Positions 1-64,000 of a stretch of 64,000 nt of DNA are shown in pieces (the stretch's first letter is position 1; every line of letters starts with the position of its first letter). The stretch spans positions 9,449,059-9,513,058 of the forward strand of contig NC_061072.1 of NCBI RefSeq assembly GCF_021917145.1, read 5' to 3'. The translations under genes and the position numbers were made by a program. The notes below the pieces were generated by a model, which worked only from the letters and a program-made list of their open reading frames with translations, was not told the origin of the DNA and did no database searches. This stretch comes from Hypomesus transpacificus. Lineage: Eukaryota; Chordata; Actinopteri; Osmeriformes; Osmeridae.

Positions 1-559
1 CGTTTAAGCTCAGATGCTGCTCCCTATCTCTTGGGGATTCTTCTGTTTATAAACACACACACACAAAGTTTTACATATACCTTGGACCATGTTTTCTCAG
101 GTCTGGAAATAGAAACAATTGCAATACACACATTCATGTGCTTATACAGGATATCCATCTTAAGGAAAATTAAGAGCAAACTATTTAACAACCACACATT
201 TAAAGAAAATAACAACAGTATTATAAACTGTTTTACTCGAAAAAGTAATAGTGTGTAAATGATTATGATTATGATCATTTTAAGGTTGAATAAAAAAACA
301 TAAAAAGTTAGTTTGAAAGACCATCCAAGCTTCCTTATGTTCAGACATAGATATTTCTCATGCTCACCTATTTGATGAAGTTGTGCTCAATATCTTTGAG
401 AGCAGGGCAATTTCAGATCTTAAAATATCCAGCCATATCTAAGCTTAGGTGCATTAACCGTGGTTACCTTTTCTTTTTCTTTATCACTCCTTGTCTAACC
501 TTTTTCAGAAGTCTTTCATTGTGCTGACGTTCCACTGTTAAGCTACAGGTGCAGCTGTT

Positions 560-583
560 CTCTCTCGCTCTCTCGCTCTCTCT

Positions 584-678
<95 letters not shown>

Positions 679-745
679 TCTCTGTCTCTCTCTCTCTCTC
701 TGTCTCTCTCTCTCTCTTTCTGTCTCTCTCTCTCTCTCTCTCTGC
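560..745. repeat. (CT)n microsatellite with GTCT interruptions
   Basis: About 185 bp of almost pure CT dinucleotides, interrupted at intervals by GT and TT. Open reading frames on both strands here are pure Leu-Ser or Arg-Glu dipeptide repeats and are not genes. Confidence 0.95.
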
Positions 746-1214
746 CTATTAGCGTCTCTTTCACCCTCTTGCTTACACTAACACACACCCTTATAAAACA
801 CACCTACCGACCGCCCAACTCCATGTATAAGTACACGTAAAGGCCATGTGATTTCAAGAGAGACTGAAGTCCTGTTGTCAACCTGCCAATCCATTACAAG
901 ATGACTATCCTGTTAAAGTATTGTTCTCTTTAGAGGTGCAAAGTTCAAACTAATAATTGCAAAATGAAAACCAACTAATGAACAGGATTTGTGAAGGCCT
1001 ATCTTGTGACAAACGTGTGGGCCAAATGGTATCTTGCCGGGAGTTCTGAAGCATTTCTTGAAAGGTAATCTGTAAGGAAGGTGTTCAGATAGGTCATTTG
1101 AATGTGGAGGTCAAATTACAAACAGAGGTGAATTTCCATGTCCGATTTGGAAATCTGAATAACATTCAAATCCAGGAATGGTCCACATCTTGGGACACAT
1201 TTTAAATGTACTTT

Positions 1215-1320
1215 GTTGTGGTCTAATGGTTAGAATAGAATATGGAATTGGATGGGTGGGTTGGAATGTTGTGGTCTAATGGTTAGAATAGAATATGGAA
1301 TTGGATGGGTGGGTTGGAAT
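1215..1320. repeat. Perfect 53-bp tandem duplication
   Basis: Two identical 53-bp units lie head to tail (1215-1267 and 1268-1320), both starting GTTGTGGTCTAATGG and ending GGGTTGGAAT. No mismatch is visible, so the duplication is recent or is an assembly artefact. Confidence 0.95.
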
Positions 1321-1818
1321 CTTGACTTCATCAATAAGAAGCTTAATAAAATGCAGAGTAAAACATTTGAAGTAATGTGTTGTATGTATAATCATTCACC
1401 ACATATAGTTGGTGACAAAACGTAATAACCGTATAAAATAAAATAATTAGCCTATGTATAGTCTGGGTTTATTAAATGCAAATATGTGGCATTGGGCAGA
1501 AGAAGATTGATCCAATGGTTCTGGAAGCAGTTCATAATTTTGAGGGGACTGCCCTCTGATGGTGGAATGCGAATCAACACTCACAACGTAGAAACAAGCT
1601 TCAGTATGGTAGACTCTTATTGGTTTAAATATATTTTAGTCCGAGAGGAATAGCAACATGACGTTTCTTTATTGGTTGCCTTTCCTCTAACGTGTCGATT
1701 TGACCAGGATTCGACTGTCCTGTAAATACTACTTTGGACGGGAAGTGTGTAAATGTGTCTATGAGTAATCTATGATAACATAAAGAATTTCTGCAGTTAT
1801 TTTACCGTTAAAGAGGCA

Positions 1819-4800
1819 ATGGAGGTATGACATGATGTCCGATGTCTTCGTAACAAATGTAGACGACTTGTTGATATAATTGTAGTGCTTGTAAAACAAC
1901 TGCTGTCAGACGACGAGTTGGCTAGAGCTACTAGATAAACTGTAGTCTTAGCGATTCTGTTAAACAACGTTGCAATGATTAGGAAGCCCAATGAAGCTAT
2001 GAAAAGCAGCTCAAAGCAGCTCAGCTCCTTTGTGCATTGTAATTTCCACGTTGTTTTTATTTATCTACGTAGCTAGCTAGCTTTGGTGACTAAACGTTTT
2101 CTATATTATATGGCCATATTAAAGGTTAACGTAATGTAATGCCTTCCACAGAATGTCAAAACCCTCCCCATTGATGTACAGACCAGCAAACTTGTAGGTA
2201 AGGTTCTGCAATCTTCATGCAATAACGTACCACACTTGAGGGTAGTTACTGATATTAATACAGTATTACCTCATCATTGTCCATCCTGCTATGTTTGCAG
2301 ACTGGTTAGTGGACAGACGACACTGCAGTCTGAAATGGCAGAGTGCAGTGATGTCGATCCGGGAGAAGATCAACACTTCCATCCAGGACATGCCAGAAAA
2401 CGAGGAGATCAAACAGCTGCTATCAGGCTCCTGTATGTGTCTCACTCCCTAGACTGCTCTTGTGGTTATGCACTACGTGTTCATCTATAACTTTTTGATT
2501 AAGAAGCTATTCTGGTGCCATGTTCAGATGCTTCTGCTACAATCAAGTACATGATAGTTGCACATTGAGTGTGTTGGCTCATTGTTTTTTTGCAGACATC
2601 CACTATTTCCACTGTTTGAGGATAGTGGAAATACTGAGAGGAACAGAGGCCTCCTCCAAGAACATCTTCGGTAGATATTCATCTCAAAGGATGAAGGTGA
2701 GAGGATACCATGTCTCACACAAACTTGCGGACCAGTGCTTTTCCACATAAAAATGTGTATCTGCTCTATGTTACTGTTACCCATCCGGGGGTCAGGTGGC
2801 TGAGCGGTTAGGGAATCGGGCTATTAATCAGAAGGTTGCCGGTTTGATTCCCGTCTGTGACAAATGAAGTTGTGTCCTTGGGCAAGGCACTTCATCCTAC
2901 TTGCCTCGGGGGAATTTCCCTGTACTTACTTTAAGTCGCTCTGGATAAGAGCGTCTGCTAAATGTCTAAATGTACTGCTTTATTGTTGCAGGACTGGCAG
3001 GAAATTATATCTCTCTATGAGGCAGATAATGCGTACTTAGGTAAGTTAAACTGAACTGTGTTTTCACTCAATTAATTCCTTAATTCCTGAGAAGCACTTT
3101 GGAAGCAGGCTTTCAAATCAGCCCAGCAACTCAAACATGCTACTGGATTAGATAACAACATGAATCAGTTAATTGCACTGGGTCTGTACGTGATCGGCTT
3201 GAACAAAGGCCTTCCTACCTTTCTAATACACAACACTGGGATAACAGTACAATAGTCAGTCAGAGGAACTCTGGTCATAGCAGCCGCCCGCAGTGCTGAT
3301 TCCGTTCCCTGTTGTGTGTGATCCAGCGGAGGTGGCCAGCCTGCTGAGTCGCAGTGTGAGCTATGAGGGCCCTGCGCTCAGGAAGCAGGTGGCCAAGGCC
3401 CAACAGTTGCAGCAGGATCTCAGCCGAAGAGAGATGGAGTGTCAGAGTGGTGCTGCTGACCTAAGGGAACGCTTTTATTCTGCCTGCAAACAGTATGGCA
3501 TCACGGTGAGCACACACAAAATATACTAAACATACGTAACTAGTTATAGTGAAAGCTTTTTGAGATTCTTGATCTAGCTGTGTTTCATTGTGCTGCAACT
3601 AACACGATTGCCTCTGCCCCGTGTGTCTCTTCCTCTCTCCCAGGGGGAGAACGTTGCCAGAGAGCTGCAGGCTCTAGTGAAAGATCTCCCAGTGGTTCTT
3701 GGGGAAGTGGGGAAGGACGCAGCAAACCTTGAGGAGCAAATTCTGCTTTACACAGCCTTCACAAACTTTGTCTGTGAATGGTGTGTACATAATCACATTT
3801 CCATCTGCTCAAGATATATATCAATATTTTTTTTTATTTGCTGGGATATTCGAATGGAGATGTTTGTACTCTCTGCTGGAGAAGACTTGAATACCTAAAG
3901 TATTACCTGCTTAGAGTTGATTCCCTCTCCACAGGTCTGAGGAAGTCTTGCCCATGCTGAGGTATGTTCAGCAGAAAGGTAACACAACGTTCTATGAGTG
4001 GAGGACGGGAATGTCCCCGACTGTTATCGAGAGGCCTGTCATGGAGGAAGCACCGCCCGACACAGTCACAGAAGAGACGGTTAGTGCATATCATCATACT
4101 GTCGTGTCACAGTCACAGCCACATTGACAAGGTGTATTTTTAGAAACAAAGATGTGTGTATGAAATATGTTTGCTGGAATATGTCTTTTGAAGATTGACT
4201 GGGGTAACCTGGGCAGTGGAACAGGAACAGAGGCACAGGATGGTAGTTTTGGCGTCACTGTTGAGGATGGAGTGGACTGGGGCATTAGCTTGGAACCTGC
4301 CTCTGAGGTAAGAAGTGTTATGAGGAAGTTATATTATTGGTGTTTTTCATTTCTCCCTGGGCTGTAAACATTGCTTGTGGAACTGTGTATTCTCAATAGT
4401 TCAGCTGTTTTCCATTTAGGACACAGGTGGTGATGGCATCGATTGGGGAGGAAGTGAAACTGCCCCAATAGAGATTGAAATTGTTGACACAGGCACTGAC
4501 TGTGAGTATTGCTGGTTCCTAACATCCAAAAGTATATAGACTGGAAAGAAAGTAATTGGCTTTAGTAACAGTGGTCTCTTTGGTCCAGGCCCTGAGGGTG
4601 TGGCCCGGGGAGGTGATGCCTTGTCTATACTTGAGACTTCGCAGACCCGCAGTCAGTTCATAGATGAGCTAATGGAGGTAATGTTTAATGTTGTGTTGTA
4701 TATAAACTCTGGATACATTTAGGTAGTCTTTCAGCTGTGCAGTCTAGTATGCATTGTAGTCTGCAAATATTGGCTCATGATAAAAATTATTAATGTGTGT

Positions 4801-5623
4801 TATCGTTTATTGTGATTCATCCTATTGTTGTCATTATTCTATAGGTAATAAAACTTGTGTTTTGACAGCTGGAAGTCTTCTTAACCCAGCGACTAAGTGA
4901 GATGGGAGAAGAGGCAGATGTGGTGGCTATGAGCCAGTTCCAGATGGCCCCCTCAGTCATTCAGGAGCAGACCCGCACACATGTCCAGGAGATGCTGGCA
5001 GAGGTGCGCCACCTGCTGGCTCGGCTGACCACCTTGCAAATGCAGCACCTCTTCATGATCCAGGCCTCTCCGCGGTTTGTAGTCATGATAAATGGAAGAC
5101 AAAATTAATTGACATTAAAGGCTGCTTCATTACATTCTGCTAACCAACCCCTATAACAGTCCCCAATGCCATTTAGTGCTTACTTTATTTGTGTGTTTGT
5201 GTGTAAGGTATGTGGAACGAGTTTCTGAGGTATTGAGGCAGAAGCTTAAACAGGCTGATATCCTGGTCTTGAAACGGGCCACACTGGCTGAAAACAGGCA
5301 ATCAGCCCTGGAGGAGCAGGCTAAACTGGAACCCCGCATTGACTTGCTGTCAGCCCGCACCAAGGAACTACAGAAACTGGTAGGGTGACCTTTGACCTTT
5401 GTTTTTTTTGAGAGTCTACTGTTTTTACAGGACATTGGTTGAATTGGCATGGGATTGGGTGTACACAAGAACTATTAAAATGTTTAGGAATATGTTGTGG
5501 GTGATAGACAACAGGATGGTGACATGTGTGAAATGTCAATTGTGGTGTGCTTTGCAGATTGAAGCGGACATTTCAAAGCGCTACAACGACCGGCCTGTAA
5601 ACCTAATGGGAGTCAACATTTAG
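1819..5623 (+). CDS. cdk5rap3: CDK5 regulatory subunit-associated protein 3 (C53/LZAP), 14 coding exons
   Basis: Coding exons: 1819-1824, 2152-2197, 2301-2432, 2596-2696, 2992-3040, 3327-3505, 3644-3780, 3935-4079, 4194-4307, 4420-4501, 4589-4677, 4869-5074, 5208-5379, 5558-5623. All phases agree and sum to 507 aa; the human protein is 506. The first coding exon holds only ATG GAG, like the human ME start. Recognisable family blocks are PIDVQTSKLV near the start, IHYFHCLRIVEILRGTEAS, NIFGRYSSQRMKDWQEII and the end ISKRYNDRPVNLMG. The middle holds three acidic W motifs, IDWG (266-269), VDWG (292-295) and IDWG (310-313). In the known family these bind UFM1 and ATG8 proteins. The protein works with UFL1 and UFBP1 (DDRGK1) in ribosome UFMylation and ER-phagy. 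A SINE sits in intron 4. Confidence 0.95.
2787..2972 (+). mobile_element. tRNA-Leu-like SINE, copy 1 (intron of cdk5rap3)
   Basis: The 5' part reads like a tRNA with an A box (GTGGCTGAGCGGTTAGGG) and a B box (GGTTTGATTCCC). It is followed by a body and the tail CTCTGGATAAGAGCGTCTGC, widespread in teleost SINEs. A second copy at 8837-9028 in the same orientation is about 90 percent identical by eye. RNA polymerase III promoter boxes are inferred, and this copy's B box carries one change from GGTTCGATTCC. Confidence 0.88.
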
Positions 5624-5673
5624 CCATGTGGACCCTTATAGATCACTCGCTGTAACCATCCACTCAGTGTGAA

Positions 5674-5679
5674 AATAAA
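5674..5679 (+). terminator. cdk5rap3: cdk5rap3 poly(A) signal
   Basis: An AATAAA hexamer lies 51 bp after the cdk5rap3 stop codon, giving a very short 3' UTR. Confidence 0.8.
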
Positions 5680-7609
5680 AGTTTTAGTTAACAGGTGTGT
5701 TTCAACTGAGTTTTGGGGAAATACAAGGTTTCCCAAGACATTACCTTGAAACGTCTAATGGTACCCTTTCGTGACCCTTTAGTGATCCCCCCCTCCCCCC
5801 CACAGTCTGTTTAAATCTGTGACATTTGTGTAATATTAACATAAACATTTGTGTATGTAAACAATTCTAATCAACTTTGTTGTATGTATTTTGATCATAT
5901 AAGATTTTATTTGTTAACATTTTTGTGAAATTATATTTGAAATCTCTTAACACCGTAATATAGTAGTAAATTAAAACACAGTTTGCTACTTTTACAATAT
6001 AGATGCATCGGCATTGATATTTTAGTTTTTTTTCCAGTGCGCCCTAGAATATTCTACGCATGCTCTGTAGGAAAGCGTGTTTTGGTGTCAGATGCGTCGC
6101 TGCTAGGTAGGTAGCTTTCCAGCTAGCAAGTTGGGAATTTTGCAAGTCATGGTGGGCCATTCAATAAGGAAAGAGGGTGGATAATGTCATTGGGTAATTT
6201 TATTAAGACATTTTGATAAACCTACTGGAATTCACTAATGATTACAGAAGGTGGTCGTCTTGTGGGCACACAGATACATTGATAAAAACCTCACGCGTAA
6301 GTATAAAATACAGGCTTTTCGCAGGGTATCGGTAGCTTACAGTAGAATAGCAAAGTTAGCCTGGAGCTGGTGTTTGTGTTACCATCAATCAAAGTCAGCT
6401 GATGTTGCATTTGCCTGATATGGCTAGTCTGCATAATGTGCTTTTGATAGTTATAACCCCAACGTTACGTTAAAATGACAGTGTGTATGAAATTCATTAA
6501 AACGTATAATATTGTAGCTAGCTGGATAGTATTTTAGCTAACCCCTCCCCTGTTGCTGTGGTCTAAACATCCCTCTTGTCCATTGGCCAGAATGTATGAG
6601 AATCCCGTAAAACAGTCTTATCGTAGGGCTGCGAGTGGTTCGTCATTCTATCAATCACCTTTGCACCACTTGTTGCTAGGGAGTTTGCTCCAAGCCGAGA
6701 GCGGAAGTGAACGCTGTCAACACACACGGGCAGTGGGCGTCAAAATACCGGTAGCAAGGCACTGATGTTTTAGCTAGTTATAAGACACAATCACCATTTA
6801 TAGTTATGCCAGTTTGTCAACGGAGCTATACTCAACACAATACTTAAAGGTAGGGATAGAAGCCAGTTCCCTAAGATAGATGGACATGGTACAACGATTT
6901 ATAGCACGCTACTGTAGCACTAGCACAGCTGAAGATCCCGAAACTCCCTCGCCTCGTTCACCTTCACAAGAGTCTCCTTTCGAAAAAGATCTTGCACTGA
7001 ATGGTGTGATTCATTTAAATTCCAACTAACTCGATATCTAACAGCTACAAAAAACATCGTTAACGTTACATTAGTGACTGACGCCCATCTTCAGGTCAGT
7101 TGGTTAGCTAGGTACTGTACATGTACTGTAGTCTACTAGCTTTCTAGATTGCTAGCTCAGTCGGGGTGGTGATTAGATTATTGTGTTGGGAAATGTATGT
7201 TGAATTGTATTCATGTAAATATTTGTGCAAAACTTTATTGTTTTTTATAGTTGGAAGAGTCAACTAGAGACAACATTTTTCAGTCAATCTTTTTGAGGTT
7301 GTCCGTTGCAGTTTAATGACTAAGAAAATGTTGATCTTCTTTGTTCATCCTTGTAGGTATGGGAGGACATACTGAAAAGGAAGACTGGGGACCACATTTG
7401 CTTTTTGATTGATTTTGGACTCGTGTCCAAACTAGATAACACCTAGCAAGTTAAACACTTGAAAAGATCTGTCCCTCATCCTCCTATAGATTTTTTTTTT
7501 TACTTTTAATTTTTCTTATCACAGTTTACAATAAGTTTTCAGTATTGCTGTGCTGTAGTGAGTCCCGTTTTTATTTTATTTTTTACTTTCAACTTTTTCC
7601 TTTGTAAAG
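5680..7609. other. cdk5rap3-nfe2l1 interval with nfe2l1 promoter and 5' UTR
   Basis: No coding exon is recognised. In mammals COPZ2, hosting mir-152, lies between CDK5RAP3 and NFE2L1; neither a COPZ-like exon nor the miR-152 seed region was found here. The interval should contain the nfe2l1 promoter and one or more non-coding 5' exons, since the coding start at 7612 is preceded by a pyrimidine-rich acceptor-like tract ending AAAG at 7609. GC-richer stretches near 6050-6120 and 6650-6760 are the best promoter candidates. Confidence 0.5.
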
Positions 7610-7611
7610 AA

Positions 7612-10600
7612 ATGCTTTACCTGAAAAAGTACTTCACAGAGGGCCTGATTCAGTTCACCATCCTTCTGAGTCTCATTGGGGTGCGGGTGGACGTGGATAC
7701 CTACCTGAGCAATCAGCTGCCCCCACTGAGAGAGATCATCCTGGGCCCCAGCTCAGCCTACACCCAGACACAGTTCCACAACCTCCGCAACACGCTGGAC
7801 GGCTATGGCATCCATCCCAAGAGTGTGGACCTCGACCAGTTCTTTACCACCCGCCGTCTGCTGAATCAGGTGCGCTCGCTGGATCGTCTGTCGGTGCCCA
7901 GCACTGAGCTGAGCACCTGGCTGGTGCACCGTGACCCTGAGACTGTGGTGTCTGCCGCCAGCCAGTCCAGCCCCAGCATCACCCTAGACAATGGGGCCAG
8001 CCTAGAGGACGTGAACAACCCTGAAGCCCCGGCCATGAGAGGTGGTGGCGGAGCGCCTGAGTCAACTTACAACCTTAGTGGAGCAGACAGCCAAGGAGCT
8101 GTGGCCCCCGAGGACAGCCAGCAGCAGGGCAACAGGGACAGCAACGATGACCTCACCAAAGAGGTATTTGGAGCCTTGATATCTGCCTCATTTAAAACAA
8201 GAGAAAAGCTTTGGCACAGTGCCTGCATTAAAATAATACTTGAACTTAGGTTCAGTGATGTAGAATATATTTTGACTGCGTGAGTGAAAATGCACTGGTT
8301 GAGGTAGGCTGCTTGGTTTAGTCAGAAATGTGTAGTTTTAATTGATGCAGATGGACATGGTGATTAAATCATTACATGTTGAAATAAAGCATTCGTTCAC
8401 CCGATGATCATAGGACTACTGCTCTTATGTGGCACACTAAGCCATTGTTCAGGCCATATAATGATCTGAGTCTTTCATTTGCTGACATAACACCATGCTA
8501 GATACGTTGCCATGTTTGCATGACATTGCTACTTTTATAAATGAACCAAACATCCCTGTGATCTGCTGTCTCCTGCTTTTACAGGACATTGATTTGATTG
8601 ACATCCTGTGGCGACAGGACATTGACCTTGGGGCAGGAAGAGAAGTGTTCAACTACAGCAGCCGCCACAAGGAGAGTGAGGAGGAGAAGCCCAGCCCTGC
8701 GGAGAAGGAGGAAGGGGCGGAGGTGCAAGAGAGCTGGAGGAATGGAGTAAACCTTCAAGATGCCCCACCTGTGGATGGAGAGACAGGGGAGAACATACCA
8801 GAACAAGTACGTATTGGTGTTGGCCACAACTAAATTAGGGAGTCAGGTGGCTGAGCGGTTAGGGAATCGGGCTAGTAATCAGAATGTTGCCGGTTCGATT
8901 CCCGGCCGTGCAAAATGACGTTGTGTCCTCGGGCAAGGCACTTCACCCTACTTGCCTCAGGGGGAATGTCCCTGTAATTACTGTAAGTCGCTCTGGATAA
9001 GTGTGTCTGCTAAATTACTAAATGTAAATTCTTACTGAGCATGGAATCTAAAATGGATTTGTTCCATCTTAGTTGAATGTTTATTGTCTTGCCCACGTGA
9101 CCCATGTACTGTGCTGTCTCCTTCCCCCAGCTCCCAGGCATTGGCACTCAGACCTCACTGTCCCTGCAAGAATGCCTGCGCCTCCTGGAAGCCACCTTCC
9201 CATTTGGAGAAGAGTCTGAGGTGAATAGCCGACGTCAAAACAAACAAAAAAAAGATATCGTTGACATTTAGGAGAGCTTTTTCCCGTTTTTGCTTTTCTT
9301 CTCTATTCTGGCAAAATGTCAATCATTTGAATGGCCTTGAATTCAAGGTTCATGTCTGTCCTGTTTGATCAGTTTCCTGCCCCAGTTGTGACTCCTGTGG
9401 CAGTCTCCAATGAAGAAGCTCCGTCCACGTCTCAGGGGCTTCCTCTTCCTCCCCCGCTGCCCCAGCCTCAGCCCCAGTTGGATCTGGAGCAACAGTGGCA
9501 AGACATCATGGCCATCATGGAGCTACAGGTATGCACTTTAACCTAACTCCTCTCCTGGTTCCAAAGGGTCTCTCGGTTACAATTTGGCCTTGCACTAATT
9601 AAATATCTTTGCAGGAAATGGAAGTTAACAACTCAGAGAACTCCCTCCTCGGTTCCAACACGAGCAGTGCTAGTAATGCTCGCAGCGTGGCCGAGTCAGG
9701 CTCCACTACAAGTTTTGGACTTTCTCGCTCCAATCTCATCAACCAAGATGTCAGCCTTCACCAGGCCTCTCTTCCTAGCTGCAGCCAGGACTTCCCCACC
9801 CTCTTTAACCCACAGCTGGAAACTACCAGCACTTCACAGCCCGCCATGCTTAACCTGGCCTCCAGCAACTCCTCCAATGTCAACACTACCTTTGGAGCCA
9901 CAAACCTTACTGGACTCTTTCTCCCACCATCTCTGAACAGTACCAATAACATTACCTCCACCCCTGTGTTGCCTGATCCTTTCACCAGTTTGCTGGAGGA
10001 GTCAATGCTTGATGAGATCAGCCTTTTAGACCTAGCCATGGAGGAAGGCTTTAGCCAGGCCCAGGCCTCTCAGTTGGAAGACGAGCTCGACTCCGACTCC
10101 GGTCTCTCCTTGGACTCTAGCCACAGCCCAGCTTCCCCGAGCAGCTCTGAGACTTCCTGTTCATCAGCAGCATCCTCATCCTCCACCTCTGCCACCTTCT
10201 CGGAAGAAGGGGCAGTGGGATACAGTACTGACTCTGAGGCAGCAACTGTTGAAACTGAGGAAGGGGCTGTTGGGGGCTACCAACCTGAATACAGCAAACT
10301 GTGTCGCATGAGTTACCAGGACCCTTCCCAATTCCATGGTCTCCCTCAGCTTGACAACATCAACCACAATCACACTTACAACCTACCGTTGTCCTCGTCG
10401 TTCTCCGAGGACCCAGAGTTACCCATTCCTTCTGCTAAGAAACTGGGGCGTGACAAGCAGCAGCAACAATCTAAGCTTCAGCCTCCACAGGACTTCCTGG
10501 ACAAGCAGTCAAGTCGTGATGAACGCAGAGCCCGAGCCATGAAGATTCCGTTTTCCAATGAAAAAATCATTAATTTGCCCGTGGAGGAGTTTAATGAGCT

Positions 10601-10997
10601 TTTGGCTAAGCATCACCTAAATGAGGGCCAACTGGCCCTCATCCGCGACATTCGCAGACGTGGAAAGAATAAAATGGCAGCCCAGAACTGCCGCAAGCGA
10701 AAGCTGGATACTATCATCAACCTGGAGCAAGGGGTCCACGACCTGAGGCGTGACAAGGCCCGCCTGCTGAAGGAAAAGATGGAGTTCATCAGGTCCATCC
10801 GACAGATGAAGCAGAAGGTACAAAGCCTCTACCAGGAAGTGTTCACCCAGCTCCGGGATGAGGAGGGCCGGCCTTATCCTCCCAACGAGTACTCGCTGCA
10901 GTACAGCGCAGACGGGAGCGTTGTGATCATGCCCCGCAGCATGACGGCAGAGCAGACACGGAAGCCTGAGAAAAAACAGAAGGACAAAAAGAAGTGA
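7612..10997 (+). CDS. nfe2l1: NFE2-like bZIP transcription factor 1 (NRF1/TCF11)
   Basis: Coding exons 7612-8163, 8585-8806, 9131-9220, 9373-9528 and 9615-10997 are all joined in phase 0 and give 800 aa (human 772). The start [20 protein letters not shown] is the ER signal-anchor of the family (about residues 7-24). TWLVHRDPE places Trp103-Leu104 at the known DDI2 cleavage position. Next come [16 protein letters not shown] (exon 2), a Ser/Thr/Asn-rich glycosylation region, the DSGLS phosphodegron (501-505), the CNC region, the basic region [13 protein letters not shown] (691-703) and a leucine zipper. Known role: an ER-resident factor that, after retrotranslocation and cleavage, induces proteasome genes with small MAF partners. 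A SINE lies in intron 2. Teleosts have two copies; linkage to HoxBb suggests the copy of this cluster, but a/b naming is not decided here. Confidence 0.96.
8837..9028 (+). mobile_element. tRNA-Leu-like SINE, copy 2 (intron of nfe2l1)
   Basis: Same family and orientation as 2787-2972. The A box (TGGCTGAGCGGTTAGGG) is intact and the B box (GGTTCGATTCCCGGC) is closer to the consensus than in copy 1. The 3' tail is CTCTGGATAAGTGTGTCTGC, with two changes. It is followed by an A/T-rich TAAATTACTAAATGTAAA end, as is usual for this family. Confidence 0.88.
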
Positions 10998-13184
10998 GAG
11001 GCTAGCTCCTGCCTATTCTTTAATTTTCGCTAAATCAGTAAGAACGATTTCTGCAGACGCAAGAGATGTCCTTTTTACTTTGAGAAGATTCTGGGGATAA
11101 GAATAATAGTATTGTTGACGACTCGTCCTGCATTCGTTTTTACCCCCTTTCCTTCTTTGGTTCCTGCGTTTTCTTCTGGAAACAACTTAGAAGCGGAGGT
11201 TCTCCACTTGAGTACTGATTTTTTTTCTTGTGTAGGTGGAGAAAAAAGGAAAGTATACAGATTTGAAGGGAAGGAGATCACTTATGAAGAGCTATTTGAA
11301 AAACAACCTGCTCTGAACCCATGGCACACAACCAGTGTAGAAGAAAAGGATTATGTTATGAAGGACTGGCATCAAGTGATGTTTGAAAATCATTCATCAT
11401 TAGTCTGATCAAGGATTGATAGATCAAGCCTGTCCTTCAGAACTCTGGAATGATTGTTGAAGTTACTGAGGAGCTGAAAGGTCCTGATTGAGGAGAACAT
11501 AAGTAATGGATTTGGAAAGTTTTAAGAGTAGAAATACCAAACGATGTAAAGAAAGTCCATCTAAGAAACCATTAACACCACTACTAACCAAAGGTTGTAT
11601 GGTGCACTTCACTTAAACTCTATACACCGGTGGTTTAACACTGCAGTTATCCGGTGTGTGTTTTTAATAGGACAATGTCAACCACTTTAAGTTGGAGGTC
11701 CCTTTAGAGATTTAATCTGTCGTAGAGAGGACACTGGAACGAGAAGAAGGTGGAAGGAAAGAAAAGCGTTGTTGGGCTGGCGGTTATTCAGTCCATATGA
11801 TGGCGGAGCATGAAGAGTATAGGAGGTGGACCTAGAGGAAGGAGGCACACACTTGCATTATGAAATGTATCAGCTTCTGTAAACCTATACATAGCACTGT
11901 AATTTGTCCTTCTAAGGCTTGGCTGTATGCATTTTGCTGTGTCTCTCTGACTTCTCCTTTTGCTGCAGGTTTAAAGATGCAGCTGCTCCTGATCTACATT
12001 ATTTAAGTAGGTTATTGGTCTAGGTTCATATCAACCATTTGGAAGGTCTGCATCGAATATTGCATTGAAACAACCGTGTTTTTGCACCTGTTATAACATG
12101 GTAGGCGAAGGGAAACTCACTCTTGAGTTAGTACTGTGTGAATTCTAAGTCCTGCTGAAGAACCACCTGCAAATTACAATTCAAACCCATCACTTAAGTT
12201 CTTTGGTTTGGTTTCTTGAATTGTGACCCGTGTAAGCATAAACTAGGAGTAAGATTTTGGAAGTCTAATAATTGCAGTTAGTCTATGAAGGAGTTACTTG
12301 GTAATGTTGTCATTCTATTGATAGTTACTTAAGACAATTGACAAGATTCAGTTGATTTTAACTACTGTAAACCCTTGCTGTCAGCTATTAAAGTTAACAG
12401 TAATATGTTTTGTGTAGTTAACAAAAGTAAACCAATTTAATCAAACTGAGTGATCTGACAAGTAGAATGTTTGAAGTGAACACCTTGTTTTCAACACCTT
12501 TGTTTCCTAAGCACATATCTTGATTTCGTTTTGAGAACAAGAGTTAATGTACTGTTTTCAGGACGTCAGAAGTGCTGTTGCCTGTGTTTGTGTTGTTGTT
12601 GGGGTTAACAATTGTGTTTCAGCGCGTGCTCCAAATAAAAATGAAAAAATAAATAAAAATGGGCAACTAAATTGAAATTGTTGCTACATTTGTAAGGATG
12701 TCATTCATTAACATTGTTTTCATGGTTCTTGTCTTCAAGGCCCAAAATGCCAAGTACAATGCTGTTTTTAAAACAATGTTGTTTGTAGTTAATAACTCTT
12801 TGTTGCTGAGCATACACCTGTTTTGCCTGTTTCCAAACTTGCGTATGAGACAAATGAGGGCATTAAATTGAACAAGTCCTCTAATCTGAATTGCTTAATA
12901 TTTGACATATTCAGGCATGTTTTCCAGTGCTCAATTGGAAATATTGACTTGCATTTCAAATCGATGCAATAGCCACTATCAAGCTACTACCATCTTATTG
13001 CACTGCTTTTGTTTAATGTATTGTTTGTTCTGTAAATATTTTCATGTCATTGTGTTTGTATTTTGTGTTCTTGTCTTGATTTCTGGAGTTTGGTTGTCGT
13101 CGTCCATCCTTTCCACACTTATCCCCTTTATTTTCTTTCAATCTTTGCTGGCAATCTGGGATTGTTCTTTTACGGATTAATAAA
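10998..13184 (+). other. nfe2l1: nfe2l1 3' UTR
   Basis: About 2.2 kb of AT-rich sequence after the stop codon with no splice-supported exon. A tract with AATAAA-type hexamers near 12633-12660 may be an early poly(A) site. The last hexamer (13179-13184) precedes a GT-rich element (CTGTGACTGTGTGTC). A lysine/glutamate-rich open stretch ending at 11408 is noted under findings. Confidence 0.65.
13179..13184 (+). terminator. nfe2l1: nfe2l1 distal poly(A) signal
   Basis: AATAAA followed 20-35 bp later by a TGTGACTGTGTGTC downstream element. The gene converges on cbx1, whose own signal lies about 140 bp further on the opposite strand. Confidence 0.7.
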
Positions 13185-13325
13185 GTGTCTTTATTTTCAC
13201 CTGTGACTGTGTGTCATTGGTTCCATTCATTGTAGTATGCATTTGCTTGCTACCCATGTTGATTCATTAACAATTATACATTCTTGTTTTAAAAAAAGTG
13301 TGACAATAGTTGTAACAAAAGGTGG

Positions 13326-13331
13326 TTTATT
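13326..13331 (-). terminator. cbx1: cbx1 poly(A) signal
   Basis: TTTATT on the plus strand (AATAAA on the minus strand), 560 bp beyond the cbx1 stop codon. The two convergent genes appear to end within about 150 bp of each other. Confidence 0.6.
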
Positions 13332-13891
13332 TTCCGGAAACAGACGAGAAAGAGCTGTTCATTAAAATGTGAATTCAAATGATAAAAATAAGAAATGAAC
13401 AGTAAAAGTATACGATTAAGAAATGTCATAAGTATCCACTATTATAAATCTCAAGATGAGCAAATGAAAAGTGCTTTGCAACAGCTTCAAAACAATACGG
13501 TTAGAAACAAAGTGACACTGCTGTCTTGTTTGTAAAACCATACCTGGTAACATCTCCACAATACAATGTCATAGCAGAAAAGGCTTTATCAAGTGGTTTG
13601 CGAAAGTAATTTTGGGAGTTTCCAAATAAACCTTCATTGGAGAATTACAAATGTAACTCTGAATCTGGCATTTCTCTGGGTTGGGTCACCTCAAGCATAT
13701 ACCCTTAGTGTATGTATATACTCATTTTTATAATATCCAGATAAGAGTTGTACGTAGTGGGTGGTGTTTGAGACAGAGTAAAAATGTTGTCTTCTGTCCC
13801 AGTCCTTATATCTACAGCTCACCTCCTCCTGCCCAGTCTGCTACCTCATAAGTATGCAACATCAACACATCACTTCTTCAAACTACTTTTT

Positions 13892-19072
<5,181 letters not shown>

Positions 19073-19102
19073 ATGTGTCCTGTGCAACGTGGGAAATTAT
19101 AG
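19073..19102 (+). CDS. 9-codon upstream ORF in snx11 5' UTR
   Basis: After an acceptor-like TTTCATTTAAG, the sequence reads ATG TGT CCT GTG CAA CGT GGG AAA TTA TAG. This minimal ORF ends one base before the snx11 start codon at 19104. If the exon begins at about 19073, ribosomes meet this ATG first. It may dampen or reinitiate translation of snx11. The peptide itself looks meaningless. Confidence 0.4.
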   Translation: MCPVQRGKL

Positions 19103-19103
19103 G

Positions 19104-22100
19104 ATGATTAGGAGTTACGAAGAAGATGTGAGTTCCCTTCCTCGGCTATTTGTTTATTCTAATACAAAGAAATATATTTATAATATATTAGCCTAACAGA
19201 TCTTCAAGATACCTAAAAGTTAGCTCACGGTGTCAGCTTGGATGTTCTAGTGAGTGTATATAAATGGACAGCAAATATACGAACTGAATTAAGTAACAAC
19301 AATGTTAGAGAGAAAAAAGGATTAAAGCCAAAAGGAATAATATGACTGCGTATGCCTTCTTAACCTCCCGGCTCAGTGTACTGATGTGGTTCTTTAGTAA
19401 TGTTTTTTTTGTCGGCAGGAGTTTATTGCAGTGCGGGTCCAAGACCCTCGCGTCCAGAATCAAGGCTCTTGGAATTCGTATGTGGACTTCAAGATATTCC
19501 TCCATGTGAGTATTCTACCTTACATTGTGAGCTGCTGTACAATAAGTCTGTTGTTTAAATAATAATAACAATATATGTATGGGATGCATTATGAAAGGGC
19601 CTCTTCCTTGTACTGTCAGCCTATACATTAGACCTAAACCTAATCTTGTTGTTGTGACAAATGCTGTCACGCAGTTACCATGGGTCATATGTTTTCAGTT
19701 TTGGAGGGTGTAATCCTGTTGTGTTGAGTCAGAGGACGTATGGTTTAAAATGCTGTGTCGACACAAAGGCTAGAACTTTGCTATTTATGCTTGTGCGTCT
19801 GGAAATCCTTAACCATCTTGTGACCGTTGTTCATCATGCATATTTGATGCTCCAGTCTATCCCCCATGAGGTCTGACTCATTGCACTGGTATGTTTGTCT
19901 GAACAAACATGTCTAAACTTGAAAATAGTTTCAATTACTACTTCCTTAAAAAAAAACAAAGAGTAGTTAAGAGTTGTTATAACCCAACAGGTTGTGCAGC
20001 AGGTTGTGCACCAGCAGGTAACATTATTGATTTTACTTGAAAACTATCAGCCATTCTGGAACTGAATTGTATCACTGGGAAACTGATTATTGCTCTACGA
20101 TGGCATTTTAAAAGCAAGGTGTGGCCTGTTCTGTTTTCACCCACCATGAAACCACAGATTGTAAAACGCTGAACAGTGGTCATTCTGGTTGTCTTTGTGC
20201 ACTTAGCCATGAATCACTTAGGTTAGCATAGGCCTAAGTATAGAAAAAAAGTTGGGAATGAGTCAGCACAATCGCATGCTTGCTCACACTGGCTTTTGAT
20301 TGATTGAATTCTATTGAGAGAAAAACAGCCATGAAAGGCATCCATAAATGTTTCTGTTTGTTTTGTAGTGCGTCTTCATGGCAGGCATTGGCTGATTATT
20401 ATTGGGTGTTTTCTGTCTGAATCAAGATGAAGCATCATCTCGTAATAGGATGTTTCCCCCCTTTCCTTCCTCACAGACCAACAGCAAGGCCTTCACCGCC
20501 AAGACGTCGTGCGTGCGCAGGCGTTACAGCGAGTTTGTCTGGCTCAAAAAGAAGATGCAAAAGAACTGTGGCTTGGTGTACGTCTTAGTGTCATCCTAAC
20601 TGTAAAGCTCAATTCAGAACAGCATTGCCAATATAATAATAAAGTGTAGTGTTAAATAATTAGATTCTCTGTCCCTTTCTGTCTCACAGGCAGGTCCCAG
20701 ACCTACCCAGCAAATCCTATTTCTCCTTCATAAATGAGGACTTCTTAGAGAAGAGGAGACAAGGCTTGCAGTCCTTCCTGGACAAGTTAGTTTATCATTT
20801 AAAGTCAATGGCACAGTGTGCATGTTTGGGCATATTCTTATCGCTACACCAGAGAACATTGAGGTTGATCAAAACCAACTTTGTAATGCTCTGTACACTG
20901 ATTACACTTAACAATCTTTCCGGCAAGAGCTCCAGCACAATCTACTATTGACTTTTGCATTGATTGTGTGCGTGTGTTTTATTTTGCAGAGTACTGCACA
21001 TGACAGTGTGCCTGTCAGACAGCCAGCTTCATCTGTTCCTGCAGACCCAGCTGCCAATAGGCCACATTCAGGACTGTGTGCAGGGCCACACTCCCTACAC
21101 TGTGACTGATGCCATCCTCACCTATGCATCGTCCAATCAAGGCTGGGCCCAGGAGGAGGATGTGATCCCAGAGAGGACTTCGACCCCTGTGCCTTACGAG
21201 TCCATGGAGAGGTAAGATTAGATTCCTGACCTGACCCTTTTACGACTCTTCCCTACTCTACGTTAGGCGTAGAGTCATAGGGGCCTTTTAAACATTTGGG
21301 ACAATAACAAACTAAAGGTTAAATCAAAACCATTTCTTTGTCAGTTTGTCAAGTGTTTTTTCATGGGTGTCTCTTTCCTCTTCCAAAGTCCTGCTCCTCA
21401 CCTGCCGACCTTGCCCAGTGAAGTGCTCCCCAACCCTGTGTCGCTGACGTCCCCTGACCCAGAGGGTGTTCACACCGACGAGTCCATCGGTGTTCTCCAT
21501 GACACAGACACTGGGCTGTTACAGAGCACCTCGCCTTCCTTAATCGCCCTCCAGGAGGACAGCCGCCTGGAGATGCACTGCCCAGTGGAGGTCACCCCTG
21601 CTGGGGACCACCAGGAGGACTGTCGACGGCAAACATCTGTTGAAGTACACTGTTTAGAAGGTGTTGAGGAGGAGTGTCTGGTGGTTGTGGAGAAAGTGCT
21701 TAAGGGAGAACACTTTGAAGAGAGGATTCCACACACACACAGTACCTGTGAGCCGGTCTGCCATCAGGTGGAATGTCCAGGGCAGACTCTTGAGACGGCA
21801 GTTGGAGAGCAAGCCCGCCATGTGACGTGTACTCAGGTAGATGACACACTCCAGGAGCCCAGCTCAGGAGAAGACGCCCACGAACCCGGGCAACAGGACG
21901 ACGGCGGGGAACACCTTCACGAGGCAGATCCCCACACAGAGACCCATCACGAGGAAGACCACCACGTGGAGACTGCCTTAGAGCCCCAGAATGGTCAGAA
22001 GGCAACCCAAGAGAACAACATTGTAGAGGTTGATGTTGATGAGGCCGACAGCGACGAAGAGATAGAACTCCTTCAGGAGTCGGACCTCGATAGGCAGAGT

Positions 22101-22661
22101 CAAAGAGAGACATCATCTGAGGAGAGTAGTGTTGGGGATATGATGATTGGTGATGCCAACCATGTGGAGCTGAGCATTGGGACTAATGGGTTCCAGGAAA
22201 CAGAACCAGAGGATGAGCACAGACAGCACAGCACAGACAGCACAGATGTGGTGTATCGCAGCACAGACTTTAGAGAGAAAGCTACTGACGATCCCCCACA
22301 GCAGGACAGCTCTGACGAAGCTAACAGTGTTCAGGAAGAGATTGTTTGTGTCAAGGCTACAGAGGAGGAAGAAATCTCCTATATGACCAACAGTTATCCA
22401 GCTCAAACCCTGGAGCAGTTGCCCATAGGGATGGTAGAAGTTGTGGAGGAGACCCACACCTTGGAAGTCCAAGAGAATAATCATCTTGAGTCATCCGACA
22501 ACCATTCCACAGAGGAGGTCATTTTGTTGACTACGGAGCCAGATAGTGAAGTCACATTGAAAAGTCATGAGAGGGAAGTGTATGACTCTGCAGCTGATGC
22601 TAACCTGACTGTGAACCAGGACAAAGAGCTTGAGCTATCTCTGCACACTCACTCAGACTGA
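19104..22661 (+). CDS. snx11: Sorting nexin 11 with extended acidic C-terminal tail
   Basis: Coding exons 19104-19127, 19419-19505, 20477-20577, 20690-20785, 20990-21211 and 21389-22661; all phases fit and give 600 aa. The first exon encodes MIRSYEED. The PX domain (about 9-130) follows with [20 protein letters not shown], the basic [12 protein letters not shown] phosphoinositide pocket and EKRRQGLQ, then the extended-PX helices ending [11 protein letters not shown]. Human SNX11 has 270 aa; here the last exon alone adds about 424 residues of Glu/Asp/His-rich, probably disordered sequence. Known role: binds PtdIns3P on endosomes and sorts cargo such as TRPV3. The 3' UTR carries a MITE-like element. 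Orthology is firm for the PX half; the function of the tail is unknown. Confidence 0.93.
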
Positions 22662-22829
22662 ACAATGGACAGTGGCATAGCTCTGCCAAAGACACCTTTA
22701 CTCTGCCTTTCAGATTCCTGTTCTCCTAGGTCTTTACCAAAAGCTCTCTAACCTCCACAACTGTGCAGCATAGGGTGTGGGCAGTGCTAGTTTACAGAGG
22801 TTTGGCTTTTGTGTTTGTCATTTTAAAAC

Positions 22830-22995
22830 AGGGCTGTTCGACCCCATTCCTTGAGAGCTACCTCCCTGTAGGTTTTCACTTCATCCCCAGTTGTAACAAA
22901 CATGATTCTGCTTCGCAGCCAGCTAATTATCCTAACACGATGTACTGGATTAGGGTTGGAATGGCAACCTACAGCTCTCCAGGATCTACTGCCTC
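22830..22995. mobile_element. MITE-like inverted-repeat element in snx11 3' UTR
   Basis: The left end (CCTTGAGAGCT...CTGTAGGTT, about 22849-22873) is matched in reverse complement by the right end (AACCTACAGCTCTCCAGG, about 22967-22984). The interior (CAGCCAGCTAATTAT, GGATTAGGGTTGGA) has the wording of a very common teleost non-autonomous element. No coding capacity is present. Confidence 0.6.
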
Positions 22996-24037
22996 AACTA
23001 TTGAAACAACTGAGGAAGTGAGTCAATTCAACACTACAGGTTGTTGTGCCTAAACATGTAACCCATATCCTGGTCAATGATTCATCGGGAAAGTGCCTGA
23101 AACTTGACGTTGGCATCTAGGAACCTGGTGCATGATTAAGTACTGTGTTTGTGGAGTTTCAGATGGAAGATACACTCCTGAATGTTCCACTCATAGTTAG
23201 AATCAAAAAGGGGCATTCTGACAAACATTAGCTTTATTAGCTTCTTGGCTTTGTCATAAATGAAGTGCTTAAGGACTCCTTAGTTTTCCATCATGTTGAT
23301 ACATGCCAATGACCAGTTAAGCTTAATGTGGCATAGACACTAACTCATTGTGGAGGGTGACGTATTGGTGTAATAGCCCTGTCACCGTCTCACATCACAC
23401 CTGGATGTTTGGGCTTTTAGCCTCTTCATAGGTACACTGAGAAACACACACCAACATCTCTGTGTTGGTGGGCTTATTTGGAGTGGGCCGTAAATCACGT
23501 TTTTATTTAGCCATACTGCTGCCTGGTTATTTAATTTTATTTAATGATTTTGAAAGGGACCCGGAGTCTTTTTATTTGTAATTTTACCACATAGAATTTT
23601 ACATAGAATTTTGCTTTAGTATCGCTTTCATGCTGATTCTTGTAGGGCTTTTCCATCAATCTGATGTACTGCTTCTCTGTTGCATGTCCCATGGATGTGA
23701 AAATGTGTGTTGAACTACTAAAGGAAGCACAGGTGTGCAGGTTTCACTGATGTTACCTTAAGACCACACAGCTTGGTAATACATGGTGGTAGTACATGGT
23801 GGTTCCTGTGTTTACAGCTACTTCTGTAAAGCAGTAAAACTCAGTTCTGCATTTTGACCTGTCAATATTTTATTGCAGTTTTAATTTATGTGCATGAAAA
23901 CAAAATGACAGTTTATACATTTCATTGTAATGTCAACTATGGGATGTTCAAGGGCAAGAATAAGACGTTGAAGATTTGTTTGAACAGAAGTACTAAAAGG
24001 ACAGTATGTTACATTGATATACTATCGACTCGTTAGA

Positions 24038-24043
24038 AATAAA
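24038..24043 (+). terminator. snx11: snx11 poly(A) signal
   Basis: An AATAAA hexamer 1.38 kb after the snx11 stop codon; skap1 converges from the other side. Confidence 0.55.
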
Positions 24044-24398
24044 TGGAGTTTACAACCCATTAGACTTGTACTTTTCGTCTCTACCTTTTATAGATTACAA
24101 TTATAGACACATTCACTCTATTATTTTGTCGTAGACTGTCAAACATAATTATGAACAGAACTTATAAATAGGATAGTGACAAGTCTGACACCTTGTGGTT
24201 CATATGAAAAATTATAACAGGTGGTTGCACAGGCATTGTTTTCCCATAGTAAACTATACATTAGTTATACATTTACCGACACTGTAAACAGGAATCCAAA
24301 ACATTTGCAGTTTATCATGCCTGGTTGTTCAGATGAAGCTCCAACTTATTTGTGCGTAACAGCAACTCTGAAAGAAAGAAAAAAAAACATACTGCTGT

Positions 24399-24404
24399 TT
24401 TATT
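24399..24404 (-). terminator. skap1: skap1 candidate poly(A) signal
   Basis: TTTATT on the plus strand is AATAAA on the minus strand, about 280 bp after the skap1 stop codon. It would give a short 3' UTR and leave about 350 bp to the snx11 signal. Confidence 0.5.
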
Positions 24405-24679
24405 TGAAGACTATTATATTTAGGAATTACTTTCCAATAGCCTGCTGTGACAATGAGGTATACAAGTACCAAATGTCATGCCAGTTTACCAAGAAATCTT
24501 TTTGTCATTTGTTTAATGCAGTACTCATTCTGACCAGCAGGTGTCATCAATTGTCAGTCAACCACTTATGAATATTGCTTCTAACAAGTGCCCAGCGAAC
24601 TGTTAGTTCACCGAAAGACTAAATGGTTAAAAGGCTTCATAAGAGTGATCATTCTAGGGTGTTTAGAACCTGCGGAACC

Positions 24680-27600
24680 TCAAAGGATGTACGCTGGGAG
24701 AAGGAAGTCTTTGGGGACGATACCAACGGTGCCGTTTATCTCTCCAACCCACCAGCCATGGATGTTGTACTCCTGAAACACACAGAGAGCAACCGTCAAG
24801 ATGGCTTTCCTGTCCATTGTCTCATACATACAGAAGATTGAGTCCAAGCACAACCTTTGCGTATGTTAATGACGCAGTTGCCATTGGCTCAGTCGCAGTG
24901 CCTCCTAAACGACAAAGGACACCCTGTTTCAAGTGTCCTGTGTGTCCTCTGTGATTTAGACTTGGAGCGGCCAAAATAATTTGATCACAACAGTTGGGCT
25001 CCAGCTGGGTCGATATGTGGCCAAAGATCAGGGGGGCGTTAGGGCTGGGAGTACCAGATGAGCAGAGGCACCTGCCCACATGCATTTAGACCTTGACGGA
25101 GTGGAGAACCAGGCCACTCATCTCTTCCCTGTTCTAAGGCTGATGGAGAACCTGCATGTGGACATTCAATCTCTCGGCTGTGTATCAGGAGGTCGGAGGA
25201 CGGAACAAGCACACACACACAAGCAGGGTTATTCTGTACAAAAAAAAAGAGAAGGCATGTAGGTATGGCCGTTTCACTTGTTCGAAACATTATAAACATA
25301 AAGCTTGAAAATGGCGTTCTTTAATGCAAAGGCGTCCATGGTTAACCCTGATCAAAAGCAGAGCTGACTGGCTGGGTTTGTAGCAAGCCTCCCCAGCTGC
25401 CTGCGCCTCTCTGGGTATGATGAATGAACCGTCTTCCGTGGTTCGTCCTCTCATACAGACCTCTGACACACCATTCCAGCCGGAGGAATGAGAACCAGAC
25501 CTGCTCTTAATGAGGGGTGACTGGACAGGGAGGATGAATGGGCCGATTAGACCGATGGCCCACGTCTGAAGTGTTCTCAGAGCACGTATAGTTAGCCATG
25601 ATAAGCAGATCATCCATCCAGCACTGTAAAACAGACTACATCACCGTACCCTCTCTCAACCCAACACAGAGCTCTGGGGACTGAACAGATCCTGAACGTA
25701 TGGACACAATCACCACATACAGGTGGGAAGTTAAAATGGGGAAACGTTCCCTTGCTTGCACCTTGAGTTGAAGACGGAACAAAAAAGCTTTGTAACCAAG
25801 ATACCGTTCTTGTATTAATCTAAAAACGCGAGCAGAGGAAGAGAGAAACAGATGGAGAAGGGTTGTATCAAAGAGAGGGAGTGCAACGCTTTCTCTCCCT
25901 TGGGTGGGGAGGGAGGGGGGATTGCAACCGAATTCTTCAAGCCTAAGTGACAGAAAGTTTTATTTATCTAAATAGCCCATCTGTGCGGGGAGTCTCAGGT
26001 TCTCATTGAGAAAGGTCTTCCTGATAATCAGAGCCGCCATTTTAATACAACTGCTACATCATGGAGGATGCGAATGGGAGAGGCAGCCTGTCAAGCGTGC
26101 AGAGTCTATCTTCTCTGTACTTAATATGGGTTCATCCAGAGTACACCTGCTGTAAGCGGGGTTGCCATAGAGGCTGAAGGTATTCAAACAAGACAAATGC
26201 CCAACTCACTACCTTTCCTTTGAATAAGTATACTGTACATGTGCCAGTTTGATAGTTGTATAATTCATAAATTATCAAAATATCTTCTATAATAGTCAAA
26301 TTAAGAAAAACCCTGAGTAAATAATAGTACTTTATAAATAAAGTAGAGGAGACAAATGGCAACCCCCCCCTCCACCTGCCACACACACACACAAAACATC
26401 ACTGCTCTCCAGTTGAAGCACAGTGTGCCCTGGATGCAGAGGTTCAGGGCTGTGGGCGTGGCCTGGGCCCTGGATGCAGAGGTTCAGGGCACTGGGCGTG
26501 GCCTGGGCCCTGGATGCAGAGGTTCAGGGCACTGGGCGTGGCCTGGGCCCTGGATGCAGAGGTTCAGGGCACTGGGCGTGGCCTGGGTCCTGGATGCAGA
26601 GGTTCAGGGCACTGGGCGTGGCCTGGGTCCTGGATGCAGAGGTTCAGGGCACTGGGCGTGGCCTGGGTCCTGGATGCAGAGGTTCAGGGCACTGGGCGTG
26701 GCCTGGGCCCTGGATACAGAGGTTCAGGGCACTGGGCATGGCCTGCATGCAGCTGGGCCACATGGTACGCTGCATTGTGAGTGAGGGTGCACGGTGGGGA
26801 GTACAGCGCCGTGTTGTGGCGGCGTGCTGACTCGTTGACCTCCCCATGACTCCTCCGCCGAGGGGGTGTGGGCGGGGCTGGCACCAGGAGAGCGAGCCAG
26901 AGCGAGTTGCCATGACAACACCTGCAGTGTACCGGCGCTATCGTTTATTTACCACTCAGGGGGCTGGCTAATGGTGTCATCCTGATAGGACCATTGCTCA
27001 TGTTCGACTGGAGGACAGACTGACAGCTAACGATGCCTGAAGAGAGAGAGATGGTAGGCTGGACTGACTCCTGCGGAGAACAGGTACAGGTGTAGGGCCA
27101 CATCGGGTCCCATGCCAGGACAAAGGTCCCCTTTTTTACTTGCACTCTTTCTTTTCTAAGTATACCCCTTTGTACGCCCAACACACACAGACACATACAG
27201 AGATGCATCCAAACCAGGAGGAGTGCTAATAAGCCTGACACATGAGGCATCTTCCCTTGGCCACCAGCTGACTGAGGCAGGCCTTGGGCGTGATGGAGCA
27301 CAGGAAGTCTCTCATTGCCCTGCCGCTGAACCCACCGCCTGGGTCTCCCTCCCTCCCACCCCCACTCCTTCCCTCCACCACACCCCCTTCCCCTCCCTCC
27401 CACCCCCACTCCTTCCCTCCACCACACCCCCTTCCCTTCCCTCCCACCCCCACTCCTTCCCTCCACCACACCCCCTTCCCCTCCCCTCCAACCCCACTCC
27501 TTCCCTCCACCACACCCCCTTCCCCTCCCTCCCACCCCCACTCCTTCCCTCCACCACACCCCCTTCCCCTCCCTCCCACCCCCACTCCTTCCCTCCACCA

Positions 27601-30600
27601 CACCCCCTTCCCCTCCACCCCCACTCTTTCCCTCCACCACACCCCCTTCCCCTCCCACCCCCACTCCTTCCCTCCACCACACCCCCTTCCCCTCCCCTCC
27701 AACCCCACTCCCCACCCCCTGCACTCTTTCTTCTTATGGTCCGCTGTCTCTCTCTTTCACCCTCCTACACACACACAGTCATCAGACACACACTGCAGCG
27801 TTGCAGCTCCCCCCTCCACCAGTCACCCTAACAAAGAAACATGGCCACCTCTACAGGCTGGGGACCTGATTGGTTTAACCCTGATTCTAGTTCCAGAATC
27901 TTGATCACACAGGTATTCCTGAGGGGATTGAGAAACACAGCAACAACATATGGCTACAGGAAAAACATGGAGGTTATTTTGGCGTGATAACGCGATAAAC
28001 CATATAAACAAATCTTCCTAGCGATGGAGTTTTTAAGACGCAACTTAAATTGTTTGCGGAATATGTCTAATTAAAAAAACATACAATATTGTGTTTTATC
28101 CGTTATATTTTCTAAGCTATCTTTTAATGTAATCAAGACCAGGGCCTCAAAGTGGAAAGATGACCATGCAGGAGAAAGGCCTAAAACCCAGAGGAGCAAA
28201 TACGATTTTAAAAAATTCAACTCGCTTCTTTTCTAATGCCCGCTTGGGATTAAGGATGGCTCTTTAACTTAATAGCAATTTAAAGTGGATTTGTGTATGC
28301 CGCTGATTGTCTGTAATGATATCTGTTTATGCCGCCCCTCATTTATAAAAATGAAGCAGAATGGATTGGGGGTGGGCTCTGGGACGCATCTAGGCTATTG
28401 GCTTGGGCTGAATAATGACCTACTGTAGTTGACCGAGAGATGACCGCTGCCTTCTGAATGACCCCAAACCCCAGACTCACCCCCTGCTACTTTGGGTGGT
28501 AAATAGGATGTCTTGCCTGTCTATAGCGTCTTGGTGTCTATGACCACAAAGGCAGCCAGGGTCTTTAAAGGGGTGTGTGTCAGAGAAAGGGAGAGAGAGA
28601 GAAAGAGGGAGGGGGACAGAGTTCACACAAAGGGATGAAGGGAACTCTCTTTGTCTTTCTTTGGTGGACTTTTCCCCTCTGATTGTTTTGCCCCTTTCCC
28701 TTTTTCTTAGGCTACATTCTGTTGTTGTGACCTTCGGGCAGAGGGCCAAAGTGGTTGTCATGGATCCAGGCGGTTTAGGGATATGACCCTATGGAAATAG
28801 AGGGGCTGAATTTGAATTCAATTATTTTGTGTGGGTGTGTGTGTGTGTGTTAATTTCCAAACACATAAATTCTGCTTTAAAATTATTTTCACAATAATAA
28901 AATGTATTGATTTTGCCTGCTAGAAAATATATTAGATTCTGTAAATCACTTTAGTCTAGGCAAAGCAAAGACCATGTTGATCTAGGGTGAAACATAGTGT
29001 AAATCAGCCTTGGCGTGTGTGTGCTGTCACCTATGAAACATTCCCAGTATCACTCACTCTGGGAGGACACATACCAGCTATGGCCACTAGGTGTCAGTGG
29101 TGTCCATGTTCTTGTTACCCTAGCGAGCCACTGAGCGGGCCTGAACTGAACAGCATTGTCTGAAGTTGTGCTGTCTACTTTAGACTCCTACAGGATTGGT
29201 TGACACTCTGAGGCATATGTCCTGGTTGGACAACAGAAAGAGAAATAGAGAGATTGAGAGTAGAGGAGAGATAGCGTTGTTGCTCGAGTTTAAAGAACCC
29301 TAGATGAGTGGACATCGTAAATCTCTCCCCACATCATCCCTCTGTTATACATGAGTGCCTCCGGGAACGTAGGAATGTGGCAGCTGACCTGTCTTTTGAT
29401 TCCGGGGACATAAATTAGAACTTGGGAATGCCGGACAACACCGTAGAATAGCGAAGGACATGCCGCAGATGTTTGGGAAACTGAGAAATCATTAGGTGAT
29501 TTCAGACATTTTACAGGAAATGAATTGTACGCTTCTATTCTATAATCATTTCCATGCTAGTTATGGTGATATTTAGAGTGCTAAAATTGGCAATATTACT
29601 TGAAATATATGAATTATGGAATGGTCCATTGAAAAAATAATTTATGAAATGTAACAAAGTGTGGCTGCTTGTAATAAGAAAGTAAAACCACAGAAATTTT
29701 TTTTTTGCCCTTTTACACTGGAAAGTAAATCAACTGCGCAAAAAGCTTTGCACAAAGAATGTACAAAAAAAAAGAGATCTCAGGCAAAAACACACAAGAT
29801 GGATTTTGGTTTGTTTCTACGTCTGGTTTCAGTAGGCTACATTTAGCACTGTTATAGGATGCAGTGGAGGGCAGGTACCGCGCTGGCAGGCTCAGCCAGA
29901 TTAATTCAGGATAAATAATGGACTGCATACGAAGTGAGTACATGTATATAATTCGTACATTTTACGAATTATATACATGTACTCTCACACACATAACTTC
30001 TATAACACACACAAAAACACACAGACATCTCACTCTCATTTCCACATAAACACACACAAAAACCCACGTACACACGCGAAAAAACGACATCCTTTCAAAA
30101 ACGAAACAAATACTGTAAAAAGGCCTCTCTTTACAGTAAGCAAGAGATCAATAATGATTGATGGTAGCCTTTTATATAATCGGCATGTTCTACTCAGTTC
30201 ACAGCCATACGACACCAGCCTGTGGCTATCCCATTCTGAGACCTTGGCAGTCAATCAAATCACAGCTTAAAAATAACACTTTGTTAGCACCATTGATTTA
30301 GCACTTACACCGTGTCCTTATTACCTTGTAATTATGGTCAGTGTTGACATCTAGAACATACAACCAGTCTTTTTTTCCTACAGGAGAATTTATGAGCCTT
30401 AGTTTTATTGCAACCATTTTATGTTCTCCAGTTAGAGACAGGCATCTCATCCGAGGGCCTGTATTTCATCGCCGAGGTCAGGGTTCCCCGGGATCCCCCG
30501 TAGAGCCCAATAACCGGCGGCAGTACTGACTAAGCACACACACACACAGACAGACACACGTACACACACACACACACACACACACAGACACACAAGGGCT

Positions 30601-33600
30601 TCCCTAAAGACTTGTTGTACTAAACATGCAATTACCCTGTATAATCCTAATAATGTCATTCATGAGAGAAACGGGATAGCAGTGGACTTGTGTCATGGCT
30701 AAACCAAACACTTGATTTTAGACTGGCAGAGATGCACCTTAACATCATTTACACCCTCACACTGAACCCATTAAGGGCTAGTTAAAATGTCCAGTTGCAG
30801 TCTATCAGGGTGTCAAGCCTGATGGGATCCAGCTAGACCAAACAAGAGTAATGTGTGTCATTGAGGCTGCAAAGGAGCACAGCTAGAGACCCAACCTGGT
30901 GCTGAGCTCTGCACTTTGAGAGGCACCAGAGAGAGGTAACCTAACACCTAAAGAGAAAGACTATCCTAGATCTCTCAAACAAAGTAGAGGTTACTTAGGG
31001 TGAACCTGCTGATAACGTTACAATCCATTCATCTATGTTCAAGAGTATGGCAGCTTTACTATCCTTCGTATGAGAAAGTGAAGGGGTTATTCTGACACTC
31101 TTTGATCAAGGAGCACACACAGATAAGGTGGAGAGTGCTAATTTATTGGATGAAGCAGAGCCGATTTCCTCCAGAAGGAAGTCATCCAGAAAGAGTGCAG
31201 TACACCTGCTAGCGATGTGATGAAATAATAAAATAATTGAATAATTTGATTATATCCTAACAGCCTCTCAATATAAAGTGGGTAGAATATACACAGAACA
31301 ATTAAAAAAAAAAAACACCAATAGCATCAATCTGTGGACAAGGCACTGAAAAGACTCTATAGATGTAGCTGTACCTAAATTACAGCACATTGATTTCCAG
31401 TAGGGTGCTTTTAATAAGTAGATACTCTGCATGTTACTGCACGATGGTCATAAAACAAGGGGAAGTAGATTGAGAGAAAAGAGCTGAAATGCAGGATGTT
31501 TCACCTGCAGTTTATGTTAAACACAAAGAGCGTTTCTGCATGGCTGCTTCCTCAATTAACCCCCATGATACATGCTCAGTAATGAACAGCTTCATTACTG
31601 AGCTGCTGATGCCTACGTCACCCTAGTGGCCACCGAACAACAGACTACAGTTAGTGTTGCTGTTTCCCTCATTCACAGTGCAGGGGACAGAAAGAGCATT
31701 CTACTCATTGTAAGGAATCAGTGAGTTCATAATGTAGAGGAAGGAGTACAGTGATCCAATCTGTGTTGTTGTTGGTGGTGGTGGTGATGGTGTTGTGGAT
31801 TCACACCTTACTAATGATGTATATGAGGTCCCCTCTCCCGAAGGCCAGCTCATCAGACTGGTCTGCCTCACAGTCCCACAAGCCCTGGTAGTAATTAGCA
31901 TAATCCGAGGAATATTCTGAAGAAGAAGAAAAAGAAGGAAACCATCATCTTTAATCGGGTTTGATGACAGCAATTAAACACACTAATTAATTAGACAGAA
32001 GGCCAGCTAGGTTGTCTTCTTGCAAACACAGCCTGAAATCACACACACCTGCCACCTCACAACACACAACTGTTTTCATATGTTCCTGTCATAGTCATCC
32101 GTCTTTGATCAACACAAACACCAAGGACTCGTCAACACTGAGGACACAAATATGACACTGTGTGAGGAAAGGGGGATCTCAAACCTGATTTCTTCTCATC
32201 TTCAACAGACTCTGGAAATTCATCTTCTGGAAAGCATAATAAAGAAATTCAATATTCAAAACATTTCTTACGAAACCTCATGAATATTATTACATTTAAT
32301 GCTTAGCTAATGTAGCACTTGAGACCAACCAATACTGTCCTCAGACTTCAAAACAATGCCCTATACGGCACATTCATATCCATCCAGACTGGATGGTTTT
32401 GCACTCAGTAAAACAAGTCCCTAAACCTCCTTAGGCATGTGGAGGTAAATGTGACTTTGATTGCTGGGCGTGGCCTCATGTGGGCTGAGTGGTGACAGTG
32501 ATATGCCTGCTTTACATCTCCCACATCCATCTTTACACTGTCAGCCTGACAGCAACGCCACCATCCAGCAACCCTATCCACCCCTCCAGACCAACCTGCC
32601 CTCTGCTTCCAGTAAGAGCATGGGAAAAAGACGTGTCCACACACACACACACTGTACACACTCACACAGACACACACACTGTATACACACACACACTGTA
32701 TACACACACACTGTATACACACACACATACACACTGTATACACACACACACACACTCTCATGCTTGAATGAACACCCATCCCAATACACACACACACTCA
32801 AGCACACATAAAGGATGCAACTCTCTTTGAAAAAAGTTATAAATCCAGTCTTTCACTAAACCTGAGTGGAAGAATATGTATGGTAAGAGGTCATGCATTA
32901 TGCAAGAGGAGGATCCTCATAAAAACAGGGAAAATCTACACAGTACCCTTGAAAAACATTTGTTCAAAAGGGTTATCGTGCTGTAGAAAAGAGTATCATT
33001 CAAATATGAAGCCTTTGTTTTGGGCTAATGGTCTTTACATCAATGGAATTTAATTTTCCACTCAATAAAATCAGTCATCAACACCGATGCCAAGACTACC
33101 ATCACCCACACTCCCTATGCTTCCTTAAGTCATTCAGTTATTTTCTCCAAAACTGTGGAACACTCAGCAACACGGTAGGAATGTATATATGCATAGTTTA
33201 TTATTATATATACATGGTGTATATACATATCTTTCCCTTTTAGTATTTGAAATACTTCTTATGATTTGTGTTAGTCTGCGTTGAATGCACATAAACAGAC
33301 TGTTGTTATTTTTTATATCAATGTAACACAAAAACGACCCTGTATTTATTAGATACAATATTGTACCGTAATCAGTGTTCAATGTTGTCGATATAAGACT
33401 GGCCAAAGTATGCCTAGGTAATGGATAGATGATAATGTGAGAAAGTGAAAGAAAGAGTCTGTCATCTGATACACCATCTGTGGTCAGGGTCGGTACTCTG
33501 TACCCCTTCCCAGATGGCTGTGAATGGCTGGACGACAGTTTGAAGACTGATTTGCCCCTCACCAATGATATTGGCAGAGGCGATGCACTCTCGTTGAAAC

Positions 33601-33820
33601 AGAATCTTGATGCATCTTTTTTAACTAATCGGCTGATGGACGATGACCCTGAGACCCGTCGGACCTTTTGTCCCTCTCAGGCCACCAGCCTGTGTGACAC
33701 TCTACATCCTCTGGCCCTCTGCAACAGCCAACCTAGTTCTGACTCTCTCATTAAGATGTCTTGATTTGTGATGAGTCACACATCTCAGAGCTACAGTGAC
33801 AGTGATGGAGTTATCACTGC

Positions 33821-33870
<50 letters not shown>

Positions 33871-33886
33871 AAGAGAGAAAGAGCGA

Positions 33887-33976
<90 letters not shown>

Positions 33977-34692
33977 CAGAGAGAGAGACAGAGAGAGAGA
34001 CAGAGAGAGAGAGAGCACCACATACGTGGGAGGACCTCGTAGATGTCATCATCCTCTTGCTCCTCCTCATCCTGCCCCATGTGTTTGGCCTTCCAGTCTT
34101 CCTTGTTGTTGATAGGGGGGGGGGCCTAGGCTGGGCCTGGACCATGGCCGGGGTAGGGGGGGGGCGTGGCTGAGAACCAATGACCCCCCCAATGTCATCA
34201 TAAGTCTCCTCCTCATCTTCATCCTCGTCCACTTCATCGTCATCAAACGGGATGAAGTTGGAGCTCAGATCTGTAACGTACACAGGCACAGGATCACCTG
34301 GGGGCTTGGACCCATCGGATAAGATATTTAGACCATCAAAAACCTTCCAAAAAAGACAAATCTCAGACAAGCATGTATACGAAGACAATATAGCTGGCCG
34401 GTATTTGACTCTGCCTCCTGGGTTCAGTAGTAAAGTGGAAAAAGACAAATGACGGGGTGTCTGTTACTTCCCGCAAATCAGTGGCCTGATCCGGGCCCAT
34501 TTTAGAGCATCCCCAGCAGCACTGATCTCTCAGATGGAGGAGCAGTCTGATTGCTGGCGACTGGGCACTGCAACACAGGGTATCAGGTCCTCTGTGATAC
34601 ACTAGCTGCCAGGCAGAAATCAATGTCGATAGAGGATAACCAGAACGTCTACCAATCAATTTCCCGTAAGGTGGAAATCGGTAGGGTTGGAG

Positions 34693-34732
<40 letters not shown>

Positions 34733-37700
34733 GCATGACACAGACGATTTGTGACGTTGCGAATGAGGAGGTTTTGGAATAATCTCATTGGCCATTCGAG
34801 GGATGGATACATTTTGTCTGAGTCAGAAAAAAAAAAATAGTTCTGACTGTGCAGCTGGAGTACCCGAAAGACACAACAGAACAAAAAGGAAGAATAAATA
34901 TGGGAACAGTTCCACCAACGGGGACCAGGATGTAGTTGGAACACACTGCTTTACCTTTCAGGACAAAATTGATCTGGTCCACCCATTCCCTGGCCTCTCG
35001 AGGATTGCTGGCAGTGAACTGAAATATAGAACCAGAATAATATCATATCACCCACACAGAGAAGGGCTTGTAAGCTGTCAGTGTCTGTGATGATTTTGAA
35101 GGTTCTGTTCGAGGCTACCCACCTGGAAGGGGCGGCGTCCAGGGGAAGTTAGCTCAAAGCAGGCATTCTTCTTGGAGTCTTTGCGCATGTTAGCCACCAG
35201 CTCTGCGCTGTAGCCATTGATATAGAACGACCCCTTCTGCTGTTTGTCTGAAGTGAGGGATGGTGTTAGTTAACTCCTTTTGACCAATACAGCAGCCCGG
35301 AAATCAATGTGAAGGCTAAAGACAAACCTTTCTCATTGCCGTAGTAGTAGAATATTGTGTTGTTGAGGACACACCATCGTTTCTGCCATTCTGAGCCGAA
35401 GAAGCTGTGATCTGAAATGGGGGAACAGCAAGTGAGACAGAAGATGGCTACAGCTCTCCATTCCACTGAACACCAGGTTGCTAAGTTAGTAGGTTACTAG
35501 GTGACAAAATGGCGGCACCTCGTCGTTTTTTCTCCAGGTAGCCTTGTCTCAAGATGTTGCTGAGATCCTGGGCTGCAGTGATGGGGATTTCCTCAAAGTC
35601 TGTATGAGAAAAACAACAAGAGAACACTTATAAGATTCTAGAATGTCTTACTTCTCTACGCTCCAGACACAGGAACGGGTCCCTCTGCAGTCGTCTCCTC
35701 AGCCTCAAATCAGATATTCTGTAGCACCATTGCAGCTCCAGCATCCTGCAGCGGTGGATTCACAGTGTTGCTGCAGTGTTGCTGCAGTGTAGCGATTGAA
35801 ACTGCGGCCGGTACATTTGCTCCCACTGCAGTACGGGATCTGAGCTGCTTAAGGGCCTCCATTTCAGCTGCAGCACAGACACGTCTTTGGACAGTGTGTT
35901 CAGGCTAAGAAACCACAGTTAACAATTAAACATGTCTCAGGTCGGACCACTTCCCAATTAATCTATCATCGCAGCTCAGCCTAACCAGAAGGAAAGCATA
36001 GCGGAGGCAGGTGGTCTCTTGGTGTGGGGCACTAGAACCATTTAAGACCCATTTACACGAGTCTGTGTGACCTTTTGTTCAGCCTGGTAATGACAGAGGA
36101 AGAGGCCTGGAATCCATCCTCTTTGAAGCAGACCTGCCTCACAGCTAACATAAGCAAACACACCATGCCACTGCCAGGTCCTTGTGTCCAAACAAAGTGG
36201 AAACTGAAACACAGTGTTAAGCTACTAAGGAGCCCTTTGCCACAAGAATCAACACTGTTACGGGTCGGTTGAAGCTATTCCTTTTAGTTCCTTCGGAGGT
36301 CAGCTCCCAATCAAACAGAAAGGTGTTCATAGTTAAATTACCCCAGATCTAAAGAGCGAGAAGAAGAAAGAGAGGGGGGCGAGAGAGAAACCAACCACTA
36401 CAGGGATAGTCATGTGTTCAGTACAAGCACATCCTCCATTCGATGTGATAACTCTGCTGTGCTGTAGCTGGCGGCCCTGTCTGACAGATGAGGTGGTCAT
36501 GTAAGAGCACAGCCCCAGACACCTCATGGCACTAACACACTCACATATCACCCTGCCTTTGTGGATGGACTGACTGCTGACGCTATAAATACAGTCCTGC
36601 TAAAGACTGTTTTGTCAAAGGGAACCTGATTCAGTACATCATAACAAACACCAGTCATGATGCTCCTCCACCTCATCCATCCAATCCTCGGGTCATTTGT
36701 CTAACCCTGCTTCCCTGTTGCGGCTTTTTTTAATCCCTTCATCCGTCTACCTCCTTCTCTCTTCATTTATCTAAAAGGTCAAGCCCAGTTAATAGTTCAG
36801 GGGTTACTCTAAAATCAACACTCGGACAGCCCATGTATATACACATTTGTTTAGTAGTTTCAGGAAATACTTGTTGGCTGTGTGAAATGGGGATGCCATT
36901 TCCATTGGATTTCTATGAAGGCATTTAGTTTTTTGATTCGTACATAAAAATTGATGCACCATTTTTCAACAAACTGCATTCACAGAATGAGGTCCATTAT
37001 GTTTCATAGTACTTCCACAAGGTATCAGTGTAATCTATAGGTTGATATTCATCCAACATCCATCCCCAGACATTCATCCTGCTCTGGTTAATCAAAAGCT
37101 AGCAATGCTATAATACTATTTAAAATCCTCTGGTTACCTATTTAACACCAGTAAATGGTAAATAGTTCAAAACATGCATCATCAACTATGAAAACCAATT
37201 GCATGATGTTTGTGGTCAAATTAGTTCTGCCTCCAGCCCAGACACAGAGAGAAGCATGAAACCATCTAATTAATGCCTCATCAAAACGTGGACAGCGAAG
37301 GTTTTTCTTCATACAATTCCTAAATTGTATTATCAATTATTCATGCTAATACAGCAGCTTCATTTTCCTTTTTAATTAGTGTCATCTGGGCAGTTATTTG
37401 ATGATAATATACTGACTATTTAAAATGATTCATCCAGCTTTCAGTTAGGTGGCAATACAAACATCCGTCAGTACTGTAAGGCTCAAACAACTGTCCGAAT
37501 AAAATAGATTGTACATTTATTTGTGGATGTCTTGTAAAATAAAAAAAAAGGCTTTGTTGAGGATTCTAGTTCTCGTAGGATTGAAGCATCCTTTTGTTGA
37601 TCACGATCATGCAAATGCAATCCATTAGTGAGACCATTCAGCTATAGCCCTCGAAAAGTAGCATGCTGTGTGCATTGCCATCTCAACCTGTTCGAAAGCA

Positions 37701-40700
37701 AAGTGATCCGCCATGTATCTCTGCTGGCGGAGTTGTGTCATCATGGCCGTGCTCTCTCATTTGGTTATTCACATTCTCCCAGCAGGCTGTTATGAGCCCA
37801 GCAGTTGATCCCGCAAGAAAAGCATGATTTATGTTATCATGACCAGAGGGACTTAATGTATTCTCTCATTAAAATCCACTTTAGTCTGGCTGAAAGTCAA
37901 TCAGAGACTGGGCAGAGAGTGAATCAAAAGCCGGGAAAATGGTGGGTGGAACAAGTAATGTGTTAAATGAAACCTAGACAGCCATAATACAACAAAGATA
38001 ATTCAAGTCAATGTTAAGGAGCATGGCTGAGCAAGCAGGTAAGCATTTTAAAAGGGTGGCGCTCACTGTTTCACTCTGACTCTAATAAGCTGTTGGTCAG
38101 CATGTCCTTATCCACCTTTTGAATCCTCAAGAAAGCTGTGCCATGATAAATCAGCTTCCTATCATATTGCCACTTTTTTCTACAGGTGACTAGATCATAT
38201 CAATCTTCACAGGTGAAAACTGAAACGGTACACCTACTGTCTCCCTGGATCGAATAACCTGGAACAGAGAGCATCTCAGAGCTGTGATTGGAAGGGAGAG
38301 GTGCTTTACTGAGCGTTGGAGCAGGGGGCAAGACCCGACCTCCGAATGAACCCTGGCGATGAGGTGAAACAGAAGGCAGAGAGGGCCCCCACAGGCCTGG
38401 GGGGCTATGGGGAGGAATGCTGATTCGAGAGACAGAGCGAGTGTGACTGCATTTCTCTCTGACGTTGTCCTTAATTAGGAAAAAAGATCCACTCAGAGCG
38501 GCCTTGCCCACGCGGCTCTTCATCTACACACAGCCTGGGCTAAATTGATACATTTTTCCTCATTACAGTATAGTAGGTCTCCTTAGCTGGGCATCCCTCC
38601 ACAAGGCTACCATCAGAGGGAGTGGGAGACTGGAGACAGAGGCACTGAGGTTAAGGACTGAATGACGTCCCTGCCCCTCCAATCTCTCCCGCTGATTTGA
38701 TTAGGATTTCAGCCATCGATACGTACCCCATATAGAATCTGGTAATGCAGGGCTGAGAGCTGGTGCTCGCATTATATTAGTGTGCATGAGAGTACAGCTC
38801 TACGTCCATTACTATTTAATGAGAAAAGGAAGTTATGTTATGTTTTGGTACAGGGATGTCAATGTGAGGTCAAATAACAAAGCCTGATGTCTGTTTATAG
38901 CAATCGGCGTGGCACCAACATAAGAGGGAGCAGACTGGCTGCCGTTCTGGGTCTCTGTGAAGGAGAATATGTCAACCCATGCCACATATCCCCTCTTACT
39001 GCAGTTCAGGGACTGAGGAAGGAATGTACAATGTGACACCATTTTCCCTCCGGACATCCATAAGGGGTGACTACAGCGCCCCAAATTTCCCTTTTTGTAG
39101 ATTTACAGCCACTATTGAAATACTTAACTGCAGATACAATGATCCTCTAATCGCTGGGGACGGTTTACAGCTGCTTCTCTGACAACTTGAAAAAATGATT
39201 CCAAATAGTTGGTTATAAATACAAACAGAGGAAGGAAAATTTCACAGGAGAGTCACTCTGTCTCTGATAAAAACTATATACTGTCAATGAGAGCCTTAAC
39301 TGAGAATTTCCAAGACAATTTTAACTGGCGGTACAATATACAGCTGCAACTGAGACAGTTGGAGGCAAAATATGGTACAAATAATTTGTGGGTTTTCGGG
39401 AAGTTAACACATTTCAGTGTCAAATTTGAGATGTGAGAAATGTGCATTTATCATACAAGCAGATATGCGAATATGTTTTAACGAACTAAACTTATAATCC
39501 ATGTATTGTGCATATGAGCATTGAAAAATATGCAACAACAAATTCATCAATATTTTTGTTCCTGAACTTAAACCTGAATTCTTTAATTTAAATAAATTAG
39601 CAGTTTCTATCCCGTTTATGAAACAACGGATGTTGGACAAGGCTTGAATCCTCCATTTAGTTGTGTCAAAGATATGTTTGTTCAGGAAGAAATAATTTTT
39701 TTCGACAATGTGCAATTTATTAAGATTTTATAATTGCACAAAATGACTTATGAGACAATTACTTTACTTTACCTTGAACCATATAACTAGTAACTTATTG
39801 ATATCCTTATGTCTATAAATGAAATAATGTAAAAATCAAAGTCATTACAATTATTCAAGTAATCCATGTAGTAAACCACACAATAACTTTAAGGATTATG
39901 ATATTGATTATTAAAAAACAACTGCTATTTACCCATCATATAATGTCTACACTAATCATTTAGATTTAACCCAGACCCTACTTTAACAATTTATGAATAA
40001 ACAACTAACAGAGACAATGACTTTACACCAGATACATATAATATTGTTTAGCAGTTGTTATGTGAAATTATTATTGCAAATACTTGCAAAATGCAGATTT
40101 AGAAAATAATGCTACTATTGTCATGCTTGTCATAATTATCATGATGAATTATCACGATGACTCATTGTAACATTTTACAGCCATGGTACTTTTATAGTAC
40201 GCTATATATATACAATAGTTATTCTATATATATAAGTTATTCGATAGACAAAAACATTCCACATTTATACGAATACTATTATTACCTTGAGAACTTTAAA
40301 TAAGTAATTTCAAATATGTAGGAATCTTAATTGTACCATATTTGAGCAATTATTTAAAATTACAAGAAGGAACTACCTGTTGCGATTGCATTCTGTATTT
40401 ATTGAATACACAAATTATAACTAAATAAATACATCAGCTTAATTAATAAACTGTTTAAAAAAAAAGAATAATCATCAACTTAATGCAGACATTTTAATTA
40501 AAGAAAGCTTTTTTATATATGATATAGAAATATGTAAAATGTCAAGATGATATTATATAAAAAGGATGTTGCCATTTTTTGTAATGATATCCATTTGGTT
40601 TTATTGTACTTAAAGTTATTATAAGGTTATTATAATAACAGTTTACTAACAAAAAGGAAGTCCTTGTGGCATAATCTTAGATAAACATTACAAATATTAA

Positions 40701-43700
40701 TAATTGACAGACATGGCCCTTAAAAGTTTAAAAGAAGGCGTAGTCATTGCGGCAACCCTAACACACAACAACGAGTAACTAAACGCACTAATTCACATAC
40801 ACACATGCGCACACACACACACACACACATGCGCACACACACACACACTGAAAACAGGTACGTAAGTTTACACAGGACATCGGACTCATCAATAGTGTCC
40901 TTCTTGTAAAAGAGGAAACTTGTATTGAAAATCCCCATATACTTCCACAAGGGCATGTTAATGACCTTAGCTTGCTACGTTACATCAACAATCACACAAA
41001 GGTATCCCAGATGTGTTCTGAGCTGTCTCGTCTGTGTACAGGCCGACACATCTCTACTATCTCCATTTATTTCCCTAAGAAATCAGTGGGGGCCACCCCG
41101 TCTTGGCATCAAAACTTCATTCATCTTCAGAAATGGATTCCAGCGGAGAGCAAAATCAAATTCTCATTTGCAAGGCAGGGGAGAGGGGAGTGAATGCAGG
41201 AGGTACCTGGGAACACTAACCTCTGGGTGAACCCGCCTCATCTGATAGTTTTCCTATTTGTCTGTGACACTGACAGCTTGAGGGGAGATTAGAACCACCC
41301 AGTTCAGGCTTCCCACTCTGCATGCTGTCCATGCACTGTTACAGATGGACATTTTCCCTGCTCCGCTCTCTCTCTCTCTCTCTCTCTGGGTGTTTTGGGC
41401 AGAAAGACGAACGCACGAGGAGAAACGCTCTAATTATGGTAGGTACAACAATAAAACAAAAGGAGAAGAAACCGGAAACAATGGCCTGAAGACAGAAGAT
41501 GCCAGATACAACATGGCATAGCCTGTAGTGGGGGTTAGCAGCAAAGTGATGGATGCCCCTCAGTTAAACACATCCAAATCCCTTCTTCAAGCCACCTCTT
41601 CTTGCCAGGCGTTGTGAGTGAGTGTGTGTGTGAGAGAGTGTACAAGATTAATAGTGTAAACAGCAATAGAGGGCGCAGAGGGAAAGGCAAGGGGGAGCAA
41701 GGAGTGAAAGAAACGACTATCAGAGTCTGCAGCAGCACAGTAGCCCTGGGGGAACAGGGTGAACTTTTGAACCCTGATGGTGGGGACAGCGCTACACAGA
41801 ACCAGTTCCAGTCTTGTAAGCGTGCATCTCTCCACTGAGAAGGAGGGAGGGAGGGAGGGAGGGAGGGAGGGAGGGAGGGAGGGAGGGAGGGAGGGAGGGA
41901 GGGAGGGAGGGAGGGAGGGAGGGAGGGAGGGAGGGAGGGAGGGAGGCGAGTGAAGGAGAAACAAGGAAGAGTGGGTCATTAACATGTTCCCTGCATACTG
42001 CAAATGAGCACCCGGCATCTGAATGTCATTAAATCTATACACCAATGAACAATGAAAAATGAATCTTGTAGACCATTTTCTGATGGATGGATAGATGCAT
42101 ATCTCAGACTCCGCCAAAGAAACTTAGCCACACTGTCTCTGACAGCAAGGTCATTTACTTCAAGAACTAGGCTGAGTTCAGACAGGTTTCAGGTTGACCA
42201 CCCTAGAAAGGTCAAAGGTCAGAAGTTCACTGACTGGACAGACAACAAGGCCACAAACAGGAACATTAAAAGGACACAAATAAATGAAAAGGTTGACCAC
42301 AATTCCATCACAAATAGCTCTTACTGTACCATATTAATCAGGGTCTGGCCAGCTCCAGCAACACAACACTTCCATCCGAAATGTGCTGGAATGGATCAAC
42401 GCTGCCCTTTGTCTGAAAACGTCTATCACAGACAGGAATCTCAGCGGCACTACATCACCTGCTTTCTTAAACCCCGATAAACCCGTCTGCCCATAAGCAC
42501 TAACAATGGTCTCTCATACCACTCACACAGATAGTATCAGTCACAGGGATCAATAAAGAAACACTAATCATTTGGCAAAATTTGAGCAACGTTTTTTTAT
42601 GTTCTAATGAATCTAATGAATTTAGTTTTTTGTTTTCCATAGTGTATAGGACATAAATTATTCATGTTGTATTCTATTGAATCTAGGTTATTTAACCATG
42701 TGATGAATGTGCTGTATGCTGAACCAAATGCATTCACACAAGACAGTTTTTCGGCACCTGGATAAATACAGGAAGTAGATGATCACAGAGCGACAAATGT
42801 GTGACAACAGAAAAAAACACTCGTCCCAAACAATCAACATCCTGCTGAAGTCTGTCATCGTATCCTCTAGCTTGCCAATGTCCCAAAACGGCAAATGCTG
42901 CCTCCCATTCGATGAAAACAAACACAGTTGACTTTGTTTTAGACAGATCGTAAACTTGACCTGCAAGCAGCATGCTAAGACTGGTAGTGCCTCCACCCCC
43001 TATCTCTGGCTGCTTCCCTCCACTTCCCAAGTGCTCACAGAGGGAGAGAGGAGGGTGGTGATTGTGGGTGTTGTCATCTACACTGGGGCTGGGGTGAGGC
43101 TGCAGGCTGCAGGCTGCAGGCTGCAGGCTGCAGGCTGCAGGCACGGTCAGGTCAACTGTGCGGTCGGCGGGTGAAACTCAGTTCACATTACCATGCAGAC
43201 ACAGAGGGTAACAATGGAGGGTCCATCTGTTCTTGTCACTGATTACAAATCTGGTGTCACCTAGTCCACTGGAGACAACAGGCTACCCCATCCAATGAGA
43301 AAGCACTGGGACTTATGTGTTGGCACACACACCAACCACTCATTCACCACTGGGTCAGGGGGGGGAAAAAGAGTATCCTCCTTTAGTACGTGAAGAAAAG
43401 TGTTGTCTTCTTCACTGAACAGGAACTGAACAACTGAAAATGAAATGATCCAGAGCTGCTATTCTTTCGGTCATAAATTCAGAATTAACTCGACTTTTTG
43501 CTGTCCAAATAATACGTTATTATTTATTTATTTCATTAAATTAACAAACATTGTTCTCCCTTTGAAACAGAACACCAAAGTAAAATGGACACTGCTATGT
43601 CTGCTTTAAGCACTTTGTGGTGAACATAATCTGAACTAGGAACTCTGTTTGCCCATCAGTGACAAATACCATTTATTCAGTCAGAGGCTAATCTCTAAAT

Positions 43701-43907
43701 AAATCAGGACAAGAGGCTTCAGCTGGATGCTTATCTTTAGTGTCATTGCTGCCTTCATTCTGGAGTGGCAATTTGATATTTTGGCAACAGGATTTTACAT
43801 TCGTAAATGTATCTCCATTGTAGCCAAAATATTTTTTCTCTGAACCACATCTATAGTAATCACAAAACAAAGAATCAGTGCCTCCTCCTGAATACGACAG
43901 GAATACC

Positions 43908-43939
<32 letters not shown>

Positions 43940-44147
43940 AAAAAAGATTGATAAAGAGAGAGAGATGGAATACACATAGCCCCTCAGGTATAGTGTTGTA
44001 TTTCAAACCCACTTGGGGAAGGATAGAGGGGTATGGGTAAATCAATCACATAATTTGCCTAAGGATACAGAGCTCTCTCTCCCTTTCTTTTTTCTCTCCC
44101 TCCCTCCCTCCCTCCCTCCCTCCCTCTCCCTCTCTCTCCCTCTCTCT

Positions 44148-44180
<33 letters not shown>

Positions 44181-46594
44181 CCTCTTTCTCCCTCTCCCTC
44201 TCCCTCTCCCTCTCCCTCTCCCTCTCCCTCTCCCTCTCCCTCTCCCTCTCCCTCTCCCTCTCCCTCTCCCTCTCCCTCTCCTTGTGTGGGCTGAACCAGT
44301 AGAAACTGACCAAACACTTCCCACAATGCACAGAAACAAGAACCATGTGCACTCTCTCCACCAGAGAGAGCTCTAGGTCACCTCTATGTTCTGTGTGAGC
44401 AAGTGAACAAGCCCCTCCTCCTCCCCCTAACCCTCGCTATACGAACACATCTGCTGCCACAGAACCACCTAGTCGAGAGGGACCTGACACCAGTGTCTAT
44501 GGGTCGGCGTCTCTACAGTGACATGCTCAGAAACTGTTCCCGAGAGTCTCTCGAACGCCCCTCAAACAGTGTACATCCGATGACGTATCTTAACACTGTG
44601 CAGGCGCTTTGAGTTTGGTTAGGACGCACAAACTCCCGCGTGCACACGCACTCACGCACACACACTCACAGACACACACAGACAGCTGGAGAACCAGGCC
44701 TACTCACACTCTGGAGAGCCGTCGTCCTGGTAGTCGGAGGCCACAGAAAGGTTGTCGGAGCGGCCCAGGCTGGAGCTTCGGTTGTCATCTGAACTCTCCT
44801 CCTGTACAGACTCAGCTGGGAGGGCAAGACCACAACATCATGAGGGCCAGAGGGGATGACTTGGAACTGCACACAAGAACCAGCCCAATGTTGAAGGATT
44901 CAAAACGGTTTATTATTTTGGTTTTTGGTTGATAGAAATGAATTGATACTTACATCTGTAGGGAAACGCCTGAGGGTTTCTGTAACATCAAAGTCAGTGT
45001 GAATTAAATGTCATCCACAGCAATGTCGCACTAGTTGGATTTGTTCAATGCATGCCTTCCTTTTGCACTGGTGTCTGCGATTTCTTCAAACAGCTTCCTG
45101 TTCCACAGACCTCAGAACCACAACCATGTGCACGGTGTTCAATGCAGAGACAGATGCTGATTTCCTGTACATGGTTGTCTTTTTATCTGATTCTTAACTT
45201 ACTCGTTTTTGTCTGTTAAATCCTTGAAAAAGGTGTATTTCTGACATTGTGTTGCTTATCCTAATTGTGTCATATTTCAAAACAAACTAAATTCATGCCC
45301 TTTTGCTATTAGCTAATGCACAGTGCCTAAAGCTAAATTAGAAACATAACCACTACACACAGGTGTTGGTTTAATGGGCATCGTAAACTGAATAAACATA
45401 CATAATATATATAGACACTGTACTAGTAGTATAAGAACCTATTATTTGCATAAAATTAGAATGAATGAACACAATGCTGTTTCCAAATGTCATCTTGCGC
45501 ATGTCAGTTTGTCCAGAGGGGCCTCCACTACCTGTTGTGAACCACTCTGAAGTTCCTCAGGAGGATCTCTCTTGTTTCTCTGGCATGATTACTGAGCTGC
45601 TCATCCTGCAGGATGTTGGACACAAACAGCTCACAATCTGAGGACACAGACAGACAAAACACACGCGTGTTAAAGGATATCATGATGAAAATGTCAAGTC
45701 TCTTTGAAGTGTGAAGGAGGCCGTATGTAATTTAAGAAATACAAAAAAGGGCAACATTTTACATTAACTGCCATGTACATGTAACTACATATCAATACCT
45801 ATGGTAAAAACATGGTAGATACACAGTAATTGTAATTAAATTACATTGTTAGCAATAAAGGTTAGCACAAAAGTGTAACAAGGCTCAGTATGGGGGAGGG
45901 GTAAGGTGTAAATTGATGTTGTAAAGTTGAAGGTTATGTTACAAAAACAACATCAATGTTAACATCACCCCTGCAAAGCTCAATCTCTCCCATATCAAGT
46001 TTCATAAAAAATTTCGGTTTACTTACATGGTAGTTAATGTAACCTTAATGTGTTGCCTAAAAACATACACATAATTTACAGTGTATCTGGTAAAGTTGGA
46101 ACTCCAAGCTTCAAATGTAGTCACAGGAATAACAGAAAATGTTTTTCTTAATTTGGCACAGGAAAAACTGGTTGATCACAACTAACTCGTTGTCTTTATT
46201 AGCTCATTTGAATGTGACATAACTGACACATGCAAAATATCAAGTGAGCCCACAAAATGCAAATATGGCAAACACCAGTATCCATGTTTGTAGAAACAGC
46301 ATTTTTCTATACAGATGAAAGGTGGCAGTTTATGTTGGTTTTGTGATATTTTAATGAAGTAAAATCATTTAGGATTATGAATGTAATGTAGTATACTAAA
46401 AAATATAAGTCATTAAGTAGCTTCCTGAATTCTGCATTTAGAAAATATGTTTTCTATAGGTCCAATCACCCTTTACAAGTCATATTTAGGCCTACATGTT
46501 GTTTATTGTACTGTATCGCAATTTGAAGATGACAAAGAAGAGGAGTAACATTACCATCCAAAAGCCTCCTAATGTCTTCTGAGACTGTTCCCAT
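24680..46594 (-). CDS. skap1: Src kinase-associated phosphoprotein 1 (SKAP55), 12 coding exons, apparent frameshift in exon 9
   Basis: Exons in transcript order: 46594-46555, 45637-45532, 44979-44954, 44815-44708, 35599-35519, 35411-35328, 35247-35123, 35018-34955, 34270-34026, 32226-32185, 31916-31807, 24772-24680. All phases agree except exon 9, which is 245 nt where 246 would keep frame (about 374 aa; human 359). It starts [18 protein letters not shown]. The PH domain (about 109-211) has [20 protein letters not shown] and [16 protein letters not shown]. The linker keeps both Fyn-type tyrosine motifs, EETYDDI and DDDIYEVLP. The SH3 domain (about 312-374) shows [18 protein letters not shown] and [18 protein letters not shown]. 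Known role: T-cell adaptor with ADAP in integrin activation. Introns make up over 95 percent of the locus. Confidence 0.93.
26428..26747. repeat. 40-bp minisatellite, 8 units
   Basis: Eight head-to-tail 40-bp units, each starting CCCTGGATGCAGAGGTTCAG and ending GGCGTGGCCTGGG. Variants: a TGTGGG unit at the left end, TCCTGG starts in units 5-7, and GGATACAG plus GGCATGG in unit 8. Because 40 is not a multiple of 3 and the unit lacks stops, several frames stay open through it; these are not genes. There are no spacers, so it is not a CRISPR array. Confidence 0.95.
27347..27713. repeat. 44-bp pyrimidine-rich minisatellite, about 8 units
   Basis: A unit of about 44 bp built on CACTCCTTCCCTCCACCACA followed by CCCCCTTCCCCTCCCTCCCA is repeated about eight times, with some units shortened or with CTCTTTCC in place of CTCCTTCC. 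The strand is almost entirely C and T, with A only in CAC motifs. Long Pro/Ser or Gly/Glu reading frames here are artefacts. Confidence 0.92.
29936..29984. repeat. Perfect 22-bp-arm palindrome with 5-nt loop
   Basis: The arm at 29936-29957 (starting GAGTACATG, ending AATTCGTA) is exactly complementary to 29963-29984, with CATTT as the loop. It lies in skap1 intron 11 and belongs to no element recognised here. Confidence 0.95.
31917..34025 (-). other. skap1: skap1 introns 9 and 10
   Basis: Non-coding apart from exon 10 (32185-32226, 42 nt). It holds CA/TA repeats with TGTATA interruptions (32637-32760) and a long GA/CT microsatellite ending 12 bp from the exon 9 splice donor. No other gene was recognised. 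Confidence 0.65.
33823..34014. repeat. (GA)n microsatellite beside skap1 exon 9
   Basis: About 190 bp of GA on the plus strand, read as CU in the skap1 transcript. It begins 12 bp after the exon 9 donor (GTATGTGG). Confidence 0.95.
34696..34729. repeat. 34-base guanine homopolymer
   Basis: An uninterrupted run of 34 G on the plus strand in skap1 intron 8. It could form G-quadruplex structure. Its true length is unreliable because homopolymers this long are often mis-sequenced. Confidence 0.9.
41842..41946. repeat. (GGGA)n tetranucleotide repeat
   Basis: About 26 uninterrupted GGGA units (105 bp) in skap1 intron 4. Confidence 0.95.
42209..42229 (+). promoter_or_regulatory. Composite nuclear-receptor element, DR1 plus DR2
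   Basis: Three consensus half-sites lie in a row: AGGTCA (42209-42214), one base, AGGTCA (42216-42221), two bases, AGTTCA (42224-42229). The first pair is a perfect DR1 and the second pair a DR2, both spacings bound by RAR/RXR-type receptors. It lies in skap1 intron 4, about 10 kb downstream of hoxb1b. Function is inferred from sequence only. Confidence 0.5.
43098..43142. repeat. 7-bp GGCTGCA tandem repeat
   Basis: About six copies of GGCTGCA in skap1 intron 4. Confidence 0.9.
43910..43944. repeat. (GAAA)n repeat
   Basis: About eight GAAA units on the plus strand in skap1 intron 4, ending in a short poly-A. Confidence 0.9.
44093..44281. repeat. Compound CCCT / CT / CTCCCT repeat
   Basis: A CCCT tract grades into CT and then into about seventeen regular CTCCCT hexamers, about 190 bp in all, in skap1 intron 4 shortly before exon 4. 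Confidence 0.92.
45749..46058. mobile_element. MITE with terminal inverted repeats in skap1 intron 1
   Basis: The left end GGGCAACATTT TACATTAACT GCCATGTA (45749-45777) is matched, with a short insertion, by the reverse complement of the right end TACATGGTAGTTAATGTA...TGTTGCC (46024-46057). The interior of about 250 bp is non-coding and AT-rich. Superfamily is not determined. Confidence 0.6.
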
Positions 46595-47754
46595 TCTGAC
46601 TTTTACCCTCCAGAGAGTTCCAGAGAAAGTTTTAGTCGTTAGTTAGTCTTTTGTCCAACACACTTAACATCCACAGTTACGTGCGATGCTTCTTGGATCA
46701 CTTTAGCCTGACCCCTGTTGTCATCATGTCATCTCACAGTTCACAAGAAACATCTAGCAGTTAGCACCTGTTATGAAACAGAACTAGCCTACTTCCCCGC
46801 ATGCATCTACAGATTTAGAAAAATAGGGTGGAGCAAAATGATGAGAACAGCTTCCTACTGTAGCTGGACTGAATGTCACATCAGTTTATTCAAAGTAGCT
46901 TCGGTGGTAAACGTCACGCAATGCGGATACCGGATTGAAATATTTTTATATGGAATGAAACTCCTGTAATCATGGGCACATATTTAAGGAAGGCCAATTG
47001 CGGTAATCTATCTCGAAAACAGAGGTAGGCTACCGCAATGTTTTCGTTCATGTGTTCACACGATCCACGTGGTGTTTTCATTTGCAAACATTGGCAAAAC
47101 ACAACTATTTTGGGATATTTTAGTTTGCTGAGTGCGACGTCCCATGCAACATTGCCTAAATAATAATAATCATATGAGATGACGTAGGATCGTCTGTACG
47201 CCAAGAAAATGTAATAGGCTAATAATTATAGGCCTACTTGTATACAAACCAGTTTCGAAGCAGACCCATTATTAGGTTATAAGTACATCATATTTTACAT
47301 TATCTTTTCTTTTAAGGTTCAAATCAGGTTCAGGCGGGCATGACACAAGGACAGGGAAATTACTGAGACGGCCAATCGGTTCCACCGGTAGGGGGCCGCC
47401 GGTTACCGTACTCACTGCCTTGTCCTGAAACTCAACACGCGGTAGCAGGCCAATCTGATGCCGTACAGTCATAAACACCTACCCGATTACTCCATTTAAA
47501 CATCAATGACTCTTTCAGTCTATAGAGACGGAAAAAGTATATATAACATGATTTTATCTGAATCTGAGAATACATCTCTCATTGACCTCCCATTATGGGA
47601 TTTTTACTGGCCTTGATATGAGGGATTTACACAAAGGGGTTTCTTCTACAGGAAACTATAAACTTGAAATATTATTTAAATATAATTTATATTAATGTTG
47701 GATGTGAATGCATCACTGTGAAATGTATAAACTGTATTATTTGTTTAGCCCAAC

Positions 47755-47960
47755 TTCACATCGGCCCATTGGAACAGGACAAGGAAAAACTCCCAGGAAA
47801 ACGGAGAGGAAAATGAAAGAAACCTTGGGAGGAGCAATTAAGTGAGAGATCCCCTCCTCCAGAGATAGCCAGGGACACAGACAGGTGCACACCATGGGCT
47901 GAATACAATTATGCAGCAAGTGCAGAGATAAAAAAATAATAATGCAAATGGATGGGGAAT
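47755..47960. repeat. Probable dispersed teleost repeat fragment
   Basis: The wording GACAAGGAAAAACTCCCAGG ... GAAACCTTGGGAGGA ... CCTCCTCCAGAGATAGCCAG resembles a repeat seen dispersed in many fish genomes. Only one copy is in this window, so the call rests on recall. Confidence 0.35.
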
Positions 47961-50314
47961 CAGTAGTGCATTCACAGCACCCCGCATTGACTCCCACCAG
48001 TTTAGGCAGTGGTCAGCCTTTTTATCCAAGTTATTTAAAAAATGTTTACATCCATATGTTGAAAGCAGCTTTCTGTTTCTCATAACATAATACAGTATGA
48101 CTAAGGTAATATTACAAAGAAGGATTGTACACCGGTCACCCTCCTCACAGGAAGTCCATAAGGTCAAGAGGCGTGAAACTTCAGCGACGCAATTGTCCCT
48201 TTGACCCGTCTCACTGTCCCCCCAGCAAAGACCCTGTCAAGGTAGAACGGAACCCGCCCTCCCTTTCCGCCATAGTCTACCCCACCTGCCTGCTGGGTTA
48301 GCACATATGAAAGAGAAGGCCCTTTGTAATCTGGTCGGGATTACACCGCCCAACAATGCAGCACTGAAAGAGCGACAAAAGGGGCTATCAAACACAAGCC
48401 TGGACTGCTGAGGGGAACCGGCTATGATCTCCCACTACCAACACAGCCTCCACCACCTGTCATCTCCCCGAGAAATGCCTTCAGCATTCACTCCCTTGGT
48501 CTTCTCCCCTCTCATCTTTGGAATCAGCCCTTTTTTTATCAGTGCATTCCTTCTCATTTGCATTGCAGTGGGAGGGGGAGGGGGGGGGGGGGACAGTGGG
48601 GTCTCTCTGATCTGATAGTCAGAAGAGAGAGAGAGAGTCAGGAGCAACCTAAGGGCATGGAGAGTGTATTTAGCTTACACACACCCCCCTTCACACACAC
48701 TTTACACTACAATACCTTCTCAAGATAGGCAGGCAGGCACCGCGGAAAAGCGGTTGTTGAACAGCTATAGTAGTAATGGGTCTGTGCCTGTTTTTCAGCT
48801 TGCTCACGGGCAGCGGTGAGCATACAAACAAACCTGACCATTTGCTTTAAAGTGTCTTTCCTTGTCAAACCTTTCACAGCCAGTTTAAAAGCACAGTTGA
48901 ATAGACGTTTGACTTGATGCTTAAGAGGCTGCTGGGAAATGTTTGTGTTGGTCAAGGAGATAAAAAAAGAGGTAGTTTACTTTAAGGATTTCCGAGGAAA
49001 TCGTTGTATGTGCTTTCCTTCTAGTGCTCAGACAGGTTTGGAGGATCAAAAGGGATGATGGATTAAAGACAGCAGGTGCAGTCCACAGAACCCTGTTTGG
49101 TTTGGGAAATGTAGACTGGTGTTGTGAAAATCTAGGTCTAAACCCAGAGAGTGAAATATCATTTAAGATTTTCATTTAACATTTTGTATCATTGACCCCA
49201 AAATCTTTTTCTTTTTTTTCGGTTTGCGAGCTGTGATTCTACGAAGCGATCACCACTATTACAAATGATGTATGCAGGTATGAAACAGATGCATTTTTCA
49301 CTGTTCCTACACTGTCCCTTGAGGCGGTTTTTAAATGATGAATCTGTGAGGTATTCCCTTGGAACAGCTGGCTCTCATCGCGAGCGGAGGAAAGGAAGAG
49401 AGGAGAAAGCAGAAAGCACAGCAGTTCACTGGGGTATTGATAGTGGGGAACAGGGGTCTGGAAGGACGCCAGGAAACTAGCTGCCTCTGATCCTGCGTAT
49501 CGCTGCCTCTCTCTCTCTCTCTGTCCAGTTAATTGGAATACAAAGCAGAGTGAGGTCGATGATAAGGCCGTGGAGGAGGGGGGCTTTGTGTCTCTCTGCC
49601 AACACTCAGCCCTCACCGCACGCTGCTGGAAATTGACTGGAGAACCAGCAAGCGAGACTGACACAATGTCACTGGTAAAATGAAACTGTCACCTTACATT
49701 TTTCAACCTCCTGGCAGCATTGAATTGGCCCCTTTGAACCATGCGCTGTGACACTGATTGAGTTCTGGTTTTCTCCCGGACTCCCGAGGTACTAGCCAGC
49801 CTCGTTAGAGTCAACATCTCTTGCAGAGACTAGGTGCAGCGTGTGGGGATGTATTCTGTGACAGCATTTTATACGTATGCTACGGAAACCGGTCACGGAC
49901 GCAGCCCTTTCTCCTCACCACCCCTCATCATTTCATCGTGCTGCTTCGTTACTTAGCTTTTTCTGCTATTCTTGGTTTTCCTTTCCAACCACACAGACAT
50001 GGCGGTTTGACAGACACAGAGGATAACTATTAGGGCAGCTATTTGGAAACTAGAGGCAATCCCAGTGAGTATTGAGACGTTAACCCTGGCCCAACCACTT
50101 GTCTCTCCCTGTTACCGTGCTGATAGGGGAGAGAATGGGATGCAGTTGGTGGAGGACAAGGAAGGGTAGGTCTTCAGGTTGGCTGGGGGTCCCAGATTGA
50201 ATAGAACTTGACTAGGAGGAGGGGGGAGGGTTGTTGAGACAGTCACCGCCTACACTAGCTGAAAGGAATCTCTGCCATAACAAAGGGAGCGTGAAGGAGC
50301 TGTCCTGCCTGTGC

Positions 50315-50331
50315 TGTTCACCGCAAGGTCT
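50315..50331 (+). promoter_or_regulatory. DR5-type retinoic acid response element candidate 3' of hoxb1b
   Basis: TGTTCA, a five-base spacer CCGCA, then AGGTCT. It differs from the Hoxa1 3' RARE (recalled as GGTTCA CCGAA AGTTCA) at only a few positions and shares TTCACCG. It lies 1.85 kb downstream of the hoxb1b stop codon, where hox1-group 3' RAREs are known in other vertebrates. Each half-site has one non-consensus base. Function is inferred. Confidence 0.5.
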
Positions 50332-52179
50332 TGCTGGACATATCTGAGGCCTTTCCAACCCAAATATGTAACTGAATTCTGTCATGTCTGACCTTTGCCT
50401 TGTCATTTGTCTGTGTTTTTTGTTTTTTTTTTTGCTTCGATTGATATTGTCCCATGTGCTAGCCTTCAAGCCCTTAAGCCTCTCCCACATGAATACTGTG
50501 TGAAGAGCTTTTTTTGGGTCTCTTTGAAACTCGGGGTCCCTGCAGAGTGACATCTGACAGAGGACCTAGTAAGACCAAGGAAGTGAGCCTGGCATTAGAC
50601 TTGTAAAGGAGCCTGTAACAACTGCTACCAGCATGGGGGACACAAGACACTGATTTGACCTCAGAAAAAAAAATCAACAGAGTCCATGGGACAAGCCTGC
50701 ATCCAGAAGTAAACACCTGTCACCATTTGTTAATGGTTTCCATGCTGTAGCATTATACTATATCCCCAATTGTGTGTTATTCTGAGCTTGTGTCACCTTG
50801 CTCGTCCCTGAATCCATCACCCCCACCGCCCCACCCTTGCCCTACATTCTCCAGTAAGAGGTGTAGTGCCACACTGGCTGCATGGTGATAAACATCTTCT
50901 ACCTCCCATGATGAACATCTGTCTCCATGGTGCCAAATCCATCGCTGACTCTGTCACCTCCAGATGGAGAGCTTGGTGGGAGATCTGAGGTATTACCCAC
51001 TAAGATGGCAGGGGATCCCACCTCTGGAATCAGGTCTTACACTTTTACTTATCCTAGATCCCTTTTGTTGATTTTCTCACCTTACACTAATCCACCCTCC
51101 CCTTGTGACCTTCTTACCCTTGTACAAGGCTTTTAGCATTGTGGGAAAATGTAAAAGAACAGTTATTTCTGAAAGTTTTGACAGTCAGGAATACATTTGT
51201 GTCTGAACTTTAGGTGAACCTCAGCTTTGGTGAGAGGGTACTGACAGGACAGTGTGCTGGGTAAGAAACTGTGCAAACTTAACACCCAGAGCAAATATTG
51301 AGACTGCCTATCCCAACAGCGGATGATGCAGGGTTGTCAAGCCCTTGCAAACTTTTAGGAAAAGGTGAATCCACAAAAAGGGCATGAAAGGTTAAACTAT
51401 CAGTTGCACAAAAATGTGTTAGAGGTCAACACACCTATGTAATATGCATAGTGTTCAATGAAAGGTCAGGAAAATAGTTTTCTCTACACTAAAATCATAA
51501 AAATCATGCAGGAAAGATGTGTGAGAATCTGTGCTGTGACAGAAAAACTAACATAATTTGGGTAACAAATTTAGTGTGAAACCAGTTGCCCTGGAGTTTG
51601 TTGTCATGTTTGGAACCCCTGGAGATATTTCGAGTTGAAAAGGTCACTTGGACCACTCCAAACCCTGCCCCCTTCACCCAATTGTGAAGTCAAGAATTCC
51701 TCATTCCTCAGATTAATTAAAAAATAAATTGGTGAAACTTCTCAAGTATTCAAGTGCAAAAGTAAGACCCAAAGATGCAGTAAAGTGAAACTATTTAATA
51801 TAATAATACATAAAAGCTCATGCCAAACCTTGATTGGAAAAATGTATATCGGGGTGGAGGGTTATTTTCAACAAATATACAATACAAATAAACATTAGCA
51901 TGAACAGAACATGTAAAGGCCAATACATTTCCTGTTCCCTAACTGTGCTTTTCACATGTATGTCACATACAATGAATACAATTGGCCAACTGGCCAACAT
52001 TTCAAGACCCTACACATTTTCTTCTGAAAAAAAGCCTAAAGATTATTTTGGAAAATACCCTGTAAATAAATAGTGCAAACAAAACAATGACCCTGGCAAT
52101 TGAATTAATAGACAGTACAATCGACAATATACAAATGTCACCCCACTACAAACAAGATCATGTGTAAAACATCAGTTTG

Positions 52180-53449
52180 TCAAGACGGTTCAGAGTTATT
52201 GGTTTTTGAGTTTGGCGACGAATCAGGTGTAATGGCTTTTAAGACGTTGTCCTCCACTGGTGCTTTTAATTCTGCTCTGGTGTTTATTAACACAGTTCCT
52301 GCTTTCTCTCGCTTCTTCTGTTTCATCCTTCGGTTTTGGAACCAAATTTTCACCTGCGTCTCATTGAGTTCGAGAGTTTCTGCTACCTCAACTCGCCGAG
52401 CCCTGGTTAGGTATTTGTTGAAGTGGAACTCCTTTTCGAGCTCCGTCAGTTGCTTTGTGGTGAAGTTGGTGCGAATTACATTCTGTTGACCCAAGACTCC
52501 ATATTCAGATGCGCTCGCTGTAAAAATGAATGAATGTGTGGATGAAAAACTAATGGAATGAAAGCAAATGCGCTTGGTTCAGTGCAAATAAAGACAACAA
52601 CGGGATCAAGTAGGCTCAACATCTGGCTCTAACAATGACATATAGGATACATTCGAATACATTACCTGTAGGCTATGAGACAAGGCCTCTGAGTAAAGGT
52701 GAAGGTCTTACGCAACAGCAACACAAAAGGCAAGTTAACAGCTAAACATCAAACTATATTCTATTAAAAGTAAACTATACCCATAATCATAAATCTTTGC
52801 TTTGAAACCTGAAATGTAATTGGTTATCTATCTCAGTGGTAAACAAACCTGTTTTAGGGGGATTCCTCTTCACTTTCATCCAGTCGAAAGTTTTGGAGAT
52901 TTGCTCTGCGCAAGTTTCCAAATCAATATCATTGTCTTGGGAAGGCAACTTAGAGAAGGTATTTTCCAAATAGTCCTGCTGTCCCGACTCCCCACTGCTG
53001 AAGTTGAGATACTGGCTCCCCGGACCAAATCCTTGACCACAAATTCCCTCGGCCAAAGAAGCCATGTTTGTTCCAGTTGTCGAGACAGGAATTCCTGGCA
53101 ACGGAATGAATCTTTCCTGTTCTTGACTGAGAGCGTATTGGTGATGTCCGTAGTCTAAAGTAGATCCAACTTGCCCACCATACATAGAGTTTCTTGATGT
53201 TGCAAGCTGAATATCTAGATTGATATGGTGCAACTGAGTCTGGTGGAGAAGGTGGCTCGAAGTCTGATGCTGATGTGGTGCCGAGGTACCACCAATTCCC
53301 AACCGCCCATCGGCCCAGCTATCACTTGTTGCGCATGAGTTGTTGGATAAAGACGTCATGTATCCATGGTTTAGATTGTGAAGTCCGGACTTGGCATTAA
53401 ATATGTTAGTTCCCCTGTTACAAATTTGGTAATCTAAGTAGGAGTTCAT
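52180..53449 (-). CDS. hoxb1b: Homeobox protein Hox-B1b
   Basis: Exon 1 is 53449-52849 and exon 2 is 52517-52180 (phase 1 junction), giving 312 aa. The start [13 protein letters not shown] is typical of teleost hoxb1b. The labial-group PBX-binding motif [14 protein letters not shown] ends exon 1 (FDWM at 188-191). The homeodomain (212-271) reads [20 protein letters not shown] ... [20 protein letters not shown], with Trp48, Phe49 and Asn51 intact. Known role: early hindbrain segmentation; in zebrafish hoxb1b carries much of the mammalian Hoxa1 task. It is the first gene of the cluster, next to skap1 as in other vertebrates. The 5' flank has an autoregulatory-like module and the 3' flank a candidate DR5. 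No hoxb2 follows. Confidence 0.97.
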
Positions 53450-54755
53450 CTTGTATTGTTTTGGAAGAATTGATGAAGACGAGTCAGTCTACGTTAATTG
53501 GTATACCCCGTGCCCTACAACCTCAAAGTACTATGTCAAAGCTGTAAAACTGCCTTCCACGCTCATATCACCTTAGTGTCAGACCACGTGACTTAATTTA
53601 CGCCAATGAAAATGGACCTGCAGCAGTTTGTCAAGACATAGGGTCGTTCATCAAACGTCTAACATTTACATGACAAACGCTTCAATCAAACTCACCCATC
53701 CATCTGATAACAAACATCAAGCCGCATCTGTTAGGATTCTTAGATTGAGAAAAAATGGCTATAAGAGGGATAGCATGAACAAACTTTAGTAATTAGTTTC
53801 TAAAAAATGTCACATGCCACGGTGAATATAGAAGCCTACCTAAATGTTAAGGATGAAGAAAACCCGCTTCCAATGAGAAATAATCTTAAAAGCAGAGGCC
53901 CTGAATCTAAAATTTTGGTTGACCCCCAAACATTTTTAGGGATGATCATGTGATAAATTAATATGTCACTATAGCATAGAGTCAATACAGTATTTTACCT
54001 TTACTGGCAGCACTAATTTGGATTTATGTGATCCATCTTTTGCTCCTTGAAAATACTGACAGCTTGTTCTCCAATTTGCCAGTGAGGGAACAAAGGACCA
54101 CCTTTGAGAGATAATTTATAGTGCCTATAAGAGACAAATTGTGTGGTTTGTTATATTCAACTATACGGATTTATAGGTTAACGGAGTAAATGCAGATTAA
54201 GTCCAATTGTAAATCAGGAGAGTTGTAGACTGGCCTAGGTCTATAAACTTTAGGAGATGAACGGCTGGAAGCAATGGCTGTTATGTAACACTCGATAAAA
54301 GCACAATAACCGTAGATCCTAGGTTGTGGCTATAATTCACTAACAAAGCACCGACGACTGTGAAGTGATAAAGAAAGGTATACCTTGCTGCCAAAGCTTA
54401 CGAGCTACCATGAAGCCTGAAAAATTATCAAAATTAAGGGAGGATTTTAATTATCGCAAATGAACTACACTTCAATTCACAAATAATATAATAGTAAATG
54501 ATAACACACCAGGTCATAAATTAAAGGTGCCCTACAAAAGTAATATATATACCAATTAAATACGATATACGTCTAGTGGTTGCACGTGCAAAAAGTAGCA
54601 TTGATCACCCTGCATTTCATTTTGTGATGTTTGATTCCAGTTCATAAAATGCCTTCAAAACTTGATATGTTCTTTCAGTGGATGAAATTGGGTTGAAGCA
54701 ATGATTTTAATTTCAACAGAAGAATTTGGGTGACGTTGGGCATTGGTTCTAAGTG
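53450..54755. other. hoxb1b-hoxb3b interval, hoxb2b absent
   Basis: Only 1.3 kb separates the hoxb1b start from the hoxb3b stop. No homeobox, PWM motif or other hox2-group coding trace is visible. The part nearest hoxb1b is its promoter, with a module at 53664-53705, an E-box CACGTG (53585-53590) and an inverted CCAAT near 53601. The rest must include the hoxb3b 3' UTR. Confidence 0.7.
53664..53705 (-). promoter_or_regulatory. hoxb1b: hoxb1 autoregulatory-like module (PBX/HOX + SOX/OCT)
   Basis: On the transcribed strand, 215-256 bp upstream of the ATG, lie AGATGGATGG (53705-53696), TGATTGAAG (53688-53680) and TTTGTCATGTAAAT (53677-53664) in order. In the mouse Hoxb1 rhombomere-4 enhancer, as recalled, repeat 1 is TGATTGAAG, followed by a SOX/OCT site TTTGTCATGCTAAT. 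Repeat 1 and the SOX/OCT site match closely here. AGATGGATGG resembles repeat 3 (TGATGGATGG) but has a changed PBX half-site. Recognition is from memory of the mammalian element. Confidence 0.6.
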
Positions 54756-55839
54756 TTACAAATGAGTCAGTTTTGGGGCTTGCATGATTCTATCTTGAGA
54801 GAAATAATGTCTTGTCAAGTATGAAGTGTTTGGATCGCTGAATTCATGCTCATGCCTGGATGTCATTTGCGCAGTGGGACTATTAGAGGAGGCCATGGAG
54901 ATGTTACAGGTCATATCATAAACAGAGACCCCGGGGTCATTATGAGTGGGGAAAATACTAACGTCCCGGTCACTGCTGGGATCATATTTTGAAGCTGCAC
55001 ACATTTGCAGGAACGGGTGGACTTTCGTCGAATTTTGGCTGGCTGGTGCCACCCCTGTAGTGTTTTTTTGAGTCTTTAAAGATGGAGGGGATATTTTATT
55101 ATAACCACAACCCATATCAATATAGCCAAGGTTGGAGAGAGTTGGGCTATCCGAGCACATCCCTCTAAACTTTTCATCTTTCTTGTGCTTCATTCTCCGA
55201 TTTTGAAACCATATTTTAATCTGCCTCTCGTTAAGATTGAGAGAGTTAGCCATCTCCAATCGCCTAGTTATGCACAGGTAACGGTTGTAGTGAAACTCCT
55301 TTTCAAGTTCCACCAACTGAGCACTAGTATATGCAGTGCGCACTCTCTTGGAGGTCGAGGCAGTCGTTGGACTTTTCTCGTCTCTGGAGATGTCTGTCGA
55401 GATAAAATAAAATGTATAAAGTTTAAAAAATGTAGGCTAACACAATGCATAACAAAGGTACCTGGGAATTTGAGGTAGGCCTATATCAGTAAACTCTGTC
55501 TCTGCATTGATCTAATTTCCACCACAGAATAACCGTATAAATGACAATATCTTTTCGGAAAATTGCATACACACCATCTGATAATTTGTTGTGAGATTTC
55601 TGGATTGAATGCCTCGACCCTCTCATCCAAGGAAAAATTTTCTCTGTGACATTTGGCTTTGGTGTTTTCCCTTTTAATTTGAGCTGCGATTTGATGTTGT
55701 CAAATGACTGAAAAACACTATTCAAGTCCTTGTGGTTGCTTTCCAGTTGCGCCAAGGGTTGGTGGGCTTGTACGTCGTATTCAAGTCCATTGACACCTTG
55801 GTAAAGCGTTATGGAGTCGGTGTGTATAGTTCTCTGCAT
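54756..55839 (-). CDS. hoxb3b: Homeobox protein Hox-B3b, short and divergent
   Basis: Exon 1 is 55839-55575 and exon 2 is 55393-54756 (phase 1), giving 300 aa; hox3 proteins are usually about 400. The ATG at 55839 is preceded by an in-frame TAG eight codons upstream. The start [18 protein letters not shown] is hox3-like; hexapeptide KIFPWMRG at 67-74; homeodomain 103-162 with [15 protein letters not shown] and [20 protein letters not shown]. The end QAPKLTHL is the hox3-specific C-terminus. DNA-contact residues Trp48, Phe49, Asn51 and Arg53 are intact. Residues 28-29, normally Arg-Pro in this group, are Ile-Thr, and Tyr is His in RRMKHKK. Expected role: hindbrain and pharyngeal patterning, possibly weakened. 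It is identified by these group-3 marks and by position between hoxb1b and hoxb5b. Confidence 0.93.
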
Positions 55840-59495
<3,656 letters not shown>

Positions 59496-59585
59496 CAACT
59501 AATCCCCAAGACACGAATTTGCGATGCATGTCTGTTTACACAAATTCGGATCTACAGGGTATATATAGATGACATGTATTTGGAA
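59496..59585 (-). ncRNA. mir-10a: mir-10 precursor (10a-type)
   Basis: On the minus strand, the 5' arm (59561-59538) begins TACCCTGTAGATCCGAATTT, the known miR-10a sequence (T at the position where miR-10b has A). The 3' arm (59521-59502) reads CAAATTCGTGTCTTGGGGAT, matching the miR-10 star strand and pairing with the 5' arm. The loop is short, around ACAGACATGCATCG. In vertebrate Hox clusters mir-10 sits between the hox4 and hox5 genes and follows hox transcription. Here it lies between hoxb3b and hoxb5b, marking where hoxb4b was lost. The suffix a follows the mature sequence only. Confidence 0.96.
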
Positions 59586-60851
59586 GTAACCAAACAATCC
59601 AAACTATTTGATGTGAAATATGGACTAATTGGAAGAAGAAGAAAAATCACCAAACGACTGGTTTAAAAAGCCGTTTGATCACCTTGAAATCTGAAACGTA
59701 TTTTGGCTACAGCCAAAGGTGAAAGTCAAATGTAAATGTAAGGATACTTCAGTAGGCTACTTCAATTGGACAGTGTCTGCAATTGAAACACACGATTGAA
59801 TTCGAATATCAATATGATGATTTGACTTAACATTTAACAATTTCTATGTGGATTTATAAAGCCTACACCCTCTCAAATTATAATGTTCATGTAACAACAT
59901 TCCTTTCACCTCTTTAGAAACAGCAACTTCTCTTCAAAGAGAGTTGCTGTTATTGGAACATTTGTGCCGTGTCGTTATTGTCAAAAAACAAATCCAGTAG
60001 TCTAGGTCCATATGTCTGATTAATTTCTTCATTGGAAGACAATTGATGAACTGCGCTGAGTGTCACAGGGTATTTTAATATTTGTTAGACGCTGTGCCCT
60101 GAATCTGACCCCGTCCTCAAAGCCTCACACACATTAACAATATCTGACTTGTTAGATGATAATGAGTAATGTACTTCCTCCAAAACAGGGACCTCAGGAC
60201 AGGGGTCTATTCCCTGCATGGGGCTTCGAAAATGCTGGCTATAGCCCGACACGTTTTAGAAACCTCAAATGGTCTATAGTATGGTATTCACTTAAAATGG
60301 CCCGGTTTTTGAACAATTAATTGGATATGTATCTTTATACATGCATACATTTGCTTTATAATGTGTAATGAACGGCCGAGTTAAAGCAAAAGCCATAAAT
60401 CGGCACTGGCCTAAAGCGCACTCTGCTGGTGTCAGGGGTGCGTTACAGTAGGCTTGTCATTCTACTGAGAATATTAACTTTATCCTATTTATATTCTTCC
60501 AAATATTCTTGTTCAACACTGCTTAGATCACTTACAATTGTTTTGCCACATATTGATCCATTATCATTAGATATGTAGGCTAACGAATAGGCATCCAAAA
60601 TGTGATGCCCATTTCTTTACAACATTAAATACATTTCTTACATATAAGCTTTACGTATACTTTATCAACCGTTATATACCGTTTAATTTATGACCTTATA
60701 TACCATAAATATCTGAAATTTTCTATGACAAATATGCTTCAAATAAGAGAAATATTTTCCTCTCTTTTCACTTTGGGCACAGACTTCTGAATAAGAGCCT
60801 CGAGCCCGAGTCGGCGTCTTTGCTTTGGCTGCATCTGTGGCACCCGTCTAC

Positions 60852-60868
60852 TGACCTCGCGATGATCC
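60852..60868 (-). promoter_or_regulatory. DR5 retinoic acid response element candidate, hoxb5b-mir-10 interval
   Basis: On the minus strand: GGATCA, spacer TCGCG, AGGTCA. The second half-site is perfect and the first has one change. It sits in a GC-rich island within AT-rich DNA and next to ATCAATAATTCATGG, a homeodomain-type word. Mammalian HoxB has a known DR5 enhancer (DE-RARE) between Hoxb4 and Hoxb5, the same relative place. Function is inferred. Confidence 0.55.
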
Positions 60869-62033
60869 CCGTAGCCATGAATTATTGATGAGATCCGGCA
60901 CTGATTACCACTATCAATATGCAATAGTCATTACCCTGGTTAAATGGCTACTTGATAGTTATGAATATATGGAACTGTTTCAACCCAATGCAAAATATTG
61001 CAATTTTGCCCATTGAAGCTTCCCTCTTGGATTAAAATAGTTAAAATACCCTAAAAAATGGGCTGCAGTTTGGAAAAAGGTCTGTAATTCGCATAATATG
61101 GTAGGCGTTTTTTACATGTGTGTAAACTAGGCCTTTATCGTGATGTTATGTTACAATATCCTAAACTAAAACACTATTTAAAGTGCCAGATTACAGCTAT
61201 TTTAGATACAAATTGAAATACAAATATTGCTCAAATTCCAGTCCTACACTTGAGTTATTATGTCCCTTATGAGTAGGCCCATAGCCTGCAGCTTCCACGT
61301 TTCCCGGGCGATTATATTGCACCACATATTAATTTAATACAAATAATTGCAGCCGGAACTTACTCTTGTATTTTAGTTCAGGTTACCCATGTGTCTGAGA
61401 CTACATGGTATCTACAACGTTTGAAAACATTACAACTTATTGTATATCTAAATTAAGTCTAAAGTTTTGAAACAAGCAGGCACACCTATAACATCCGGAC
61501 ACATGCACTAGGCCAACGGTCCATCCTGTGGGTCCCCTTATTGCAGTTAACCCGTCACTTTCATTCAAGAATGTGAATTATATTGTACATGGTCTACTCC
61601 CTAAAACCATAAAAAGAACTTTATGGATTCCACGTGACTTTACCCAGTCAGTACAGATGTATGTGGTCTTGGGCGAGGAGGGTTTTACTAACTTTGTGCC
61701 TATGGGCTAGGCAACACTCGATTTGATGAGAAAACGACACTCATCCCACATGCCATACCACGAACAGGTAAGTTTAAAAGTTTTGACGGAATGTTAGAAT
61801 TGGCAGGTCTGCATGCGCTAAATCGTCGTATAGGCCCAGCACACGGCACACATGTTTTAGGCCTATAGTTTTACAAGCTGAGTTTGCAGAATGATTCAGA
61901 ATATACGATTCATTTTATTCTTTCAAAAATTGTGTCAATAAAACCACTTTATTGTTTGCGTGACGAATAGACCTATTAGTTAAATATAACGGTAACAATA
62001 CCTAAAATGTACACATTTGCGATTGAGAGAAAC

Positions 62034-62039
62034 TTTATT
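62034..62039 (-). terminator. hoxb5b: hoxb5b candidate poly(A) signal
   Basis: TTTATT on the plus strand gives AATAAA on the minus strand, about 630 bp after the hoxb5b stop codon. Confidence 0.5.
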
Positions 62040-62669
62040 TCAAGCTCTAAATTGACATACAAATACAAAAAGCTCATTGGCAAAAAAGTATTACATCACT
62101 GTTGCCGTCTATACCCCAAATAATCCCATTCTTGTCCACTACAAACTGTTCACATTTGAATATTGAATACATGTACATTGTTTAACATATCTATTAGGCT
62201 AGTTACTTCTAAGTATAGAGATGCACAAATGACCTTTAGCTACACATGGGAGTGTTACAAAATTATGGTCTGACCACAAGATAATATCAAGCATAAATAG
62301 CATTAAAACTTACACTAAAGCGCTTTGAATGGTCCCATTATCTTTACAGTATAGGCCAATAGGTTTACATTCAATGAAGAGCAGCATATGGTTTGGACAT
62401 TTACTGTACACTTAATTTACACCTGTATTTGTATGAAGTTACACAATAAAGAGCTCACGTGAAACACGACAACACCCGAGAGTAAACTGAGTACGACACT
62501 TATAACTCAAAAGATTCACATTTCTTATTTCCCCCCAAAACTAAGCTACTATAACACAACGGCAAACTAATAGCGTGTTTTACACCACCGAATAATTTGT
62601 CTACCATGCTGAAAGGTGCTGCGCATTACAGTACTCTGGATTCTCCTCATGTCATCTCGTAGTTTGAAC

Positions 62670-63960
62670 TCAGTTATGGAACGCGCTAGATCCTGTGACA
62701 AGACTCATACTTTTCAGTTTATTGTCCTTCTTCCATTTCATCCTTCGATTTTGGAACCAGATTTTAATTTGTCGTTCTGAGAGGCATAACGTGTGAGCTA
62801 TCTCTATTCTTCGCCGTCGGGTTAGGTATCTATTGAAGTGAAATTCTTTCTCCAGCTCTAGTGTCTGGTAGCGGGTGTAAGCTGTTCGGGCCCTTTTCCC
62901 ATCAGGTCCAGTCATATCTAAATTGTGTGAAAAATCCATATTAGAAAAGGACTACTGCAACAAAACAGGGTAAAAAAATTACTGTTATAGACACAAACAG
63001 GGCACATGCTTGTGGAGGATGTGTACATGCTAGAGGCACACCACACATTCACAGTTCCACCTGAATATCACACACCGATGTTGCCCATTTTATTTTGAAC
63101 CACACATGTCCAGATGACTATTCCATCAACACATTCTTTTGACGACGAATTTTGCATTTCATGCCTCTACGACAGTTTAAGAACTGGACCCCATACAAAT
63201 TAAATACTGTCCAGTAAGCAACCGTTGCCTTTTCACCCATCCTTACTGACACTAAGTTCATGCAACACTTGACAGATTTATGACGCTATCGTAAAATTGA
63301 GTTGAGGTGAACCACAATAGAAAGCATGCTACCCAATCGACAGCAAGACCACAAAACAAAATAAGTAGGCCATATGTAGGCTTTACCATGGTTTATGTGT
63401 AGTTTTCGCATCCAAGGGAATATCTGTGGCGTTTGGCAGTCACTTGATGCGTTGGTAGAGGTTGCGTTGGATTCTTGATGTTGCTGCGCTCGGGCGACAG
63501 TGCTGCTGCTGCTATGTGCGCCTTCCTCGGTTTCGGAGGCAACGCCAGTATCCTCAATCTCAGTGAAATGTGTTTTGTTGCCTTTGTTGAGATTGTTGCC
63601 GTTCGAGGTCGTGGTCCGGTCAGATGAAGGAGAGGGGCTTTTTAGTTCCAATGACTCGCGGTTTGCCGTGGCGCACGGCACAGAATTTGGAGACGCAAGG
63701 GAACAGTCCTGCTGTCTGTAGCGGGTGTCCGGGCCGAAACCACGGGCATCATCTCCAACAGCCCCGAAGTGGCCACTGTTGTTAGTGCGATTTACGCTTA
63801 GGTCCATGCCATTGTAGTTGTAGCCGAAAGACCCGGAGTGCATGGTGCCAGGGTCCCTGAACGTACCGTTCACGGCGCCGTTAGTCCCATAATTTAGTAA
63901 CTGATAGTCGGAGCCATTTGGGTAGCGTCCTGAGAACGAGTTAACAAAGTAAGAGCTCAT
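62670..63960 (-). CDS. hoxb5b: Homeobox protein Hox-B5b
   Basis: Exon 1 is 63960-63387 and exon 2 is 62917-62670 (phase 1), giving 273 aa, close to other hoxb5 proteins. The start [20 protein letters not shown] is a group-5 signature. The middle is Ser/Asn-rich; the hexapeptide [13 protein letters not shown] is at 179-191, followed directly by [20 protein letters not shown]. The homeodomain (198-257) has [20 protein letters not shown] and [19 protein letters not shown]; the end is [15 protein letters not shown]. Only 40 bp of 5' flank is inside the window. Known role: axial and lateral-plate patterning, with retinoic-acid-dependent expression. It runs in the same direction as hoxb3b and hoxb1b, 3' of the missing hoxb6-b13 side. 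Confidence 0.97.
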
Positions 63961-64000
63961 TTGCTTGGTTTTTAAAGCGTCGATTTGTAGATCTTTGTCG

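Follow-up and report, generated by a model that had tools for sequence, protein, structure and literature searches.

A hoxb1b gene in a HoxBb-type Hox cluster

We analysed a 64,000 bp stretch of DNA from Hypomesus transpacificus (the window), the minus strand of which carries part of a teleost HoxBb-type cluster. Along this strand, the window includes a hoxb5-like exon (63960-63286), mir-10 (59568-59494), a hoxb3-like gene (55857-54756, with a homeodomain) and a group-1 gene with a coding region at 53449-52180; the hoxb5-like and hoxb3-like names were assigned by eye. The group-1 gene consists of exon 1 (53449-52849, with the ATG at 53449) and exon 2 (52517-52180), with splice sites picked by eye on GT/AG; after splicing it encodes 312 aa, including a hexapeptide region. 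The top solved-structure match for its homeodomain is HOX-B1 (1b72; E 9.9e-32, PDB). A search of the same genome (437 Mb, 376 contigs) identified four further group-1 genes, one of which, on contig C17, starts with MDNSRMNSFLEY and adjoins hoxb2-like and hoxb3-like genes (names assigned by recognition). We take this gene (locus L037) to be hoxb1a and, because of this, we assign the group-1 gene of the window as hoxb1b. The nearest relative of the hoxb3-like gene in the window is the hoxb3-like gene on C17. The original prediction had also named the gene as hoxb1b, and the HOX-B1 match, mir-10, and the hoxb3-like and hoxb5-like neighbours all bear out a hoxb1b gene of a teleost HoxBb-type cluster.

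Several features of the wider Hox complement were observed alongside. mir-10 is retained in the window, and there is no hoxb4b homeobox between mir-10 and either hoxb3b or hoxb5b. The zebrafish hoxbb cluster is not known to include hoxb3b. Runs of homeobox matches on contigs C2, C4, C9, C12, C13, C17, C18 and C23 seemingly represent eight Hox clusters, the ends of which have opposite-strand homeobox matches that we take for evx. Cb-like and Db-like clusters both appear to have been retained, judging from homeodomains and the presumed evx neighbours; such a complement is known from only some teleosts.

PBX/HOX and SOX/OCT words upstream of hoxb1b cluster beyond chance

A Hoxb1-type autoregulatory module had been predicted approximately 0.2 kb upstream of the hoxb1b ATG, on the basis of three words. 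All three are present on the minus strand exactly where they had been placed: the SOX/OCT word TTTGTCATGTAAAT at 53664-53677, and the PBX/HOX repeats TGATTGAAG at 53680-53688 and AGATGGATGG at 53696-53705, with 5′ ends 228, 239 and 256 bp from the ATG, respectively. Across the window, (A/T)GAT(T/G)GA(A/T)G occurs 12 times on the two strands, and the region from 49000 to 54800 holds only the AGATGGATGG and TGATTGAAG sites; TTTGTNATGNWAAT occurs once, at 53664-53677.

We determined the chance expectation for these words using 20,000 simulated sequences of 500 bp, generated with a first-order model of the spacer and scored on both strands. Single words are common: a consensus repeat was found in 998/20,000 sequences, which speaks for a chance cluster upstream of hoxb1b. 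However, combinations of words are rare. Pairs of (A/T)GAT(T/G)GA(A/T)G sites on one strand, no more than 40 bp apart, were found in 4 of the 20,000 sequences, and the SOX/OCT word was found in 19; no sequence had a site and the SOX/OCT word within 40 bp of each other. We conclude that the clustering of words upstream of hoxb1b is beyond chance. Given also the genome scan and the alignment with hoxb1a described below, both of which make chance very unlikely, a chance cluster is scarcely credible.

For the genome scan, in which counts of repeats are lower bounds, we searched 437 Mb for TGATTGAAG-N(0-12)-TTTGTNATG and found 8 exact matches, as compared to 1 for a reversed control pattern. TTTGTCATG is present in only two of the eight, namely those upstream of hoxb1a and hoxb1b, and five of the remaining six have one common sequence. 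TGATTGAAGTGTTTGTAATG has five exact copies elsewhere in the genome (L041-L044, L048) that probably represent one dispersed repeat. Among viral contigs, the word pair matched 14 stretches.

The hoxb1b upstream block shares descent with the hoxb1a upstream element

We used the duplicate gene, hoxb1a, from the same genome as the comparison sequence for the hoxb1b upstream region. Local alignment gave a score of 117, whereas none of 2000 randomisations scored above 52. The alignment indicates that the region is related by descent to another Hoxb1 upstream element, and it defines a conserved block of 130 bp at 53601-53730 (minus strand), 152-281 bp from the hoxb1b ATG. By blastn, the block aligns over 102 columns at 76.5% identity, and it is the one match at E 2e-15 in 1.5 kb of upstream sequence, the next match having an E of 0.28. 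Alignment of the hoxb1b upstream region with those of the other three group-1 genes gave scores of 24, 28 and 28 (null mean 25); the SOX/OCT word is found upstream of none of the three, and a single consensus repeat upstream of one.

Six words occur in the same order upstream of the two duplicates. In hoxb1a they are AGATTGATGG (-305), TGATTGAAG (-288), TTTGTCATGCAAAT (-275), TGATGGATG (-251), TGACAAACT (-230) and CATTGGCG (-203); in hoxb1b they are AGATGGATGG (-256), TGATTGAAG (-239), TTTGTCATGTAAAT (-228), TGATGAACG (-204), TGACAAACT (-184) and CATTGGCG (-159), with the last three positions derived from window coordinates. The first repeat of hoxb1b differs from its hoxb1a counterpart at 1/10 positions, with the AGAT half common to both; the second repeat is the same in both genes; and the SOX/OCT word, the opposite strand of which contains the MEIS/PREP-type core TGACAA, differs at 1/14. 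The counterpart of the third repeat lies at 53645-53653. It is followed, 11 bases downstream, by a PREP/MEIS-type site (53625-53633) and then by an inverted CCAAT box that is a probable NF-Y site (53601-53608), all on the minus strand; the last two words, which were picked after the alignment was seen, are identical in hoxb1a. The duplicates differ in that all three repeats fit the consensus in hoxb1a, which also has the octamer ATGCAAAT, but only two do in hoxb1b, and in that the gap between the second repeat and the SOX/OCT word is 2 bases longer in hoxb1a. The collinear alignment upholds the prediction of a Hoxb1-type autoregulatory module upstream of hoxb1b.

A scan for the strict PREP/MEIS form, CTGTCA, found none within 500 bp upstream of hoxb1b. 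We rejected the possibility that the site is missing, since the strict scan overlooked the TGACAA form. We count a PREP/MEIS site as present because the Meis motif is given as TGACAG/A (PMC3261376, in excerpt). In this form, TGACAAACT lies <20 bp from a repeat, and r4 enhancers including that of mouse Hoxb1 are described as having PBX-HOX and MEIS/PREP sites <20 bp apart (excerpt of PMC4489388).

The altered repeat is the third, and the change is in its HOX half

We number the repeats in plain 5′ to 3′ order. The original prediction had labelled TGATTGAAG as repeat 1 and AGATGGATGG as a repeat-3-like word, and had seen no clean repeat 2. The alignment with hoxb1a requires different labels: AGATGGATGG is collinear with AGATTGATGG, the 5′-most repeat of hoxb1a, and is the first repeat; TGATTGAAG is the second; and there are three repeats in total, the third having been overlooked. 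The end of this third repeat lies 11 bp outside the edge of the interval that had been proposed. The repeat consensus is said to have been given by Popperl in 1995 as (T/A)GAT(T/G)GA(A/T)G. All three hoxb1a repeats fit this consensus, and so does AGATGGATG.

The first repeat had also been proposed to carry a damaged PBX half, with TGAT changed to AGAT. We rejected AGATGGATGG as a repeat 3 with this change, since AGAT is common to both duplicates. A reading of AGAT as a mark of damage is not supported: the hoxb1a copy starts with AGAT and so does AGATTGATCG, a site that matches the functionally mapped site of mouse Hoxb2 exactly and that in medaka is found in the mapped r4 fragment of hoxa2a (PMC5831782, in excerpt). 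The module is partly degraded, as predicted, but the damage lies in the HOX half of the third repeat rather than in AGAT. The third repeat is TGATGGATG in hoxb1a and TGATGAACG in hoxb1b; the PBX half is intact, and 2 of the 4 bases of the HOX half are changed (GGAT in hoxb1a, GAAC in hoxb1b). Since only two of the three repeats of hoxb1b fit the consensus, we describe the block as an eroded copy by descent rather than as a working element. The 1.5 kb upstream of hoxb1b contain no further consensus repeat beyond these two, and on this basis we rejected the possibility of an intact third repeat elsewhere in the promoter. The direction of the change, from a consensus third repeat to the hoxb1b form, is suggested by hoxb1a of this one species and by the mouse repeat, which we take to be TGATGGATGG.

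We considered whether the element might still be fully active by site turnover, with the first repeat, AGATGGATGG, which has a GGATGG core, compensating for the eroded third. The third repeat of mouse Hoxb1 has the core GGATGG. The difference between AGATTGATGG in hoxb1a and AGATGGATGG in hoxb1b would fit such turnover, as would the same T/G difference at an upstream candidate site (54029-54062; see below) and the good preservation of the SOX/OCT word and of repeats one and two. However, two single-base differences can arise by chance. Moreover, the third repeat is the strongest in the mouse element and is reported to matter most. We regard full activity through site turnover as unlikely.

Divergence within the block and probable continuing selection

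Together, repeats one and two and the SOX/OCT word, which were defined before the alignment, differ between hoxb1b and hoxb1a at 2/33 positions, as compared to 22/87 in the remainder of the aligned block when the third repeat is left out (Fisher p 0.02); these and all other divergence counts derive from a single pairwise alignment. Adding the PREP/MEIS and CCAAT words changes the counts to 2/50 and 22/70 (p 1.4e-4), a value that is not reliable in that it includes two words chosen for being identical. The third repeat differs at 2/9 positions, like the spacer (p 0.71), and this is not significantly different from the other words (p 0.11 versus 2/50; p 0.20 versus 2/33). The duplication is given an age of 320-350 million years (excerpt of PMC2080641). 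If that age holds, the similarity of the block points to continuing selection in hoxb1b.

The proximal part of the block, with TGACAA and CCAAT, might be conserved as promoter only, and a broader version of this idea is that the whole block is conserved only as the hoxb1 core promoter, with no r4 or HOX-dependent role in hoxb1b. Consistent with this, a CCAAT box at a promoter-like distance of 152 bp from the ATG forms the end of the block. However, the preserved PBX/HOX and SOX/OCT words lie 56-97 bp further upstream than this box and are less diverged than the rest of the block, and we consider a core promoter role for the whole block to be improbable.

A probable eroded copy of the Hoxb1 rhombomere-4 autoregulatory element

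The Hoxb1 autoregulatory element, b1-ARE, has reportedly been described in mouse, chick and pufferfish, in work ascribed to Popperl in 1995, Di Rocco in 1997 and 2001, and Ferretti in 2005. b1-ARE is positioned just upstream of Hoxb1 and includes multiple (T/A)GAT(T/G)GA(A/T)G repeats, a SOX/OCT word and a PREP/MEIS-type site. The hoxb1b block is similar: it is located just upstream of a Hoxb1 gene, as judged by the group-1 homeodomain, the hexapeptide and the HoxBb-type neighbourhood, and it has a SOX/OCT site beside the repeats. It differs from b1-ARE in the altered HOX half of the third repeat. Judged by its sequence, the block is most likely a teleost form of the Hoxb1 autoregulatory element that has been kept by selection and in which the third repeat has eroded. 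More specifically, we think it probable that 53601-53730 is the hoxb1b copy of the rhombomere-4 (r4) autoregulatory element, that it originated before the teleost duplication, and that with its third repeat altered it supports only a weak loop.

According to this model, PBX-PREP/MEIS and group-1 HOX proteins would still occupy the first and second repeats, and the bound repeats, together with SOX/OCT factors, would feed into the hoxb1b promoter. Without the third repeat, the autoregulatory loop would be weak and would not close stably. We infer that hoxb1b would receive an early, retinoic acid-started hindbrain input and, unlike hoxb1a, would not hold its own expression in r4. In zebrafish, Pbx and Prep are described as being present at hoxb1a before Hoxb1b arrives (excerpts of PMC5003318 and PMC6023610), and hoxb1a as being switched on by hoxb1b and then self-sustaining (excerpt of PMC6020313).

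A 3′ DR5 retinoic-acid response element is common to both duplicates

Downstream of hoxb1b, we identified a perfect DR5 retinoic-acid response element, GGTTCACCTAAAGTTCA, at 51204-51220 on the minus strand, within a block conserved with hoxb1a, where the element reads GGTTCACCCTGAGTTCA. The DR5 is 960 bp past the stop codon of hoxb1b and 3117 bp past that of hoxb1a, in gene orientation in both cases; each 3′ region has a single further DR5-type match, this one on the opposite strand. The two DR5-bearing blocks align over 222 columns with a score of 98. Randomising the 500-bp stretches, which were chosen after a blastn match, gave scores of up to 39 (2000 randomisations), and randomising the entire 3′ regions gave scores of up to 59 (60 randomisations). 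The presence of the DR5 in a conserved block of both duplicates weakens the idea of reciprocal loss of retinoic-acid response elements.

Fish hoxb1 duplicates are a well-known case of duplicates retained by sharing out regulatory parts. For the zebrafish pair, McClintock reportedly found in 2002 that the upstream element is eroded in hoxb1b. Complementary degeneration of one upstream and one downstream element in zebrafish hoxb1a and hoxb1b is described in an excerpt of PMC1896008, citing McClintock 2002, such that degeneration of the regulatory elements of these duplicates has already been published. Also in zebrafish, RAR peaks occur in the hoxb1a-hoxb4a region, and hoxb1b is retinoic acid-induced with an RAR site nearby (excerpt of PMC8608873). 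The fish studied here is similar in that a regulatory element of a hoxb1 duplicate has degenerated. It differs in that the 3′ DR5 is retained by both duplicates, and we saw no downstream degeneration of the zebrafish kind at the level of half-sites. With one repeat altered in one copy, and the other repeats and the 3′ retinoic-acid element retained in both, the pattern is more in keeping with one weakened input than with a clean exchange of parts, and the bases to test can be named. What is new is the base-level picture in one genome, the 3′ DR5 common to both duplicates, and the candidate remnant of a hoxb2b enhancer.

A candidate remnant of a hoxb2b r4 enhancer

No hoxb2b homeobox was found between hoxb3b and hoxb1b. 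In this interval, 0.6 kb upstream of hoxb1b, 54029-54062 (minus strand) reads CTGTCA-N18-AGATGGATCA, which we list, at the motif level only, as a candidate leftover hoxb2b r4 element. The spacer between hoxb3a and hoxb2a contains CTGTCA-N18-AGATTGATCA (from C17:16157915), with the words (CTGTCA and an AGAT(T/G)GAT site) and the N18 spacing as at 54029-54062. CTGTCA/site pairs with a spacing of 4-25 were found in 9/20,000 simulated spacers, and none had a spacing of exactly 18. The surrounding 300 bp aligned to the hoxb3a-hoxb2a sequence with a score of 28, which was reached by 994/5000 randomisations and is not significant. The window has a second CTGTCA/AGATGGAT pair, on the minus strand from 32552; hence, such pairs arise by chance. 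The known r4 element of Hoxb2 and Hoxa2 (CTGTCA and AGATTGATCG; PMC5831782, in excerpt) has an AGAT-type PBX half, as does the hoxb1b module. Unlike hoxb1b, it belongs to paralogue group 2, and the similar pair 0.6 kb upstream of hoxb1b is a candidate remnant. Our search of full-text literature on hoxb1b and HoxBb enhancers returned no match mentioning hoxb2b. As a lead, it is possible that 54029-54062 is a leftover r4 enhancer of the lost hoxb2b.

A related scenario is that HOX/PBX control of hoxb1b was rewired rather than lost: the third repeat would have decayed, the first would have taken on the GGATGG core, and loss of hoxb2b would have placed a second r4 element, CTGTCA-N18-AGATGGATCA, 0.3 kb from the module. 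We consider this rather unlikely; if true, hoxb1b would have a compound r4 enhancer that is absent from hoxb1a. The AGAT-type sites at 53696-53705 and 54029-54038 (minus strand) both read AGATGGAT, and their proposed HoxBa counterparts read AGATTGAT.
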